This document shows positions 1-64,000 of a stretch of DNA of 64,000 bases, one piece after another. Origin of the DNA: Pirellulimonas nuda (lineage in GTDB: Bacteria > Planctomycetota > Planctomycetia > Pirellulales > Lacipirellulaceae); NCBI RefSeq assembly GCF_007750855.1, contig NZ_CP036291.1:992001-1056000 (forward strand). Reading direction: 5' to 3'. The position numbers and the translations under genes were made by a program. Positions within the stretch are counted from its first letter, which is position 1, and each line of letters begins with the position of its first letter. The notes under the pieces are model-generated. The model had not been told where the DNA came from and did not search any database. It saw only the letters and a list, made by a program, of their open reading frames with translations.

Positions 1-355
1 GCACGTCCGCCGACCCTCCCGGCGGGATCGGCTCGCTGGGGACCTCGCCGATGGTGCACTTGCAGGTCGGCTGGCCGGCGATCAGCTCCAGCGGGGCATT
101 GCCGCGGTTCTCAAAGTGGAACTCGCGCGACTGCGTGGTGCCGTTCTGCATCACGCCGAACTCGTAGTGCTGCAGGTCGACGTACGCCCGGGGGGCGGGC
201 ACGGCGGCCGCCGGCGCCTCGCCCGGCACGGGGGCTTGGGCGGTGTCGATCATCTGCTCCACGCTCGCGGAGGGGCCGATACGCAGGTAGCCCCAAGCCC
301 CGCCGACCGAGGCGCCGAGCAGGATTGCTATGAGGAAGGTGAGGGGGAGACGCAT
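1..355 (-). CDS. DUF1573 domain protein (C-terminus cut by window edge)
   Basis: The visible 118 residues start at an ATG at 355 with one hydrophobic N-terminal segment (MRLPLTFLIAILLG), either a signal anchor or a signal peptide. An Ala/Pro linker follows, then an Ig-like stretch with 'YEFGVMQNG', 'FENRGNAPLEL' and 'PTCKCTIGEV'. These are the usual signatures of DUF1573, a family of exported, planctomycete-rich proteins of unknown function related to ASPM/SPD-2/Hydin-type beta domains. The frame runs off the left edge, so the C-terminus is unknown. It starts 9 bp after the hicA stop on the same strand. Family call is firm; function unknown. Confidence 0.8.
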   Translation of the reverse strand, partial: MRLPLTFLIAILLGASVGGAWGYLRIGPSASVEQMIDTAQAPVPGEAPAAAVPAPRAYVDLQHYEFGVMQNGTTQSREFHFENRGNAPLELIAGQPTCKCTIGEVPSEPIPPGGSADV

Positions 356-364
356 GGGCCAAGT

Positions 365-595
365 CTATAGCATTCTACGGAGTTCGTCGGCGGATAGGTC
401 CGCGCTTCGAAGGATCGCTCTGAGCGTCCCTCGCGGAAGCTCAGAGCGCCGGGGGATGGTGATCGAAGTAGGCGGATCCTCGCGTGTCAAAAAATGATGG
501 CTCCCTTTGCCGCGGTCGGCTAGTTCGCTGAACCCGCACTTGCTCAGCACCCGGATTAATTCCCGCGAGGAAACCACTGGAAGCTTCGCGCTCAT
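365..595 (-). CDS. hicA: HicA-family mRNA interferase toxin
   Basis: A 76-residue protein beginning 'MSAKLPVVSSRELIRVL' and carrying 'GKGSHHFLT', the HicA dsRBD-like fold motif with its catalytic His, then 'SITIPRRSELPRGTLRAIL'. Length is typical. HicA toxins cleave mRNA on ribosomes and are neutralised by HicB. The start at 595 was chosen over an upstream in-frame ATG because homologues begin a few residues before the SRELI segment and the extension would overlap hicB. It lies 16 bp downstream of the partner, in the less common antitoxin-first order. Confidence 0.85.
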   Translation of the reverse strand: MSAKLPVVSSRELIRVLSKCGFSELADRGKGSHHFLTREDPPTSITIPRRSELPRGTLRAILRSADLSADELRRML

Positions 596-611
596 CCCAC
601 GACCGCCCAAG

Positions 612-821
612 CTAGATAACGCGCAACTCTGCTTCGAGTGTGTCTTTGGGCGCCTCAACGCCTGTCCGTTGAGCGCCATCGATCCACGTCTCAATCGCGT
701 CGCGAGCGTTGGTGATCGCTTCCTCCCGGGTGGCTCCGCAGCTTATGCAGCCAGGGAGGCTCGGGACTTCCACCGTCCAGCCGCCGTCTTCGTGATCGGG
801 ATAGAGGAATATCTGTCGCAT
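612..821 (-). CDS. hicB: HicB-family antitoxin
   Basis: A 69-residue protein starting 'MRQIFLYPDHEDGGWTVEV' followed by 'PSLPGCISCGATREEAITNA', the standard HicB partial RNase-H-like fold (beta strands, PGC turn, helix). It has no obvious C-terminal DNA-binding domain, so it is a minimal HicB. The start at 821 was chosen because the upstream in-frame extension has no family similarity. It precedes hicA on the minus strand and the two are presumably co-transcribed, with HicB binding HicA. Autoregulation cannot be judged from sequence. Confidence 0.85.
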   Translation of the reverse strand: MRQIFLYPDHEDGGWTVEVPSLPGCISCGATREEAITNARDAIETWIDGAQRTGVEAPKDTLEAELRVI

Positions 822-946
822 GGTCCAGAGCGGGGGTACGGTCTGTCTCAATCCTAGCACCGGCTGGTCTTGGCCGGCTAGCATTCTTTGTGGGGCGCCG
901 GGGCCTCTCCAGGGTGGAGACGCCACACGCCCCATTTGTATTGTAC

Positions 947-2443
947 CTAGTAAGCCCGAGCGAAGAGGGCCCGCTTCTCGCTGGGCGCCCCGCTAAAGAT
1001 GCACTTGCCCGCTTCCGCCTCGCCGTCGATCGGCACGCAGCGGGGGGTCACCTTCAGCGCTTTGCAGTGGGCCTCCATCTCGGGGCCGTCGGTGAAGTGG
1101 CAGTAGGCCAGGCCCCCCGGCGCCCCCTCGGCGAAGAACGCGTCGAAGTCCTTCAGGCTGTCGATCGTTTGGGTAGCGGCCTGCCGCTCGGCGTTTGCGC
1201 GGTCGAAGAGCGACTGCTGGATCTCGGCCAGCAGCCCCGGCGCCGCCTCGATGAACTGGGCCGCAGACATCTTTGGGCCCCGCTCGCTGCTGTCGCGCCG
1301 GCTCACCGGGAACGCCCCGTCGGCCAGGTCGCGCGGGCCGATCTCGACCCGCAGCGGCACGCCCCGCCTGACCCATTGCCACTTCTTGTCGCCGCCGCGG
1401 AGGTCGCGGTCGTCGATGCGCACGCGCACCGGCTCGCCGTCGTATTGCTGGGCTTCCAGGCCCGACTTGAGCTCGCCGACGTACTTCAGCACCTCGGCAC
1501 GTTCTTCGTCACTCTTGTACATCGGCAGCACCACCACGTGCGCCGGGGCCAGCTTGGGGGGGAGCACCAGGCCGTCGTCGTCTGCGTGGGTCATGATTAG
1601 CCCCCCCACCAGCCGGGTAGAGACGCCCCAGCTTGTGGTCCAGGCAAGCTGCACTTCACCCGCTTGGTTCTGGAACTTGATGTCCTGCGCCTTGGCGAAG
1701 TTCTGGCCCAGGAAGTGGCTGGTGCCTGCTTGCAGGGCCTTGCGGTCCTGCATCATGGCCTCGATGGAGTAGGTGGCCACCGCGCCGGGGAACCGCTCGC
1801 CGGCCGTCTTTTCTCCCTTGATCACCGGCATCGCCATGTGCTGCTCGGCGAACTGCGCGTACACATCGAGCATCTGGCGGGTCTCGGCACGGGCTTCCTC
1901 CTCGGTGGCGTGGACGGTGTGCCCCTCCTGCCAGAGGAACTCGGTGGTGCGGAGGAACATCCGCGTCCGCAGCTCCCACCGCACCACGTTGGCCCATTGG
2001 TTGATGAGAATGGGCAGGTCGCGGTAGCTCTGCACCCAGCGGGCGAACGTGGCGCCGATGATCGTTTCGCTGGTCGGCCGGACGATCAGCGGCTCGTCTA
2101 GCTTGGCGCTGGGCGCCGGCTGCAGGCCCCCTTTGCCGTCGGGTTCGAGGCGGTGGTGGGTGACCACCGCGCACTCCTTGGCGAACCCCTCGACGTGCTC
2201 GGCCTCCTTCTCGAGGAAGCTCATCGGGATAAACAGCGGGAAATAGGCGTTCTCGTGCCCGGTGGCCTTGAACATCGTGTCGAGCCGACGCTGGATGTTC
2301 TCCCAGATGGCGTACCCCCACGGCTTAATGACCATGCAGCCCCGCACATCCGAGTTTTCCGCCAGGTCGGCGCCCTTGATGACCTGCTGGTACCACTCCG
2401 GGTAGTTTTCCGCACGAGTCGGAGAAATCGCCGTCTTCGCCAT
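947..2443 (-). CDS. proS: Prolyl-tRNA synthetase, archaeal/eukaryote-like type
   Basis: 498 residues, class II synthetase charging tRNA-Pro with proline. The sequence shows 'SDVRGCMVIKPWGYAIWE' near the N-terminus, 'RPTSETIIGATFARW' and 'NQWANVVRWELRTRMFLRT' (motif 2 region), 'TSWGVSTRLVGGLIMTHADD' (motif 3), an HGTP anticodon-binding domain (about 300-400), and the C-terminal zinc-binding-type domain ending in a terminal Tyr. The short length, lack of a bacterial editing insertion and terminal Tyr mark the archaeal/eukaryotic (ProS type 3) form. Start ATG at 2443 follows the family N-terminus. No partner genes; a palindrome-rich spacer separates it from the divergent exoribonuclease gene. 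Confidence 0.93.
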   Translation of the reverse strand: MAKTAISPTRAENYPEWYQQVIKGADLAENSDVRGCMVIKPWGYAIWENIQRRLDTMFKATGHENAYFPLFIPMSFLEKEAEHVEGFAKECAVVTHHRLEPDGKGGLQPAPSAKLDEPLIVRPTSETIIGATFARWVQSYRDLPILINQWANVVRWELRTRMFLRTTEFLWQEGHTVHATEEEARAETRQMLDVYAQFAEQHMAMPVIKGEKTAGERFPGAVATYSIEAMMQDRKALQAGTSHFLGQNFAKAQDIKFQNQAGEVQLAWTTSWGVSTRLVGGLIMTHADDDGLVLPPKLAPAHVVVLPMYKSDEERAEVLKYVGELKSGLEAQQYDGEPVRVRIDDRDLRGGDKKWQWVRRGVPLRVEIGPRDLADGAFPVSRRDSSERGPKMSAAQFIEAAPGLLAEIQQSLFDRANAERQAATQTIDSLKDFDAFFAEGAPGGLAYCHFTDGPEMEAHCKALKVTPRCVPIDGEAEAGKCIFSGAPSEKRALFARAY

Positions 2444-2464
2444 AGGTAGCGGGCTGCGCCCGCG

Positions 2465-2712
2465 GGGTTGGGGGTGGTCCGCCTGCGGCGGAGGGGCTAG
2501 GGGCTGGGGACGCGCAGGCGAACCAGCGGCGCTAGGCGCCGGAGTGACCTGCGGATCGACCGCCAGGGGACAAATCTCAGCCCCGCAGTCTACGCGAACC
2601 GCCGCGCCTGCGGAATCGCGTCTCGATCTGCTACCATAGCAGGCTGCCCAGGGCCGAAATCACCCGTCCCCAGCCCCCAACCCCCAGTCCCCAGCCCCTG
2701 GGGCGAAGCCCC
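2465..2712. repeat. G-rich/C-rich intergenic inverted repeat between proS and the YhaM-like gene
   Basis: The spacer between the divergent genes carries a G-rich arm around 2493-2513 (core GGGGCTGGGGACG) and a complementary C-rich arm around 2665-2690 (core CGTCCCCAGCCCC). A small perfect hairpin GGGGCGAAGCCCC at 2700-2712 ends on the base before the ATG at 2713. The right arm contains short near-repeats of CCCCAGCCCC/CCCCCAACCCC. No other gene is seen in the spacer. Confidence 0.55.
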
Positions 2713-3687
2713 ATGTCAGAGCGTCGGTACGTTACGCAGTTCGCCCACAACGAGCAGGTCCGCCAGACGTTCATGGCGAGTGAGAAGCAGTTGCGCCCCA
2801 ACCGCAACGGCAACCTCTACCTGCAGCTCGAGCTGTCGGACCGCAGCGGCGCCATCGGCACGCGGATGTGGAACGCCAACGAGTCGGACTTCAAGGGCTT
2901 CGACAACGGCGACTACGTGGTGGCGGAGGGGACCACCCAGCTCTTCCAGGGCAACATGCAGATGATCATCAAGAGCATCCGCAAGGCCCGCCCCGACGAG
3001 GTGATCGAGGCCGACTTCTTGGTGCTGCAGGACGCCGAGGTCGAGAAGATGGCCGCCCGCCTGGCGGAGGTGCTCCGCGGCATCAACACGCCGGAGCTGA
3101 AGAACCTGTGCGAGTGCTACCTGATGGACGACCAGTTCATGGGCAAGTTCACCCGCGCCCCGGCCGGCATGAAGAACCACCACGCCTACACCGGCGGGCT
3201 GTTGGACCACGTGCTGAGCCTGTGCGAGCTGGTGCTGCTGATCGCGCCGCGCTACCCCCAGCTCGACGGCGACAAGCTGCTGGTGGGCGCGTTCCTGCAC
3301 GACGCCGCCAAGACCGAAGAGCTGGCCTACGACCGGGACATCTCCTACACGGACGAGGGCCAGATGCTGGGCCACATGGTGATCGGCATTACCATGCTGG
3401 ACGACAAGATCCGCGAAGCGGAGCGCTTGTCCGGCGAGCCCTTCCCCAAGGCGCTGGGCATGGAGCTCAAGCACATGATCATCAGCCACCACGGCGAGTA
3501 CGCCTACGGCAGCTCGAAGCTGCCGATGACGCTCGAAGCGATCGCGCTGCACCAGCTCGATAACCTCGACGCCAAGCTGGCCAGCAGCAGCCAACTCATC
3601 AACGACTGCCTCAACGGCGAGAGCCATTGGACGCAGTATTTCCCAAACATCGACCGCAAGCTGTGGAAGGGCGAGCGGGAGGGGTGA
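2713..3687 (+). CDS. YhaM-type 3'-5' exoribonuclease (OB-fold plus HD domain)
   Basis: 324 residues. An N-terminal OB-fold nucleic-acid binding domain (about 10-95, 'NGNLYLQLELSDRSGAIGTR') is followed by an HD phosphohydrolase domain with 'NHHAYTGGLLDH' (about 155-166), the metal-binding HD pair in 'GAFLHDAAKTEEL' (H196-D197) and 'HHGEYAYGS'. This architecture is that of Bacillus YhaM/CBF1, an Mn-dependent 3'-5' exonuclease acting on RNA and ssDNA. The ATG directly follows a hairpin and has no Shine-Dalgarno. It is kept because homologues share the N-terminal residues from about RRYV. It is not clearly co-transcribed with the toxin-antitoxin pair 66 bp downstream. Confidence 0.88.
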   Translation: MSERRYVTQFAHNEQVRQTFMASEKQLRPNRNGNLYLQLELSDRSGAIGTRMWNANESDFKGFDNGDYVVAEGTTQLFQGNMQMIIKSIRKARPDEVIEADFLVLQDAEVEKMAARLAEVLRGINTPELKNLCECYLMDDQFMGKFTRAPAGMKNHHAYTGGLLDHVLSLCELVLLIAPRYPQLDGDKLLVGAFLHDAAKTEELAYDRDISYTDEGQMLGHMVIGITMLDDKIREAERLSGEPFPKALGMELKHMIISHHGEYAYGSSKLPMTLEAIALHQLDNLDAKLASSSQLINDCLNGESHWTQYFPNIDRKLWKGEREG

Positions 3688-3753
3688 CGTTGACCATGGC
3701 CGGCCAGCGAACTACGATAATTTGGGCGGCGTCGATCAACGTAAGGTTTTGCT

Positions 3754-4464
3754 ATGCCGAAACTTCAGTATGATGTCGAAGCAGCAATGCGGATCGAGGA
3801 TCCACGCGATTTACCCGCATACACTCTTTCCGAGTTGAGCCGCCATTTGAGGGTCCCGCGGTCGAAGGTCCGTTCTTGGCTAGGCGGCGAAGTGGCTGGG
3901 GGGCTCCATGGGACGCCAATCATCCATTTGCCCGCGGCAAAGGGTCGCATTTTTAGCTTCTTCAATCTCGTCGAGGCCTTTTTGCTTGCCGGAGTCAGCA
4001 GGCCGGACATCCCACTGTTTCGTGTCCGCGAAGCGCTTCAAGCGGTAGGGATGGAAACCGGCTGGGAGCGTCCCCTGATTCAAGAAGAGTTTCAGTTGCG
4101 GGGAACGCCTCTGTTCATTGAGAGGCTGGCCCCCTTTGTCGAGCCGGCCGTTTGCGAAAGCGTCTTGAAAGACGTATTTCCTGTCCGGTTTCAACGGATT
4201 GAATGGCAAGACTCGCTGGCCGCCTGCGTTGCTCCGTTCACGCGGCGCGAAGGCCGATCGCCCGCCGATCGACCAATCGTGATCGACTACCGACGGTCTT
4301 TTGGGCGCCCCATCCTATGCGCAATCGGGGTTCCTACAGAGATCATCTACGGCCGCTGGATCGGGGGAGACACTCAGGAAGAGATTGCGGACGACTTCGG
4401 TTGCGATCGGTCCGCTATCGAGGAAGCGCTTTGCTATGAAGCAGCCGCCCAAAGGGCGGCCTAA
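3754..4464 (+). CDS. DUF433-type antitoxin with N-terminal HTH (VapB45-like)
   Basis: 236 residues. The N-terminal part looks like a MerR/XRE-type helix-turn-helix ('LSELSRHLRVPRSKVRSWL', about 25-43). The C-terminal part (about 175-236) is a DUF433 helical domain with 'IDYRRSFGRPILCAIGVPT' and 'GGDTQEEIADDFGCDRSAI'. DUF433 proteins pair with PIN-like nucleases, and the next gene encodes one, overlapping this stop by 29 bp. That overlap supports translational coupling and a toxin-antitoxin role. Base composition is visibly lower in GC than neighbouring housekeeping genes, consistent with horizontal acquisition (inference). Confidence 0.78.
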   Translation: MPKLQYDVEAAMRIEDPRDLPAYTLSELSRHLRVPRSKVRSWLGGEVAGGLHGTPIIHLPAAKGRIFSFFNLVEAFLLAGVSRPDIPLFRVREALQAVGMETGWERPLIQEEFQLRGTPLFIERLAPFVEPAVCESVLKDVFPVRFQRIEWQDSLAACVAPFTRREGRSPADRPIVIDYRRSFGRPILCAIGVPTEIIYGRWIGGDTQEEIADDFGCDRSAIEEALCYEAAAQRAA

Positions 4465-4888
4465 ACGGCAGCCGATCTTCTTTATCGACCAGAGCATCGG
4501 CGCAAAGGTGCTGCATCACGCGCTCATGCGACTGGGCGCCCGGGTCAGAATCCATGATCATCACTTTGGCCAAGGCACCCCAGACGAAGAATGGCTTTCG
4601 AAAGTTGGAGAGAAGGGCTGGGTCGTGCTGACGCAGGATGAACACATTCTCACACGGCCGATCGAGGTAGAGGCGCTCTTCAGAGCAAACACCCACGTCT
4701 TCGTGCTCCGAGGGAAGAACCTGAACGGCCAAGAAATTGCAGATGCATTCTGCAAGGCACTTCCCGACATGACGGCGCTAGCCTCTGCGAAGCAGCCGCC
4801 ATTCCTCGCCAGAGTAACAAGAGACGGGACGATTGCTGCGATTGAATGCTACGGCCAGCTTGCTCGGCGAATCGTTCCTCCCGACTAG
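4436..4888 (+). CDS. PIN-like domain toxin (VapC45-like)
   Basis: 150 residues starting 'MKQPPKGRPKRQPIFFIDQS'. Acidic residues expected of a PIN-like nuclease are visible: Asp in 'FFIDQSIG', Asp/Glu in 'GTPDEEWL' and Asp in 'VVLTQDEHIL'. The C-terminal half is less characteristic. The family is thought to cleave RNA and is partnered with DUF433 antitoxins. The start at 4436 lies inside the antitoxin gene, and an upstream in-frame ATG would overlap it by more than 160 bp and is unlikely. The 29-bp overlap is typical of toxin-antitoxin pairs. Exact subfamily uncertain. Confidence 0.72.
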   Translation: MKQPPKGRPKRQPIFFIDQSIGAKVLHHALMRLGARVRIHDHHFGQGTPDEEWLSKVGEKGWVVLTQDEHILTRPIEVEALFRANTHVFVLRGKNLNGQEIADAFCKALPDMTALASAKQPPFLARVTRDGTIAAIECYGQLARRIVPPD

Positions 4889-5129
4889 CGTTTACGGACG
4901 GTTCGAGAACGATTCTCGCAACGCAAGCCGACCAAACCAAGCACGCGGCGCAAACAAGTGAACCCATCAGCATCCCACCAAGGTGCACCCGCCCATTATC
5001 TCACCGATTCGTGTTCGCGCGATTGCCCCGCTTGTGCGGTGTGCTCGTGTTCGCGGGCTCGCAGTTGGCTCCGCTCCACTTCAGGCCCAGCCTGACCTAC
5101 CACCGTCTGGCACTGCCTGACCTGCCGCT

Positions 5130-7586
5130 ATGGACCAAGACATCCGCAACGCCGTGCTCGCCTACACGGGAAGCGCCGCCTACAAGCCGGTCAAGCCGAA
5201 GGTGATCGGTGAGCGGCTCGGCCTGGCGGGCGACGCGCTCGAGCTGGCGCGCAAGACCATCAAGAAGATGATCAAGGCGGGCGATCTGGAGTACGGCCCA
5301 AACCACATGGTGCTGCCGATGCAGCCAGGCCACGCGGCCCGCGAGGGGATCGCCGCCGCGCTCAAGCCGGGCGTGCCCAAGGTAGACGGCGCGCCGTCGG
5401 CAACCGACAAGCAGCCCGGCACCCGGGCGGCCTCGGGCGCCAAGAGCGTGGTCGGCACCTTCCGGCGGATCGGCTCGGGGGACGGCTTTGTACGCCCCGA
5501 GGGGACCCCCGCCGCCACCGGACGCGACTCCGACGTGTACGTGAACAAGAAGAACGCCGGCGACGCCGCCAGCGGCGACATTGTCCGCATCCGCATGGAC
5601 AAGCGGACCGGCTACAAGGGGAAGCCGGAAGGGAAGGTCATCGACGTCGTCGAGCGGCAGACCAACACCTTCGTCGGCACCTATCTCGAAGAGGGGGGGC
5701 AGGGGCTGGTGATGGTCGACGGCGGCGTGTTCACCGCGCCCATCTACGTCGGCGACCCCGGCGCCAAGGGCGCCAACCCCGAAGACAAAGTCGCCATCGA
5801 GATGGTCCGCTTCCCGTCGCACATGCGCGAAGGGGAGGGGGTCATCACCCAGCGGCTCGGGGCCAGCGGCGCGCCGGGGGTCGACACCATGGCCATCAAG
5901 ATCGAGTTTGCGCTCCCCGGGGAGTTCCCACCCGAGGTGCTGGAAGACGCCCGCGGCCAGGCCGAGCGCTTCGACGAGTCGATCCCCAAGACCCGCACCG
6001 ACCTGACCGGCGAGGTGGTGGCCACCATCGACCCGGTAGACGCTCGTGACTTTGACGACGCGATCTCGCTCCGCCGGATCGAAGGGGGCCACTGGGAGTT
6101 GGGGGTGCACATCGCGGACGTGTCGCACTTCGTGCAGCCCAAGACGGCGCTGGACAGCGAGGCGTACGACCGCGCCACCAGCGTCTACCTGCCCGACGAG
6201 GTGATCCCGATGCTGCCGGAGATCATCTCGAACAACTTGGCGAGCCTGCAGCCAGACAAGGTGCGCTACGCGATGACCTGCCGGATCGAGTTCACGCCCG
6301 AAGGCGTGCCGGTGGGCGCCGACGTGTTCAAGAGCGCGATCAAGAGCCGGCGCAGGTTCACCTACGAAGAGATCGACGCGTACCTGGCTGAGACAGGTTT
6401 GGTCAAGGCGAGCAAAAGCTCCCCTCCTCGGCAGGGGGAGGGGGCAGCCCCGGGGAAAACCCCAACCAAGGCAAACGCTAAGCGAGCCACCAACCCCCTC
6501 CCCAACCCTCCCCCTGCCGGGGAGGGAGTAAAGGCGACGCTCACCCCCGAGGTCGATGCGCTCGTCGCCGACATGTTCGAGCTGGCGATGATGCTCCGCC
6601 GCCGCCGGCTGGAGCGGGGCGCCCTCGAGCTGAACATGCCGGAGATCAAGGTCGACCTCGACAAGGACGGGCGGGTCTCCGGCGCGCACCTCGAGACGCA
6701 GACCGAGAGCCACCAGATCATCGAGGAGTTCATGCTGGCCGCCAACGAGGCGGTGGCGCGGAACCTACGCGACGCGGGGCTGCTGTTCCTACGCCGCGTG
6801 CACGGCGCCCCCGACCCGAAGAAGATGGCGGCCCTGACCGCGTTTGTCCGCGACCTGGGCTTCCAGGTCGAGAGCCTGGAGAACCGCTTCGAACTGCAGA
6901 AGCTGCTGGGCGAAGCGCACGGCGACCCGCGCGAGCCCGCGCTCAATTTCGCGGCGCTGCGGTCGATGCAGCGGGCCATCTACAGCCCCGAAGAAGAGGG
7001 GCACTACGCCCTGGCGAGCGACTGCTACTGCCACTTCACCTCGCCGATCCGCCGCTACCCCGACTTGACGGTCCACCGGCTGCTCGAGGCGCTCGCGATC
7101 GGCAAGAAGCCGGTGCAGGACGAGGCGGCGCTGTTCGCCGAGGGAGACCACTGCAGCGACCGCGAGCACCGGGCCGCCAGCGCCGAGCGCGAGCTAACCA
7201 AGGTGAAGCTGCTGAACTACCTGAAAGACAAGATCGGCCTGGAGATGAACGGCGTCATCACCGGCGTCGAGAGCTTCGGCATGTTCATCCAGGGAGACAA
7301 GCTGCCGGCCGAGGGGATGGTGCACATTTCGGCCCTGACGGACGACTACTACAAGTTCGACCGCGCCAGCCACTCAATTACCGGCTTCCGCGGCGGCAAC
7401 AGCTTCCGCCTGGGCGACCCCGTGCGGGTGGCCGTGGCGAGCGTCGACGTCGACGGCCGCAAGCTCGACTTCCGCCTGCTGGGCCGCGGCGAGGGCAAAC
7501 GGGCGCCCAAACCGAAGAAGACCTCCGGCCGTCCCCCCAAAGGCCGCAGCGACAAGACGGGCAAACACCGGCGCAAAAAGGGCTAG
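5130..7586 (+). CDS. rnr: Ribonuclease R with an in-frame palindrome-derived insertion
   Basis: 818 residues, a processive 3'-5' exoribonuclease. Order: winged-helix-like N-terminus (about 20-60), low-complexity linker, cold-shock/OB domains (about 105-230), RNB catalytic domain with 'DPVDARDFDDAISL' near 300, 'HYALASDCYCHFTSPIRRYP' near 630, an S1 domain (about 705-785) and a basic Lys/Arg tail. Residues about 430-466 ('PRQGEGAAPGK' to 'NPLPNPPPAGEG') have no counterpart in the family. They are encoded by a palindromic element at 6417-6527 inserted in frame in a surface linker of the RNB domain. All catalytic Asp residues remain, so the enzyme is probably active. Confidence 0.93.
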   Translation: MDQDIRNAVLAYTGSAAYKPVKPKVIGERLGLAGDALELARKTIKKMIKAGDLEYGPNHMVLPMQPGHAAREGIAAALKPGVPKVDGAPSATDKQPGTRAASGAKSVVGTFRRIGSGDGFVRPEGTPAATGRDSDVYVNKKNAGDAASGDIVRIRMDKRTGYKGKPEGKVIDVVERQTNTFVGTYLEEGGQGLVMVDGGVFTAPIYVGDPGAKGANPEDKVAIEMVRFPSHMREGEGVITQRLGASGAPGVDTMAIKIEFALPGEFPPEVLEDARGQAERFDESIPKTRTDLTGEVVATIDPVDARDFDDAISLRRIEGGHWELGVHIADVSHFVQPKTALDSEAYDRATSVYLPDEVIPMLPEIISNNLASLQPDKVRYAMTCRIEFTPEGVPVGADVFKSAIKSRRRFTYEEIDAYLAETGLVKASKSSPPRQGEGAAPGKTPTKANAKRATNPLPNPPPAGEGVKATLTPEVDALVADMFELAMMLRRRRLERGALELNMPEIKVDLDKDGRVSGAHLETQTESHQIIEEFMLAANEAVARNLRDAGLLFLRRVHGAPDPKKMAALTAFVRDLGFQVESLENRFELQKLLGEAHGDPREPALNFAALRSMQRAIYSPEEEGHYALASDCYCHFTSPIRRYPDLTVHRLLEALAIGKKPVQDEAALFAEGDHCSDREHRAASAERELTKVKLLNYLKDKIGLEMNGVITGVESFGMFIQGDKLPAEGMVHISALTDDYYKFDRASHSITGFRGGNSFRLGDPVRVAVASVDVDGRKLDFRLLGRGEGKRAPKPKKTSGRPPKGRSDKTGKHRRKKG
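6417..6527. repeat. Palindromic element read in frame inside rnr
   Basis: Left arm from 6419 (core CGGCAGGGGGAGGG) and right arm 6506-6528 (core CCCTCCCCCTGCCG) pair over about 23 nt with one gap and two mismatches, separated by about 60 nt. The 111-nt segment is a multiple of three, contains no stop in the rnr frame and encodes 37 residues absent from other RNase R proteins as I know them. It resembles the C-rich palindromes that otherwise sit between genes. Confidence 0.8.
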
Positions 7587-7607
7587 GCAGGCTCCCAGAA
7601 GCCCAGC

Positions 7608-7679
7608 AGCAGCCGACCTAGGGCCGGCGCGTCTCGCGAGAAGTCGGGCTCAGAACGCGCCGACCGTAGGTCGGCTGCT
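7608..7679. repeat. Hairpin between rnr and gcvT
   Basis: Perfect 13-bp outer arms AGCAGCCGACCTA (7608-7620) and TAGGTCGGCTGCT (7667-7679) enclose a further, nearly complementary GGCCGGCGCG/CGCGCCGACC pair, giving about 24 paired bases. It could terminate rnr transcription but lacks a T-run, so it is listed as a structured repeat. Confidence 0.7.
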
Positions 7680-7751
7680 ATTCTCGTTATTTCGTTGCCG
7701 CGTCGCCCCCGCCCCCATGACGCCCCGCGCCCCGCCTCCTAGAATGCCCCC

Positions 7752-8891
7752 ATGAGCACGCTCGCACGCACGCCGCTTCACGACTGGCATTCCGCAAACA
7801 ACGGGCGGATGGTCGACTTTGCCGGCTGGAGCATGCCGGTGCAGTACGGCTCGATCGTCGCCGAGCACCACGCCACACGCCGCGCGGCGGGTCTGTTCGA
7901 TATCTCGCACATGGGGCGGATCGACATCCACGGCGAGGGCGCCCAGGACCTGCTGGAGTGCCTGCTCACCCGCCGGGTGAGCGACATGCGGCCGGGCCAG
8001 ATCCGCTACAGCCTGATGTGCAACGCCGAGGGGGGCGTGCTGGACGACGTGCTGGCCTACCGGGCTTCTGAAGAGGGGGCGCCGGGGGGTGGGTCGCCCC
8101 TGTTTCAAGGCCCGATGCACCTGGTGGTGAACGCCGGCAACCGCGCGAAGCTGATCGACTGGATCACCGACCGCCAGGTAGAGTTCGCCGCGCGGATCGA
8201 GGACCTGACCACGCAGACGGCGATGATCGCCGTGCAGGGGCCCAAGGCGATCGGCATTGTGCAAGCCATGGCGGACCGCCCCATCGACGGCCTGAAGAAC
8301 TACACCGGCATGGCCGCCAAGGTAGACGGGGTCGATTGCTACGCGAGCCGCACCGGCTACACGGGCGAGGACGGCGTCGAGCTGATCTGTGCTTCGCCGG
8401 AAGCCCCGGCGTTGTGGGAGAAGCTGCACGCCGCGGTGGTCGCGGCCGGCGGCTCGGCCGTAGGCCTGGCGGCGCGTGACACGCTCCGCCTCGAGGCCGC
8501 CATGCCGCTGTTCGGTCACGAGCTCTCCGAGGAGATCACGCCGTCGCAGGCGGGGCTCGGCTTCGCCGTGAACCTTAAGGGACGCGAGTTCATCGGCAGC
8601 GAAGCGATCGCGCAAAGCGGCGAAGAAGCGCACCCGACCCGCGTCGGCCTAGTGCTGGACGGCAAACGCTCCCCCCGCCAGGGCTACCCCGTGATGGCCG
8701 GCGACGCCCAGGTGGGCGTGGTCACCAGCGGGGGCTACTCGCCGACGCTCGATCGGCCGATCGCGATGGCGTATGTTGGCCCCACGATGCACGCCGTGGG
8801 GACCGGCCTGGAGGTCGACCTCCGCGGCCAACGCCTGCACGCCACGGTGGTCGAGCTGCCCTTCTACCGGCGGCCGTCAAGCAGCAAGTGA
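7752..8891 (+). CDS. gcvT: Glycine cleavage system T protein (aminomethyltransferase)
   Basis: 379 residues. Transfers the aminomethyl carbon from GcvH to tetrahydrofolate, releasing ammonia. Family signatures: 'MVDFAGWSMPVQYGS' (20-34), 'HMGRIDIHGEGA', 'GQIRYSLMCNAEGGVLDDVL', 'TGYTGEDGVEL', 'GLAARDTLRLEAAMPLFGHE'. Residues about 105-121 ('ASEEGAPGGGSPLFQG') form a Gly/Pro-rich insertion between two core strands that is longer than I expect for the family. First gene of gcvT-gcvH-gcvPA-gcvPB-ligase, all on the plus strand. No convincing Shine-Dalgarno before the ATG. Confidence 0.95.
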   Translation: MSTLARTPLHDWHSANNGRMVDFAGWSMPVQYGSIVAEHHATRRAAGLFDISHMGRIDIHGEGAQDLLECLLTRRVSDMRPGQIRYSLMCNAEGGVLDDVLAYRASEEGAPGGGSPLFQGPMHLVVNAGNRAKLIDWITDRQVEFAARIEDLTTQTAMIAVQGPKAIGIVQAMADRPIDGLKNYTGMAAKVDGVDCYASRTGYTGEDGVELICASPEAPALWEKLHAAVVAAGGSAVGLAARDTLRLEAAMPLFGHELSEEITPSQAGLGFAVNLKGREFIGSEAIAQSGEEAHPTRVGLVLDGKRSPRQGYPVMAGDAQVGVVTSGGYSPTLDRPIAMAYVGPTMHAVGTGLEVDLRGQRLHATVVELPFYRRPSSSK

Positions 8892-9111
8892 GAAGGGAGA
8901 GGCGGGGATGAACGGCGATTGGGGGATGCCCCAACGAGGGCTTGGAGGTCGATCGCGAGAAATCGAACAATGGGTAAGGGGATGGCCGGCGGAATCGGCG
9001 TCGGTAACCCCGCTTCCATGAAGATGCATACAATCGGGCTCCTAGACGCATCGGCCTCGGCCCGCCAAAACGCCATCCCCCCATCTGCATTCATCCCCAC
9101 CTCACCCTTCC
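8890..9111. repeat. About 220-bp imperfect palindrome between gcvT and gcvH
   Basis: The left arm (8890-8928, containing GGCGGGGATGAACGGCGAT) is complementary to the right arm (9074-9111, containing ATCTGCATTCATCCCCACC) over about 38 nt with a few mismatches. The inner sequence shows further weak complementarity (GGTCGATCGCG against CGCATCGGCC), so the whole spacer may fold as one decayed hairpin. It starts in the gcvT stop codon and ends 40 bp before gcvH. Confidence 0.65.
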
Positions 9112-9151
9112 AAACTTCGCCGGCCCAAACCACAAAGACAGGATATCTCCC

Positions 9152-9550
9152 ATGAACCCCGAGCAGTTGCTGTACGCCAAGAGCCACGAGTGGGTGCACG
9201 TCGAAGAGGCGGGGGTGAAGCAGGTGGCCACCGTCGGCATCTCCGCGTTTGCCGTTGAGGCGCTGACCGACCTGGTGTTCATCGAGCTCCCCAGAACGGG
9301 CCGGCCGGTCACGCCGCAAGAGTCCTTCTGTGAAATCGAGTCGGTCAAAGCGGTTAGCGACATCTACGCCCCCGTGGCGGGCGAGGTGGTGCAGGTGAAC
9401 GACAAGCTGGCCGACCACCTAGAGCTGTTCAGCGACGACCCCTACGGCGAGGGCTGGATCTGCAAGATCGAGATCACCGACCCCGCGGGGCTGAAGGCGC
9501 TGATGGACTACGAGGCGTACCAGAAGATGTGCGCCGAAGAAGCTCAGTAG
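9152..9550 (+). CDS. gcvH: Glycine cleavage system H protein
   Basis: 132 residues. The lipoyl-carrier protein shuttling the aminomethyl group between P, T and L proteins. It shows 'YAKSHEWVHVEEAGV', 'VGISAFAVEALTDLVFIELP' and the lipoylation site 'EIESVKAVSDI' with Lys66, then 'GEGWICKIEI'. Length is normal. The ATG follows the long palindromic spacer after gcvT, and gcvPA begins 45 bp later. The lipoate ligase at the end of the cluster is the likely modifying enzyme. Confidence 0.96.
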   Translation: MNPEQLLYAKSHEWVHVEEAGVKQVATVGISAFAVEALTDLVFIELPRTGRPVTPQESFCEIESVKAVSDIYAPVAGEVVQVNDKLADHLELFSDDPYGEGWICKIEITDPAGLKALMDYEAYQKMCAEEAQ

Positions 9551-9595
9551 CCCGCCCCACCCCCCCGCTCCCGCCCCTCGCGCTGCTCCCGCCCC

Positions 9596-11002
9596 ATGCC
9601 CTACCTCTACAACACGCCCGACGAAACCCGCGAGATGCTCGACGCTATCGGCGTCGGCTCCATCGAGGACCTGCTGGCGATGGTGCCGGCCGACTTCCGC
9701 CTGCGTCGCGCGCTCGACCTCCCGCCGGCGATGGGCGAGATGGAGCTCGACCAGCACATGCAGATGCTCGCGGGCCAGAACCACGACGCGTCCGACAAGG
9801 TCTGTTTCCTCGGCGGGGGGGCGTACGACCACTTCATCCCGGCCGTGGTCGACGCCATCGGCGGTCGAGGCGAGTTCTACACCAGCTACACGCCCTACCA
9901 GGCCGAGGTCGCCCAGGGGAACCTGCAGGCGATGTTCGAATACCAGTCGCTGGTCTGCCGGCTCACCGGCATGGATATCAGCAACTCCAGCCTGTACGAC
10001 GGCGCCAGCGCCGCGGCCGAGGGCGTGATGATGGCCCTGGCGAGCAAGCCGGGCCGCAACCGCGTGCTGGCCCCCGCGAGCCTGCACCCGGAGTACCGCG
10101 AGACGATCGAGACCTACCTGGCGAACCTTGATGTTGAGGTCGTCACGCTCCCCACGCCCGCCGGCGTGCTCAGTATTGACGAGCTGCGCGCGGCGCTCAA
10201 CGACCAGACGGCGTGCGTGCTGCTGCAACAGCCCAACTTCTTCGGCTGCCTGGAAGACGCAGACGCCGCCACCGCCGCGGCGCACGAGGCCGGCGCGCTG
10301 CTGATCAGCGTGTTCGACCCGATCAGCCTCGGGCTGCTGAAGCGGCCCGGCGACTACAACGCCGGCGACGGCGCCGACATCGTGGTCGCCGAGGGGCACT
10401 CGCTCGGTTCGCCGCTGGCGATGGGGGGCCCGTACCTCGGCATCCTGGCCTGCAAAGAGGCGCTGGTGCGGCGCATGCCGGGCCGCATCGTCGGCCAGAC
10501 CACCGACCGCCGCGGCAAGCCGTGCTTCGTGCTCACGCTGCAAACCCGCGAGCAGCACATCCGCCGCGACAAGGCCACCAGCAACGTCTGCAGCAACCAG
10601 GCGCTGTTCGCGCTGCGGGCCGCGGTCTACCTGGCCCAGCTCGGCCCCCAGGGCCTGCAAGAAACCGCCGGGCTCTGCCTGCAGAAGACCCGCTACCTGG
10701 CCGATCGGCTGGCCACGACCGAGCGATTCAAGCCCGCCTTCAAGGTGCCCGTGTTTAAAGAGTTCGTGCTCCGCGACCGCGAGTGCGACGTCGACGCGTT
10801 CATCGCCGCGGCGCTCGACGCCGGCTTCCTGGCCGGTGTGCCGCTGGGCCGCTGGTACCCGGACCTCGACGACTGCCTGCTGATCGCGGTGACCGAGAAG
10901 CGGACCAAAGAAGAGCTCGACCGCTTCGTCGCGTTCGTCGAGGCCCTGGCGAAAGACACCGAAGCCGCCGAGCTCGGCGAGATGGCGGAGTCGTTCGGCT
11001 AA
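9596..11002 (+). CDS. gcvPA: Glycine dehydrogenase (decarboxylating) subunit 1
   Basis: 468 residues, the N-terminal half of the split P protein. Together with GcvPB it decarboxylates glycine using pyridoxal phosphate. Signatures: 'MPYLYNTPDETREMLDAIG', 'FLGGGAYDHFIPAVVDAI', 'FYTSYTPYQAEVAQGNLQAM', 'EYQSLVCRLTGMDISNSSLY' and 'EGHSLGSPLAMGGPYLG'. This subunit is a PLP-fold homologue without the Schiff-base lysine. Size matches split systems. It follows gcvH closely and is separated from gcvPB by a palindrome-bearing spacer of 237 bp. Confidence 0.95.
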   Translation: MPYLYNTPDETREMLDAIGVGSIEDLLAMVPADFRLRRALDLPPAMGEMELDQHMQMLAGQNHDASDKVCFLGGGAYDHFIPAVVDAIGGRGEFYTSYTPYQAEVAQGNLQAMFEYQSLVCRLTGMDISNSSLYDGASAAAEGVMMALASKPGRNRVLAPASLHPEYRETIETYLANLDVEVVTLPTPAGVLSIDELRAALNDQTACVLLQQPNFFGCLEDADAATAAAHEAGALLISVFDPISLGLLKRPGDYNAGDGADIVVAEGHSLGSPLAMGGPYLGILACKEALVRRMPGRIVGQTTDRRGKPCFVLTLQTREQHIRRDKATSNVCSNQALFALRAAVYLAQLGPQGLQETAGLCLQKTRYLADRLATTERFKPAFKVPVFKEFVLRDRECDVDAFIAAALDAGFLAGVPLGRWYPDLDDCLLIAVTEKRTKEELDRFVAFVEALAKDTEAAELGEMAESFG

Positions 11003-11033
11003 GCCGAGCGCGCCGCAGGCGTCGAACAGTGAG

Positions 11034-11222
11034 TTTCACCACGAAGAGCACGAAGGATCACGAAGAAGGTGGTTCGGTCTGTGCTTGGACCAGTGCAATA
11101 GAGTCAGTCAAACTCCCCGCTTCTAAGGTTCCGTCCTAAGAGTTTCCGGCGTCCATGGCGGTCGAGCGCCTTCGCTACCGACGGTGCTCCCGTAGTGTTC
11201 CTTCGTGCCCTTCGTGGTTAAA
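11034..11222. repeat. Palindromic repeat between gcvPA and gcvPB (ACCACGAAG family)
   Basis: The left arm 11034-11065 is built of near-tandem units (ACCACGAAG-AGCACGAAGG-ATCACGAAG). The right arm 11191-11222 is its imperfect reverse complement (CCTTCGTGCCCTTCGTGG), followed by one extra unit CCTTCGTGGTTAG that ends a few bases before the gcvPB ATG at 11240. About 125 nt lie between the arms, with no gene seen. Confidence 0.75.
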
Positions 11223-11239
11223 CCCTTCGTGGTTAGAAA

Positions 11240-12721
11240 ATGCGTAACACCCAAGACACCCAGCTCCTGTTCGAACTCTCCCACGCCGGCCGGCGCGCCA
11301 CGCGGCTGCCGGCGTGCGATGTTCCGGAGACGCCCGTGGCCGAGCTGCTCCCCGCCGGCGTGCTGGCCGCGGCGCCCCCGGAGCTGCCCGAGCTGGCCGA
11401 GCCCCACGTGGTGAGGCACTTCACCAACCTGTCGACGCAGAACATGAGCGTCGACACCCACTTCTACCCGCTGGGCTCGTGCACGATGAAGCACAACCCC
11501 AAGCGGAACGAGCGGGCCGCGGCCTACTTCGGCGCCCTCCACCCGCTGCAGCCCCAGGAGTCCATCCAGGGCATCCTGCGGCTGCTGTACGAGGCGCAGC
11601 AGTACCTCTGCGAGATCTCCGGGCTCCCCGCGTGCAGCCTGCAACCCGCGGCCGGCGCCCAGGGCGAGCTGGCCGCGTTGCTGGTGGCGGCCGCCTACTT
11701 TAAGGACCAGGGCCAATCGCACCGCCGCAAGGTGCTGGTGCCCGACAGCGCCCACGGCACCAACCCGGCCAGCGCCGTGATGGCGGGCTTCGGCGTGGTG
11801 ACCGTGAAGACCAAGACGTCCGGCGCGGTCGACATGGACGACTTCCACGCCAAGCTGGACGACGACATCGCGGTGTTCATGATCACCAACCCGAACACGG
11901 TCGGGATCTTCGAGCCGAACATGGGCCCCATCGCCGAGGCGGTCCACGCCCGCGGGGGGCTGATCTACCTCGACGGCGCCAACATGAACGCCATCCTGGG
12001 CATCGCCCGGCCCGGCGACTTCGGCGTCGACATGCAGCACTACAACCCGCACAAGACCTTCAGCGGCCCCCACGGCGGCGGGGGGCCCGGCGCCGGTCCG
12101 ATCTGTGTGACCGACAAGCTGGCGCCCTACCTGCCGGCGCCGGTGGTCGCGAAGAGGGGTGAGGGACGAGAGGCGAGCGGCGAGAACGGGGGCGCCGAGT
12201 ACTTCCTGGATTTCGACCGCCCCAAGACCATCGGCCGGCTGCGGTCGTTCCTGGGCAACGTCGGCGTGATGGTGCGGGCGTACGCCTACATCCGCTCGCA
12301 CGGGCCGGACGGCCTGCGGGCCGTGAGCGACAACGCGGTGCTCAACGCCAACTACCTGCTCAGCCGGGTGAAGCACTTCCTCCCCGTGCCGCAGGGAGAC
12401 CGCTGCATGCACGAGTTCGTCGCCTCCGGCGCCAAGCTCAAGAGCGAGCGCGGCGTCAGCGCGATGGACCTCGCCAAGCGCCTGCTGGACTACGGCTACC
12501 ACGCCCCCACGGTCTACTTCCCGCTCACCGTGAAGGAAGCGATCATGGTTGAGCCGACCGAGACCGAGAGCAAAGCCACGCTCGACGCGTTTGCCGAGAC
12601 GCTGTTCAAGATCACAGGCGAAGACCCCGACCTGCTGCACGAAGCCCCCCACACCACGCCCATCAGCCGCCCCGACGAGGTGCAAGCCGCCCGGCAGCCG
12701 CGGATGTGCTATTGCGGGTAG
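11240..12721 (+). CDS. gcvPB: Glycine dehydrogenase (decarboxylating) subunit 2
   Basis: 493 residues, the C-terminal half of the split P protein carrying the PLP-binding lysine: 'HYNPHKTFSGPHGGGGPGAG' with Lys272. Other signatures are 'FYPLGSCTMKHNPKRNE', 'QPAAGAQGELAALL', 'PDSAHGTNPASAVMAGF' and 'GANMNAILGIARPGD'. Residues about 305-320 ('KRGEGREASGENGGA') look inserted where homologues have a short turn. The encoding DNA at about 12150-12200 is low-complexity and repeat-like. No Shine-Dalgarno; the ATG follows the right arm of a palindrome. Confidence 0.95.
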   Translation: MRNTQDTQLLFELSHAGRRATRLPACDVPETPVAELLPAGVLAAAPPELPELAEPHVVRHFTNLSTQNMSVDTHFYPLGSCTMKHNPKRNERAAAYFGALHPLQPQESIQGILRLLYEAQQYLCEISGLPACSLQPAAGAQGELAALLVAAAYFKDQGQSHRRKVLVPDSAHGTNPASAVMAGFGVVTVKTKTSGAVDMDDFHAKLDDDIAVFMITNPNTVGIFEPNMGPIAEAVHARGGLIYLDGANMNAILGIARPGDFGVDMQHYNPHKTFSGPHGGGGPGAGPICVTDKLAPYLPAPVVAKRGEGREASGENGGAEYFLDFDRPKTIGRLRSFLGNVGVMVRAYAYIRSHGPDGLRAVSDNAVLNANYLLSRVKHFLPVPQGDRCMHEFVASGAKLKSERGVSAMDLAKRLLDYGYHAPTVYFPLTVKEAIMVEPTETESKATLDAFAETLFKITGEDPDLLHEAPHTTPISRPDEVQAARQPRMCYCG

Positions 12722-12722
12722 A

Positions 12723-12816
12723 AATGACCAATGACCAAGCCTAAGTGACCAATGACCAAAGACGCGCAGGCGGTCGCCTGCACGTATTGGTCATTCAGGC
12801 TTGGTCGTTGGTCATT
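12723..12816. repeat. Palindromic repeat between gcvPB and the lipoate ligase gene (AATGACCAATGACC family)
   Basis: Left arm 12723-12771 and right arm 12776-12816 are complementary over about 41 nt (AATGACCAATGACCAAGCC against GGCTTGGTCGTTGGTCATT), with a perfect central stem GCAGGC-GGTC-GCCTGC. The left arm contains an extra tandem copy of AATGACC. It begins two bases after the gcvPB stop and ends 30 bases before the ligase ATG. A shortened relative occurs at 54215-54262. Confidence 0.85.
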
Positions 12817-12846
12817 CTTTCTCAAGGCGCTTTTGCGAGAACGTCT

Positions 12847-13593
12847 ATGTCCCCCACCCGCCTGATCCTCGATCCCCCCGCCGGGGGTGTGTGGAACATG
12901 TCGGTGGATGAGGCGCTGCTGGAGCGGGCCGACCTGGAGGGGGTAGCGACGCTGCGGTTCTACCAGTGGGAGGCGCCTACGCTTTCCTTGGGGTACTTCC
13001 AGGCCTACGCCCAGCGGCGGGCCCACGCCCCCAGCGCCCAGTGCCCCGTGGTCCGCCGCCGCAGCGGCGGCGGGGCGATCGTGCACGACCAAGAGCTCAC
13101 GTACAGCGTCGCCCTGCCGGCCGATCGGCCGCTGGCGCGTCGGCCCCTCGACCTTTATTGTGCGGTCCACCGGGCGCTCGTGGCGGTGATCGGCGAGCAG
13201 TCCGGGCTCGCGTGCCGGGTGTTTGGCGACTCCGAGCCGCCCCCCCCGGGCGAGCCCTTCTTGTGCTTTCTGCGTCGTTCCTCCGGCGACGTGGTCGCCT
13301 CCGACTGCGGCGCAAAGCTGTGCGGGGCCGCCCAACGCCGACGCCGGGGGGCGGTGCTGCAGCACGGCAGCATCTTGTTGGGGCGGTCTGTCGCGGCCCC
13401 AGAACTGGCCGGGCTGGCCGATCTCTCTGGCCGGGCGGTCGACGCAGACCGCCTGCGCGACCCCCTGATTGATCGCCTGACGGCCCTTCTGGGGGGGCTC
13501 GAACCAGCGACGCTCGGCCCCGCCGAGCAAGAAGCAGCCGCTCGGATCGCCGACCAGCGGTTTGCCGATCGCGATTGGACCCAGCGTCGCTAA
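12847..13593 (+). CDS. Lipoate-protein ligase A family protein
   Basis: 248 residues of the BPL/LplA/LipB fold. Visible motifs: 'GGVWNMSVDEALLE', 'LRFYQWEAPTLSLGYFQ', the conserved 'VVRRRSGGGAIVHDQELTYS' and the substrate-binding lysine region 'CGAKLCGAAQRRRRGAVLQH'. It would attach lipoate or octanoate to GcvH and, by extension, to SucB. The start at 12847 was chosen because the longer in-frame reading from 12745 only translates the palindrome. Last gene of the gcv cluster, 125 bp after gcvPB. Whether it is a ligase or an octanoyltransferase cannot be decided from sequence alone. Confidence 0.85.
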   Translation: MSPTRLILDPPAGGVWNMSVDEALLERADLEGVATLRFYQWEAPTLSLGYFQAYAQRRAHAPSAQCPVVRRRSGGGAIVHDQELTYSVALPADRPLARRPLDLYCAVHRALVAVIGEQSGLACRVFGDSEPPPPGEPFLCFLRRSSGDVVASDCGAKLCGAAQRRRRGAVLQHGSILLGRSVAAPELAGLADLSGRAVDADRLRDPLIDRLTALLGGLEPATLGPAEQEAAARIADQRFADRDWTQRR

Positions 13594-13908
13594 CGTCGGC
13601 GCTGCCGGCGCGCCGATCGGACTAATAGCCCCCGGCCGGCCCCTGCGGGCGTCGCGGCATCCGCGGTCGCCGGTCGGGCAATAACCTACGGCCTTCCACA
13701 ACTGGGATAGGCGGTTGGGAATCCTGCGTTAGAATCCGAAACAGGGAAAACTTCCCGCCCCGGTTTCCGTATACAATACAGGAGCCGCGGCCTGGTCTGC
13801 GGTTTGCACTCATCCATTTAGCAAGTACGGAACGATCGACGCTGCTGCCGCTTTGCGTGCTCTCTTACGTTTCATCGGTCACTGGGCGGAGCAGACAAGA
13901 GGTCCGAC
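13594..13908. other. Intergenic region upstream of the FHA gene
   Basis: 315 bp without a gene. It holds a TACAAT hexamer at 13772-13777 that could be a -10 box, but I see no matching -35. AAGAGG at 13897-13902, six bases before the FHA start codon, is a good ribosome binding site. No strong terminator for the gcv cluster is visible. Confidence 0.4.
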
Positions 13909-14628
13909 ATGAAGTTGAAGGTACTAGGGGGCGCCAAAGAAGGCGCAGAAATCCCGCTCAAGAAGGACCAGTTCCTGATCGGGCGTTCGAAGGAGTGCAC
14001 CCTGCGCGCCGGCAGCGAGGCGATCAGCCGCAAACATTGCTTGATCGCGTTGGCCGACGGGCGGGCCACCATCCGCGACCTCGGAAGTCGCAACGGCACC
14101 ATCGTCAACGAGAAGAAGATCGGTGGCGAGACCAGCCTGAACCACGGCGACGAGATCCAGGTCGGCCCGCTGAAGTTCCGTTTCGAGGCCGCAGAGATCA
14201 AGTCGGGCAAGCAGCCCAAGGTGGCCAACGTCGCCGACGCCGTCGGCCGGGCGGCCTCTCAGGCCAAGTCGACCGAGCGTGGCAGCGAGGGGGTGTTTGA
14301 GGACGATATCAGCAAGTGGCTGATCGGTCCGAGCCACTCCGACCTCGCGTCGAACGAGACGCAGACGATGCAGCTTGACGAGACCCGCGCCGCGGGCCTC
14401 AAGTCGGTGCGTCTGGACCAGGCCGCGGCCGGCGAGCCGGAGACCCTCGAGGAAGAAGACCTAGAACGCACCCTCGCCGGCGGCGAGGACGCAGACGACC
14501 AGGACGCCCAAAAGAAGGCGGGCAAGAAGCAGCCGGGCAAGCTCCCCCCGCTCCCGCCCAAGTCGCAGGCCAAGGACAGCCGCGAGGCGGCGGCCGACAT
14601 CCTCCGCCAGATGTCGCGCAGGCGCTAG
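13909..14628 (+). CDS. FHA-domain protein
   Basis: 239 residues. An N-terminal forkhead-associated domain (about 1-90) has the phosphothreonine-binding signatures 'FLIGRSKECTLRAGSEAISR' (GRS), 'ISRKHC' (SxxH) and 'LGSRNGTIVNEKKIGGE' (NG). The rest (90-239) is acidic and low-complexity with Gln/Thr-rich and Lys/Pro-rich segments and a short C-terminal helix 'AAADILRQMSRRR'. It probably reads phosphorylated partners of Ser/Thr kinases, which are abundant in planctomycetes, though no kinase is nearby. The ribosome binding site AAGAGG supports the start. The next small gene is 78 bp downstream on the same strand. Confidence 0.9.
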   Translation: MKLKVLGGAKEGAEIPLKKDQFLIGRSKECTLRAGSEAISRKHCLIALADGRATIRDLGSRNGTIVNEKKIGGETSLNHGDEIQVGPLKFRFEAAEIKSGKQPKVANVADAVGRAASQAKSTERGSEGVFEDDISKWLIGPSHSDLASNETQTMQLDETRAAGLKSVRLDQAAAGEPETLEEEDLERTLAGGEDADDQDAQKKAGKKQPGKLPPLPPKSQAKDSREAAADILRQMSRRR

Positions 14629-14706
14629 AACGCGGCGACGCGTCAAGAACCACCCCACCACACCGGTCCTAAAACCACTGGCCCCACAACGCCGGCGCCA
14701 AGCAGC

Positions 14707-14958
14707 ATGCCCCGCAACCGTCTCCCTTCCGCCGGCCCGACCGGGCTGCTCGGCGTCGCCTTCGACGCGGCCGATGGCCACAAGCGTCTCACCCGCGGGG
14801 AGAACTTCCTGCTGGCGGGGGGCTCGCACGAGACCCACGCCGTGATGCAAGAAGCAGTCATCAAGACGATCGAGCAACTCGCCCTCCGCGGCAAGGAACT
14901 CCGCAACGCCTCGCCCGAAGAAGTGCGCGACCTGCTGCTGCGGGCCCACAACCAGTAA
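14707..14958 (+). CDS. Small conserved planctomycete-type protein
   Basis: 83 residues starting 'MPRNRLPSAGPTGLLGVAFD', with 'HKRLTRGENFLLAGGSHETH' and a C-terminal helix 'SPEEVRDLLLRAHNQ'. No known domain is recognised. It has no signal peptide or membrane segment. Regular helical periodicity, a plausible start and a strong terminator right after the stop argue it is real. It lies downstream of the FHA gene on the same strand and may share its transcript. Function unknown. Confidence 0.65.
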   Translation: MPRNRLPSAGPTGLLGVAFDAADGHKRLTRGENFLLAGGSHETHAVMQEAVIKTIEQLALRGKELRNASPEEVRDLLLRAHNQ

Positions 14959-14982
14959 CCGCTGCCCGCGAACCGCCAACGA

Positions 14983-15037
14983 GCAAGCCCCAACGACCGA
15001 GCCAGCGGCTTCGGTCCTTGGGGCTTGCGGTTTTTCT
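14983..15037 (+). terminator. Rho-independent terminator after the FHA/small-protein unit
   Basis: Stem arms GCAAGCCCCAA (14983-14993) and TTGGGGCTTGC (15018-15028) are perfect, with an inner GACCGA/TCGGTC extension, and are followed by TTTTTCT at 15031-15037. It ends transcription from the plus strand. Confidence 0.9.
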
Positions 15038-15118
15038 ATAGCGTGGGGCCGCGTCTAGGCGTCCCTGCTTACCCTTGGGGGCGAGAGGGGGCCCGCGGCG
15101 CGGTCGCCCGATCGGGGC

Positions 15119-15628
15119 CTACAGCGAGTCGTCTTGCTCGCGGTCGTCGTCCTGGGGTCCGCCCAGCGGCTCAACCTCGACCTCGCCGGTCGCCCGAGCG
15201 GCGGCCAGTTCTGCGGGGCTCAGCTTCACGTAGCCCAGGCCGCGGACCACCTCCAGCACCTCGCTGCAGGTGGGGAACATCCGCCCGCTGGCCCGCTTGT
15301 ACTCGTCCAGGGCGTTCATGAACTGCACCTCGTCGTCGGAGTAGTCACGTTCGCAGGTGGTCGGGTCGATCTGCCGGCGACGGACGACCTTCTTGCGACG
15401 CTCCAGCTTGGGGGGGGCCGCTTCCTCGACCGCCTGCTCGCCGCGGCGGCGGTCGACGGTCACTTCTTCCTCGCCCACTACCTTCTTCGCCGGCTTGGCG
15501 GGCGACTTGCGGGCGGCGGTCTTCTTGGGGCTGCTCTTGGCGGCGCCGCTCTTCGCGGCCGGCTTCTTGGTCGCGGCAGCGGCAGAACGCGTGGGAGTGG
15601 TTCGCTTGGCGGGGGTGCGGGTAGCCAT
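15119..15628 (-). CDS. Conserved protein with histone-H1-like Lys/Ala/Pro-rich N-terminus
   Basis: 169 residues. The first 60 are Lys/Ala/Pro/Thr-rich ('[20 protein letters not shown]'), like bacterial histone H1-type tails. The C-terminal part (about 85-150) is a compact conserved segment: '[20 protein letters not shown]', '[20 protein letters not shown]', '[13 protein letters not shown]'. I associate this C-terminal block with planctomycete proteins of unknown function. A DNA- or RNA-binding role is inferred from the tail only. The start at 15628 was chosen at the beginning of the Lys/Ala tail; the upstream extension is Pro/Arg-rich noise. Confidence 0.72.
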
Positions 15629-16060
15629 TGAGGGGGGGGCTCCGGGCGGGCGGCTGGGGGGGCTGCCGGCGTCACCGGCGGGGCGCCGGGGAGGCCGAAT
15701 AGGCAATCTGGGGACATAGGAACATGCACGCGCCGTGGCGCCCACGCCACGATGTGGCGGTTAGGAAACAAGAAACGGTCAACAAAGAGTGCGCAATTGG
15801 GGGGAGATGCCGGCCCTGCCGGAACTTCCGGATGGCCATCAGCCCACGGGTTCCGCACCGCCGCGGCAACCCGAAGAACGCGTTCGTCCGGAAACTCCGA
15901 CGGGGCGGCGCCCGTCGGCTAAACCCCTATCCGCTCGATCTAGCGGCGCGAGGGGCCCCTACGACCGGCGCGAACCGTCTTGCCCCGTTTTGCCCCGGTT
16001 GCTAGGGTTCTGCCGATTTCGACCCTGCCGCCGGCCCCATCGGGCAAGGAGCGTAGCGAA
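15629..16060. promoter_or_regulatory. Divergent intergenic region (H1-like gene / TPR lipoprotein gene)
   Basis: 432 bp between divergently transcribed genes, so it should carry both promoters. The only AT-richer patch is around 15765-15800. AAGGAG at 16046-16051 is a clear ribosome binding site nine bases upstream of the GTG start at 16061. No gene or strong repeat is seen here. Confidence 0.5.
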
Positions 16061-16798
16061 GTGAAACCCGCGAATCCCCGCCCCACGCTGCTAGGCCTGT
16101 GCGCCGCCCTGACGCTCGCTGCCGCTGCCGGTTGCAACACAGTCGCCAGCCAGACGAACAACGCCGAAGGGGTCCGTCTGTACCAGCAGGGCGCCTACCA
16201 CCAGGCAGCCGGCAAGTTCCAGCAGGCGATCGCCAACACCCCCGACCAGCCGGACGGCTACTACAACCTGGCTGCGTCGCTGCACCGCAGCGGCATCCAG
16301 CAGAACCGCCCAGAGGACCTCCGCCAGGCCGAGGTGGTCTACAACCAGTGCCTGGAGCGGAACCCCAACTACCCGGAGTGCTACCGCGGGCTGGCCGTGC
16401 TGCTGGTGGACACCGACCGCCGCGACGCCGCGTTCCGCCTGCTGAACAACTGGGCGGCCGCGAGCCCCACCGACCCGGAGCCAAGGATCGAGCTGGCGCG
16501 GCTGCTGGAAGAATCGGGGCAGCCCCAGCAAGCCAAGACGCAGCTCGTCGACGCGCTCGCGATCGACGTCAACAACAGCCGGGCGTTGGCGGCCCTGGGC
16601 CGCATCCGCGATCAAGAAGGGGACTACCAGCAGGCGCTGGCCAACTACCAACGCGCCCTGGCGATCGATGGGTCTCAGACGGCGCTGGCCGCACGGATCG
16701 CACAACTACAAGGGGCCTCGGTCACGACGCCCCAGATGGCCGCGGCGCCCACCGGCACGCGGGTGTCGCAAGGGTTTCAGCCGACCGTGAAGTACTAA
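16061..16798 (+). CDS. TPR-repeat lipoprotein
   Basis: 245 residues from a GTG start supported by an upstream AAGGAG. The N-terminus 'RPTLLGLCAALTLAAAAGCN' is a lipoprotein signal with the lipobox Cys in LAAAAGC. The mature part consists of tetratricopeptide repeats ('GVRLYQQGAYHQAAGKFQQA', 'YYNLAASLHRSG', 'LARLLEESGQPQQAKTQL', 'LGRIRDQEGDYQQALANYQR'), a scaffold for protein contacts. The C-terminus is low-complexity. Probably anchored to a membrane facing the periplasm. No functional partner nearby; the CAP protein downstream is separated by 472 bp. Confidence 0.85.
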   Translation: MKPANPRPTLLGLCAALTLAAAAGCNTVASQTNNAEGVRLYQQGAYHQAAGKFQQAIANTPDQPDGYYNLAASLHRSGIQQNRPEDLRQAEVVYNQCLERNPNYPECYRGLAVLLVDTDRRDAAFRLLNNWAAASPTDPEPRIELARLLEESGQPQQAKTQLVDALAIDVNNSRALAALGRIRDQEGDYQQALANYQRALAIDGSQTALAARIAQLQGASVTTPQMAAAPTGTRVSQGFQPTVKY

Positions 16799-16923
16799 CC
16801 CCGCGCACGCGGCGCCGGTTTGCCCCGGGAGTGGGTGGCTAAAAATGGCGCCCCATCGCACGATCGGCTCTGCGATACTACGGGGTTGGTGGACCGGACC
16901 AGAACCCCCTAGAGGGTGCGCCA

Positions 16924-17150
16924 CTTTTGTCCCCGTGGTGTCCGCTGGCGGAGGCGTCTGGTCGCCCTCGGGTGATTTGTGTCCGGCGGGTGTCCGATCG
17001 GCGTCCTTTTTGTCCGCTCGGTCACCCCGCTGACGCGACGGCACGGCGCCCTAGACGGGAGAGGGGGGTGGTTTTCCCCGGAGATTGCCCGGTGGGGGGT
17101 GGGTTTTGTCCGAAAACCGCGCCGCCGACAGGTGGACAAAAGGACAAAAC
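16924..17150 (+). repeat. Dispersed TTTTGTCC element, copy 1
   Basis: A 227-bp intergenic segment starting CTTTTGTCCCCGTGGTGTCC and ending with a 50-bp block (17101-17150) that begins GGGTTTTGTCCGAAAA and ends GGACAAAAC. The same start and end blocks occur in reverse orientation at 31737-31910. The terminal 50-mers align without gaps and the first 16 bases are identical. The interior carries further TGTCCG words (16980-17015). The ends are mutually inverted (TTTTGTCC/GGACAAAA). It lies in the 472-bp gap upstream of the CAP-domain gene; I see no gene in the gap. Confidence 0.7.
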
Positions 17151-17270
17151 GTTTGGACCGCCCGGCGGGCCTCCGAACCGGCTTGGAAAACTTTGGCTTC
17201 GGTCAACCGACGGTGGTATCGTGCAGGTGCTAACGCCCTGTCGCTCGACTCTTGAAAGAAGGCTGCTCGT

Positions 17271-18803
17271 ATGCTTCGCCCCGTTTGCCGCGTCGTGATC
17301 GCGACGGCTTGCTTGATCTGCGCCTCGTCTGAGGCTCAGGTTGCGCTGCCGGACACCCCGCCGCTCCCCGCCTTGTTGAGCCGAGGCGACGGCGGATCGA
17401 TCCGGCTGACGCTGCCACGCGTGGTGATGGAGCAGAAGGAGGTGCAGTACTCGGTGCAGGTCCCCGCCATCGTCGAGAAGACGATTGCGGGCCGCACGGT
17501 GCGGGTAACGGTGATGCAGGAGCAGGTGCGGACCAAGACGGTCATGGACCGCAAGGTGGTAGGAGAAGAGGTCGAGGTCTCCCCGGGGCAGTTCGATGTC
17601 CGCCGGGCGAGCGGCGAAAGCATCCAGATCCTCAGCTCGGGCCGGAGCGAGAGCCGCGTGGTGCCGGTGATCGTGCTGGAGGTAGAACAGATCGACCAGC
17701 CGCAGGTGCCGCCGTTCCTGGCAGCGGTTCTCAGGCCCGACGCGGTGGTGGTGTTTCTTCCGGTAGGCGCCCTAGCGGGAGGGCCTGCGGACGGCGGCGT
17801 ACCGAACGGGGATGGCCAGCAGGGGGGCGACGCCCCGGCCCCGCCACGGCCACAACCCCAGCAGGGGCAGGTGACGCTGAGCGTGCACAACGGGTCGGGT
17901 CGGGAGGTGAGCGTTTATCGTGTCGACGATGGCAAGCAGAGCGAGGTGCTGGTCCAAAGGTCGTTGGGCGACGGGCAACAGATGACGCCCCAGACCTGCA
18001 GCGAGGGGAGCCGTTGGTTCGCCAAGGCCGGCGACCGGATCGTGTCGGACTTCTGGACCCCGGGGGAACAGGCCGCTACGTGGCGGATCGGCCCGCTGGT
18101 CGATTTCACGACCTGGGATTGCCAGGGTGGCGAGCGCTTCCGCCGCCTCGACGACCGGACCTGGCGTCACTACGACCGCAACGGCCGCTCGATCGGGATG
18201 CTGTACGAGGAAGAACGCACCGACCAATGGGTGGCGATGTACGACGAGGGACGCGAGATGTGGGTGCGGCTGATGGAGGACGAAGCGATCTACGACTCTG
18301 CTGCATCGAACGGCTGGCAGACGCTGGCGATGCGTGCCGGCGCCGCGCCGCCGGTTCCCCAGCCGGGCCCGGCCCCCGCGGCGAATTCGAAGCTGACCAA
18401 GGCAGAGATCGCCGTGATGCTGGACATCCACAACCAGGCCCGCCGCGAAGTCGGCGCGCCGCCGGTCGCCTGGTCGGACGGCATGGCCCAGTACGCCCAG
18501 CGTTGGGCGGACAAGCTGGCCCAGGAGGGCAAGCTGGAGCACCGCCAGAACTCGCCGTACGGCGAGAACTTGGCGATGGCCAAGACCGCCCGCGACGCCG
18601 CCGGGATGTGGTACGGCGAGAAGGACAAGTACGGCGGCCAGAAGATGGACAACCAGAACTTCTTGGTGTTCGGCCACTACACGCAGATGGTGTGGAGCGG
18701 GACGGCGAAGATCGGCTGCGGCAAGGCGACCGTGGGCGGGCGGACGATCTGGGTGTGCAACTACGACCCCCCGGGGAACAAAATCGGCGACAAGCCGTAT
18801 TAA
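17271..18803 (+). CDS. Secreted multi-domain protein: VHL-beta-like region plus C-terminal CAP/SCP domain
   Basis: 510 residues. N-terminal signal peptide (about 1-23, 'VVIATACLICASSEAQ'). A basic/hydrophobic beta-rich region (about 40-160, 'GRTVRVTVMQEQVRTKTVMD') and a Pro/Gln linker follow. Next is a segment (about 200-275, 'LSVHNGSGREVSVYRVDDG') resembling a VHL-beta domain, then a WxxY-rich module (about 285-345, 'FRRLDDRTWRHYDRNGRSIG'). The last 130 residues are a CAP domain with 'LDIHNQARREVGAPPVAWSD', 'SPYGENLAMA', 'GHYTQMVWSGTAKIGCGKA' and 'VCNYDPPGN'. CAP proteins are extracellular; the enzymatic role is unknown. The VHL-beta call is tentative, the CAP call firm. Confidence 0.85.
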   Translation: MLRPVCRVVIATACLICASSEAQVALPDTPPLPALLSRGDGGSIRLTLPRVVMEQKEVQYSVQVPAIVEKTIAGRTVRVTVMQEQVRTKTVMDRKVVGEEVEVSPGQFDVRRASGESIQILSSGRSESRVVPVIVLEVEQIDQPQVPPFLAAVLRPDAVVVFLPVGALAGGPADGGVPNGDGQQGGDAPAPPRPQPQQGQVTLSVHNGSGREVSVYRVDDGKQSEVLVQRSLGDGQQMTPQTCSEGSRWFAKAGDRIVSDFWTPGEQAATWRIGPLVDFTTWDCQGGERFRRLDDRTWRHYDRNGRSIGMLYEEERTDQWVAMYDEGREMWVRLMEDEAIYDSAASNGWQTLAMRAGAAPPVPQPGPAPAANSKLTKAEIAVMLDIHNQARREVGAPPVAWSDGMAQYAQRWADKLAQEGKLEHRQNSPYGENLAMAKTARDAAGMWYGEKDKYGGQKMDNQNFLVFGHYTQMVWSGTAKIGCGKATVGGRTIWVCNYDPPGNKIGDKPY

Positions 18804-19182
18804 GGGTGTTTGGGGGACCTGCTGGCGCCCCCGGGCAAGTTTCTCCGGACAGCCCCTTTTGCCATTGCAATGCACCGAGCCATATGATTCATTAATGCGT
18901 AGCGGCAGCGCCGCTGCGTTACGCGTGTTTGGGCAACGGAGGTTGGCCGGCGCGTGGCGTCAGGCAATCCGCTTTCGGGCGGCCAATTCGGTCGTTTAGC
19001 TACCAAAGTCTTGTTCCGCGTTCGTAAAGCGTAGAGCGCCAGGTTGGTAGAGCTCGGCTTCAATTAGCCCTTTCGCCCAGCGGCCTTGGGATGGCCGCCC
19101 CCCGCGTACCCCCATGGCTGTGACCGCCGCGCCTGGCTGCGCGGTCGGTCCTTTCCGCATTTCCCCTAAGGTACCCCAACGG
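18804..19182. other. Intergenic region between CAP and SpeD-like genes
   Basis: 379 bp without a convincing gene. A hairpin at 18897-18924 (GCGTAGCGGC...GCCGCTGCGTTACGC) followed by GTGTTT may end transcription of the CAP gene. The rest shows nothing recognisable. Confidence 0.4.
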
Positions 19183-19572
19183 ATGATTGCAGAGCGTGAG
19201 TACCGCCTCATTGAGCATCAAGGCGAGCCGCACTACGGCAAGCACCTGATCGCCACGGCGCTGGGCTGCAACGACAGCCTGCTGTCGATCGAGAGGCTCT
19301 ATGAGTTTCTGGTTCAGATGGCCGACGACATCGACATGGTCCGCTTCGGACCGCCGATTGTTGCTCGGTTCGGGACAGGGATCGGCGTCGGGGTCTCGGG
19401 CGTTCAGCTCATCGAGACCAGCGCGATCATGTTCCATACCAACGACGCCCACCGCGACATGTACCTCGACGTCTTTAGCTGTAAGGACTACGAGGAAGAA
19501 ACGGTGCGGAGCGTTCTTGAGTCGTATTTTTCCCCCCAGTCCGTAACCTGTGAGGTGCTGTACCGGAAATGA
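19183..19572 (+). CDS. S-adenosylmethionine decarboxylase-like (SpeD/SpeH family) protein
   Basis: 129 residues. 'KHLIATALGCNDSLLSIERL' and 'GVSGVQLIETSAIMFHT' followed by 'MYLDVFSC' match class 1 AdoMet decarboxylases, which self-cleave to form a pyruvoyl group. Aligning with the canonical 'SESHxxxHT...C' block, the pyruvoyl-precursor Ser (Ser80), the His five residues on (His85) and the Cys twenty residues on (Cys100) are kept. The preceding Glu is Thr79 and the following His is Ala81. Substrate may therefore differ from AdoMet. The start at 19183 drops a non-conserved extension. Its stop overlaps the next gene's ATG (ATGA). Confidence 0.75.
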   Translation: MIAEREYRLIEHQGEPHYGKHLIATALGCNDSLLSIERLYEFLVQMADDIDMVRFGPPIVARFGTGIGVGVSGVQLIETSAIMFHTNDAHRDMYLDVFSCKDYEEETVRSVLESYFSPQSVTCEVLYRK

Positions 19573-20015
19573 GAATCTACCCTAACCACCTAGCCCAAGT
19601 GGCGAACGAGCCACGCGGCGAGGACTTCCGCGTAGTGAATGTGGATGGCGAGCGTGGTCAGGGGGTTCTGGTGCTGCGGGAGTATCGCAGCGGGGACGTC
19701 CTGTTCCGGATGAACGGCACGCTTTCCAGGAAGATGACGCTGCACTCGTTGCAGATGGCGCCGGGGCTGCACCTGGACGACCCGTACTTTGCGGGCAAGG
19801 TGCTGCACTGCTGCGAACCCAATTCGTGGCTCGACGTCAACACGAGGCTGTTCCATGCGGTCCGCGACATCGCCCCCGGCGACCTGCTGACGATGGACTA
19901 CGACGAGACGGAAGACGTCCTCTTCCGCTCGTTCGAGTGCCGGTGCGGCGCCGAAGGCTGTCGTGGCCTGGTCGCCGGTCGGCACGCGAGGACGCCGGCT
20001 TCTGTCGCGGGTTAG
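19569..20015 (+). CDS. SET-domain protein (putative lysine methyltransferase)
   Basis: 148 residues. SET-domain signatures: a GxG-like strand 'GERGQGVLVLREYRSGDVLF', 'VLHCCEPNSWLDV' in the place of the NHxCxPN motif, 'DIAPGDLLTMDYDETED' (ELTxDY-like) and a post-SET Cys cluster 'ECRCGAEGCRG'. Such proteins transfer methyl groups from S-adenosylmethionine to lysine. Its ATG overlaps the SpeD-like stop by four bases, so the two are translationally coupled and share AdoMet chemistry. A strong bidirectional terminator follows. The target is unknown. Confidence 0.8.
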   Translation: MRIYPNHLAQVANEPRGEDFRVVNVDGERGQGVLVLREYRSGDVLFRMNGTLSRKMTLHSLQMAPGLHLDDPYFAGKVLHCCEPNSWLDVNTRLFHAVRDIAPGDLLTMDYDETEDVLFRSFECRCGAEGCRGLVAGRHARTPASVAG

Positions 20016-20043
20016 CCCAAGACGGGAGCGGTGAATTGAGTTG

Positions 20044-20088
20044 AAAACCACGGGGCCGCGGCGCTCGCCGCGGCCCCGTGTTTGTTTT
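20044..20088. terminator. Bidirectional terminator between SET and GT4 genes
   Basis: Perfect 14-bp stem CACGGGGCCGCGGC (20049-20062) / GCCGCGGCCCCGTG (20067-20080) with a four-base loop. It is followed on the plus strand by TTTGTTTT and on the minus strand by TTTT (20044-20047), so it serves both convergent genes. The minus-strand stem sits just past the GT4 stop at 20087. Confidence 0.9.
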
Positions 20089-21286
20089 ATGCATCTTGGA
20101 AGGCCTGTTCGTAGATCTGCAGGAGCTTTCGGCACGTCGTGTCCCAGCCGAAACGCGTTTCAACGTGCCTGCGTGCGCGGGCGCCCATCGCCCGCCGCTG
20201 GTCGGCGACGCGCAGGATGTTGTCGGCCATCGCCCGCGCATCGCCAACCGGGCCCAGCAGCCCGAGCCCCTCGGGGACGCGCTCCACGAGCGCCCCGCCC
20301 GCTACCCCAACCACCGGCAGCCCACACGCTTGGGCCTCGACCACGGAGAGGCCGAAGGTTTCGTGCGGTCCGGCGGTTACGTAGATGTCTGCCGAGGCCA
20401 GCACGCGTGCCAGGCGACCGCGATCGCTTTCGTAGGGGAGTACGATCAGGCGCGCGTCCCGCTTGGAGCGCACCTCCAGCTCCTCGCGCAGCGGCCCTTC
20501 TCCCATCAACACCAGCGCTGCGTCGAACCCGGCGGGCAGCATCTCTAATGCGTCGACGAGTAAGTGGACTTGTTTTTCTACATCGAGGCGCCCGGTGAAG
20601 ATCAGCACCAGCGTGTGGTCGTCAACGCCCAACAGCGCCGCCCGTTCTTCGCTTCGCTTCTCCGGGCTGAAGACGTCGAGATCGACCCCCAGCGGCAGCA
20701 CGCGGACTTCCTCAACCCCGTACTCCCGCAACCGGCCGGCCTGCGCTTCCGAGGCGGCCAGGCGGATGTCGCACTGCTCGAACGCCGATCCCACGTACGC
20801 CTCTGCGCCACGCTCAGCGGCGTCGGCCAGTTTGTCTCCCACCCACTCCACTGCGCGGCTCCAGCCGTGAAACGCGTTGCGCAGCGGCCCGCCAACGTAC
20901 GCCTCCGCAATATCGGTGTGGAAGTAGCCGCTAACCAACGGTCGACTTCCGATCTCGGCTCGGTCGCGTTGGTGTCGGAACGCGGCCCACGGCGCCACGT
21001 AGAAGCTCCCGAGTTCGATTACGTCTGGCAGCGACTCGGCAAGGGCGTCGCGGATTTTGTCCGGTCGTAAGAAGAACCGGTAGGGCTCGCAACCCGGCAG
21101 GATCGGGCTGGCAACCGTGTAGGTGGTGTTCCGCCCGTCGGACGCGCACTCGTCTGTTTCTCCTGGGATAATCAGAACGTGGTCGTGCTCGGTCTCGCTC
21201 CGAAGGAACTTCCGCTTGGCGTCGATATACGTGCGGATGCCGCCGCTGGTTTCGGTGTAGCTTAGAGTGATGTCGCAGAGTCGCAT
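20087..21286 (-). CDS. Glycosyltransferase family 4
   Basis: 399 residues, GT-B fold. The N-terminal acceptor domain has 'SYTETSGGIRTYIDAKRKFL'. The C-terminal nucleotide-sugar domain has 'LVLIFTGRLDVEKQVHLLVD' and 'AGPHETFGLSVVEAQACGLP', with the conserved Glu-x7-Glu pair of retaining GT4 enzymes. The start at 21286 matches the family; longer readings run back into the upstream gene. It overlaps the 3' end of the GH63-like gene by 25 bp, so the two are coupled and probably act on the same glycan or glycoside. Donor and acceptor are unknown. Confidence 0.87.
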   Translation of the reverse strand: MRLCDITLSYTETSGGIRTYIDAKRKFLRSETEHDHVLIIPGETDECASDGRNTTYTVASPILPGCEPYRFFLRPDKIRDALAESLPDVIELGSFYVAPWAAFRHQRDRAEIGSRPLVSGYFHTDIAEAYVGGPLRNAFHGWSRAVEWVGDKLADAAERGAEAYVGSAFEQCDIRLAASEAQAGRLREYGVEEVRVLPLGVDLDVFSPEKRSEERAALLGVDDHTLVLIFTGRLDVEKQVHLLVDALEMLPAGFDAALVLMGEGPLREELEVRSKRDARLIVLPYESDRGRLARVLASADIYVTAGPHETFGLSVVEAQACGLPVVGVAGGALVERVPEGLGLLGPVGDARAMADNILRVADQRRAMGARARRHVETRFGWDTTCRKLLQIYEQAFQDA

Positions 21287-22929
21287 CGAATATCCCTCGC
21301 GTTGTTCCCTGCCGCTCCAATCGCCATCGCTTCGCCGAAAGGCGCGTCGAAGCGTTGTATCCCCGTGGCCGATCGCACCACGCCGCAGACGCCGCCGGCC
21401 GCGGTCCTTTCTACGGTGATCGCCAGCCCATAGGCAGGCAGACGAATCGAGAAAGCCATCCCGGCTAGCCTCTGCGGGATCAGCGGGCGGAGTTCGAGCG
21501 TCCCGGTTGCGCCTTCCCGGAGGCCGATGAGGTTCTCGATGACCAACGTATTCACCAGCCCCGACCACCCCACGAACTCAGATACGGGCTTTCCGCCGAG
21601 CGTAAACTGCTTCCATCGGTTTCCCTGTTTGCGGTGGAGCCTGCAAATATCGAACCGTTCGGGGTCGTAGAACTCGAAAACCCGCCGCTCGTTGGCAAAG
21701 GTCCGGTATACCCCTTCGCAGAGCCGAGCCGAAAGTTCCCCGGCCTCCTCGAGGCGCCCGTAGCGCTCCAGGCCTTGGATTACGGCAAACGCGGTGTTGA
21801 TCCAGACAGGGCCGCGCCACATATCCAGAACGAAGTCTGGGCTGTCACGCGCCACCGAGGGCAGCGGGATGGGCGTCCCGAAACTCCGTGGGTCGACCGC
21901 GTGCTCAATCAACCGTCCAGCACGCTCATCGTCGGGCACGCCGGCCCACAGCGGCAGCAGCGCGGCGATTGTCTTGTGCCTGAGCAACTTGCCGCTGGCG
22001 ACATCGCGGTCGTAGTAGAGGCCGTCCTCGTCGCTCCAGAGCAGCGCGTTCATGGCGTCGCGGATCTCTTCGGCCTGCTCGCTGAACCTCGCGGCCGCTT
22101 GGAGATCGTCGACCCGCCGGGCAATCTCTGCAAGAGACTCGTTCTGAAGCACCATGTACGCAGAGAAATCCGGCGACTCCATTGAACGAGTGTCTACAAA
22201 AGCGCTCTCGTCCCGGGAACTGAAGCGGGGGGAATTATCGATTCCAGACTCATAGGGGTGCGCCCACGCATAGAGGCCGTGCTGCGTCCTGCGATTCCCG
22301 TTGAGCCACTCGTTGTAGTCGCGAAGGTGAGGATAGGCCCGCGACAAGACCGCCAAGCCCTCCGCGTCTCCTAGAGGACAGCAGCGCAACAACGACCATG
22401 CCAGCAATGGGGGCTGCGTGTACTTCGACGAAACAAAGTCGGCCACAACGTGCTGCATTCGAGCCCCGTCTCGCAGTTCAAGCACAGCTAGGATTGCGTC
22501 CCTGGCCGCCTCCGGCTCCCACAACCGCCAGACCTGCGCAATGAAAGCGGAATCCCATAGATAAACGCCCTGGAACGCGGGCGCTGGGTGAGCGTAACGG
22601 ACGCTCGATAGCACGTCGGGCGCATTCAGGTTTAGCAACAGTGTAGCGTTGACCGCTGCGAACCCGTTGTCCCATAGAGAAGCAGCTTCGTTTGGCCCAG
22701 AGACATGAAGGGCCGGCGGTTGGCGTGACACTCCCTTTTCTTGCAGCACGCGATTAGGAAACTCAATCGGGATTGGATCGTGCTTGCGGCCCAGCATGTG
22801 CGACCAGAACACCATATCCCACCCGTAGCGCCACACCCGATTGAACCGTGAAGCAAACCGTGCAACCCGCCCCGAACGAACGCGGACGTAGCTGAGCAGT
22901 TTCCTCAATCCGGCGGTCAGGAACGACAC
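21262..22929 (-). CDS. GH63-like (alpha/alpha)6 glycoside hydrolase
   Basis: 555 residues. No signal peptide; a basic N-terminal stretch precedes the toroid domain. Motifs seen: 'GVYLWDSAFIAQVWRLWEP', 'AHPYESGIDNSPRFSSRDES', 'LDMWRGPVWINTAFAVIQ', 'RVFEFYDPERFD' and 'FVGWSGLVNTLVIENLIGLR'. These fit bacterial GH63 mannosylglycerate/glucosylglycerate hydrolases and related trehalase-like enzymes, where the Asp of the first motif and the Glu of FEFYDP are candidate acid/base residues. It is upstream of and overlaps the GT4 gene. Substrate cannot be stated; a compatible-solute glycoside is one possibility. Confidence 0.75.
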   Translation of the reverse strand: MSFLTAGLRKLLSYVRVRSGRVARFASRFNRVWRYGWDMVFWSHMLGRKHDPIPIEFPNRVLQEKGVSRQPPALHVSGPNEAASLWDNGFAAVNATLLLNLNAPDVLSSVRYAHPAPAFQGVYLWDSAFIAQVWRLWEPEAARDAILAVLELRDGARMQHVVADFVSSKYTQPPLLAWSLLRCCPLGDAEGLAVLSRAYPHLRDYNEWLNGNRRTQHGLYAWAHPYESGIDNSPRFSSRDESAFVDTRSMESPDFSAYMVLQNESLAEIARRVDDLQAAARFSEQAEEIRDAMNALLWSDEDGLYYDRDVASGKLLRHKTIAALLPLWAGVPDDERAGRLIEHAVDPRSFGTPIPLPSVARDSPDFVLDMWRGPVWINTAFAVIQGLERYGRLEEAGELSARLCEGVYRTFANERRVFEFYDPERFDICRLHRKQGNRWKQFTLGGKPVSEFVGWSGLVNTLVIENLIGLREGATGTLELRPLIPQRLAGMAFSIRLPAYGLAITVERTAAGGVCGVVRSATGIQRFDAPFGEAMAIGAAGNNARDIRCDSATSL

Positions 22930-23016
22930 TTAGCCCTCTGGTTGGTCGTCAGATATCCGACGTCAATGGCGTGCAAGATCTACGCCAAAGTCGACGGCGC
23001 CAGCTACCCCGTACGG

Positions 23017-24159
23017 CTACGCCCCGAAGGGCGAGTCGATTGCGGGGCTCGGCTGGGTAAACCAAACGGCGCCGGAGTCCGTGACATAGAAATGGTCCTC
23101 CAGCCGAACGCCTAGCTCGCCGTAGACGCAGATCATCGGCTCGATGCTGCCCACCATTCCGGGCGCCAGCGGGAGATTGTTGCCACGGACCATGTAAGGG
23201 CGCTCGTGGATGTCCATCCCCAGGCCGTGACCGGTGCGGTGCGGCAGCCCGGGCGTGCGGTAGTCGGGGCCAAGGCCGTGCCGCGTAAGTACAGCGCGGG
23301 CCGCGTCGTCCACCGCGGAGCAGGGGACCCCGGGTTGGATCACGGCGAAGGCCGCCTGTTGGGCTTCGCGTTCGATGTTCCATACTTCGCGTTGGCGCGC
23401 CGAAGGATCGCCGAACACGTAGGTCCGCGTCATGTCCGCGTGGTATCCGTGCACGGTGCAGCCGGTGTCAACAAGCACGGTGTCGCCCTCCGCGAGCGAT
23501 TGCACGCCGTCCGGTCCGTGCGGAAACGCCGTCGAAGGACCGAAGGCGACGATGCAGAACGTGCTGCCATCATCCGCGCCCGCTGCGCGGTGCAGACGGT
23601 CGATCTCGCCAGCGATGTCGGTGGTCCTAACGCCGGGACGCAGCGACTGGTGCGTTTGCCGATGGACGTCGAGAGTAAGGTTCATCGCGTAGCGGATGAT
23701 CTCGATTTCGGCCGCACTCTTGTGCATCCGGCAGCCCGACACGACCGGGACGGCGTCGGCCCATTCGATCGATGGCGCCGCGGCCGCGAGGCCGCGGACG
23801 AACGCGTAGGGAGTCGTCTCTTCGAGCCCCACGCGCTTTGCGTTCAGGTCGCTCAACAGCCCCGCAACTACTTCAAACGGCGACTCGTCTTCCTGCCAAA
23901 CCCGCACCTCATCGCCGATGGAAACCAGTTGTCGGACCTTCGGCTCCTCAAACGCGGGCGCCACGAAGCGCGGGGGCCCCTCAGCCGGCAGCACCGCCGC
24001 CAGCAGCCGCTCGCTGAGCGACCACCGCACGCCGGTGAAGTAGCGCAGGCTCGTGCCGGCGGGGAGCAGGAGGGCGTCGAGGTTGTAGTCGCGCATCAGT
24101 CGCTGCGCGCGTGCGATGCGGGCTTGGAGTTCGGTCGAGGAGATAGGCAGCGGTCTCAT
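23017..24159 (-). CDS. M24 family Xaa-Pro aminopeptidase
   Basis: 380 residues. An N-terminal creatinase-like domain (1-140) is followed by the pita-bread catalytic domain. All five dinuclear-metal ligands are present: Asp231 ('LVDTGCTV'), Asp242 ('HADMTRTY'), His311 ('PHRTGHGLGMDIHE'), Glu340 ('VGSIEPMICV') and Glu354 ('GVRLEDHFYVT'). It removes N-terminal residues ahead of proline in peptides, in the cytoplasm. Same strand as uvrB and 113 bp downstream of it; no functional link is evident. Confidence 0.92.
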   Translation of the reverse strand: MRPLPISSTELQARIARAQRLMRDYNLDALLLPAGTSLRYFTGVRWSLSERLLAAVLPAEGPPRFVAPAFEEPKVRQLVSIGDEVRVWQEDESPFEVVAGLLSDLNAKRVGLEETTPYAFVRGLAAAAPSIEWADAVPVVSGCRMHKSAAEIEIIRYAMNLTLDVHRQTHQSLRPGVRTTDIAGEIDRLHRAAGADDGSTFCIVAFGPSTAFPHGPDGVQSLAEGDTVLVDTGCTVHGYHADMTRTYVFGDPSARQREVWNIEREAQQAAFAVIQPGVPCSAVDDAARAVLTRHGLGPDYRTPGLPHRTGHGLGMDIHERPYMVRGNNLPLAPGMVGSIEPMICVYGELGVRLEDHFYVTDSGAVWFTQPSPAIDSPFGA

Positions 24160-24272
24160 GGTTTGCTTAAATCCTGTGCCTTTTCGACTATTGGCCTTGC
24201 TGCCTTGTCGTCTTTGCTCCGGCGGGCAGAGCCCGTCGGCTGCTGGCTGCTTGAGGTGGGAACCATTTGCGG

Positions 24273-26348
24273 CTAAACCCCTTTGTTCGGTTTCGGAACC
24301 CGTGCGCCACCCTTTCCCTTCCGCCCACGCTTCGACCCCCCCTTCTTGATTTGGCTCTCGACCGCGTCGACGCTCTGGCCGATGCTTTCGCGCATCTTGC
24401 CGATACGGTCGCGGATGGTCGCGGCCCGCTCGAACTCCATCTGGTCGGCTGCTTCGTACATCTCTTTTTCCAGCTCGGAGATGTACTCCTCGGTGACGTA
24501 GCGGGTCTCGTCGTTGCGACCAACCGCGGCGTTTGCGCGGGCGTGGGCAGACGCCTCCTGTTCGATCCCCATGCGGATCGCCTTCTTGATCGTTTCGGGC
24601 GTGATATTGTGCTCTTTGTTGTACTCTTGCTGCAGCGTCCGGCGTCGATCTGTTTCATCCATCGCCCGCTGCATGCTGCCGGTTACCTTGTCTGCGTAGA
24701 GGATGACCCTCGCGTTCACGTTCCGGGCCGCCCGACCGATCGTTTGCATCAACGAGGTTTCGCTCCTTAGGAAGCCTTCCTTGTCTGCGTCGAGGATTGC
24801 CACCAGCGACACTTCGGGGAGGTCGAGCCCCTCGCGGAGCAGGTTGACTCCCACTAATGTTTCAAACAGTCCTTGCCTCAGGTCACGCAGCAGCTCGACC
24901 CGTTCGAACGCGTCCAGCTCTGAGTGCAGCCACTTGCACTTGACCCCTTGTTCTGACAGGTAATGAGACAAGTCTTCGGCGAGCCGCTTGGTGAGGGTCG
25001 TAACCAAGGTTCGTTCGCCCACCGCGGCGCGCTTACGGATCTCTTCGAGCAAGTGGGGGACCTGGCCGCGTGCGGGGACGACCTCGATCACGGGGTCCAG
25101 CAGCCCCGTGGGACGAACGATCTGCTCTACCACCTCGCCGCCGGACTGCTCCAGCTCGAAGTCGGCCGGAGTCGCCGAGACGTAGACCACCTGCTTGGCC
25201 TTGGCCCGCCACTCTTCGAACTTCAGCGGGCGGTTGTCCAGCGCGCTCGGTAGGCGGAAGCCGTGCTCCACCAGCGTCCCTTTCCGGCTCCGGTCGCCGT
25301 TGTACATGGCGCCGATCTGCGGGACGGTGGCGTGCGACTCGTCGATGAACAGCAGGTAGTCGTCCGGGAAATAGTTGAAGAGCGTAGACGGCGTCTCGCC
25401 AGAAGGCCGGCCGGAAAGGGGCCCGCTGTAGTTCTCGATGCCGGGGCAGTAGCCCATCTCTAGCAGCATCTCGATGTCGTATCTTGTGCGGGCGTTCAGG
25501 CGTTGGGCTTCGAGCAGTTTGCCTTGTGACTTGAACAGTTCGAGCCGATCCGCCAACTCAAAGCGGATCCGCTGAACCGCCGCCTCGACCCGTTCCTCGG
25601 GCAACACAAAGTGCTTGGCTGGGTAGATGTAGATCTGCTGGAGAGTGTCGATGACCTGCCCAGATGTCGGGTTGATAATGCTGAGCTTTTCAACCTCGTC
25701 CCCCCAAAACTCCATCCGATAGGCGAACTCCTCGTAGGCGGGCCACACCTCAACGCTGTCTCCCCGCACACGGAACTTGCCCCGTTGCGGGTCGAGGTCG
25801 TTCCGCTCGTACTGCACATCGATCAGCCGGGCGAGCACCTCGTCGCGGTCGACCACGTCCCCGACTGTCAGGCCGACCATCATCGCCTTGTAGTCCTCGG
25901 GCGACCCCAGGCCGTAGATGCAAGAAACGCTCGCCACCACGATCACGTCCCGCCGGCTCACCAGGTTGCTGGTGGTGGCCAGGCGGAGGCGGTCGATTTC
26001 TTCGTTGATCGAAGAGTCTTTCTCGATGTAGATGTCCCGCTGGGGGATGTACGCCTCGGGCTGGTAGTAGTCGTAGTAGCTAACGAAGTACGAGACCGCG
26101 TTGTTGGGGAAGAAGTCGCGGAACTCGCCGTAGAGCTGGGCTGCGAGCGTCTTGTTGTGGCTCAGCACCAACGTCGGGCGTTGGAGCTGCTGGATGACGT
26201 TCGCCATGGTGAACGTCTTGCCGCTGCCGGTGACCCCCATCAGCACCTGCTGGTCTCGGCCGCTCTTGAGGCCTGCGACGAGCTGCTCGATGGCCGCTGG
26301 CTGGTCGCCCGCGGGCTGGAATTCGCTGTGGAGCTGGAATTGAGGCAT
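24273..26348 (-). CDS. uvrB: Excinuclease ABC subunit B
   Basis: 691 residues. The damage-verification helicase of nucleotide excision repair, working with UvrA and UvrC. It has the Walker A 'GVTGSGKT' (38-45), the beta-hairpin '[16 protein letters not shown]', motif II '[20 protein letters not shown]', '[20 protein letters not shown]', '[20 protein letters not shown]' and the C-terminal UvrC-binding UVR domain '[20 protein letters not shown]'. Length is typical, with a basic C-terminal tail. The ATG is the family start. Confidence 0.97.
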
Positions 26349-26421
26349 TCAGCGATTATAGGGGGCGGTTGCCCGGAACCCAGCCTACCCGCGCGTGGGA
26401 CGCGAGGACCGGCCGAGACTC

Positions 26422-27132
26422 TCAGCTAGCTGGCGCCGGTTCCGCGGCGGCCTCTGCCGGCGTTTCGGCGCCTTCCGATCCGCTTTCTTCGACGGACTCT
26501 GCCGCCGGCGACTCCGGCGGCGACTCCGGCGGCTCAGCCGGGCTTTCGGCCGGCTGCTCGGCCTCTTCTGCTTCGCTATCGTCGGCTGCGTCATCTGCTT
26601 CGCTATCTGCTTCGACTGGTTCTTCCTCGGGAAGCAGGGCCTTCACGCCGAAGCGATGAACCAACTCGCCTCCAGAATGCGCCGCGTTCGCCAAGTAGCC
26701 CAACGACGGCGCCCAAACGAGCAGAACCGCCAACTGTGGGATGACGCGCCCACGCCAACCCGACGAGAGCGAGCCCGTCGCAAGCACAATGGCGTACAAC
26801 ACGGTCAACCCGGTGAAGATATTCCGGGCCAGCTCTGTCTGTTCGCCATGCGCCTGTGCGGCGAAGTCGGCTTCTTCGTAGAGTTCCCAGTCGTCCATCG
26901 ACATCGTCTGGTCCATCACGCTGTAGGCCGCTTCGCCGGAACTCGTCGCGACCCAGGCGCTGGCCGTCCCCAGCACCATGAGCACAAGCGCCCCGATCGA
27001 GAACCCGCGGCGTGGAAACAGAATGCCCAGCAGCACAAACAGCGGCGCGACCATCAGCAGGGCGATGGGGAAGTGAACCACCAACGGGTGGATGCCATCC
27101 CAGCTCGGGAGCGGGGGAGGAAGGATCTGCAT
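26422..27132 (-). CDS. DUF2231 membrane protein with acidic C-terminal tail
   Basis: 236 residues. Four predicted membrane segments, starting with 'IHPLVVHFPIALLMVAPLFV' (the HPLVVHFPIAL motif of DUF2231) and including 'AVLLVWAPSLGYLANAAHSG'. Conserved His residues sit at the first helix and in 'AAHSGGELVHRFGV', consistent with haem binding proposed for related proteins. Residues about 175-236 are a Glu/Ala/Pro-rich soluble tail. The gene lies 73 bp upstream of the uvrB start, on the other side of a short spacer, on the same strand. Function unknown. Confidence 0.8.
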   Translation of the reverse strand: MQILPPPLPSWDGIHPLVVHFPIALLMVAPLFVLLGILFPRRGFSIGALVLMVLGTASAWVATSSGEAAYSVMDQTMSMDDWELYEEADFAAQAHGEQTELARNIFTGLTVLYAIVLATGSLSSGWRGRVIPQLAVLLVWAPSLGYLANAAHSGGELVHRFGVKALLPEEEPVEADSEADDAADDSEAEEAEQPAESPAEPPESPPESPAAESVEESGSEGAETPAEAAAEPAPAS

Positions 27133-27223
27133 CAGAACGCCTCATTCAGTCGCGGAAACCAGTCGCCGGTCGATGGCCTCTAGTAGAACAAATCTGTCGT
27201 CCAGGGGCGATGCCAGCCGGTGT

Positions 27224-27799
27224 TCAGCGCCCCGCGGCGCCCATCTTGTGAACCTTGGCGAGCCAGCCCTCGCGTCGGTGATCGGAAACCGCCTCGGCCA
27301 TGCCGAAATACGCAACACGGATCGGCTTGAACCCACAAAACCCCAGCACCATTCCCCGCAGCGATCGCACCGGCGCGTCGCCGTACGCGAGCCGGCCGTA
27401 CCAGCGTGGGGTCGCGGCGGTGAGGATCATCCTTGCGCTCCTGCCGGCCAGCAGGCGGTCCCACCAGGGCCCCTTCTCATGGAACTTGAACGCGAAGCCC
27501 GGCAGGAGGGTACGGTCAAAGAATCCCTTGAGTTGCGCCGGCGTCGAACCCCACCAAACGGGGTACACAACCACCAGGTGCTCGCACCAAGCGATGTCTT
27601 CTTGGGCCTGGGCTAAGCACGCCTCGAGCGGCTGGTTGCGGTCGTACCCGCGGTGCAGCGTCGCGTCGAAGTCCAGCTCGCGCACCGCGATCCGGCGCGT
27701 TTCGTGGCCCGCGTCGGCTGCGCCGTCCTCGTACTGACGTGCGAGCGCGGCGCAAAAGCTCGACGCGGAGGGGTGGCCGTCGAGGATGGTGATGCGCAT
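27224..27799 (-). CDS. NAD(P)H dehydrogenase (quinone), flavodoxin-fold
   Basis: 191 residues. 'MRITILDGHPSASSFCAALA' at the N-terminus and 'VVYPVWWGSTPAQLKGFFDR' in the middle are the FMN/FAD-binding motifs of the KefF/MdaB/NQO1-like family; 'GPWWDRLLAGRSARMILTAA' follows. Two-electron reduction of quinones in the cytoplasm is the expected activity. Length and start fit. The HhH gene is 24 bp upstream on the same strand, but no shared role is apparent. Confidence 0.85.
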   Translation of the reverse strand: MRITILDGHPSASSFCAALARQYEDGAADAGHETRRIAVRELDFDATLHRGYDRNQPLEACLAQAQEDIAWCEHLVVVYPVWWGSTPAQLKGFFDRTLLPGFAFKFHEKGPWWDRLLAGRSARMILTAATPRWYGRLAYGDAPVRSLRGMVLGFCGFKPIRVAYFGMAEAVSDHRREGWLAKVHKMGAAGR

Positions 27800-27823
27800 G
27801 GGGGTCGTCCGGGGTCCGAGTCG

Positions 27824-28219
27824 CTAACGCGCAGCCACCATCTCGTCGTCCGGGAGGGGCGCCAGGTAGCGCCGCACTCCCGCCAGCGTGCGTGGGCCGA
27901 TGCCCGGCACGCGCTGCAGGTCTTCCGCCGATCGGAACGGACCGTGTTGATCGCGTGTCGCGACGATCCGCTTGGCTAGCACCGGGCCGACCTTGGGGAG
28001 CTGAGCCAGCTCCCCCCAGTCCGCCGTGTTCACGTCGACTACAAACGCGTACCGAAGCGGCCCGGCGTGGTCGATATCTACCAGGTCGCCACGCAGTCCG
28101 CCGCGGGCCGCCCACCACCACGCCATGCTGGCGATGGCTAGGCATGTCAGCGAGGCCAACACCCACTGGTCGCGCGGGTGCAGCAACGGCTTTCGTTCGC
28201 GATCGCCCGGGGGGGTCAT
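27824..28219 (-). CDS. ComEA-type helix-hairpin-helix protein with membrane anchor
   Basis: 131 residues. One transmembrane segment (about 19-40, 'WVLASLTCLAIASMAWWWAA') is followed by a pair of helix-hairpin-helix motifs: 'DVNTADWGELAQLPKVGPVL' and 'SAEDLQRVPGIGPRTLAGVR'. This is the layout of ComEA-like DNA receptors, which bind dsDNA outside the membrane during uptake. No other competence genes are in the window. Six bases separate it from the winged-helix gene upstream, so they are probably co-transcribed. Confidence 0.82.
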   Translation of the reverse strand: MTPPGDRERKPLLHPRDQWVLASLTCLAIASMAWWWAARGGLRGDLVDIDHAGPLRYAFVVDVNTADWGELAQLPKVGPVLAKRIVATRDQHGPFRSAEDLQRVPGIGPRTLAGVRRYLAPLPDDEMVAAR

Positions 28220-28225
28220 CGGGCG

Positions 28226-28588
28226 TTAGCGGACGCTCACCTTCATCGTGCGGCCGAAAGTCTCGAAAGCGAGCTTGTCTTCGCGGGCGAGCCACCCCAC
28301 CGCGGCCAGCACCAATTCGGCCGACACCGGGCAGGCCTGCTTGAGGGCCGCTAGGGTCAGCGGGCCTTGGTCCGCCAGGGCGCCCCAGACGTGCCCCGCG
28401 GCGTCGCCGATTTGCTCGGTCGAAATCGCCGGCGCCGCTGGCGCCTTGGCTACCTTCTCCTTGGCCGCTACCGGCTTGGCCGCGGGCTTCTTGGCGGCGG
28501 CCTTCTTGGGCGCCTTCTTTGCCGGGGCTTTGGTCGTGGGGGCGGGGGCGCTGGCTGCGCCGTTGGTGGCGGCTTTCTTCTTGGCCAT
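28226..28588 (-). CDS. Winged-helix (DUF2582) protein with Lys/Ala/Pro-rich N-terminal tail
   Basis: 120 residues from the ATG at 28588. The first 55 are Lys/Ala/Pro-rich ('APAKKAPKKAAAKKPAAKPV'). The C-terminal 60 form a winged helix-turn-helix of the DUF2582 type: 'IGDAAGHVWGALADQGPLTL', 'VSAELVLAAVGWLAREDKLA'. DNA binding is likely (inference from fold and basic tail). A start eight codons earlier at 28612 is possible. It precedes the ComEA-like gene with a 6-bp gap. Confidence 0.75.
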   Translation of the reverse strand: MAKKKAATNGAASAPAPTTKAPAKKAPKKAAAKKPAAKPVAAKEKVAKAPAAPAISTEQIGDAAGHVWGALADQGPLTLAALKQACPVSAELVLAAVGWLAREDKLAFETFGRTMKVSVR

Positions 28589-28721
28589 GGCAGGGCTCTT
28601 CGTCGCGGTCAATCGGGTGGGAAGCGGGGGCTGGTATCATAACCCGGGTAGGGGTCGGTTCCAAATGGGCGCCTGAAAAAGGGAAGGATTCCTTGATAAC
28701 CGGACCTCGTGTTGGCGGGGC

Positions 28722-29579
28722 TCACCCCGTCGACAACGCGGGGGCGACCACGCTGTACAGCACGTACACCAGCAGCAGCCCCCACCAGCCGATCGCCACG
28801 TTAGGCGGCGGCTCGTAGCCCAGCACGTTGGCGATCAGCCCCGCCAGGGCCACCAGACCGATTAGCATCGCCAGCACCTGGGCGCCGCCGGTCACGACGA
28901 TCAGCCCCAGCAGCAGGGGCGTTACCGTCATGGCGATCATCAGGTGCTTCAGCGAGAACTGAAGTCGGACGGGCACTTTCTCGTCCGGCTCGTCGTCTAA
29001 CTCTTCGCCGATCTCTTCCTCGATCTCGGCTTCGCTCAGCCCGTCCGCGACGCCCTGGCGGCGGATGCGGTCGGCCCGGCGCATGCGGTCCGCCCGCCGT
29101 TCGCGGGCCCGCTCCTGCCACGAGATGTACAGGTGCCCCGTCACCAGCAGCATGAAGGTGAGCGTGATCGCCGCGACCGCGGCGCCCTGCAGCTTGGCCA
29201 GCGAGATAAACACCGCGATCAGCCCGGTGGCGATCAGCAGGTGCTTGATCTGGAACCGGTACTGGAATCCCTCGTCGGGAAGGTTCAGCGGGTCGTCTTC
29301 CAGCCGTTTATAGGCGTCGTTGATGTCGATCGCGGCAGACGCTTTGCGGATGTCGTGCTCGGCGCGTAAGCGTTCTCCCTCGATGATCGCCTGGTCGGGG
29401 GCCTCCAGCTCGTACTCGTCGCCATCCTCTGCGTCGGCGTCCAGCCACGCGTCCGCCGGCGGGCGGGTCGGCGCCAGGTCGGGGGCGCGGGGCGCTGGCT
29501 CGTCGTCGGCCATCAACTCGAAGTCGTCGCCGTCGTCTTCGGGAACTCGGTCGGGTCCGGTGCTGTTAGGAAGCGGCAT
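28722..29579 (-). CDS. Planctomycete membrane protein with duplicated 'RFxLKHL' modules
   Basis: 285 residues. A cytoplasmic acidic N-terminus (1-95) is followed by two modules, each opening with a similar signature: 'GFQYRFQIKHLLIATGLIAV' and 'RLQFSLKHLMIAMTVTPLLL'. Each carries two hydrophobic helices, with a charged Arg/Glu-rich loop between ('RRADRMRRADRIRR'). The 'RFSLKHLL/RTLL' signature is frequent in planctomycete membrane proteins of unknown function. The duplication is visible directly. The start at 29579 removes an unsupported 18-residue extension. Divergent from the GT1 gene. Confidence 0.75.
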   Translation of the reverse strand: MPLPNSTGPDRVPEDDGDDFELMADDEPAPRAPDLAPTRPPADAWLDADAEDGDEYELEAPDQAIIEGERLRAEHDIRKASAAIDINDAYKRLEDDPLNLPDEGFQYRFQIKHLLIATGLIAVFISLAKLQGAAVAAITLTFMLLVTGHLYISWQERARERRADRMRRADRIRRQGVADGLSEAEIEEEIGEELDDEPDEKVPVRLQFSLKHLMIAMTVTPLLLGLIVVTGGAQVLAMLIGLVALAGLIANVLGYEPPPNVAIGWWGLLLVYVLYSVVAPALSTG

Positions 29580-29707
29580 GTATATCGGTCCGTGGTGTCC
29601 GGCGGTCGAACGCTCAGCCGAGAAGGCATACACTTCTCTTTCCGAGCCCGTCCTCTATTCTAGTTATCTTCGGTCACGCCCACGCCCCAGGCAACCGCGA
29701 CGCACCC

Positions 29708-30994
29708 ATGCGCCTCATCCTCTCCGGCCTGGGAAGCTACGGCGACGTTTTCCCGATGATCGGCCTGGGCGCCGCGATGCAGCGCCGCGGCCACGGCGTC
29801 ACGCTGCTGGCCAACCCGTACTTCCGCAGCAATGTCGAATCGGCCGGCCTGACGCTCGCCCCTTTCTCTACCGAAGCAGAGTACCTCCGGCTGACGCAGG
29901 AGCCCGACCTCTGGCGCCCCCGCGGCGGCATGCAGGTGATCTTCCGCGAGTCGATGCAGCAGCTCCGGCCGCTGGTTGAGCAGGTCCGCGGCATGGTGGC
30001 TTCGTCGTCTGAGCCCGCGGTGCTGGTCGCCCACCCGCTGGATATGGCGAGCCGAATCGTTTCCGAGCAACTCGGCACGCCGCTGGTGGCGGTGGCGTAC
30101 GCGCCGATGGCGCTCTGGAGCCGCCAATCGCCGCCAAGGCTCGCCGGGGTCTGGGTCGGGCGCGGCACCCCCAAGTGGCTGCTGGACGCCCAGTTTTGGT
30201 TGGGCGAGAAGCTGTTGGTCGAACCAACCGTCCGCCGCCCGCTGAACCTGCTGCGTGCTGAGCTAGGCCTCCCGCCGATCGGCCGCGTGTTCCCCGAGTG
30301 GTGGTACCGGGCCGACCACGTGCTGGGGCTCTTCCCCGAGTGGTTTGCGACCGCCTCGGGGGAAGACCTGCCGGGCGACTGGCCCCAGAACCTCACCCTG
30401 GCCGGCTTTCCGTTTTGGGATGGTCCGATCCCGGCCGACGGCGCCCAGCGGCCGCCGCTTCCCGCCGAGGTCGAGGCTTGGCTGGCGTCCGGCGATCGCC
30501 CCATCGTTTTCGCGCCGGGCACCGCCAACCGCGCCGCGGGGCCCTTCTTTCGGGCCGCCATTGACGCCTGCGCCAGGCTCGGCCGGCGTGGGGTGCTGCT
30601 GACCAAGTACGCCGAGCAACTCCCCGACCCGTTGCCAGACCACGTACGCAGCTTCGAGTTCGTGCCGCTGAGCCTGTTGCTGCCGCGGTGCGCGGCCCTG
30701 GTGCACCATGGCGGCATCGGCACCACCTCGCAGGGTCTTGCCGCGGGGATCCCCCACCTGGTGCAGCCGATGGGTTTCGACCAACCCGACAACGCCGAGC
30801 GCCTCGCGCACTTGGGGGTCGGCGACTCGCTCCGCCCCGCCCGGTTCACCGGCGCGCGGGTTGCGGCTAGGCTCGACGCGTTGCTGAGTTCCCGCACCGT
30901 GCCCAAGGCGTGCGGCAGGCTCGCCGAGCGGTGCCGAGAGAACGACCCCTTTGCCGCCGCGTGCCTGTGCCTGGAGTCGCTCGCGGGATCGTAA
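29708..30994 (+). CDS. Glycosyltransferase family 1 (UDP-glycosyltransferase / rhamnosyltransferase-like)
   Basis: 428 residues, GT-B fold. The N-terminal motif 'SGLGSYGDVFPMIGLGAAMQ' and the C-terminal donor-binding block 'CAALVHHGGIGTTSQGLAAG' with 'PHLVQPMGFDQPDNAERL' are typical of GT1 enzymes acting on sterols, lipids or natural products (RhlB- or UGT-like). No membrane segment. The acceptor cannot be predicted. A DJ-1-family gene begins 35 bp downstream on the same strand and may share the transcript. Confidence 0.85.
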   Translation: MRLILSGLGSYGDVFPMIGLGAAMQRRGHGVTLLANPYFRSNVESAGLTLAPFSTEAEYLRLTQEPDLWRPRGGMQVIFRESMQQLRPLVEQVRGMVASSSEPAVLVAHPLDMASRIVSEQLGTPLVAVAYAPMALWSRQSPPRLAGVWVGRGTPKWLLDAQFWLGEKLLVEPTVRRPLNLLRAELGLPPIGRVFPEWWYRADHVLGLFPEWFATASGEDLPGDWPQNLTLAGFPFWDGPIPADGAQRPPLPAEVEAWLASGDRPIVFAPGTANRAAGPFFRAAIDACARLGRRGVLLTKYAEQLPDPLPDHVRSFEFVPLSLLLPRCAALVHHGGIGTTSQGLAAGIPHLVQPMGFDQPDNAERLAHLGVGDSLRPARFTGARVAARLDALLSSRTVPKACGRLAERCRENDPFAAACLCLESLAGS

Positions 30995-31029
30995 CCCGAC
31001 CCTTCAATCCACTGGCCCCGAGCCCCTTC

Positions 31030-31572
31030 ATGCCCCAGAAACTGCCGCTGTCCGGAATCCGTGTGCTCACGTTCGTGGGAGACATCTACGAAGACCTGGA
31101 GCTGCTCTACCCCAGGTTGAGGCTGATCGAGGCGGGCGCCGAGGTAGTGGTGGCCGGCGAAAAGGCCGGGGCGACCTACGCCGGCAAACACGGCTACCCC
31201 TGCGCCGCAGACGTCGCGATCGCCGACATGAAGAGCGACGACTTCCAGGCCGTGGTGGTCCCCGGGGGCTTCATGCCGGACAAGCTCCGCCGCGACCCCA
31301 AGGTGCTGTCGCTGGTGCGCGAGATCGCGGACGCGGGCAAGCCGGTCGCCGCGATCTGCCACGGCGGCTGGATCCCCATCTCGGCGGGGGTCTACAAGGG
31401 GGTCCGCGTGACCGGCTCGCCCGGCATTAAGGACGACCTGGTAAACGCCGGCGCGGTGTGGGAAGACGCCCCCGTGGTGGTCGACCGCCACTTCATCTGC
31501 AGCCGCAAGCCAGACGACCTGCCGGACTTCTGCCGCGCGCTCATCGAGATGCTGGCCGGCTCGCACGCGTAG
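31030..31572 (+). CDS. DJ-1/PfpI family protein (type 1 glutamine amidotransferase fold)
   Basis: 180 residues. Signatures: 'GIRVLTFVGDIYEDLELLYP', with the Glu that primes the nucleophile, 'FQAVVVPGGFMPDKLRRD' and the nucleophile elbow 'VAAICHGGWIPISAG' with Cys followed by His. Family members include general stress proteins, peptidase-like PfpI and glyoxalase/deglycase enzymes; which applies is open. The start at 31030 is the family N-terminus; longer readings run into the upstream gene. Likely cytoplasmic. Confidence 0.87.
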   Translation: MPQKLPLSGIRVLTFVGDIYEDLELLYPRLRLIEAGAEVVVAGEKAGATYAGKHGYPCAADVAIADMKSDDFQAVVVPGGFMPDKLRRDPKVLSLVREIADAGKPVAAICHGGWIPISAGVYKGVRVTGSPGIKDDLVNAGAVWEDAPVVVDRHFICSRKPDDLPDFCRALIEMLAGSHA

Positions 31573-31736
31573 CCCCGCTTCGGGAATGCCGGTGTCTGGG
31601 CGCCCCGCGGGCGCTAGGAGCGTACGCGGACGTGTCCAGTCGCGCCGCGGGCTTGTTTTGTAGGGGCGGACCGCTGCGGCGCGGTCGCATCGGTGGCCAC
31701 GCAGTCGTGTTTTTGGCGGCTTTTTGGGGGCGCCGA

Positions 31737-31910
31737 GTTTTGTCCGGTTGCTGGGCTGCTGGCGGATCGATTTTCGGACAAAACCCTCCCCCTGCGGCAG
31801 TCCGCGTTCGTATTCCCCGGGGTTTCCGCAGTGACGCTGCGCGGGCTCGGCGGACCGGCCGACCGGAGGGGGAGCGATCGACGTTCGGGTGGACACCTCG
31901 GGGACAAAAC
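31737..31910 (-). repeat. Dispersed TTTTGTCC element, copy 2
   Basis: Read on the minus strand it opens GTTTTGTCCCCGAGGTGTCC and closes with the 50-bp block 31737-31786, whose first 16 bases (GGGTTTTGTCCGAAAA) are identical to copy 1. The block ends GGACAAAAC in both copies. At 174 bp it is shorter than copy 1 because the middle differs. It lies between 3' ends of two genes, while copy 1 lies upstream of a gene, so it is not tied to one gene context. Confidence 0.7.
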
Positions 31911-32030
31911 TCTGCGCGGTTGTTCGTGGCTTCATCCCCGCATTATCCCCGATCGATCCGGGGCCGCGCGGGCCATTCTTAGCCACCGGCGATTTTGCTC
32001 GTTGGGCCGCGAAAACGCTCACCCTGCGCG

Positions 32031-32069
32031 AAAAAAAAGGCAGGCGTCCCGCGGTGCGGAACGCCTGCC
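32031..32069 (-). terminator. Rho-independent terminator of the PEP-CTERM gene
   Basis: Stem GGCAGGCGT (32039-32047) / ACGCCTGCC (32061-32069) with an inner CCGC/GCGG extension. Eight A residues at 32031-32038 read as TTTTTTTT on the minus strand. It sits 29 bp past the stop of the PEP-CTERM gene. Confidence 0.92.
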
Positions 32070-32097
32070 CTAGATCAGTGGTCGATTAGCGTATGCC

Positions 32098-33564
32098 CTA
32101 GCTGCGGCGACGCCGCACGAGGGCCAGTCCGCCCACCGCCAGCAGCACCAGCGTGCCCGGTTCGGGCACGGCGGCGACGTCGAAGCCGGAGCCGGTGAGG
32201 AAGAACGCCCCCATGTCAAAGTACTGCGCGGCGTTGAAGGCGGACGAGTCTTGCTCGTGACCGCCGAAGCTGCCGACCTTGGCGAAGTACGAGCCGGCGC
32301 CGAGCAATTCCGAGTAGGAAACAAACAGCGTGCTCACGTCCTCCATCCCCATGCCGACCATGGTCCCCATCGCGTCGAACACCATCAGCGTGCTACGCAG
32401 CGTGCCGACGCCGTCGGCCACGCCGGCCGTCAAGAAGTCGGTGCTGTTGTTCACGGTCAGGCTGATCGCGTCGCCGCCGTCGGTGTAGAAGGAGAACCAG
32501 TCTTCGGTGTAATTCGAGGCGCCGATCGGGGCCGGGTTCGCCTCGCTCAGCGGCACAATCACTCCCTTCGAGGACGAGGAGGTGACGTCAATCACGCTGC
32601 CAACCAGCGGCAGCTCGGTAGCGGCGCCCAGCGAGTGGCCGATGCCGTCGTCGATCAGGTGCAGGTTGACGGCGCCCGCGCGTCCGTTGCCCGCCACGTT
32701 GATTGACAGCATCAGTTGGACGTCGTTCTGGACGGTCTGCACGTCGTCCGGGTGGGTGTCGCCGACGCGCCAAGTGACGCGCTGACGGTCCGACGCTTGG
32801 CCAATGATGGGGACGTAGGTCCCGGGGTCGGGGCCCGCGGCGTCGTCGCCGAGCGAGTACTCGTTAACCAACGTCGAGCCCGTCCAGTCGCCCTGGTGGT
32901 AGAGGCCGAACGAGTGGGCGTTCTCATGGGCAGAGATGGCGCCGATGTAGTCGCCGTTGATCACACCCGCCGTGGCGGCGCCCGCTTGGGCTTCGCTGAA
33001 CATCCAGTTGGTGTGCTGACCCGGGCCGCCCGCGACCCCCGCAACCACGCCAATGCCGGGCGAAACGCCGTCCGCACCGTCGTCGAACCACTTGCTCTCC
33101 GCGGTCAGCTCGCCCGGGCCGTAGTCGGCCGGGTTGCGGATCTGGGAGCCCACGACCGTGTGCATCAGGTTCGGGGTCGCGTCGTAGTACGCTTGCCGCT
33201 GGGCGTCGGTCGCGCCGGGGCCGAGAGCAGCAATCGCCGGGTCGATGGTGGTGACGTTGACGTTGAACCCAATGTACGACTGGGCGGTCCGGCTCCAGAT
33301 GTTCTTGATCTGTTCGACTTCGGCGGCGTCGAAGGTTTCGGCACTGGTCCTGTCGTTCACTCCCAGCGTGAGGCCGGGGGCGGTGGCGTGGTCGTACCAG
33401 AGGCCGTCGTAGTCGAATCCGGCGACGTTCAAGTAGATCGTGTACTGGGCGCCGGGGCGGCTGCTGAGCTGCGGGACGCTGGCAGCGAGCTGTGCAAGCA
33501 GCGAGCTTGCGGGAAACAAAAGAAGCGCGGCGAATACGCCGGCGCGCACCAGTCTACAAAGCAT
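32098..33564 (-). CDS. PEP-CTERM-sorted metzincin-like metalloprotease
   Basis: 488 residues. Signal peptide at the N-terminus ('MLCRLVRAGVFAALLLFPAS'). A zinc-protease motif 'SAHENAHSFGLYHQGDW' matches HExxHxxGxxH, the metzincin signature. A long beta-rich region follows, resembling pre-peptidase C-terminal type domains ('YTEDWFSFYTDGGDAISLTV'). The C-terminus is a PEP-CTERM sorting signal: 'AAVPEPGTLVLLAVGGLALV' then RRRRS. It is probably exported, and processed and anchored by an exosortase encoded elsewhere. Start at 33564 precedes the signal peptide. Confidence 0.87.
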   Translation of the reverse strand: MLCRLVRAGVFAALLLFPASSLLAQLAASVPQLSSRPGAQYTIYLNVAGFDYDGLWYDHATAPGLTLGVNDRTSAETFDAAEVEQIKNIWSRTAQSYIGFNVNVTTIDPAIAALGPGATDAQRQAYYDATPNLMHTVVGSQIRNPADYGPGELTAESKWFDDGADGVSPGIGVVAGVAGGPGQHTNWMFSEAQAGAATAGVINGDYIGAISAHENAHSFGLYHQGDWTGSTLVNEYSLGDDAAGPDPGTYVPIIGQASDRQRVTWRVGDTHPDDVQTVQNDVQLMLSINVAGNGRAGAVNLHLIDDGIGHSLGAATELPLVGSVIDVTSSSSKGVIVPLSEANPAPIGASNYTEDWFSFYTDGGDAISLTVNNSTDFLTAGVADGVGTLRSTLMVFDAMGTMVGMGMEDVSTLFVSYSELLGAGSYFAKVGSFGGHEQDSSAFNAAQYFDMGAFFLTGSGFDVAAVPEPGTLVLLAVGGLALVRRRRS

Positions 33565-33740
33565 TAGACAACCCCCACCCAAAGAAAGATAATCCGCCCT
33601 CTACCCCCGGCCGTCAGCGAGAAACGCCAAGACGATAACCCGGCTCGGGTTTCCGCAGAGTAGCTGCGCCTTTGGAAATTTGCAAGGGAATCTCCGATTC
33701 TTCCTTGCGGATTGCCCCAGGCGCCACAGCCCGGATCCTT

Positions 33741-33848
33741 GGGCGAGCCGTCGGCGTCAGCCGCCGGAGGGATTTCGGAAAAACAACCGTGTGGCCGGGG
33801 TGGGCGCTGCCGCCAAAGCCTCCGGCGGCTGACGCCGACGGCTCGCCC
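33741..33848. repeat. Perfect 30-bp inverted repeat downstream of the sulfatase gene
   Basis: The arms 33741-33770 and 33819-33848 are exact reverse complements over 30 bases (core GCCGTCGGCGTCAGCCGCC), with 48 nt between. The structure begins 9 bp past the sulfatase stop. A single related arm (GCTGACGCCGGCGGCTCGCC) occurs at 37531-37550, just past the lpdA stop. A related GGCGTCAGCC core occurs at 48439-48448. It could act as a terminator, but there is no T-run. Confidence 0.85.
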
Positions 33849-33856
33849 CGGGGGGG

Positions 33857-35272
33857 CTACATGTTCTCGGGGGGCTCGGGCTGAAAGTGCTCTGCGTTCT
33901 GCTTGGGGAGCGACTGGGCGAGCCGGGCCTTCACCCGGGCGTACGCCGGGTCGCTGGCCAGGTTTTTCCACTCGTTGGGGTCCGTCTGGTGGTCGTACAG
34001 CTCCTCGCCGCCGTCGCGGTAGTGGATGTAGCGGTAGCGGTCGTCCTGCACCGCGTGGTTGTCTTTCCAGTGAGTGACGAGCGCGGGATAGGGCCAGTCC
34101 GAGCCCGGGTCGCGCACCAGCGGCGCCAGGCTGCGGCCGTCGAGGTCGTCGCGCGGGGGGAGGCCCGTCAGTTCGAGGAGGGTGGGGTAGATGTCGATCA
34201 GGCTCACGGCGCTGGCGCACCGGCCCCCCGCTTCGGAAACATTCGGCGCGTAAACCACCAGCGGCGTGCGGCTGGTCTGGTCCCAGAGGGCGAACTTCGA
34301 CCAGTGGTCCTTCTCCCCCAGGTGCCAACCGTGGTCGCCCCACAGCACCACGATGGTGTCGTCCGCGTTCGGCCCCGCCTCGAGCGCATCGAGCACATGG
34401 CCCACGCAGGCGTCGGCGAACGTCGCGCAGGCCAGGTAGGCGTGGACCGCGTCGCGCCAGTGGCCGGAGGCCTTGATCACAGGAAAATCGAGCCGCGCCA
34501 GGCGTCGGCCCATCGCCGGCACGTCGTCCAGGTCGGTCTCTAGGTAGGGGGGGAGCGTCACGCCCGCCAGGTCGTGGGCGTCAAAGAACTCGGCCGGGGC
34601 ATACCAGGGGAGGTGAGGGCGGTAGATGCCGCACGCCAGGAAGAAGGGGCGGTCGTGCTCCTGCGAGAGGAGCTTGGCGGCGGTCTCGGCGGTCTGCCAG
34701 TCGCCGGTCTGCTCCTTCGGTTGGTCGATGGGCCCCCAGTCGAGCGCGTTGTTAAAGAACGCACTGGTGGTGAACTTGCCGCGCATGCCGTGTTGGAAGC
34801 GGCGCTGCTCCGGCGGGTTCGGGGCGCCGACCGCATTGCTGTACTGCTTGTCCCAAGACTGCCGGTCGCTCATCCGCCCGCTCGGCTGGTGGAACACCTT
34901 CCCCCCGCCCCAGGCGGCGTACCCCTGCCCGGCGAAGTACTGCGGCAGCGTCACCCAGTCAACGTAGTCCGGGTGGTCGCGGAACCAGCCGTTGTTGCAG
35001 TAGACGCCCGTGGTGCTGGGCCGTAGCCCGGTGAGCAGCGCGGTGCGCGACGGGTTGCACAGCGGCGCCGCGGCGTGGGCGTTCTCAAACAACACCCCAC
35101 GGGCGGCAAGGCGATCGATGTTGGGCGTCTTGGCCTGCGGGTGCCCCCCCATGCAACCGACCCAGTCGTTGAGGTCGTCGATGGCGATCATCAGGACGTT
35201 GGGGTGCGTGGCGGCCGAGGCGGCCGACGCGGCGAGCAGCAGGAGGACGAACAGGAGTGTTCGCGAGGCCAT
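33857..35272 (-). CDS. Sulfatase, iduronate-2-sulfatase-like
   Basis: 471 residues. Signal peptide (1-20, 'TLLFVLLLLAASAASAA'). Metal-binding 'VLMIAIDDLNDWVGCMGGHP' and the formylglycine motif 'PLCNPSRTALLTGLRPSTTG' (C-x-P-S-R, Cys converted to formylglycine) are present. Further on are 'CGIYRPHLPWYAPAEFFD' and 'VVLWGDHGWHLGEKDHWSKF', the second metal site and active-site Lys/His. This order fits the iduronate-sulfatase branch, enlarged in marine planctomycetes for sulfated polysaccharide breakdown. Exported. Start at 35272 gives the signal peptide. Confidence 0.92.
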   Translation of the reverse strand: MASRTLLFVLLLLAASAASAATHPNVLMIAIDDLNDWVGCMGGHPQAKTPNIDRLAARGVLFENAHAAAPLCNPSRTALLTGLRPSTTGVYCNNGWFRDHPDYVDWVTLPQYFAGQGYAAWGGGKVFHQPSGRMSDRQSWDKQYSNAVGAPNPPEQRRFQHGMRGKFTTSAFFNNALDWGPIDQPKEQTGDWQTAETAAKLLSQEHDRPFFLACGIYRPHLPWYAPAEFFDAHDLAGVTLPPYLETDLDDVPAMGRRLARLDFPVIKASGHWRDAVHAYLACATFADACVGHVLDALEAGPNADDTIVVLWGDHGWHLGEKDHWSKFALWDQTSRTPLVVYAPNVSEAGGRCASAVSLIDIYPTLLELTGLPPRDDLDGRSLAPLVRDPGSDWPYPALVTHWKDNHAVQDDRYRYIHYRDGGEELYDHQTDPNEWKNLASDPAYARVKARLAQSLPKQNAEHFQPEPPENM

Positions 35273-35367
35273 GGCGGAGGGCTCCGACGAGAAAAGCGCT
35301 GAGAAAGTGGTTCGGGGTCGGATGAAAGTATAGGCGACCATCGGCGGGGGGGGCCACGGCATCAGGC

Positions 35368-35874
35368 CTACTGACCGGCGAGCTTTTGCACCGCGTCTGA
35401 CAACGGGAGGAACAGGGTACGCGGCGTGCCCGTGAGGGGTAGGAAACCGTGATGAGCGTAGAAGGCGGCCGCGGTTGCGTCTCGCGCATCAACCACCAGT
35501 GCATGTACACCGAGGCCCGCAGAGCAAGCCCGCTGGACGGCATCGACCAGCAGGGCGCCCCCCAGGCCTCTCCCCTGAAAGCCCTGATCGATCGCGAGAC
35601 GACCCACACGCGCGGTTGGGACGCTTGGATAGCGGGGAAGCCGCTTGGCCGCCGCGATGGGGAGATCGTCGAGCAAAACGCTGCTAGCCGAAAGCGTGTA
35701 AAAGCCGGCGACTCGGTCGGCGCCATTCTCAAGCAGCAGGTAGCAGGCCGCGATGCGCCGGCGTTCGTCCTGGCCCGCTTGCTTTAATAGGTAGCGGTCG
35801 AGTTCCGGGGCGCCGCTGTCGAACCCGTCGCGGCGCTGTTTCGCAAGCCGCTCGACGCGGAAGGGCGCGCTCAC
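35368..35874 (-). CDS. GNAT acetyltransferase, probable toxin of a TacA/TacT-like pair
   Basis: 168 residues. GNAT features: 'GADRVAGFYTLSASSVLLDD', the acetyl-CoA loop 'LAIDQGFQGRGLGGALLVDA' (Q/RxxGxG/A) and 'ALVVDARDATAAAFYAHHGF'. The N-terminal 'FDSGAPELDRYLLKQAGQDE' is usual for toxin GNATs that acetylate aminoacyl-tRNA. Its ATG overlaps the stop of the DUF1778 gene by four bases (ATGA). The genetic arrangement makes a toxin role likely; no functional proof in sequence. Confidence 0.85.
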   Translation of the reverse strand: MSAPFRVERLAKQRRDGFDSGAPELDRYLLKQAGQDERRRIAACYLLLENGADRVAGFYTLSASSVLLDDLPIAAAKRLPRYPSVPTARVGRLAIDQGFQGRGLGGALLVDAVQRACSAGLGVHALVVDARDATAAAFYAHHGFLPLTGTPRTLFLPLSDAVQKLAGQ

Positions 35875-36155
35875 GACGGTTCGATCAGCTTACGGCGGTT
35901 CTTGGCTGCCCGCTTGAGCGCAGCAACCGGCTTGGCCGGCGCCAGCAGCGCCTCGGCGAAACGCTGTTGGTCTTTGAGCGACAGCCGGATGAGGTCGTGG
36001 TTGGCGATCGCCTGCTCGGCCGCGGCGCGGGCCGAGCTGACGACAAAGTCGGAAACGCTACGCCCCTGCAGGGCCGCCGCGCTGCGCAGCAAGTCATACA
36101 CCGACTCTGGGAGCCGGGCTTCGAGGCGGGCGGTTTTTGATTCTGGGGCGGACAT
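35871..36155 (-). CDS. DUF1778 (TacA-like) antitoxin
   Basis: 94 residues starting 'MSAPESKTARLEARLPESVY'. The ribbon-helix-helix region is 'ARLEARLPESVYDLLRSAAA' with 'LQGRSVSDFVVSSARAAAEQ'. The C-terminal helices that wrap the toxin follow ('LSLKDQQRFAEALLAPAKP'). DUF1778 antitoxins repress their own promoter and block GNAT toxins. The start at 36155 was preferred over an upstream in-frame ATG lacking similarity. Overlaps the GNAT gene by 4 bp. Confidence 0.87.
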   Translation of the reverse strand: MSAPESKTARLEARLPESVYDLLRSAAALQGRSVSDFVVSSARAAAEQAIANHDLIRLSLKDQQRFAEALLAPAKPVAALKRAAKNRRKLIEPS

Positions 36156-36295
36156 ATCTCTATGGCTAGTGTACGGCGGAATGCCGGCTTTCGTCAATTC
36201 ATGTCCAAGGCGACCGCGCCTGTTGAATGAACTTGCTAGCTCTTTCAAATCGCTGTGTGGTATTATCCGTTAGTAGCCGTCACGGGAAGGGATTG

Positions 36296-36739
36296 ATGGA
36301 ATTAAGCGAGAATCAGATTCCGGAGTTCCGCTCCGATGGCTACCTTCCCGAAGGGCTCTATGTCGCGACGGAAGCCGAGGTGTCATTTCGATTTGGCGGG
36401 ACGGGGCGGCGGCGACGGCTAGTGCTTCGGGTGCGTCGGTGGATTGAGTTAGCCCGGGAAGTGGAAGCCAAACGGATGCTCATCGACGGCAGCTTTATCA
36501 CAGCCAAGTCGGAACCAGATGACGTAGACGCTGTCGTTTGGCTTCCCTTAGATTTCGAGTCGCAGGTCGCGACCGGTTCAGAGGGCGCAACCGAACTTGA
36601 ACAGATGCTGCTGACGCGCCGCCCGGAAGAGCTTTTCGCGGCCGAAGACGAGACGGACTGGCAGGAATGGATCAAATTTTTCAGCCGGACGCGCGAGGCC
36701 GACGGCAGACGAAAGGGACTAGTTGAGGTAGCGCTATGA
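36296..36739 (+). CDS. DUF6932-like nucleotidyltransferase-type protein
   Basis: 147 residues starting 'MELSENQIPEFRSDGYLPEG' with the purine-rich GGGAAGGGA upstream. The central block 'RMLIDGSFITAKSEPDDVDA' followed by 'VVWLPLDF' resembles the GS-x-DxD core of minimal nucleotidyltransferases, as in DUF6932. The following gene, a 66-residue helical protein, starts in the ATGA overlap. The pair layout suggests a toxin-antitoxin-like or other two-part system, but neither part is a firmly characterised toxin. It is divergent from the DUF1778/GNAT pair with 140 bp between. Confidence 0.6.
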   Translation: MELSENQIPEFRSDGYLPEGLYVATEAEVSFRFGGTGRRRRLVLRVRRWIELAREVEAKRMLIDGSFITAKSEPDDVDAVVWLPLDFESQVATGSEGATELEQMLLTRRPEELFAAEDETDWQEWIKFFSRTREADGRRKGLVEVAL

Positions 36740-36936
36740 TCGCGACGCCGATCCAGTATGAGAAAGCACAGGAAGAACTACGAGACCTTGAGCAGCGTCT
36801 TGCGGTGCTGCAACGGTCGAACCCGGTCGGATCGAAGGGCTTCACGAAGGCCGGCGTCCGCAAGATGATCGCACGGCTGCACGAAGAGCTGGCCGTGTTT
36901 GAGGGGAGCGAGGAAGCGCGACGATCGGAAACCTAG
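36736..36936 (+). CDS. 66-residue helical/coiled-coil partner protein
   Basis: Sequence begins 'MIATPIQYEKAQEELRDLEQ' and continues 'GFTKAGVRKMIARLHEELAV'. It is almost entirely helical with heptad-like Leu spacing, resembling the N-terminal helices of some HigA/XRE-type antitoxins, but it lacks a helix-turn-helix. The ATG overlaps the stop of the DUF6932 gene (ATGA), implying coupled translation. Possible antitoxin or adaptor. No enzymatic motif is seen. Confidence 0.6.
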   Translation: MIATPIQYEKAQEELRDLEQRLAVLQRSNPVGSKGFTKAGVRKMIARLHEELAVFEGSEEARRSET

Positions 36937-36961
36937 CCGGAAGCCACGTGCTCCACTGTCC

Positions 36962-37411
36962 ATGAACTTCCTGTCCGATCAATCTTGTGTTCAATGGCGC
37001 GTCGATCGCGGTTATCCCAGCTCTCCGCCGGAAGGTCGACCAAAGCCACGTTCGGTAGAATTGCAGTCGCCGCCATTCCATTCTGTCGATTTCGTGCTGC
37101 CGCAAGATTCTGGCCGACGGGTTTGGCTGACGCGTCAGCTGCTCTCATGCATCGATTCTCAGACCTCGACTCTTTACTGGCTCGACGATTGGCTGGTTTG
37201 GGAGTCTCACATTCCGCTCTTCGACCGCTTTCGACAATCGCTTGGTGAAACTCGACCGCTGATCGAAACGCCAGGGCACTTGTCGGAGCCCTGCGAGCGG
37301 GACGACGGGCTGTCGATCCTCGTCATGTCGATGCTTTTCTCTTGGGACTGCGGCGTCTTTTCTTCATCGGGGCGGGACGCCTTGTTTGTGTCCCACGACG
37401 AGTGGGGCTGA
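36962..37411 (+). CDS. Uncharacterised protein downstream of the DUF6932 pair
   Basis: 149 residues from the ATG at 36962: 'MNFLSDQSCVQWRVDRGYPS', 'YWLDDWLVWESHIPLFDRF', 'GLSILVMSMLFSWDCGVFSS', ending 'SHDEWG'. It is rich in Trp, Asp and Ser with plausible strand/helix alternation, and looks like a cytoplasmic globular protein of the kind found as orphan immunity or effector-partner proteins. I do not recognise a family. It begins 25 bp after the coiled-coil gene and could form a three-gene unit. Lower GC than neighbouring operons. Confidence 0.55.
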   Translation: MNFLSDQSCVQWRVDRGYPSSPPEGRPKPRSVELQSPPFHSVDFVLPQDSGRRVWLTRQLLSCIDSQTSTLYWLDDWLVWESHIPLFDRFRQSLGETRPLIETPGHLSEPCERDDGLSILVMSMLFSWDCGVFSSSGRDALFVSHDEWG

Positions 37412-37560
37412 TTCGCGAGTCGGGACGAAGCAACCGCCCAGTCGGCGCGAGCGATGCTGGAGACGTAGGCCTCAAAGTCGCCCGTTGTCGTTCATCTATT
37501 CAGATTGCAGCGCTAGCCCTGCCTTCGGGCTGCTGACGCCGGCGGCTCGCCATCGGTGGC

Positions 37561-38949
37561 CTACGCGTGCAGCGCCCGGCCATCCACCGCCAATGCAGCT
37601 TCCTTGAGCACCTCGGAAAGCGTGGGGTGCGCATGACACGCACGGGCCAGGTCTTCCGCGCTGGCGTGGAACGTCATCGCCGTGGCGGCTTCGGCGATCA
37701 GGTCGCCCGCGCGGGGGCCGATGATGTGCACGCCCAGCAAGCGATCCGTCTCGGCGTCGGACAGCACTTTGACGAAGCCGTCGGTCTGGTTCAGCGCGCG
37801 GGCGCGGCCGTTGCCGCGGAAGTGGAAGACGCCTTTTTTGTACGCGATGCCCGCTTCCTTGAGCTGCTCTTCGGTCTGTCCGACCGCGGCGATCTCGGGG
37901 TGGGTGTAGGCGACGCTGGGGATGGCGTTGTAGTCGACGTGGCCGTGGCCGGTGGCGATGATTTCGGCGCAGGCGACCCCTTCTTCCTCCGCCTTGTGGG
38001 CCAGCATCGGGCCACGGATGACGTCGCCGATGGCGTAGACGTTCTCGACGCTGGTGCGGAAGTGGTCGTCGACCTCGATGCGGCCGCGGTCGTCGGTCGC
38101 CAGGCCGATGGCTTCGAGGTTGAGCCCCGCGGTGGTGGCCATCCGGCCGGCGGCGACCAGCACGCGGTCGCACTCGATGGGCTCCGCGCCCTCGATCTCG
38201 ACGGTGCACGTGTTCTTTTTCACCGAGACGCCGGTCACCTTGGTCCCGAGCTGGAACGAGAGCCCCTGCTTCTTGAACAGCTTCTGCGCCTCGGCGGCCA
38301 CCTCGGCGTCGGTGCCGGGGAGGATGCGGTCGAGGTACTCCAGCACGGTCACCTTGGCGCCGAGCCGGCTCCAGACGGCGCCCAGTTCGAGGCCGATGTA
38401 CCCCGCGCCGATCACTACCAGGTGCTTGGGGACCTCGGGGTAGGAGAGCGCCTCGGTGCTGGTGCCGATGCGGTCGCCGTCTGTCTCTACGCCGCGCAGC
38501 TTTGAGGGGACGCTGCCGGTGGCGATCAGGATGTGTGTGGCCTGGAGCTTGGTCCGCTTGCCATCGGCGTCTTCGACATCCACCCGGCCGGGGCCGGCAA
38601 AGCTGCCCGTGCCAAGATAGCGGGTGATCTTGTTCTTCTTGAGAAGGCCATCGATCCCTTTGGTCAGCGCATCGACCACGCCGTCCTTGCGCTTAAGCAT
38701 CGCTTCGAGGTCGAGCGACAGCTTACCCACCTTGATGCCGTGCTTGCTAAAGCCGCCGGCCGCCTCGGCGTAGATCTCGCTCGATTCCAAGAGCGCCTTG
38801 CTGGGGATGCACCCCACCCGCAGGCAGGTGCCGCCGAGCTTAGGTTCCTTCTCGATGCAGGCGACATCCATCCCAAGCTGCGTCGCGCGGATAGCCGCGA
38901 CATACCCGCCGGGCCCGGCGCCGATGACGATAAGATCGTGTTGCTGCAT
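37561..38949 (-). CDS. lpdA: Dihydrolipoyl dehydrogenase (E3)
   Basis: 462 residues. FAD-binding 'DLIVIGAGPGGYVAAIRATQ', the redox disulfide 'LGGTCLRVGCIPSKALL' (Cys42, Cys47), the NAD-binding 'VVIGAGYIGLELGAVWSRLG' and the C-terminal dimer interface with the catalytic His-Glu pair in 'ARACHAHPTLSEVLKEAAL'. It reoxidises dihydrolipoyl groups of SucB and GcvH. It is the last gene of sucA-sucB-(GxxExxY)-lpdA on the minus strand. The spacer to sucB is interrupted by the inverted-repeat-flanked nuclease-like gene. Confidence 0.97.
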   Translation of the reverse strand: MQQHDLIVIGAGPGGYVAAIRATQLGMDVACIEKEPKLGGTCLRVGCIPSKALLESSEIYAEAAGGFSKHGIKVGKLSLDLEAMLKRKDGVVDALTKGIDGLLKKNKITRYLGTGSFAGPGRVDVEDADGKRTKLQATHILIATGSVPSKLRGVETDGDRIGTSTEALSYPEVPKHLVVIGAGYIGLELGAVWSRLGAKVTVLEYLDRILPGTDAEVAAEAQKLFKKQGLSFQLGTKVTGVSVKKNTCTVEIEGAEPIECDRVLVAAGRMATTAGLNLEAIGLATDDRGRIEVDDHFRTSVENVYAIGDVIRGPMLAHKAEEEGVACAEIIATGHGHVDYNAIPSVAYTHPEIAAVGQTEEQLKEAGIAYKKGVFHFRGNGRARALNQTDGFVKVLSDAETDRLLGVHIIGPRAGDLIAEAATAMTFHASAEDLARACHAHPTLSEVLKEAALAVDGRALHA

Positions 38950-38961
38950 CGTTACGTTAGA

Positions 38962-39489
38962 TTTACCACAGAGGCACGGAGGGCACAGAGACGGACGGAG
39001 ACGGAAAGGAAAAAACTGGGAGGGTGAGGCTAGACAACTCGGCGTATGATTCCGTCTTTCAAGAGGGCAACATTAAAGTTGATGAGCAAGCCTACTCGTT
39101 TACCGGAGAGTCGGAGGTACGTTAGCAGTTGAGCTTCGTGAACGCTGTTGAGTTGTTCGATGCTCTTTAGTTCTAGAATGACTAACTCTTCTACGACGAT
39201 ATCGAGACGATAGCCAGCTTCCAGTAGATGGCCTTTGTAGCTAACTGGTAGTGGTACTTCGACAGCGAAAGCAATCCCACTCGAGGCAAGCTCTCTGCAC
39301 AGGCAAACCTGATAAGCCGACTCCAAAAGTCCAGGCCCAAGGTGCTTGTGAACCTCGATCGCGGCGCCAATGATCTTTTCCGTCAGTTCCGAGTGCGGAT
39401 AAGCAACCGGAGACACAGAGCATTCCTCATCATCCTTTTCTTTCTTTCGTCTCAGTCCGTCTCAGTGCCCTCCGTGCCTCCGTGGTTAG
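38962..39489 (-). mobile_element. Inverted-repeat-bracketed GxxExxY gene unit between sucB and lpdA
   Basis: Left arm 38962-39016 and right arm 39435-39489 are reverse complements over about 52 nt with roughly five differences (core GAGGCACGGAGGGCAC). The arms are built of near-tandem units like those of the gene-less palindromes at 11034, 40854 and 61861. The loop of about 420 bp is filled by one gene, the GxxExxY protein. The unit sits cleanly between the lpdA start and the sucB stop. I read it as a palindromic repeat that has gained or carries a cargo gene; mobility itself is inferred. Confidence 0.6.
39030..39416 (-). CDS. GxxExxY protein (PDDEXK-like nuclease fold)
   Basis: 128 residues. 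Starts '[20 protein letters not shown]' and contains '[19 protein letters not shown]', the GxxExxY motif that names the family (TIGR04256; related to Pfam PDDEXK_3). The C-terminal half has '[20 protein letters not shown]', with Asp and Glu-x-Lys placed as in PD-(D/E)xK nucleases, then '[20 protein letters not shown]'. Function is unknown; a nucleic-acid nuclease is inferred from the fold. The gene exactly fills the loop between two long inverted arms and does not belong to the 2-oxoglutarate dehydrogenase operon functionally. Confidence 0.88.
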
Positions 39490-39495
39490 CCGTCG

Positions 39496-40815
39496 TCAAA
39501 CCTCGATCAACATCCGCGCCGGTTCTTCGATCGCTTGCTTGATCTGCTTGAGGAACGTTACGGCGCCTTTGCCGTCGACGATGCGGTGGTCGTAGGTCAG
39601 CGCGAGGTACATCATCGGGCGGATGACGACTTGGCCGTTCAGGGCGATGGGGCGTTCCTGGATGGTGTGCATCCCCAGCACGCCGCTCTGGGGCGGGTTG
39701 ACGATGGGGGTTGAGAGCAGCGAGCCGTAGATGCCGCCGTTGCTGATGGTGAAGGTGCCCCCCATCATCTCGTCGACCTTGAGCTGCCCCTTGCGGGCCC
39801 GGCCGGCGAAGTCTTCGATGGAGCGCTCGATGTCGGCGAAGCTGAGGCGGTCTGCGTCGCGCAGGACGGGGACCACCAGGCCCCCCTCGATGCCGATGGC
39901 GATGCCGATGTCGTAGAAGTTCTGGTAGACCAGCTCGTCGCCGTCGATGCGGGCGTTCAGCTCTGGGCAGCTCTTGAGCGCCTCGACGGCCGCCTTGACG
40001 AAGAAGCCCATGAAGCCCAGCCGCACGCCGTGCCGCTTCTCAAAGGCGTCGCCGTGTTCTTTGCGGAGCTGCTTGATGGCCGACATGTCGGCCTCGTTGA
40101 AGGTGGTGAGCAGCGCGGCGGTCTTCTGGGCCTCGACCAGCCGGGCGGCGATCCGCCGGCGGAGCGGGGTCATCGGCCTGCGCTCTTCACGGGCGTCGGC
40201 GTTCTGGACGGGGGTGTGCCGGACCGTGACGGCAGGCGCGGGCTTCGACGCCGGCGCGGGGGGGGCTGATTTCTGGGGGGCCGGCGGCGTGGACCGCTGG
40301 GGCGCGGCGATGTGGCGGAGCACGTCTTCCTTGAGCAGCCGGCCGCCGGGGCCGGTCGCCTCGACCTGGCCGGCGTCGAGGTCGTTCTCGGCCAGCAGCC
40401 GGGCGGCCGCGGGCATGACGGCTGGTTCGGCGCCGCCGGTCTGCTTGGGCTCGGGCTGTTTTGGCGCGGGGGCTCGCTCGGCCTTGGGGGGCTTGGCTGG
40501 CGCCGACTTGGCGGGCGGCGTGCTGGCCGCCGGGGCCGCCGACCCGCCGCCGCCGGGCACGCGCTCGATCAACGCGATCACCTCGCCCACCTGCGCGGTG
40601 TCCCCCGATTGCTTCAGGATTCGTCGCAGCACCCCCGCCACCGGGGCGGGGGCCTCGAAGGTGGCCTTCTCGGACTCCAGCTCGACGATCTCTTCGTCAC
40701 GCCCCACGGAGTCCCCCTCCTGCTTGTGCCACTGGCCGATGACAACCTCGGAGATCGATTCCCCGACTTCTGGCACTACGACCTCTTCCTCGGTCGACTC
40801 TACAGCTGCTGCCAT
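39496..40815 (-). CDS. sucB: Dihydrolipoyllysine succinyltransferase, 2-oxoglutarate dehydrogenase E2
   Basis: 439 residues. Lipoyl domain with Lys50 in '[20 protein letters not shown]', a Pro/Ala-rich linker, E3-binding domain ('[20 protein letters not shown]', about 135-170), a second linker, and the catalytic acyltransferase domain ending '[20 protein letters not shown]' with His410 and Asp414. It forms the core of the complex, transferring succinyl groups to CoA. Lies 129 bp downstream of sucA with a palindrome between. Confidence 0.95.
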
Positions 40816-40853
40816 GATGTTCCTTCGTTACGGCCCGTGGAGAGCCAACGGTA

Positions 40854-40935
40854 AAGTCTCTCGCAGAGGCGCAGAGACGCAGAGGACATTGAGTGAACGA
40901 TTTTCTCCGCGTCTCTGCGCCTCTGCGAGAGACTT
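40854..40935. repeat. Palindrome between sucA and sucB (GCAGAGACGCAGAGG family)
   Basis: Arms 40854-40886 and 40903-40935 are reverse complements over 33 nt with only one or two differences (core CGCAGAGGCGCAGAGACGC), around a 16-nt loop. The arm itself is made of near-tandem GCAGAG units. It ends 9 bp from the sucA stop. No T-run on the minus strand, so it is not a standard terminator, and the genes on both sides belong to one pathway. Confidence 0.9.
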
Positions 40936-40944
40936 GGTTAGTGT

Positions 40945-43800
40945 CTACACGCCGAGCGCCTCGGCGATGAGGTGGTCTTGTTCCATCTGGTGCGACGTTT
41001 TCGAGCCCGTCGCGGGGCTGGCCGAGGCGGGGCGGCAGACGTCGGAGAAGGGGAACCGGCCGAAAAGCTGGTCACCCATCCGGATCCGCAGGTACCGCCA
41101 GGCGCCCATGTTCTCTGGTTCTTCCTGCACCCACACGGCGTGCGTGCCGTCGTGGTAGGGCTTGAGGCACTCGATCAGCTCCGCGGTGGGGAGCGGGTAG
41201 AGTTGTTCGACGCGCAGGATCGCGATGTCTTTGCGGTCGAGCTGCTCGCGCTTCTCGCGCAGCTCGTAGTAGATCTTGCCGGTGCAGAGCAGGATCCGCC
41301 GCACGGCCGCGGGGTTCTCGATCTCGCCGTCGGGGATCACGCGTTGGAACTTCCCCGCGGAGAGGTCTTCCATCGACGACACGCACTGCTTGTGCCGCAG
41401 CAGGCTCTTGGGGGTCATCACGATCAGCGGCTTACGCCAGGGGCGCACCACTTGCCGGCGGAGCACGTGGAAGAGCTGCGCCGGGGTCGAGGGGTAGACG
41501 ACCTGGATGTTGTCCTCGGCCGCCAGCAGCAGGAAGCGTTCGAGCCGGGCGCTGGAGTGCTCGGGCCCCTGGCCCTCGAAGCCGTGCGGCAGCAGCAGCA
41601 CCAGGCCGCTGAGGCGGCGCCATTTGTCTTCGGCGCTGGCGATGAACTGGTCGATCACCACCTGGGCGGCGTTGGCGAAGTCGCCGAACTGGGCCTCCCA
41701 CACCACCAGCCCGTCGGGGCAGTCGAGGCTGTAGCCGTACTCGAAGCCCAGCACGCCCGCCTCGGAGAGGGGGCTGTTGTGGATCTCAACCGGGCCCTGG
41801 TCGTCGCTGAGCTCGGCCAGCGGCATGTACACCGAGCCGTTCTCGTAGTCGTGCAGGACCGCGTGGCGGTGGCTGAAGGTGCCCCGCTGGGCGTCCTGGC
41901 CGGTGATGCGGATGCGGACGCCATCGGCCGCCAGCGACGCCAGCGCCAACGCCTCGCCGGCCGCCCAGTCGAGCGGCGCCTTGCCGTGGGCCATCTCTTC
42001 GCGGCGTTCGGTGGCGCGGGCGATCTTGGGGTGGAGCTTGAAGTCCTCCGGGAAGGTCGCCTGGGCTTCGAGCAGCCTCACCAGCATGTCGTGCGGCACG
42101 TGGGTGTCGACGTCGGGCGCCTCGGACTCGGGCCCGCCGGTGTAGCGCTGCCAGTCGCCGCTGAGCATGTCGCGGCGGGGCACAAAGTTCTTGGCGCGCG
42201 ACGAGGCCAGCTCGCGCTCGAGGTGCTGGTAGCGTTCTGCGACGATCCCCTCGGCCTCCTCGGGGCTGATGCCGCCGAGCTTCAGCAGGTGCTTCAGGTA
42301 GCTCTCGCGGACCGGCCGGTGGGCGTTGATCTCGCGGTACTGCATCGGCTGGGTGAACGAGGGCTCGTCCCCCTCGTTGTGGCCGCGGAGGCGGTAGCAG
42401 AGCATGTCGATCACCACGTCGCGCTGGAACTCGCGGCGGAAGTCCATCGCGAGCTGCAGCACCTGGGCGACCGACTCGGGGTGCTCGCCGTTGACGTGGA
42501 AGATGGGGATCTGCAGCATCTTCGCCACGTCGGTGCAGTAGACGCTGCTGCGTCCCTCGCTGGGGGTGGTGGTGAAGCCGATCTGGTTGTTCACCACCAC
42601 GTGGATGGCGCCCCCCACGCGGTAGCCGGGCAGCTCGCTGAGGTTGAGCGTCTCTTGCACGATCCCCTCGCCGGCGAACGCCGCGTCGCCGTGCACCAGC
42701 AGCAGCAGCCCGCGGCGGCGATCATGGTCGCCGGCGTGGTCCTGCTTGGCCCGCAGCCGGCCCATGGCCACGGTGTTCACGAACTCCAGGTGGCTGGGGT
42801 TGAAGCAGAGCGACAGGTGCAGCTTGTGGCCCGAGCCGGTGACGAACTCGTTGGAGCAGCCCAGGTGGTACTTCACGTCGCCGCGGCCCACGTGCAGCTC
42901 GGGGTCGACGTCGGCAAACTCGCGGAAGATCTGCCGCGGGTCCTTGCCGCAGATGTTGGCCATCACGTTCAGCCGGCCGCGGTGGGCCATCCCCAGCACC
43001 ACTTCTTCGGCGCCCTCGTCGCCGGCGCGTTCGATTGCCATGTCCAAGAGCGGGATCAGGCTCTCGGCGCCCTCCAGGGAGAAGCTCTTGGCGCCGAGGA
43101 ACTTCTTCTGCACGAACTCTTCGAAGATCACCGCGTCGGTCAGCTTGCGGTGGATGCGGAGCTGCTGGTCGCGGCGGAGCTGGATGCGGTTCTGGCTCTT
43201 CTCCATGCGGAACTGCAGCCACTCGCGCACCGCCAGGTCGTCGATGTGCATGAACTGCACGCCGATGTACCGGCAGTACGTGGTCCGCAGCATGCTGATG
43301 ATCTCGCGCAGCGGACGCTGCACGGGGCCCTCGGTGTTGCGGACGGAGAAGACGCGATCGAGGTCCGCCTCGCTAAAGCCGTAGTAGGCGGGGTCGAGTT
43401 CCGGCGCGTAGGGGCGGTCCTGCTTGAGGGGATCGATGCGCGCGGTGATGTGGCCGCGGACGCGGTGGTTGCGCACTAGCTGGTCGACCCGCTCCTGCAG
43501 GGCGACCCACTTCAGTTGGTCTTCGCCCCGCTCGTCGTAGTCCGTGTGCGCGCCCGACAGGGCGACATGCGGCGCCGGCGGTTGACGCGTCGGCTCTGTG
43601 GGGGGCGCCGCTAAAGCGGCCGGCGGCGGCGCTACGCCCTGGCCGGAGCCGTTGCCATTGCGGTGGGCGGGCGTCAACGCGAAGTCCTGGCCGTTCTCCA
43701 TTTCTTGGAAAAACTGACGCCATTCTGTCGGGACCGACGCGGTGTCCGCCTGATAGTCGGCAAACAGCCGCTCGGCGTAACTCAGGCTCTGACTATTCAT
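40945..43800 (-). CDS. sucA: 2-oxoglutarate dehydrogenase E1 component
   Basis: 951 residues from the ATG at 43800 ('[20 protein letters not shown]'). The thiamine-diphosphate enzyme decarboxylates 2-oxoglutarate and succinylates SucB. Signatures: '[20 protein letters not shown]', '[20 protein letters not shown]', '[20 protein letters not shown]', '[16 protein letters not shown]', '[16 protein letters not shown]' and the C-terminal '[20 protein letters not shown]'. Upstream in-frame ATGs at 43881 and beyond add sequence without similarity. First gene of the suc operon; 347 bp lie upstream. Confidence 0.95.
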
Positions 43801-44147
43801 TACGGCGACGAGGCCACCGGGGGCTCGGAGTTTCTGGGGCGAGTCATCCGTGGCCCCTGGCTGCCGTGCATTATGCAGCATCACGCAGGGTTCTGGCAAT
43901 CGGCGTGTGGCTGCGCAGAGGGGATGATTCGCTGCGCGAACGGGGACCCCGCCAAAGAGCGGCCGGGGACGGCCCCCGGCGGCGGGGCAGGGGGGGCGGG
44001 GCGGAGCGGGCTTGTAGGTCCGGGCGCCACCGAGCTGGGATGGGACGCCGGGCACGGCTTGAACAACCAACCAGCCAGAACTCAATCAGGCGTTCAGGAT
44101 TGCAGCGGTGAAGTCCGGCATCCAAACCAGACACACCCCGACCCGCC
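43801..44147. promoter_or_regulatory. Region upstream of sucA
   Basis: 347 bp between the sucA start and the VapC stop, both on the minus strand. It should carry the suc operon promoter, but I cannot point to convincing boxes. It is GC-rich with C/G runs around 43970-44010 and shows no gene or long repeat. Confidence 0.35.
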
Positions 44148-44567
44148 CTACTTCTTGCCAATCGGCCGTACCCGCTCCGCGAACGGCGACCCCTCCAGCG
44201 CGTGGCAGAGCCGCTCGTCTGCCGTCACCAGAGTCGCGTCGACCTCGATCGCCGCGGCCACGTACAGGCAGTCGTACGCCGTCCGGTCGGTGGCGGTTGC
44301 GATCTTCACCGCGGCCCGGATCAATCGCTGCCCCTCGACGATTTCGATTGGCATCCGCAGCATCTCATCCAGGACGGCGTCTGCCTCGTGGGCCTCAAGC
44401 TCACCCCGGCGGCAGTACTTCCAGAGGATGTTGCCCGTCTCCGGCCAGAGCAGGTCGGGGGCGAACAACGCGTCGGCTTTCCTGACCGTCAACGCAGCGG
44501 ACCGGGAGCCCACCTCCTCGATGAATAGCTTGACCAGGACGCTGGCGTCGATAACCAACCGATTCAC
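44148..44567 (-). CDS. VapC-type PIN-domain toxin (FitB-like)
   Basis: 139 residues from a GTG at 44567. Acidic catalytic residues: Asp in 'RLVIDASVLVKLFIEEVGSR', Glu in 'LLWPETGNILWKYCRRGEL', Asp in 'DRTAYDCLYVAAAIEVDATL' and Asp in 'VTADERL'. Mg-dependent endoribonuclease acting on tRNA or rRNA is the family activity. The GTG start shares GTGA with the antitoxin stop, the classical four-base coupling; a longer ATG reading at 44633 would overlap the antitoxin by 70 bp. Confidence 0.87.
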   Translation of the reverse strand: MNRLVIDASVLVKLFIEEVGSRSAALTVRKADALFAPDLLWPETGNILWKYCRRGELEAHEADAVLDEMLRMPIEIVEGQRLIRAAVKIATATDRTAYDCLYVAAAIEVDATLVTADERLCHALEGSPFAERVRPIGKK

Positions 44568-44791
44568 CGGTCGCGGTCCTCGTTCAGGGCCTGCACGCTG
44601 TCGACGCCGCGATCGCCTAGCTTTTTCCGCCACCGGGCGGCGGCGAGGAGCGATTCGTCGAGGGTGCGCCCAGCCGCTTTTTCGAGGATCAATCGAGTCT
44701 CGCTCTGCAGCGATCTGCCGGCGGCCTTGGCGCGTCGCTTGAGTCGGTCCAGCGTGCTGGGGTTAAGCCCGCGGATGAGAATGTCTGCCAC
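44564..44791 (-). CDS. FitA-like ribbon-helix-helix antitoxin
   Basis: 75 residues from a GTG at 44791, with GAGG about nine bases upstream. 'VADILIRGLNPSTLDRLKRR' and 'AKAAGRSLQSETRLILEKAA' form the ribbon-helix-helix DNA-binding domain of FitA/VapB antitoxins. The C-terminal helix ('ARWRKKLGDRGVDSVQAL') would occupy the toxin active site. An ATG reading from 44875 adds 28 residues without family similarity. Coupled to the PIN toxin by a GTGA overlap. Confidence 0.83.
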   Translation of the reverse strand: MADILIRGLNPSTLDRLKRRAKAAGRSLQSETRLILEKAAGRTLDESLLAAARWRKKLGDRGVDSVQALNEDRDR

Positions 44792-44908
44792 GGAATTGCC
44801 TCGCCTAAGCGTCAATATGGGGATCTGTATAAATGATAGCATAGTGATATCACGCGGATAGCATTGCAGCGCCAAATCAGCGCCGGATCTACCCGCGTCA
44901 CACCCCGA

Positions 44909-46564
44909 TTATCCCCCCATCACATTCTGCTGCATCCGCTCCCCAAGCCGCTGCAACGCCCGGCTGGCGTCGTCCCGCGGGATGGTGGCGTGGATGATGC
45001 TCGGGCCCGACAGGTCCGCCCAGGCCGCGTTCAGGGCCTCGTCGAACTGGCCTTCGGTGGCGGCCCGGTAGCCCGTGCCGCCGCCGAGCACCTCGGGGAG
45101 CTTGCTGTAGTTCCACGCCGGGATGTCGTTGAAGCGGTACTCGCCCGGGTGCAGCAGCCGCTCGGTGCCGTAGCCGCCGTTGTCGATCACGATCACCACC
45201 ACGGGCGCCTTGCGGCGGACCAGCGAGCTGAGCTCCATGCCGGTCATCTGGAAGGCGCCGTCGCCGACGATCGCCACCACCCGGGCGTTCGGCCTAGCGA
45301 CGCTGGCGCCCAGCGCCGCCGGCGTGGCGAAGCCCATCGACGTGTAGTAGGCGGGGCTGATGAACTCGGACCGGCCGTGGGTGGTCAGCTCCGTCGAGGC
45401 GAACAGGGAGTCGCCGATGTCGGCCACCACGATCGTCTCGTCCTGAAGCTGCTCGTCGAGCCGGTCGACCAAGCGGGTGATGGTCAGCGCGTCGTCCGGC
45501 CGCAGCACGAACGGCTCTTTGTTCCAGTCGGTCGGGGCAGGGGGCAGCGGCGAGGTGCGGTGCAGCTTCCGCGCCGCCAGCTCCTCGATAAAGTCCTTCA
45601 GCAGCACGTCGTGGTAGTGGTGGTGGCGGATCCGCAGTTGCTCGCTGGTGGCGTAGATGCAGTCGGCGACGTCCAGTTCTGCGGTGAAGATCCCCAGGTT
45701 GATGTCCGTCATGAACGTGCCGAGCATCACGACGCAGTCGCTCGATTCGATAAACTTGGTCACCTTCTCGTGCCCCATCGCCCCCTCGTACAGCCCCATG
45801 TACAGCGGGTGGTGCTCCCCCACGACCCCCTTGCCCAGCATGGTGGCGGCCATCGGGATGCCGCTCGCCTCGGCCAGCCGGAGCGCGGAGTCCTGCAGGT
45901 TGAACCGGTGCAGCTCGACCCCCAGCAGCAGCACCGGCTGGCGGGCCTGCTCGATGCGCCGCGCCGCCTCGTCCACGGCCTCGGCCAACGCGCGCCGGTC
46001 GCTACGCAGTTCCGGGGCGAAGAAGCGGGGCGCGTCGTGCGGGACCACCCGCACCTGGTCCCGCGGGATCTCCAGGTAGACCGGCCGGCTGAACCGCTTG
46101 CAGGCCGCTAGCACCCGGTCGATCTCGTGGAACGCGGTGGCCGGGTCGTCGAGCTCGGCGCCCGCCACGCACAGCTTCTCGAACACGTCGTGCTGGGTGC
46201 GGAAGTTCCGCACCATGTGGTGCAGCAGCGGGTTGTTGACCCGCTCGCCCAGGCCCGGCGATCCGGTGATCATCACCACGGGCGACTTCTCTGCGTACGC
46301 CCCCGCGATGCTGTTGCACACGCTCAGCCCCCCCACGCAGTAGGTGACGCACAGCGCCCCCATGCCGTGCACGCGGGCGTAGCCGTCCGCGGCGAACCCG
46401 GCGCAGTCTTCCCGCGTGCAGCCGATCGCCTCCAGCGGGCTCTCTTCCAGCATGGTGTAGAAGGAGAGCACGTAGTCGCCCGGGATGCCGAACACGTGGC
46501 CGATGCCGTAGTCCTGCAGGCGGCGGATGAGGTACTGACCGATAGAGAGGTTCGATTCGGGCAT
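44909..46564 (-). CDS. Thiamine-diphosphate 2-oxoacid decarboxylase (pyruvate/indolepyruvate decarboxylase type)
   Basis: 551 residues. N-terminal 'QYLIRRLQDYGIGHVFGIPG', the cofactor-activating Glu in 'GCTREDCAGFAADGYARVHG', the His-His pair in 'NNPLLHHMVRNFRTQHDVF' typical of pyruvate decarboxylases, and the C-terminal ThDP motif 'VVAIVGDGAFQMTGMELSSL' with 'VIVIDNGGYGTERLL'. It would convert a 2-oxoacid to an aldehyde and CO2. Which oxoacid (pyruvate, indolepyruvate, phenylpyruvate) cannot be told. It is monocistronic as far as seen, downstream of the divergent ppx promoter region. Confidence 0.87.
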   Translation of the reverse strand: MPESNLSIGQYLIRRLQDYGIGHVFGIPGDYVLSFYTMLEESPLEAIGCTREDCAGFAADGYARVHGMGALCVTYCVGGLSVCNSIAGAYAEKSPVVMITGSPGLGERVNNPLLHHMVRNFRTQHDVFEKLCVAGAELDDPATAFHEIDRVLAACKRFSRPVYLEIPRDQVRVVPHDAPRFFAPELRSDRRALAEAVDEAARRIEQARQPVLLLGVELHRFNLQDSALRLAEASGIPMAATMLGKGVVGEHHPLYMGLYEGAMGHEKVTKFIESSDCVVMLGTFMTDINLGIFTAELDVADCIYATSEQLRIRHHHYHDVLLKDFIEELAARKLHRTSPLPPAPTDWNKEPFVLRPDDALTITRLVDRLDEQLQDETIVVADIGDSLFASTELTTHGRSEFISPAYYTSMGFATPAALGASVARPNARVVAIVGDGAFQMTGMELSSLVRRKAPVVVIVIDNGGYGTERLLHPGEYRFNDIPAWNYSKLPEVLGGGTGYRAATEGQFDEALNAAWADLSGPSIIHATIPRDDASRALQRLGERMQQNVMGG

Positions 46565-46834
46565 GATAGGGAGTACTTGGTGCTGGAATGAAAACCTGAG
46601 CGGGGGGCCGGGGTCCCCCGAGTAGTGCGGGATGATTGTCGGGCGTGAAGTCGATCGAGCCCCGGCGCGGCTCGCACTGCATCGGGCAATGATAACGCCC
46701 TGTCCCGCGCGACGCGCCTCGAACTCCTCCCTATCGCTTCAATAAGCAACTCCGTGGACTTTCGTCCACCGCTCGGGGGCCGTCGTCTGTTGCCGCGGCT
46801 TTACATCCGCGTTGGCCGCGTCGATCATGGCCGC

Positions 46835-48412
46835 ATGGCAGAACCCGCAGCTTCAAGCACAATTAGCCCCACGCCGGTCGCCGTTGGCGACCGCATCGCA
46901 GCCATCGACATCGGCTCGAACAGCGTCCGCGTGGTGGTGGCCGAGGTCCTGGAAGGAGACGGCTACCGGGTCGTTGACGAGGAACGAGAGAACACGCGGC
47001 TTGCCGCTTCGCTCAGCGAGACGGGCCGGCTGAGCCCGACCGCCATGGACGCCACGCTCGCCGCGCTGGGCAGCTTTGCGACCATGGCCAGCGGCCAAGG
47101 GGTGAAACGCGTGCGGGCGATCGCCACCAGCGCGGTCCGCGACGCCGCCAACGGGCAGGAGTTCTGCCAGCGTGTGTACGAGAGCCTGGGGCTCAAGGTT
47201 GAGGTGATCAGCGCCCGCGAAGAAGCCCGGTTGGCGTTTATGAGCGTCGCCCGCGCGTTTGACGTGGCGGGTCGCGAGGTAGCCATCGCCGACATCGGCG
47301 GCGGCAGCACGGAGATCGTGCTGGCATCCAGCGGCATGATCGACCAGTGCTACGCCACCCGGCTGGGGGCCGTACGCGTGTCAGAAGACCACGGCCTCTG
47401 CGGCGCGGTGAACGAAGAGCAGCTCCGCGAGGCCTCCGACGCGGTCGATCGGCAACTGCGCCGCCACGCCAAGAAGCCGTCGTTCGAGCCCGAGATGCTG
47501 TACGGCACCGGCGGCACGTTCACCGCGATGGCGTCGATGCTGATCGGCAAGAACGGCGGCGACGGGTCGAACGTGTGGGGCTACCGGGCCGGGCGGGTCG
47601 AGATCCTCCACCTGCTGACCGACCTCAGCCAGCTTCCGCTGGAGAAACGCAAGAAGGTCTCTGGCCTCAACCCGCAACGGGCCGATATCATCGTCGGGGG
47701 GCTGCTGGTAATCGAGCGGATCATGAGCCACCTGAAGGTGAACACCGTGCAGGTGCACACCCGCGGCGTCCGCGACGGCGTGCTGCTGACGATGGTCCGC
47801 GACGGCCGCAGCCAGGGCAAACCGGTCCCCCCCGAGGCCCGCCGCGACGCGGTCGAGCTGTTCGCCAAGAGCTGCGGGGTCGACCTGACGCACGCCCGCC
47901 AAGTGGCCCGCATCGCCGCGCGGCTGCTGGAGCAGCTCGCCGAGCCGCTGGGGCTCGACCCCGCGGACCGCGAGCTGATGGAGACCGCCGCTATCCTCTC
48001 GAACGTCGGCTACCTGATCAACTTCGACAAGCACCACAAGCACTCCTACCAGCTCATCCTCAACAGCGAGCTCTCGGGCTTCGAACGCCGAGAGCTGCAA
48101 CTGGTGGCCAACATCGCCCGCTACCACCGCGGCTCGCACCCGAAGAAGAAGCACGAGGGTTACGCAGAGCTTGGCGAGGAAGACCGCGAGCGTGTGGCGC
48201 AGCTCGCCGCGATCCTGCGGCTGGCGCTCGCGCTCGACCGCACCCACCAGCAGCAGGTGGCCGACCTAGCGTGCGCGGTCAGCGAGGGGCGTGTCGAGAT
48301 CGCCGTAAGCAGCCGCGAGAACGCCGAAGGGGACCTGTGGGCCGCGCGGCGGAAGGTCGACTTGTTTGAGAAGGTGTTCCGCCGGCAGGTGGTGTTCGCC
48401 GAGGCTGGGTGA
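46835..48412 (+). CDS. Ppx/GppA family exopolyphosphatase / pppGpp phosphatase
   Basis: 525 residues. The ASKHA-fold domain has 'IAAIDIGSNSVRVVVAEVLE' and 'EVAIADIGGGSTEIVLASSG' plus 'EMLYGTGGTFTAMASMLIGK'. The C-terminal HD-like helical domain shows 'METAAILSNVGYLINFDKHH', 'SYQLILNSELSGFERRELQL' and 'VANIARYHRGSHPKKKHEGY'. It hydrolyses polyphosphate or pppGpp in the cytoplasm. The start at 46835 is the first ATG before the family N-terminus; an upstream ATG at 46754 adds an Arg-rich stretch. Convergent with mtnA. Confidence 0.92.
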   Translation: MAEPAASSTISPTPVAVGDRIAAIDIGSNSVRVVVAEVLEGDGYRVVDEERENTRLAASLSETGRLSPTAMDATLAALGSFATMASGQGVKRVRAIATSAVRDAANGQEFCQRVYESLGLKVEVISAREEARLAFMSVARAFDVAGREVAIADIGGGSTEIVLASSGMIDQCYATRLGAVRVSEDHGLCGAVNEEQLREASDAVDRQLRRHAKKPSFEPEMLYGTGGTFTAMASMLIGKNGGDGSNVWGYRAGRVEILHLLTDLSQLPLEKRKKVSGLNPQRADIIVGGLLVIERIMSHLKVNTVQVHTRGVRDGVLLTMVRDGRSQGKPVPPEARRDAVELFAKSCGVDLTHARQVARIAARLLEQLAEPLGLDPADRELMETAAILSNVGYLINFDKHHKHSYQLILNSELSGFERRELQLVANIARYHRGSHPKKKHEGYAELGEEDRERVAQLAAILRLALALDRTHQQQVADLACAVSEGRVEIAVSSRENAEGDLWAARRKVDLFEKVFRRQVVFAEAG

Positions 48413-48421
48413 CTTGCGTAT

Positions 48422-48536
48422 GGGTGGCTGGGGTCGAAGGCGTCAGCCTGAGCCCCCAGCAGTGGCTCGAACTGCTTCTCGACTCCAGTGGCAATCCCCT
48501 GGGAGCTACGGCTGGCGCCTCCGACCCCAGCCGCCC
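48422..48536. repeat. Palindrome between convergent ppx and mtnA genes
   Basis: Arms 48422-48448 and 48510-48536 are reverse complements over 27 nt with three differences (core GGCTGGGGTCG). The inner part (GAGCCCCCAGCAG against CCCTGGGAGCT) adds weak pairing. The right arm touches the mtnA stop codon at 48536. It fills the whole spacer between convergent genes and may act as a bidirectional transcription barrier. Confidence 0.8.
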
Positions 48537-49555
48537 TAGGTTCCGAGCCGCTCGCGCACCTCGCCCGGCGCCATCACGCCACGCTCCGTGATAATCCCCG
48601 CAATTAGCTCCGCCGGCGTCACGTCGAACGCCGGGTTGTAGACCGGCACCCCTTCGGGCGCCGTGCGCTTGCCGAACGGTTCGGTGATCTCCTCCGCGCC
48701 GCGTTCTTCGATTGGGATGGCGTCGCCCGAGTCGAGGGTCATGTCGAACGTGGTCGCGGGCGCCGCCACATAGAACGGCACTTTGTGCCAGTTGGCCACG
48801 ATCGCCAGGGCGTAGGTGCCGATCTTGTTGGCGGAGTCGCCATTGGCCGCGATGCGGTCGGCGCCCACAATCACCGCGCCGACGCGCCCTTCGCGCATCA
48901 CCTGGGCGGCCATCGAGTCGCAAATCAGCGTGCAGCGGACGCCCCGCTGCATCAGCTCCCAAGCGGTCAGACGGGCGCCTTGCAGTAGGGGGCGGGTCTC
49001 GTCGACGAACACATGGGGATCGCTCCCGGCGGCGGCCAGCGCGAACATCACGGCCAGCGCCGTGCCGTCGCCGCCGGTCGCCAGGGCGCCGGTGTTGCAG
49101 TGGGTGAGGATGCTGCGGCCCTGGAGCAGCGGGGCGATGGCTTCTGCGCCGTGGCGCCCGATCGCGGCGCACTGCGCGGCGTCCTCGGTGTGGATGGCTT
49201 GTGCTTCGCAGAGCAGGTGGGAATCGAGCGGCTGACTCCCTGGCCTCGAAGCGAGGATCGCGAGCCGCATCCGCTCCAGCGCCCAGAAGAGGTTGACCGC
49301 TGTGGGTCTCGATGTCGCTAGGTAGTCGCACGCCGCGAGCGCCGCATCGGCGCCGTCCCGCGCCGCCAAGCACACGCCGTACGCGGCCGACACGCCGATC
49401 GCCGGCGCGCCGCGGACGCTGAGCCGCTTGATGGCCTGCCAGACGTCTTCGACCGTCGTGCAGCGCAGCCAGACCTCCTCGCCCGGCAGCCGGGTCTGGT
49501 CGAGCAGCAGCAGGGCGCCGTCGTCGGCCCCTTCCCAGCGGATGGCTTCGTGCAT
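48536..49555 (-). CDS. mtnA: Methylthioribose-1-phosphate isomerase
   Basis: 339 residues, methionine salvage: converts methylthioribose-1-phosphate to methylthioribulose-1-phosphate. Signatures: 'SVRGAPAIGVSAAYGVCLAA', the catalytic Cys in 'ILTHCNTGALATGGDGTALA', the catalytic Asp in 'VIVGADRIAANGDSANKIGT' and 'PFYVAAPATTFD'. Related eIF2B-like proteins share the fold, but the CNTG and GADR motifs favour MtnA. YebC lies 14 bp upstream on the same strand. No other salvage genes are in the window. Confidence 0.94.
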   Translation of the reverse strand: MHEAIRWEGADDGALLLLDQTRLPGEEVWLRCTTVEDVWQAIKRLSVRGAPAIGVSAAYGVCLAARDGADAALAACDYLATSRPTAVNLFWALERMRLAILASRPGSQPLDSHLLCEAQAIHTEDAAQCAAIGRHGAEAIAPLLQGRSILTHCNTGALATGGDGTALAVMFALAAAGSDPHVFVDETRPLLQGARLTAWELMQRGVRCTLICDSMAAQVMREGRVGAVIVGADRIAANGDSANKIGTYALAIVANWHKVPFYVAAPATTFDMTLDSGDAIPIEERGAEEITEPFGKRTAPEGVPVYNPAFDVTPAELIAGIITERGVMAPGEVRERLGT

Positions 49556-49569
49556 GGCGTCCCCGGGGG

Positions 49570-50322
49570 TCAGTCGGTTTCGAGCTCGGCCAGCACGGCG
49601 TCGTCGATGTTGAAGTTGGCGCTGGCCGATTGCACGTCGTCGTGGTCTTCCAGCAGTTCCATCATCTTCAGCACCTTGCGGGCGTCGTCCGCGCCGATGT
49701 CGACCGTGTCGCGGGGGATGTAGGTCACCTCGCGGCTGTCGGCGGTGACCTCTGCTTGCTCGAACGCGGCGCAGACGTCGTTGAACGCATCGACGGGGCA
49801 GATGACCTCGAACACGTCGCCGCTGTGCTGCACGTCTTCCGCGCCCGCCTCGAGGGCCAGCTCCATCAGTACGTCTTCTTCCGCGGCCGACTCGGGGACC
49901 ACTAGCAACCCCTTGCGGTCAAACATCCAGGCCGCACAGCCGGTGGCGCCCAGCTTGCCCCCGTTGAGTTCGAAGATCTTGCGGATCTCCGGCGCGGTGC
50001 GGTTGCGGTTGTCGGTGAGGATCTCGCAGATCACCATCACGCCCGACGGGCCGTGCCCCTCGTAGAGCACCTCTTCCAGGGCGCCGCCGCCGAGCTCGCC
50101 GGTCCCCTTCTTGATGGCCCGATCGATGTTGTCCTTGGGCATCGAGACGCTCTTGGCGTCGTTGATGGCGTAGCGGAGGCGGAGGTTGGCGTCGGGGTCG
50201 CCCCCCCCCATCCGCGCAGCGACGATGATCGCCTTGGAGAGCCGGCTCCAGAGCCGCCCTCGCTTGGCGTCGATGACCGCCTTCTTGTGTTTGATGCCGG
50301 CCCAGTGGGAATGCCCAGCCAT
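49570..50322 (-). CDS. yebC: YebC/PmpR family protein (translation/regulatory factor)
   Basis: 250 residues starting 'MAGHSHWAGIKHKKAVIDAK', the invariant family N-terminus (usually AGHSKW; here AGHSHW). 'YEGHGPSGVMVICEILTDNR' and 'FELNGGKLGATGCAAWMFDR' follow. The family includes transcriptional regulators and factors that help ribosomes through proline stretches. The start at 50322 is certain; longer readings are spurious. Probably co-transcribed with mtnA (14 bp apart). Confidence 0.95.
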   Translation of the reverse strand: MAGHSHWAGIKHKKAVIDAKRGRLWSRLSKAIIVAARMGGGDPDANLRLRYAINDAKSVSMPKDNIDRAIKKGTGELGGGALEEVLYEGHGPSGVMVICEILTDNRNRTAPEIRKIFELNGGKLGATGCAAWMFDRKGLLVVPESAAEEDVLMELALEAGAEDVQHSGDVFEVICPVDAFNDVCAAFEQAEVTADSREVTYIPRDTVDIGADDARKVLKMMELLEDHDDVQSASANFNIDDAVLAELETD

Positions 50323-50437
50323 CGCCTCTCCTAGCGTTGTGTCGAATCTGCCATGGTATCGCACGCCCCGGGTGTGTCCGAGGGCGCCCCTGCGCAGGGG
50401 CCCGTTGCGGCATGCGAGCAACCCCCGCCCCATCGGG

Positions 50438-52624
50438 TCAGTCTGCTTTGGCTTTGGCGGCGGCTTTCTTGGCGGTCGGTGGGTCGGCTTCCTTCAGCAT
50501 GGCCGCCGCCCGAGACCAGGCGCGACGGGCTTCTTTGGTCCGCCCCGCCGCCGCGTAGGCGTCTCCCAGGTGGTCGAACATCACGCCGTCGCCCGGCGAC
50601 ATGCCCGCCAGCTCGGCGAGCGCCACCGCCTTTTCCAGCGACTCGGCCGCGGCGCCGAAGTCTCCCAGGCGGTAGTCGGCCCAGCCCAGGCTGTCCCAGT
50701 AGGCGCCGTTGTCGGGCTTCTCGGTCACGGCCTCGGCGGCCAGCCGCCGGGCCAGCTTGAGGTTCACCCCGCGGTCGGCCCACAGGTAGCCCAGGTCGTT
50801 CTTCACCGCGTAGTCGTCTGGGAACTCGTCGAGCGCCTGCTCGAGCCACTCCTCCGCGGCTTCGTGCTTGCCCTGCGTCTGGCAGATGTTCGACAGGGCG
50901 GCGCGGGCGTCCATCAGCACGGCCCGCGTGGCGGGGTCTTGGTCTTCGTCGAAACGCTGGATGAGCGCCTCGTACGCAGCGGCGGCGTCGTCGTAGCGTT
51001 TGGCTTGATAGCTGACCCAGGCCAGCCGACCGGCGAACTCCGCCGAGTCGGGGTCGAGCCGAACCGCTTCGCGCGCCGCGTCGATCGCGGCGTCCGTCTC
51101 GTCGCTCATCGCCAGCGAGCCGGCCAGGTGGTAGTGCGGCGCGGGGTCGTCCTTCTCCCAGCCGCGGTGCTGCAGCGTCCACGCGATCGCCTCGGCCGAC
51201 TCGGCGAACTCCCCCTGGCTCAAGAGCTGATCAATCCACTCCGCGGTTAGCTCCTCGCGCTGCTCTTGCTCGCTTGCCGCGTTGATGGCGTCGCGGTAGT
51301 AGGCGCCGGCGGTGCGGTACCGGCGGGCGGCGATGGCGAGCCGCGCGGCGAAGCGGGGGTCGAAGGCCCCCCCGCCTACCTTGCGTGACGCCGCGAGGCG
51401 GTCGAACACGGCCTGGGTGAAGTCGGCGTCGTCGAACGTCTCTTCGATCGTTGGGACGCTCAAGACCCACGCCGCGTCGACCCGACGGTACAGGTCGAGG
51501 GCGCCGCCGGGCTGGCCTTGGCGCCGCTGCTCCTCCAGCAAGCGGGCCGCCGAGGTGAGGTACGCCTCGCCGCTGACCGCTACGCCTTGCGACCCCGTGG
51601 AGGGGTCTTCCTCGGCGTCGCCCCAGGCCACAACCCGTTCGTACAACCCCGTCGCTCCCTCCCGGTCGCCCGCCCGGTGCTTGGCCTGCGCCAGGGCGAA
51701 CACGGCGTCCGGCTGGTTGGGCCGCGTCGCGACGATCTGCTCCAGCAGCGGCACGGTCCGCGCCGAGTCGCCCAGCCGCGTGAGCGCCTCGACCAGAAGC
51801 TCGTAGGGGGTCGCCCCGACCGGGTCGCGATGGCGGTCGAAGTACTGCATCAGTTTGTCGACCGCGGTCACCGCGTCGCCCCGGGCGAGCGCCACGCGGG
51901 CCTGCCAGTAGGGGGCTTCGGTCACGGCGTCTGGCTCGGCGGCGAGCAGCGCGACGGCCTTCTCGGCGTCGGCCTTGCGGCCCGCCTCGAGGAAGCAGAG
52001 CGACATCACCTCGAGCACGCTGCCGAACGAGCCGCCCAACGCGGCGCGGAAGCGGTCGGCCGCCTCGCCGGCGCCCTGCGAGATCGCGGGGAGCGTTTCG
52101 GCGTAGAGCTGTGCCGCGGCCTGGACGTCGCCGTCGATGTACTCAAGCTGGGCCGCTTCTAGGCGGACCATCAACGCGTTGAGCCCCTTGGCCTCGCCCG
52201 TCGGCTGCTGCGCCAGCCAACGGCGGTAGAGCCGCGCGGCGCGTCCGTAGTCTTCCGTCTCCTTGGCCAGCAGCGCCATCCGCCGCAGCAGCGCCGGATC
52301 GACCGCGCCGCGCTCGGCGCCCAACAGCGCGTACCGCATCGCTTCTTCGGGCCGCTCGAGGCTGAAAGCCAGCGAGACGATCTCCGCCAGCCGCTCCGGC
52401 TGGCGTGGGTCCCACCGCCACGCACGCTGGTAGCAACGCAACGCGGCGGACAGGTCGCCTTGGTCGTAGAGCCCAACGCCGGCGGCGTGGTAGGCGGCGG
52501 CGCGGGCCAGTTGCGACCGCTCTGGCGGCGCCGGCGTGGGCTGGAGGGGGGCGGTGAGCGCCGTCAGGCACGCCGCGACGGATGCGAGGCGCGCGGCGTT
52601 CACGGCAAGGCGTCGCAATGGCAT
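50438..52624 (-). CDS. Large exported TPR-repeat protein
   Basis: 728 residues. N-terminal signal-like segment ('ARLASVAACLTALTAPLQ'), then tetratricopeptide repeats along nearly the whole chain: 'AAGVGLYDQGDLSAALRCYQ', 'TRLGDSARTVPLLEQIVATR', 'FALAQAKHRAGDREGATGLY', 'SLGWADYRLGDFGAAAESLE', 'HLGDAYAAAGRTKEARRAWS'. Ends in a short Lys/Ala tail. Likely a periplasmic scaffold; partners are unknown. It follows the HhH gene by 25 bp, so the two may be co-transcribed at the end of the nusA-infB-rbfA region. Confidence 0.83.
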   Translation of the reverse strand: MPLRRLAVNAARLASVAACLTALTAPLQPTPAPPERSQLARAAAYHAAGVGLYDQGDLSAALRCYQRAWRWDPRQPERLAEIVSLAFSLERPEEAMRYALLGAERGAVDPALLRRMALLAKETEDYGRAARLYRRWLAQQPTGEAKGLNALMVRLEAAQLEYIDGDVQAAAQLYAETLPAISQGAGEAADRFRAALGGSFGSVLEVMSLCFLEAGRKADAEKAVALLAAEPDAVTEAPYWQARVALARGDAVTAVDKLMQYFDRHRDPVGATPYELLVEALTRLGDSARTVPLLEQIVATRPNQPDAVFALAQAKHRAGDREGATGLYERVVAWGDAEEDPSTGSQGVAVSGEAYLTSAARLLEEQRRQGQPGGALDLYRRVDAAWVLSVPTIEETFDDADFTQAVFDRLAASRKVGGGAFDPRFAARLAIAARRYRTAGAYYRDAINAASEQEQREELTAEWIDQLLSQGEFAESAEAIAWTLQHRGWEKDDPAPHYHLAGSLAMSDETDAAIDAAREAVRLDPDSAEFAGRLAWVSYQAKRYDDAAAAYEALIQRFDEDQDPATRAVLMDARAALSNICQTQGKHEAAEEWLEQALDEFPDDYAVKNDLGYLWADRGVNLKLARRLAAEAVTEKPDNGAYWDSLGWADYRLGDFGAAAESLEKAVALAELAGMSPGDGVMFDHLGDAYAAAGRTKEARRAWSRAAAMLKEADPPTAKKAAAKAKAD

Positions 52625-52649
52625 CGGATACCCGTTCGGGCCGTGGGCG

Positions 52650-53597
52650 CTACTTGGGCTTTTGCTTGGAAATCTTCGCGCTCTTTGCGGCGGCCTTGGT
52701 CTTTGCCGGGGCCTTCTCGGCGGGCTTCGCCTTCTTGGCGGGGGCCTTCTTCGCGGGCTTGGCCTGGGCGTCCGGCTTGGCCGCGGACTTCTTCGCCGCG
52801 GCCGGCTTGCCGGCCTGCGCGGGCTTGGCGGGGGCTTTGCCCGCCGGCGGTTTCGTGCCGGACTTGGCGGCGGGCGCCTTGGCGGGCGTCGCGGCCGCCG
52901 GCTCCTTGACCGGCTTCTTGGGCAGGCGGTCCTTGCAGGCCGGGTCGATCGCCAGCAGCACCTTCCGCGCGTTGGTGCCGTACGGGTTGCGTCCCACCTC
53001 GACCCCGAGCTGGTGCAGGATGCTGCCGATCTCGACCCCCTTGTTCTTCGGGACGGCCCGCTCGAGGCCCGGCACGACCCCCTTGGCGGCTTCGGCTTCG
53101 CTGATCACGTCCAGCGACACAAGCGCCGTGAGCAGGCCGTTGTTGAGCGGGATCGAGTGGCCCCCCAACGCGTTCTGCGTGGCGTACGCCACCACAAAGG
53201 GCGTGACCCCCTTGAACGACTGCAGCTTGGAGACGGCCTGCCCCAGCGTGAGCTTCTTGAGCGGCTCGAGGTCGAAGCTGTAGTTGTTGCCGTCGAACAT
53301 GCTCTGCGACGCGGTCTTGAGCCGATCGGCCGCTTCGACGGGGTCGGTCAGGTGCTGGAAGAAGTCGTCCGCCAGGTGCTGACGCAGCGTGACGCGCGTC
53401 TCGTTCCAATCGGGCTGCGCCTCGCGCAACGCCTCGAACGCCTTCTCGGCCGCCTCGTGCGTCGAGTTCTCGAGCAGGCAAGCAAACAGCACCTGCTCGA
53501 ACAGCGGGCGCGGGGTCGGCGGGGCGGCCGGCTTGTAGTGCTTCTTGACGGCCGCCACGATTTTCGTGATCCGGGCCGAACGGTTAGTGGCGGACAT
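52650..53597 (-). CDS. Degenerate HhH-GPD (endonuclease III-like) protein with Lys/Ala/Pro-rich tail
   Basis: 315 residues. The first 220 align in outline with endonuclease III-like glycosylases: 'PLFEQVLFACLLENSTHEAA' in the place of the N-terminal helices, 'KLQSFKGVTPFVVAYATQNA' at the hairpin and 'GHSIPLNNGLLTALVSLDVI' at the strand that normally holds VDTHV and the catalytic Asp. The hairpin LPGVGxxTA with its Lys is not kept and the Asp position reads Asn/Leu. No Cys cluster for an iron-sulfur cofactor is visible. Residues 225-315 are a Lys/Ala/Pro-rich basic tail. Probably a nucleic-acid binding protein rather than a glycosylase (inference). Confidence 0.7.
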   Translation of the reverse strand: MSATNRSARITKIVAAVKKHYKPAAPPTPRPLFEQVLFACLLENSTHEAAEKAFEALREAQPDWNETRVTLRQHLADDFFQHLTDPVEAADRLKTASQSMFDGNNYSFDLEPLKKLTLGQAVSKLQSFKGVTPFVVAYATQNALGGHSIPLNNGLLTALVSLDVISEAEAAKGVVPGLERAVPKNKGVEIGSILHQLGVEVGRNPYGTNARKVLLAIDPACKDRLPKKPVKEPAAATPAKAPAAKSGTKPPAGKAPAKPAQAGKPAAAKKSAAKPDAQAKPAKKAPAKKAKPAEKAPAKTKAAAKSAKISKQKPK

Positions 53598-53739
53598 AGC
53601 TGCTGGTGTCTGAGTCGCTGGTGGGTCTATCAGGCGGTACGGTTCATCGAGTCGGAGCGGTCGGAGAGCCGAAGGGTCGCGGTCGGCGCCCCCCGTCGAA
53701 CACGCTTCTCTCCTTCCGGCCTGGGCGGCGTTTCGACCC

Positions 53740-54144
53740 TTACTCGCTGGTCTCTTGTTCTTCTGACTCTTCGGGCTCTTGGTCGGCCGGCGCCGCCCGG
53801 TCCTTCTCGAGCACCTCTTCGAGCAGCTTGGCGATGGCGATCGACTTCTTCACCCCGTCGTCGAGCTCGAACACCAGACGCGGGGTGTAGCGGGTGTCGA
53901 TCCGCTCCGAGATCTTGCTCTGCAAGAAACCGGCGGAGCTCCGCAGCCCGTGCAGCGAGAGCTTCTGCTTCGCTTCGTCTCCCATCACCGAAACGTGCAC
54001 CTTGGCCTGACGCATGTCGGGCGAGACCTCGACGTGCGTCACCGTGACGTCCTGCACACGCGGGTCGCGCAGCCCCGTGAGGATCGTCATGCTGACGACC
54101 TCACGGATCGCCTCAGCGGCTTTGAGGGTGCGGCGGGAAGTCAT
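53740..54144 (-). CDS. rbfA: Ribosome-binding factor A
   Basis: 134 residues. 'LKAAEAIREVVSMTILTGLR' then 'VTVTHVEVSPDMRQAKVHVS' and 'LRSSAGFLQSKISERIDTRY' plus 'TPRLVFELDDGVKKSIAIAK' define the KH-like RbfA fold, a factor for 30S maturation and 16S rRNA 5' processing. An acidic tail (Glu-rich) ends the chain. It lies downstream of infB on the same strand, as in most bacteria, with a 175-bp palindrome-bearing spacer. Confidence 0.94.
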   Translation of the reverse strand: MTSRRTLKAAEAIREVVSMTILTGLRDPRVQDVTVTHVEVSPDMRQAKVHVSVMGDEAKQKLSLHGLRSSAGFLQSKISERIDTRYTPRLVFELDDGVKKSIAIAKLLEEVLEKDRAAPADQEPEESEEQETSE

Positions 54145-54180
54145 GGGCGGAACGGGTTGCAGATAGCCTTAGCCGCTGAG

Positions 54181-54284
54181 GGCGCCGAGAAACGACGGGC
54201 GCCAAACGCCTAAGAAACGACCAAGGACCAAGCCCGAACTACCAAACTTTGGTCATTCGTCGTCTGCGTCGGACCTCGGCGCTC
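54181..54284. repeat. Palindrome between infB and rbfA (short relative of the AATGACC family)
   Basis: An inner part at 54215-54262 (AACGACCAAGGACCAAGC... against CTTTGGTCATTCGTCG) resembles a shortened version of the element at 12723-12816. Outer arms GGCGCCGAG (54181-54189) and CTCGGCGCT (54276-54284) also pair. Arms are more decayed than in the other elements. Confidence 0.55.
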
Positions 54285-54319
54285 TTTGGGACTCACGGGT
54301 GAATCTTCGTTCTTTTTGT

Positions 54320-57130
54320 TTACCGGTCGTCGAACGTCCGGCTGATCTTCTCGATCTTGTAGCACTCCAGCAGGTCGCCTTCCTTGATGTCGTTGAAGCC
54401 GACCAGCTTGATGCCGCACTCGTAACCGTCACGCACCTCTTTGGCGTCGTCCTTCTCGCGTTTGAGCGAGTCGATCGCGTAGTCGCCCACCACGGTGCTG
54501 TCGCGGATGACGCGCATCCGGCCGTCCCGGGCCACGACGCCGGAGATCACGCGGCAACCGGCGATCACCCCTAGGCGGCTGATCTTGAAGGTGGCCTGCA
54601 CCAGCGCCGTGCCGAGCGTGAGCTCGCGCTCCTCGGGCTTGAGCATCCCTTCCATCGCGGCGCGGAGGTCGTCGGCGATCTTGTAGATCACCTCGTACCG
54701 GCGGACCTCGACGCCCAACTGCGCCGCCTTGGCGCGGGCCTTCTCGTCCGGCACCACGTTGAAGCCGATGACCACCGCGTCCGAGGCGTCGGCCAGGGTG
54801 ACGTCCGCCTCGCTGATTCCACCGACGCTGCGTTGCAGGATGCGGAGCCGCACTTCGGGGTGCTGCAGCTTGGAGAGCTCTTTCTCGATGGCCTCGATCG
54901 AGCCGCGCACGTCGGCCCGTAGGATCAGGTTGAGGGTTTGCACCTCCTCGTCGCCGTCGAGCCGCTCAAACAGCGTCTCTAGCGTGACGTGCTGGAACCC
55001 GTTCGAGCCGAGCATCGTGGTGCGGCTGCGGTCGGCGCGGTCCTCGGCGATCTCACGCGCCTGGCCGATGTCGTCGAGCACGTAGAACCGCTCGCCCGCC
55101 GAGGGCGCCGCGTCGAGCCCGAACACGTCCACCGGGCGGCTGGGGCCGGCCGCTTCGATGCGCTCGCCGCTCAGCGGGTCGACCATCGCCTTGACCTTGC
55201 CGTAGCCGTCGCCGCAGACGACGACGTCGCCCACACGCAGCGTGCCGCGTTCGACGATCAGCTTGATCGCCACGCCGGAGTCGGAGCCTTGTTGCGAGTC
55301 GAGGCAGACCCCCACGGCGGGCCGGTCGGGGTTGGCCCGGTAGTCTTGCAGCTCCGCGATCGTGAGCAGCGTTTCCAGCAGGTCTTCTATGCCGGCGCCG
55401 GTTGCGGCGCTGGTCTTAACGACTTCGACGTCGCCGCCCCACTCGCTCGGCACGATGCCGCAGGTGCTCAGGCCGGTGAGGGTTTTGAGCGGGTCGAACC
55501 CGGGGAGGTCGGTCTTGTTCATCGCCACCACGATCGGCACGCCGGCCGCCTTGGCGTGGCTGATGGCCTCTTCGGTCTGGGGCATCACGCCGTCGTCGGC
55601 CGCCACCACAATCACGGCGATGTCCGTCACGTTGGCGCCGCGGGCGCGCATCTCGGTGAAAGCCGCGTGGCCCGGCGTGTCGACAAACGCGATCGGCTTG
55701 CCGCCGTTGTCGATCTGGTAGGCGCGGATGTGCTGGGTGATGCCGCCCGACTCGCCCTTGGCGACGTCGATCCCGATAATCCGGTCCAGCAGCGACGTCT
55801 TGCCGTGGTCGACGTGACCCAGGAACGTGATGACCGGCGCGCGGGGGACCAGCGAAGCCTCGTCGTCCTCGCTGTCGTCGATCTCGGACAGCAGCTTGTC
55901 TTCGAGCGTCTCGGCCAACTGGAAGTTGACCTCGGCGCCCAGCTCCGCCGCCACGAACTCGGCCAGGTCCGGCTCGATCATCGCGGTGATGGTGGTCATC
56001 ACCCCTTCGGTCATTAGGACCCGCAAGATCTGAGCCGCGGGCACGCCGATCGCTTCGGAAAGATCGCGGACCGTGCACGGAAGCTCGACGGTCACCGCGT
56101 CTTTCCGCGGCGCGGCGGTGTTGACGCCGCTGCGGCCACGGCGGAACGAACGCCGGCGTCCGCCGTCGTAATTGTTGCGCGGTCCCCGGCTGCGGGTGCG
56201 GCTGAGCTGACGCTGCTCGCGGCCACCCAGCATCGGGCGCGACTTGTCTTCTGCCGGAGAGGCGGCGCCGCGTCCGCGGCCACGCCCCTTGCCACGGGCG
56301 GTATCGTCGTCTTCAACGTCTTTCCGCACGCCGACGCCGCTCTTGGCGCGGATCTTCTCTGCTTCCAGGGTCCGCTCGGCGCGCTTCAGGTGGGCAGCCA
56401 GCGGCTTGGCGCCGAGCCTGCCTCCCCCCATGACTTCTGCCGGGAGCTTCATGTCCGGTTTCTGTGCCGGGGCCTCGTCTTCTTTCTTCTTCTTGGGCGC
56501 GGCGGGCTGCGCGGGGGCGGGCATGGCCGCAAGCTTGACCACCGGGCGCGGCTTGGGGGATTCTCCCGCTCGCTTCGGCTTGGACGCGTCGCGGAGACCT
56601 CCGCCTCGCGAGCCGCTCAGCATGGGGGGGCGTCCGCCGGCGCCGCCGGGGCCGATGTAGTCTTCGCGCCGCAGCATCCCGGCCAGGGGGCCTTGGCCCG
56701 CCTCGTCGGGGGTGGGCTTCGACTCAGGCTGGGGGAGTTCGGCGGGCGCCTCGGCCGCGGCAGCGGCCGCCGGCTTCTTGGGCTCGTCGGCCGTCGGCTC
56801 CGTCTTCTGCGGAGGCGCCGGTTCTGGCTCGCTGGCCGCCGGGGGCTCGGGAGTGAGCGGCCGCGACTTGGGCGCGACGATCACGCGCATCCTGCCGCCG
56901 CGGGCGGGTTCGGCGGGGCGGGTCGGCGGGGGCGGGGCCTGCTGGGTAGCGGTCGCCTTGGGGGCGTTTCCGCCGCCGTTCATGAATTGCTTGAGTTTAT
57001 CGACCTCTTCGTCGGAAAGGCTGGCAAGCGCAGAGCCCTTGCCGGTCACTCCGGCGCGCGCGCAGATATCAACCAGCTCTTTGCCGTCGATATTCAGGTC
57101 TTTCGCAAGTGCGTAAATGCGAACCGCCAA
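54320..57130 (-). CDS. infB: Translation initiation factor IF-2
   Basis: 936 residues. N-terminal IF2_N domain ('MAVRIYALAKDLNIDGKELV'), a long Pro/Ala/Lys-rich linker (about 60-330), a second IF2_N-like helical region ('CTVRDLSEAIGVPAAQILRV', about 355), then the GTPase with G1 'FLGHVDHGKTSLLDRI' (near 437), G3 'DTPGHAAF', G4 'MNKTD', and C-terminal domains ending 'YECGIKLVGFNDIKEGDLLE'. It delivers initiator tRNA to the 30S subunit. It sits between nusA and rbfA as expected. Confidence 0.97.
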   Translation of the reverse strand: MAVRIYALAKDLNIDGKELVDICARAGVTGKGSALASLSDEEVDKLKQFMNGGGNAPKATATQQAPPPPTRPAEPARGGRMRVIVAPKSRPLTPEPPAASEPEPAPPQKTEPTADEPKKPAAAAAAEAPAELPQPESKPTPDEAGQGPLAGMLRREDYIGPGGAGGRPPMLSGSRGGGLRDASKPKRAGESPKPRPVVKLAAMPAPAQPAAPKKKKEDEAPAQKPDMKLPAEVMGGGRLGAKPLAAHLKRAERTLEAEKIRAKSGVGVRKDVEDDDTARGKGRGRGRGAASPAEDKSRPMLGGREQRQLSRTRSRGPRNNYDGGRRRSFRRGRSGVNTAAPRKDAVTVELPCTVRDLSEAIGVPAAQILRVLMTEGVMTTITAMIEPDLAEFVAAELGAEVNFQLAETLEDKLLSEIDDSEDDEASLVPRAPVITFLGHVDHGKTSLLDRIIGIDVAKGESGGITQHIRAYQIDNGGKPIAFVDTPGHAAFTEMRARGANVTDIAVIVVAADDGVMPQTEEAISHAKAAGVPIVVAMNKTDLPGFDPLKTLTGLSTCGIVPSEWGGDVEVVKTSAATGAGIEDLLETLLTIAELQDYRANPDRPAVGVCLDSQQGSDSGVAIKLIVERGTLRVGDVVVCGDGYGKVKAMVDPLSGERIEAAGPSRPVDVFGLDAAPSAGERFYVLDDIGQAREIAEDRADRSRTTMLGSNGFQHVTLETLFERLDGDEEVQTLNLILRADVRGSIEAIEKELSKLQHPEVRLRILQRSVGGISEADVTLADASDAVVIGFNVVPDEKARAKAAQLGVEVRRYEVIYKIADDLRAAMEGMLKPEERELTLGTALVQATFKISRLGVIAGCRVISGVVARDGRMRVIRDSTVVGDYAIDSLKREKDDAKEVRDGYECGIKLVGFNDIKEGDLLECYKIEKISRTFDDR

Positions 57131-57375
57131 ATCAGTCTTCTCCTATGTGGCGCCCTCGGGGCGCCCCAATTGTTTACCGGATCATGCGCAACTCTCCCGA
57201 TAATCGACCGGTCTAGTTGGTGGACCGCCGCACAAAGCGGCGCATCCGTTTGAACTTACCATCATTGTCGGCTGGGGCCGCATGGGGAAGGGCACGGCCC
57301 GCTTCCGCTCGCCCGCCCGATCGCCCCGCCCGGCACAGGCCCCGCGGTTGGATCGTCCCCGGCCACAAGCCTAGC
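57131..57375. other. Spacer between nusA and infB
   Basis: 245 bp where many bacteria have ylxR and an L7Ae-like gene. No open frame with similarity to either is visible, so these genes are absent here. It is GC-rich with no strong hairpin. Confidence 0.5.
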
Positions 57376-58896
57376 TTACGCGGGCGCTCCCCCCGCTGGG
57401 GGCGCGGACGCCTCGGCCGGAGCCGGCGAATCGACTGTTTTTTCAGGCTCAGACGGGTCTTCTGCCACCTCTTGTTGGTCTGGTTCGTCCGCCTCGGCGG
57501 GCGACTGCTCAACGGCCTCCGAGCCGGCGGCCTCAGCGGCCTCCGAGTCGGCGCCCTCAGCGGCCTCTTCGGTAGCCTCGCTGGTTTCTCCCTCGGCCCC
57601 TTCCGCCGCGGCTTCTTCGGACGCTTCTTCGGGCGCTGCTTCAGGCGGCGGGCCCTCGATCGCGGCCCGTTCGGCGTCGGCCTGAGCCTGGAGCTCCGCG
57701 ACGCGTTCTTTTTCCTTCTTCAGCCGGCGGGCGGCGTTGGCCTGCGCCTCGGCTTCTTCGGCACGGGTTTCGGCTTGATCGACGATGTGCTGGGCCTGCT
57801 CTTCGGTCAGGCTGCCCATCTGCATCAGGTCTTCCGGCTCGATAATCGACAGCTCTTCGTAGTTCAAGAAGCCCTCTTCGACCAACCGTTCGGCCAGCTC
57901 CTGGGTGATCCCTTCGATCATGCTGAAGCCCTCGACCGCCTGGTCGATCGACTGGGCCAGCTCTTCTTGGGTCATGATCTCAATGTCCCAGCCCGACAGC
58001 TTGCTAGCAAGCCGCACGTTCTGGCCGCGGCGACCGATGGCCAGGGACAGGTTGTCTTCTCGAACCAGCACCACCGCCTTGCCGAGGATGCGGCAGAGGA
58101 TCACCTGATCGACCTCGGCCGGCTGCAGGGCGTTGGGGATGAGGACCTCAAGGTCGTCGTCCCAACGGACGATATCGATCCGCTCGCCGGAGAGCTCGTC
58201 GACGATGTTCTTGATGCGGTTGCCGCGGACGCCGACGCAGGCGCCGACGCAGTCGACGCGGGCGTCGCTGCTGGAGACCGCCACTTTCGAGCGGTAGCCG
58301 GGCTCGCGGGCCATGGCGCGGATCTCGATGACCCCGTCGGCGATCTCCGGGATCTCTTGTTCGAATAGCCGCTGCACGAGCGCGGGGCTCCGGCGGCTGA
58401 GGATCACCTTCACGCGGCTGCCTGCCTTGCGGGCCTCGTACACGGTGGCGCGCACGCGCTCGCCGGCGTGGTGGGTCTCGCCCGGGATTTGCTCGCTACG
58501 CGGCAGCAGCGCCTCGACGTTGCCCAGCGTCACCGTGGCGGCGGCGCCCTCGTAACGCTGGATGATGCCCGAGACCATCTGCCCCACCAGCTCGTCGTAC
58601 TCGTCGTACAGGGCGTCCCGCTCTGCCTCGCGGATCTTCTGGATCATCACCTGCTTGGCGGTCTGGGCGCCGATGCGGCCCACCACCTCTTCGGAGTCCA
58701 GCACTTCCCCTTCGCAGGTGGCCGACACCGAGCCGTCCTGGCGGTTGATGGTGACGTACGTTTCGGCCTCTTCGCCGTAGACCTTCTTCAACGCTGAGAC
58801 GAGCGCCGCCTCGATCCCCTCGAAGACGATTTCCTTGTCGATGTTCTTGTCGCGGTGGATCGCATCGACAATTCGCAGGATTTCGCTGGGGTTCAT
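57376..58896 (-). CDS. nusA: Transcription termination/antitermination factor NusA with acidic C-terminal tail
   Basis: 506 residues from the ATG at 58896, just downstream of a purine-rich GAGGAA. N-terminal RNA-polymerase-binding domain ('[20 protein letters not shown]'), S1 domain ('[20 protein letters not shown]'), and KH1/KH2 ('[20 protein letters not shown]', '[20 protein letters not shown]'). A helical repeat with '[20 protein letters not shown]' follows, then coiled coil and a tail of about 120 residues rich in Glu, Ala, Pro and Ser. The tail replaces the second acidic repeat of enterobacterial NusA. No rimP gene precedes it. Confidence 0.95.
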
Positions 58897-59220
58897 GGCT
58901 TCCTCGTGGAGCAGCCCCGACACAAGGGCAGCAGGCGTTTCGGGTTGTCAGGTTGTACGCACGCTCTAGCGACGCAAAAGGCCGGCGATCGCCGGCCTAA
59001 ACGCTGCCGGTCGCTGTCCTAGCGGGCGGCAAATCGCTAATTAACCACTATGACGCAGCCCCAGCGGTGCTGTCAATCGACCGAGCCGGTCGCATGGCGG
59101 GAAACCGCGCCTGGGCGGGGGGGCGCACCGCGTAGCCGTAGCCCCCGCTGGAGCGGAGCCTCAGCCGCTGCGGGGGCTGGGGCTACGCGGCGCGGCCCCG
59201 CCACCCGGTGCACCGGGTGG
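58897..59220. repeat. Intergenic region with several palindromes upstream of nusA
   Basis: 324 bp without a gene. Contains a perfect 18-bp palindrome GGCCGGCGATCGCCGGCC (58980-58997) and a hairpin with arms GCGTAGCCGTAGCCCCCGC (59130-59148) and GCGGGGGCTGGGGCTACGC (59170-59188). A 22-bp palindrome of core CACCCGGTGCACCGGGTG (59200-59221) touches the stop codon of the downstream methyltransferase gene. The nusA promoter should lie between 58897 and about 59100. Confidence 0.7.
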
Positions 59221-60033
59221 CTACGACGCGGCGCAGCTCTCTAGGCCGACGACCGCGGTGTTGGCGTCGCACCCCTCGTAGGTGTGGCCCAGCAGCCGCT
59301 CGGGGATGGGGCACGCCTTGGCGAGGAAGCCGGCCCGGCTCTGCCACGAGCCGGTGTGACTGGTCTTGAAGCCGGCCGAGTCGAACGCCTCGACCACCGC
59401 CGACACGTTCGGGCCGAACCAGTTGCTCTGGTCGTCCTTGTGCAGCTCGAACTCCCGGTACTGCCGCCATAGGGGGGTGGCCCGCAGTGTGCTGCCCCCC
59501 ACCAGTTGCGTGAGCTTGGCCCACGGGCCGCGCAGCCACTTGTGGTTGTCGACCACGTGGGTCTCGACATACACGTCGCCGGCGCTGACGCCGCGCAGCC
59601 GGTCGATGGCCAGCAGCGGGTAGCGGAGGTGGTAGAGCACGCCGAGGAACAGCACCACGTCGAACGTGCCGAGCTGCTCTGGCGAGAGCGTGTAGACCGA
59701 GCCGGTGAGGTACTGCACGTCCGAGTCGAGGGCGTGCTTGAGCCGATTGAACCCGGTCTCTTCGGGGTCTTCCAGGCTCATGGCGACTACCTCGCGGGCG
59801 CCGCGGCGTTCGCACTCGAAGCTGAAGCAGCCGTTCCAGGCGCCGACGTCCAGCACACGCTTGCCCGTGAGGTCGGCGGGCAGCTTCACCGCGTCGCACA
59901 GCGTGGCCACGTCGTTGCGGCCCGGCACGGTGACGCCGTCGAACATCTCCCAGCGTTGGTGCCAGAGCACTCCCTTAAACGTAGATTCGGCGGAGAAGCC
60001 GGCTGGCGCGGCGGCGGGGCGGGGGGCATCCAT
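59221..60033 (-). CDS. Class I SAM-dependent methyltransferase, CmoB-like
   Basis: 270 residues. 'STFKGVLWHQRWEMFDGVTV' precedes the AdoMet-binding glycine-rich loop 'LTGKRVLDVGAWNGCFSFEC' (motif I), then 'REVVAMSLEDPEETGFNRLK' and 'GTFDVVLFLGVLYHLRYPLL' (motif IV). The WH-W-x-D-G-x-PGR arrangement and the LYHLRxPL motif resemble CmoB/DUF1698 methyltransferases, which modify tRNA wobble uridine; many planctomycete relatives instead sit in glycan clusters. Substrate open. No CmoA gene nearby. Confidence 0.75.
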   Translation of the reverse strand: MDAPRPAAAPAGFSAESTFKGVLWHQRWEMFDGVTVPGRNDVATLCDAVKLPADLTGKRVLDVGAWNGCFSFECERRGAREVVAMSLEDPEETGFNRLKHALDSDVQYLTGSVYTLSPEQLGTFDVVLFLGVLYHLRYPLLAIDRLRGVSAGDVYVETHVVDNHKWLRGPWAKLTQLVGGSTLRATPLWRQYREFELHKDDQSNWFGPNVSAVVEAFDSAGFKTSHTGSWQSRAGFLAKACPIPERLLGHTYEGCDANTAVVGLESCAAS

Positions 60034-60164
60034 GCGGGGCCTCGGGCGTTCGGGTGACTTATCGCGGCGTAAGTAGTACCCGCAAGCACCAAACGGGGCA
60101 ACCGCGATCTCGGGCGAACCCGCCCAATTCCGACACCCCCGCGGCTATCGGGTTTGGTAGACGG

Positions 60165-61787
60165 TCACTGGGAAGCTAGTCCAGCTTCCTCCAGCTCTAG
60201 CAATCGCCGGTAGCCGGAAACGACGCGTTTGGAGGCGACGGTTTCTAGGTTCTCTGCTAGCACGATCGCCCGGCAGGTCCGCAGCAGCCGACGCAGCTTC
60301 GCCTCGCGGCGTTCGGCGTCGAGGGCCTCATCCGCGGCCCGGTCGACGTTCTTGCTGGCCTTCTGGAAGACCCGATACGCGCCCATCGCTCGCACTTCGT
60401 CGGCGAAGGCGTCTGCGCCGCTTCCCAGCAGGTCGGTGAGCACCGCGGGGTAGGTGTCGTTCAGCTCCGGCCAGCGCCTCAGCACGGCCGAGCTGAGCGT
60501 TTGGTGCGCCTCGGTGTAGAGCCCCAAGGCCAGGCCCACCTTGGTTTCCTCGGTCCGGATGCGCTTCTTTGCCAGACGGAGCTCGTCGCGTAGCTGCTCG
60601 ATGTCGGTCTCTTCCGACAGGCCGACCAGCGGCGGGAGCCGCTCGAGCACCGCCCGCTGATCGGGCCGCCCCAACTCGGCCAGCTCCGCGAGCGTGCCGG
60701 TCATGGCCCGCAGCGGCTGGACGGCGGGGAGGTCTTCTTGCTCTGGTTGCGTGGGGGGTCCTTCTTTGGCCGCACCGCGTCCGTCGAACAGGCCGCCGAA
60801 GATGCTTCCCACGGTACTGGGGGAGCCGTCGGACGGGTCTGGCTCTTCCTCGGCCAGCCCCTTTCCGACCTTGCTGTACTCCCACAGCAGGGCGTCGCTG
60901 GTGCGTACGGGGACGTCGATCGTGTCGCTGGCGATCATGGCGTAGGCGTGCGCCTCGGCCAGCGAGACCCGGCCGTCGGCGTCGTAGTCGGCGTCTTCGA
61001 CGGGGCCGCCGAGGCGGTCCTCGCCGGCCAGCGCCGCCCAGAAGAAGCTGCTGTACTCTTGGTAGTCTGCCTCGTCGACGTCCGCCGAGCAGCCCGCCGA
61101 AGCGCGGCTGTGCAGCTGCGAGAAGAACCCGCAGCGGGGCCGCGACGCCAGCCCGAGGGACGGGTCGCCGCCGTTGAAGATGGCGTGGGCGAAGCCGCCG
61201 GAGTGGCACTGCACCATCACCAGGGTCACCTCGACGCCGGGCCGGAACTCGTCTAGCAGGGAGGTGAATTCGGCCTGGGAGAGGTCCTGCTCGTTCCACA
61301 TCGCCAGCGTGGTGTTGTGGGGGCGCTGCTCGTCGTACGACTCGCCCCCGTGGCCCGTGTAGTAGAGGACCAGCCGGTCCCCCGACCGGAGCCTGGCGGC
61401 CAGCGACCCGAGCTCCTTGCGCAGGTTGTCGCACGTCGCCGCGGCCCGGACGCCCGCCACGGCGTGGTCGCGGTAGCGGATGTCGGACGCATCGGACTCG
61501 CCGAACAGCTCCGCGATGATCTTCACCGCGGCGTGGGTGTCGTCGTCCGCTGCGCGGTATTGCAGGTCGCGGTCGGGCCGCTTGCCGTCGGCAAACAAGA
61601 TGCGGTGCGCCGGCTCATCGGGCCTGGTCTTGGCCAGCACCCGCTGGAAGAACTGCACGTTCTTCTCCAGCGACACCTGATTGCCGTACGGCGCGTAGCC
61701 GCCGCCAACGGTGAGGAAATAGTCTTTCGCCTCGGACCGGCCGCAGGCGAGCAGCAGCAGACAGGCGATCGGGTAGCGGAGCGGCAT
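60165..61787 (-). CDS. Caspase-like (clan CD) protein with EF-hand loop
   Basis: 540 residues. Signal peptide with possible lipobox-like Cys ('MPLRYPIACLLLLACGRSEA'). The clan CD dyad is visible: His146 in 'RLVLYYTGHGGESYDE' and Cys194 in 'VTLVMVQCHSGGFAHAIF', as in C13/C14 peptidases. A canonical EF-hand loop DYDADGRVSLAE lies at 267-278. Residues about 300-540 are low-complexity then helical, Glu/Arg-rich. Probably a secreted or periplasmic Ca-dependent peptidase; specificity unknown. The start at 61787 was chosen at the signal peptide, as longer readings translate the adjacent palindrome. Confidence 0.78.
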   Translation of the reverse strand: MPLRYPIACLLLLACGRSEAKDYFLTVGGGYAPYGNQVSLEKNVQFFQRVLAKTRPDEPAHRILFADGKRPDRDLQYRAADDDTHAAVKIIAELFGESDASDIRYRDHAVAGVRAAATCDNLRKELGSLAARLRSGDRLVLYYTGHGGESYDEQRPHNTTLAMWNEQDLSQAEFTSLLDEFRPGVEVTLVMVQCHSGGFAHAIFNGGDPSLGLASRPRCGFFSQLHSRASAGCSADVDEADYQEYSSFFWAALAGEDRLGGPVEDADYDADGRVSLAEAHAYAMIASDTIDVPVRTSDALLWEYSKVGKGLAEEEPDPSDGSPSTVGSIFGGLFDGRGAAKEGPPTQPEQEDLPAVQPLRAMTGTLAELAELGRPDQRAVLERLPPLVGLSEETDIEQLRDELRLAKKRIRTEETKVGLALGLYTEAHQTLSSAVLRRWPELNDTYPAVLTDLLGSGADAFADEVRAMGAYRVFQKASKNVDRAADEALDAERREAKLRRLLRTCRAIVLAENLETVASKRVVSGYRRLLELEEAGLASQ

Positions 61788-61860
61788 CGGTTGGCAGCAG
61801 CGGGGTAAGGGTCGCGTATATCGCCTACCAGCATACCCTGCCTCGAGCGGCAACAAGAAA

Positions 61861-62064
61861 CCGCCAAGACGCCACGAGCGCCAAGACGCGCCAAAAAAGT
61901 CAGGACAAGCGGCGAGACCCGCGTACAAATTCGCGAAACTGCGATTGCAGTCCGAGCGTACCTCCAGATCGACAGGCATCCTTTCTTCCCGGTCCAATCT
62001 CATCGACCGGTCCGTTGCTAGTCGGATTTCTTGGCTCGTCTTGGCGCTCGTGGCGACTTGGCGG
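61861..62064. repeat. Palindrome between the caspase-like and ketosynthase-like genes
   Basis: Left arm 61861-61901 and right arm 62025-62064 are reverse complements over about 40 nt with four or five differences (core CGCCACGAGCGCCAAGACG). The arm consists of near-tandem units CCGCCAAGACG-CCACGAG-CGCCAAGACG. About 123 nt lie between the arms, with no gene seen. It ends 18 bp from the ketosynthase stop. Confidence 0.85.
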
Positions 62065-62082
62065 CTCCCGTCTGTCCGTCCA

Positions 62083-63408
62083 TCAAACGGGCGCGGCGCC
62101 GATGCAGACGGCGGCCACTTGGCCCTGGGGGGTGCTGCTGATCTTGAGCGCCGTGCAGCCGGCGGGTTGGTCGTCCGTGGTCACGGGGCGGACCGGGCAG
62201 TCGGGGTCGGGCGTTTCGTAGTTGAGCACGCGTGGCAACCGATCGGCGCCGAACGCCAACAGGCTGGCGATCAGCTCGACCACGCCGCTCGCGGCGCCGA
62301 CGTTCCCCTGGTAGCTCTTGATCGCGATCAGCGGGGGCTGTGAAGCCGGGTCGCCGAACACCCGGGCGATGCCCTGCGCCTCGAAGCGGTCCGACAGCGG
62401 GCCGGAGAGCCCGTGCGAGTTGATGTGGCCCACCTGGCCGGGGTCGAGGCCGGCGTCGGAGAGCGCGGCCCGGCAGGCGTTGGCGATGGCTTGATCGATA
62501 TTGGCGCCCATCGTCTTTCCCGTCGCTTGGCTCGAGCCGAAGCCCAGCACCTCGCCCAGCACCCGGGCGCCCCGTGCGCGGGCCGACTCCAGCGACTCGA
62601 GCACCAGCATCGCCGACGATTCTCCCAGCACCGCCCCGCAGCGGTCGCGGTCGAACGGGCGGCTGACGGCGTGGGGGTCGTCTCCCTCGTGGGCGACCTC
62701 TTCGCTCTGCCAGGCGTGGATCGCCTGCATGGGCATCACGCGGGTGCCGGTGGCGCCCGCCACGATCATGTCTGCATGGCCGCGGGCGATGGTGCGCATC
62801 GCCTCGCCGATGGCCATCAGGCCGGAGCTCTCCCGCATGGTGAGCGAGTTGTTCGGCCCGCGCAGGTCGTTGTAGATGGCAATGTGGCTGGCCGGCATGT
62901 TGGGCAGGTACTTCAGCATCCACAGGGGCTGCATCTCATCGAGCCCCTCCTCGCCCCAACGGCTGAAGTTGACGGCCTCGCCTTCGAGGATCTTCACGAT
63001 GCCGGCCAGGTAGTCTTCGGGCAGCGTCATCATGTAGTCGCTGCCCAGCACCACGCCGGCCCGTTCCGGGTCGGGGTAGTTCTCGGCGAAGCCCGCGTCG
63101 GCCAGCGCGTGCTGGGCGGCCGCCACGGCCATCTGTGTCTCGCGGCACATCAGCTTCAGGCCCTTGCGGATGGCCTTCTTCTTGGCGCCCTCGAGGGGCC
63201 CAAAGTCGTCGATCTCCCCGGTGAACTGCGGCGCGGCCGCGACGAACGGGTAGGGCGCCTTCTCGGCGATCGTCCCGGCGGTGCGGGTCACCACGCTTTG
63301 GCCCGCGGCCAGCGCATCGGCGAGCGCTTGGGGTGTGGAACCGAGGGGCGAGATCTGCCCGAACCCGGTGACAACGACACGGCGGGCGTTTTGCGAAGGA
63401 TTGCTCAT
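62083..63408 (-). CDS. Beta-ketoacyl synthase homologue without catalytic Cys (chain-length-factor-like)
   Basis: 441 residues with the thiolase fold: 'RRVVVTGFGQISPLGSTPQA' at the N-terminus, 'IYNDLRGPNNSLTMRESSGL' in the place of the active-site loop, 'FDRDRCGAVLGESSAMLVLE', 'VGHINSHGLSGPLSDRFEAQ' and 'IAIKSYQGNVGAASGVVELI'. Aligned with FabF, the nucleophile Cys is Glu193, the first His is kept (His332) and the second His is Asn369. It therefore should not condense acyl chains. It may act as a chain-length factor, decarboxylase-like subunit or scaffold. No ACP or other fatty-acid gene is in view. Confidence 0.82.
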   Translation of the reverse strand: MSNPSQNARRVVVTGFGQISPLGSTPQALADALAAGQSVVTRTAGTIAEKAPYPFVAAAPQFTGEIDDFGPLEGAKKKAIRKGLKLMCRETQMAVAAAQHALADAGFAENYPDPERAGVVLGSDYMMTLPEDYLAGIVKILEGEAVNFSRWGEEGLDEMQPLWMLKYLPNMPASHIAIYNDLRGPNNSLTMRESSGLMAIGEAMRTIARGHADMIVAGATGTRVMPMQAIHAWQSEEVAHEGDDPHAVSRPFDRDRCGAVLGESSAMLVLESLESARARGARVLGEVLGFGSSQATGKTMGANIDQAIANACRAALSDAGLDPGQVGHINSHGLSGPLSDRFEAQGIARVFGDPASQPPLIAIKSYQGNVGAASGVVELIASLLAFGADRLPRVLNYETPDPDCPVRPVTTDDQPAGCTALKISSTPQGQVAAVCIGAAPV

Positions 63409-63482
63409 GCTCGGACAAGTTTAGCAGCCCCCCGAGCGGCGGACGATAGTCCGCCGATCCGCCGGCGCGAGGGGGCGATTAT

Positions 63483-63545
63483 CTCCAGAGCGTGCTTGGC
63501 TGGATCCGAAGCGCACTGGGCGGTCTATCGACCGCCGCTCTGGAG
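63483..63545. terminator. Hairpin downstream of the edge gene, upstream of the ketosynthase-like gene
   Basis: Perfect 10-bp outer arms CTCCAGAGCG (63483-63492) and CGCTCTGGAG (63536-63545) enclose a second hairpin GCGGTC-TATC-GACCGC (63520-63535). It lies 13 bp past the stop of the minus-strand gene at the edge. No T-run, so termination is only likely. A further hairpin GCGGAC-GATA-GTCCGC is at 63438-63453. Confidence 0.5.
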
Positions 63546-63558
63546 GGGATTGAGTGCG

Positions 63559-64000
63559 TTAGTAGCGGCCCATGTACCCGCCCGGCGTGCGGGCCGCGGT
63601 CGACGCCCCGCCGGTCGACGAGGCGGCCGGCGTGGTCATCCCCTTGGCCTCGACAAACAGCAGGCCGTCTGCCCGTGGGGGTGCGTCGACCCCCGGGATC
63701 ATACTCAGAAAGTTCCGGCTGGTGTCGGGCGCCGGGGTAGCCACCACCCCCATGCTCAGCAGCAGCACCTGGCCGGCCGGCCAGCGGAAACGCTCGTGCA
63801 TGCTGGCCATGGTCATCTGCGGCACCTCGATCTTCATCCGCTGGTTGGCGCCGGCGGGGGAGGGGATGTCCATGTCAACGCTGTTCATCTTCTCGATCTG
63901 CAGCAGCCGGATCTTGATCACCGCGTCGGCCGACGACAGGTCGTGCCCCATCAGCGGGCTGAACTCTAGCGTGATCCCTTCTTCGATCTGCCCCATCTCC
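63559..64000 (-). CDS. Conserved planctomycete protein, C-terminal part (N-terminus beyond window)
   Basis: About 146 residues are visible and the frame stays open to the right edge, so the true start is outside. Recognisable blocks: 'GITLEFSPLMGHDLSSADAV', 'RMKIEVPQMTMASMHERFRW' and 'PAGQVLLLSMGVVATPAPD'. I associate this pattern with long planctomycete proteins of unknown function that have an exported, beta-rich C-terminal region. The last 25 residues are Gly/Ala/Thr-rich. An ATG at 63996 is in frame but is unlikely to be the start. Confidence 0.6.
   Translation of the reverse strand, partial: EMGQIEEGITLEFSPLMGHDLSSADAVIKIRLLQIEKMNSVDMDIPSPAGANQRMKIEVPQMTMASMHERFRWPAGQVLLLSMGVVATPAPDTSRNFLSMIPGVDAPPRADGLLFVEAKGMTTPAASSTGGASTAARTPGGYMGRY

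Follow-up and report, generated by a model that had tools for sequence, protein, structure and literature searches.

The RNase R gene of Pirellulimonas nuda carries, within its RNB domain, a stretch of DNA that can pair with itself, and the question raised by this locus is whether a dispersed repeat has come to be read as part of a conserved enzyme. The gene (rnr) lies on the forward strand at positions 5130 to 7586 of the 64,000-nucleotide stretch of DNA that was analysed, hereafter the window. It is complete and encodes a protein of 818 amino acids that matches TIGR02063 with 608.3 bits (cutoff 598) and the RNB family PF00773 with 346 bits; the genome, a single contig of 6.62 Mb, has no other full-length match to RNase R. 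The protein has the features of its class, that is, an RNB domain with an aspartate cluster and an S1 domain. Residues 430 to 466 are encoded by positions 6417 to 6527 on the same strand, a segment of 111 nt (37 codons) that reads SSPPRQGEGAAPGKTPTKANAKRATNPLPNPPPAGEG and is free of stops in the frame of the gene. A sequence-only reading of the window had proposed that this segment is an in-frame palindromic insertion with arms of about 23 nt. Its extent, frame and residues were borne out by the ORF, and the estimate of the arms was close, as they measured 21 nt each (6422 to 6442 and 6506 to 6526), with 95% complementarity and 63 nt between them.

On the forward strand, the left arm, CCCTCCTCGGCAGGGGGAGGG, lacks 12 nt at its inner end in comparison with the full arm of the second IleRS copy described below. 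It is followed by the core region (6443 to 6505), and the right REP-like unit, recovered in the unit scan, CCCCCTCCCC-AA-CCCTCCCCC-TGCC-GGGGAGGGA, occupies positions 6494 to 6527. With up to three mismatches allowed, the arm pattern was found at two places in the 64-kb window, both of them arms of the insert, whereas shuffled sequences gave an expectation of 0.01. The RNA fold of the insert reached -66.1 kcal/mol (z -4.77), and none of 200 dinucleotide shuffles folded equally well. The motif DPVDARDFDD (residues 301 to 310, positions 6030 to 6059, forward strand) is intact and lies outside the insert, and in an alignment of 45 sequences 7 of its 10 columns were invariant, including D301, D307, D309 and D310. 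Its aspartates, which we take to be catalytic in RNB enzymes, thus remain in place, as had been claimed. The sequence, the arms, the fold and the alignment of relatives given below confirmed that positions 6417 to 6527 are an in-frame palindromic insert and that this RNase R is normal in other respects.

Other inverted repeats were noted in the window. Just 3' of rnr, at positions 7608 to 7679, a repeat with 25-nt arms (92% complementary) contains GTAGGTCGG and looks like a second palindrome, perhaps of the GTAG type, or a terminator. Strong inverted repeats with arms of 36 and 38 nt lie at 40854 to 40935 and 61861 to 62064, respectively; the former is GCAGAGACGCAGAG-like and resembles, by eye, a ACACGGAGACACGGAG palindrome within the DnaE2 loop of another genome (G030, locus L298). 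A perfect inverted repeat with 30-nt arms and 48 nt between them is found at 33741 to 33848.

RNase R loci were available from 29 of 38 relatives in the same family and order, all of which belong to other genera. The insert was missing in all 29 aligned relatives. A profile of the three insert peptides of this genome (one in RNase R and two in IleRS) gave strong hits in P. nuda only among 43 genomes of the family; three weak hits (E 0.0067 to 0.0075) were short frames of 42, 38 and 77 amino acids, the last of them in P. nuda itself. In 74 of 81 RNase R proteins (that of P. nuda and those of 80 loci from planctomycete records, at least one of which, L067, comes from the same genome as L031), the stretch that bears the insert has 24 residues, while it has 66 in P. 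nuda. The length of this loop also varied within the family in the alignment of 29 relatives, and three family relatives (L031, L032 and L035) showed, by eye, a short hairpin of a different type in this loop, which makes the site a permissive one. In an AlphaFold2 model of the protein (mean pLDDT 84.7, 45 sequences), the insert comes after a helix at residues 412 to 421, and residues 435 to 455, between this helix and the next one at 473 to 495, have a pLDDT below 50. The alignments with the best two RNase R matches of known structure break here, jumping from query residue 421 to 477 (8cdu) and from 415 to 480 (5xgu). The insert peptide is thus predicted to be disordered and its site to be a flexible loop. 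The view that such palindromes are tolerated when they land in surface loops agrees with the model as regards the loop, and its tolerance there is something that we infer.

To locate relatives of the insert in the genome itself, we searched with the 136 bases around it and obtained 24 matches. Besides the insert, two of these were long, 112 nt at 81% identity (E 3.6e-22) and 94 nt at 83% (E 4.8e-19) in a genome of 6.6 Mb, and both lie within ileS, on the same strand and in the same frame as the RNase R copy. The 63-nt core, used on its own as a query, recovered three copies, namely the RNase R copy and the two IleRS copies (82% and 76%); the next matches were two 18-nt pieces with an E value of 0.68, and no non-coding copy of this core was found in the genome by that search. 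The peptides shared through the common frame are GEGAAPGKTPTKANAKRATNPLPNPPPAGEG in RNase R and GEGAAPEQPSAKASALRATNPLPSPPPAGEG and GEG(LGEG)AAPGKTLTKAIASRVTTPSPDPSPCGGRG in IleRS. Family arms or hairpins are present at no fewer than 27 curated places in the genome, mostly outside recognised genes. The expectation of intergenic copies therefore held for the arms of the family and failed for the core, which is shared with two coding copies only. The opposite picture, an insertion conserved across the phylum with no copies elsewhere in the genome, failed in both halves.

The 27 places exclude those with up to two mismatches that lack a C-run/G-run arm (99787, 823634, 2322119, 2355965, 2485319, 4159359, 4786964, 5654161 and 5727154), those with three mismatches that lack a second arm nearby, and also 724535. 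The full unit of the family has the form CCCCCTCCCC-(2-4 nt)-CCCCTCCCC-loop-GGGGAGGGG. When up to four substitutions were allowed, 24 of the 27 places yielded 37 unit matches, of which a few are loose and one overlaps with another; the three places that lack a full unit are 1341023, 5586753 and 5940831. Composites of two facing arms around a core of variable sequence make up 19 of the places, and a later scan left one composite without a full unit. These are short palindromes repeated in the genome, as REPs are; a GTAG or CGTC tag, the mark of the REP superfamilies of those names, occurs near the unit end in 1 of the 37 unit matches. They also share with REPINs the arrangement of two inverted REP units and a spacer in a single hairpin, as seen in the 19 composites and in the fold of the RNase R copy. 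A four-run G-quadruplex motif was observed on one or both strands at 23 of the 27 arm places, in DNA that is itself G-rich, and hairpin and quadruplex could compete there.

Five composites are in frame within conserved proteins, one in RNase R, two in IleRS and two in DnaE2, and in this respect they behave like Rickettsia palindromic elements. The remaining 14 lie outside any long Pfam-positive ORF (short ORFs were scanned in part), except for the one at 387987, which occupies the 5' end of a phage-portal ORF, ahead of its likely start. Three single arms or hairpins also lie in ORFs, encoding an NRPS (in the AMP-binding domain), a YfbK-like VWA protein (in the vWF_A match) and UvrA; these are candidate sites and are left out of the count of insertions.

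The IleRS that holds both long matches is a single ORF of 1211 amino acids (TIGR00392, 824 bits, cutoff 621); a second long IleRS match in the genome, with 27% identity, was read as a related synthetase. In the comparison with relatives, for which 29 of 38 had loci, the IleRS of several relatives carried in-frame palindromes of other sequence at the same two loops. Composites of the same superfamily with other cores were found in loop 2 of three genomes (G018, G006 and G002) and in loop 1 of two (G015 and G001), while loop 2 of G020 holds a palindrome unrelated in sequence. Matches to such arms numbered at least 61 in G018 (40 of 102 candidates scored), at least 72 in G006 (40 of 93), at least 67 in G042 (40 of 72) and 8 in G041 (17 of 17), and at least 43 in G002 (40 of 47) versus 2 in its sister G015; both strands of a palindrome can match, so these arm matches are not copies.

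A similar pattern was seen in the DnaE2-type error-prone DNA polymerase (NF004225, 1415 bits, cutoff 939). Two composites lie in frame at ORF residues 127 to 163 and 829 to 869, and their cores are unlike the core of RNase R and IleRS. The comparison covered 9 of 22 relatives; L299 of G031, which matches in part and lies at the end of a contig, was omitted, and other matches of 32 to 36% identity were taken as the replicative paralogue. Both loops that carry elements here hold inverted repeats in other genomes. In G027, which belongs to another family, each DnaE2 loop has one copy of a palindrome of about 100 nt, with GTAG at its ends, that is that genome's own; it has at least 82 genome matches at about 41 places on both strands (40 of 672 candidates scored), and its copies are 94 to 98% identical on the better strand.

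The arm family also reaches other genes of the relatives. In G018, G006, G042, G041, G002 and G015, 16 of 60 arm loci lie inside an ORF of at least 350 codons that extends at least 60 codons past the arm on each side, and 9 of 10 such ORFs that were scanned had a Pfam domain, the other having none. They encode an aminotransferase (with the arm within the domain), a further IleRS, two UvrA proteins, an ABC protein, two DNA methylases, an Fe-S protein and a glycosyltransferase with the arm between domains. We noted that the UvrA of G042 and that of G018 (L211 and L216) have an in-frame arm at a common site, that the ABC protein of G002 (L254) bears its arm in frame, and that the DNA methylase ORFs L209 and L223 (G042 and G006) carry family arms in frame at the same place, past the matched domain.

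Inverted repeats in whole genes were counted with mismatches allowed, a score of at least 14 and a span of 40 to 280 nt, and the expectation was taken from three codon shuffles per gene. Under these settings, which were picked after the outcome of a first scan, IleRS had 14 inverted repeats versus 1.0 expected (30 genes) and DnaE2 had 8 versus 1.0 (10 genes), while RNase R had 3 versus 0.67 (30 genes), which is little excess, and the P. nuda insert alone sits in the loop. The repeats cluster: 12 of the 14 in IleRS are near residues 587 to 696 (including 669 to 692), 792 to 833 and 939 to 943, and 7 of the 8 in DnaE2 are near residues 121 to 167 and 824 to 872. The first scan, with exact 14-nt arms, had given 5 versus 2.2 expected for IleRS, 8 versus 1.9 for DnaE2 and 3 versus 2.8 for RNase R; it was dropped because it was overly strict about mismatches and admitted very small hairpins too readily. 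Some inserts recognised by eye, namely IleRS copy 1 and DnaE2 copy 1 of P. nuda and the relatives' L176 and L180, are missed by the final scan.

Whether the intergenic palindromes of this genome are mobile, as had been suggested, was examined from two sides. First, no recognisable arm was found in about 1.5 kb of flanking sequence on the 15 Y1_Tnp loci of P. nuda; weak strings with up to three mismatches were dismissed by eye, and some arm-like strings at these loci are hairpins of IS200-like elements. In the corresponding flanks of 26 Y1_Tnp loci from four relatives, we found one clear arm and one string with a single mismatch. The clear arm, near a Y1 gene of G042, was considered as a transposase link but fits chance, about one being expected per 26 loci by a rough estimate from match numbers; six background loci proved unfit for this check, most arms there being the IleRS inserts themselves. 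REPINs adjoin RAYT genes whose flanks bear the same REP; apart from that one arm, no such arrangement was found in P. nuda or in the four relatives. As a separate observation, P. nuda has five IS200-like Y1 transposase genes that are almost identical (L158 to L162), with a small hairpin of their own nearby, and this IS200-like element has perhaps been active recently. Second, the flanks of 18 composites had no target-site duplication of the kind that marks the ends of a MITE: the shared flank word had a mean length of 4.0 versus 3.9 in shuffles, and 180 of 500 shuffles were as good. The 7-nt word AAGGCGA, which flanks the RNase R insert at either end and was a candidate duplication, was rejected on this test. 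The relatives compared, being of other genera, included no close one with an empty site. With neither a transposase association nor a target duplication, we thus infer mobility from the copies rather than observe it: the dispersal of the family speaks for the suggestion.

Given these results, we consider it probable that the insert is a dispersed, non-autonomous, REPIN-like palindrome that was copied into rnr and survives as near-neutral selfish DNA. Such an element would consist of two inverted REP-like units of C-runs and G-runs flanking a variable core, and it would have copied itself, or been copied by an enzyme acting in trans, into rnr. The copy would have survived there because its length kept the frame, because one of its frames is free of stops and because the peptide, rich in Pro, Gly and Lys and predicted to be disordered, falls within a loop of that enzyme's RNB domain. 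On the same account, this genome would have seen five or more entries of the family into conserved genes (one in RNase R, two in IleRS and two in DnaE2), and palindromes from related genera, in some cases of unrelated sequence, would have entered the same IleRS and DnaE2 loops. The effect on RNase R is most likely near-neutral, as would be expected of selfish DNA filtered by what the protein tolerates.

A possible alternative, to which we give clearly less weight, is that ectopic gene conversion or template switching carried the segment between ileS and rnr, in one direction or the other, with no intergenic palindrome as its source, in which case the coding copies would form a separate lineage with an open core. 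That all three core-sharing copies are in frame in genes and that a non-coding copy was not found would fit this scenario. In G018, near-full-length alignable elements lie in the same frame in IleRS and in an acyl-CoA ligase, and the ligase copy (75%) is the only other near-full-length one among the matches listed, with 40 of 102 candidates scored. Coding composites also have more open frames, on average 3.4 of 6 (n=5) versus 1.5 of 6 in the other composites (n=14), although some of this difference is inevitable, as no copy can be coding unless at least one frame is open. Base-shuffled sequences had means of 3.6 to 4.2 open frames for the coding group and 1.6 to 3.9 for the others, so the coding composites are near, and the others mostly below, the level set by composition. 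However, the core-sharing copies number just three, the two DnaE2 copies have different cores, and non-coding cores may have lost their likeness because they have no frame constraint. The G027 palindrome also speaks against this scenario, as both of its coding copies are members of a near-identical family: among 12 loci of it, 2 are the DnaE2 sites, and of 6 of the other 10 whose spanning ORFs were scanned with Pfam, 5 matched no family and 1 matched PF10712, which is presumably an antisense artefact.

We regard it as unlikely that the insert has been retained by selection for a useful peptide or mRNA hairpin, for example one that tunes the activity or translation of RNase R, IleRS or DnaE2. 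The hairpin is strong (z -4.77), and the enzyme classes that recur here, that is, UvrA, DnaE2 and tRNA synthetases, recur likewise in PMC3733652, whose authors speculate about a useful role of REPs in repair genes. Against selection on the peptide, its sequence is unlike between genera at the same loop, and it is predicted to be disordered. The dN/dS ratio of the coding cores was tried as a sign of such selection and discarded: dN was lower than dS in two of three pairs and higher between IleRS copies 1 and 2, an inconsistent result from 16 codons, which is too short. Finally, ordinary low-complexity drift of a variable loop, with the palindrome and the likeness arising from GC-rich composition, is very improbable, because, even though loop length varies in the family and GC-rich codons yield Pro/Gly-rich peptides, it is contradicted by the two long matches elsewhere in the genome, and both the arm pattern (0.01 expected in the window) and the fold (z -4.8 versus dinucleotide shuffles) exceed what composition gives.

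A copied, REPIN-like palindrome, the reading that we prefer, has relatives among known systems. According to a 2013 study (PMC3733652), GTAG- and CGTC-tagged REPs occur inside genes, with many in uvrA, dnaE2, recB and other repair genes and some in tRNA-synthetase genes; they are most numerous in O. terrae, a verrucomicrobium from the superphylum to which P. nuda belongs, and in R. conorii, and tagged REPs are present in Planctomycetes. The elements described here resemble them in being short palindromes or inverted pairs, in frame, in uvrA, dnaE2 and tRNA-synthetase genes and at times twice per gene, so the kind was already known. However, our units have no tag at their ends (1 of 37 excepted) and sit in a planctomycete host; as they fail the GTAG/CGTC test, they are a variant distinct from tagged REPs. 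In the same study, intragenic REPs were at different sites except for one same-site case (recB), and flexible linkers or loops were proposed as their locations, whereas here other palindromes recur in the same loops across genera. The composites are similar to REPINs in their two inverted REP units, variable spacer and single hairpin, and single units occur too, but REPINs as described in PMC3116915 are extragenic and adjoin RAYT genes, while several of ours are coding and a RAYT association was not found. Rickettsia palindromic elements, likened here by description as given in the review PMC2229807, are about 105 to 146 bp long, form a strong hairpin and are tolerated in frame in many conserved proteins; the host is another one, and in P. 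nuda 5 composites are in frame among at least 27 places. The sequence-only reading knew of no planctomycete equivalent. Among the matches listed from the open-access literature we found no paper on in-frame palindromes in Pirellulales, and to that extent it stands, but in-frame REPs in many bacteria, and tagged REPs in Planctomycetes, are on record in PMC3733652. The untagged repeat and its recurrence in the same loops look new.

These findings place a planctomycete beside Rickettsia and some other bacteria in which repeats are read as protein in important enzymes with the gene visibly undamaged, and they suggest that palindromic DNA can add tolerated stretches to proteins. They also call for caution in taking Pro/Gly-rich inserts of planctomycete proteins for domains, since such inserts may instead be repeat DNA. 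The presence of different palindromes in the same loops across genera amounts to a set of natural replicates in which it may be asked whether such insertions are tolerated, targeted or sometimes useful. We tentatively put forward, as a conjecture that may well fail, that the palindromes of Pirellulales are a standing source of new protein segments, with each genus's own families re-entering the same loops of IleRS, DnaE2, UvrA and RNase R above the rate expected from insertion plus survival. If this is true, those loops would be traps or preferred targets for such elements.
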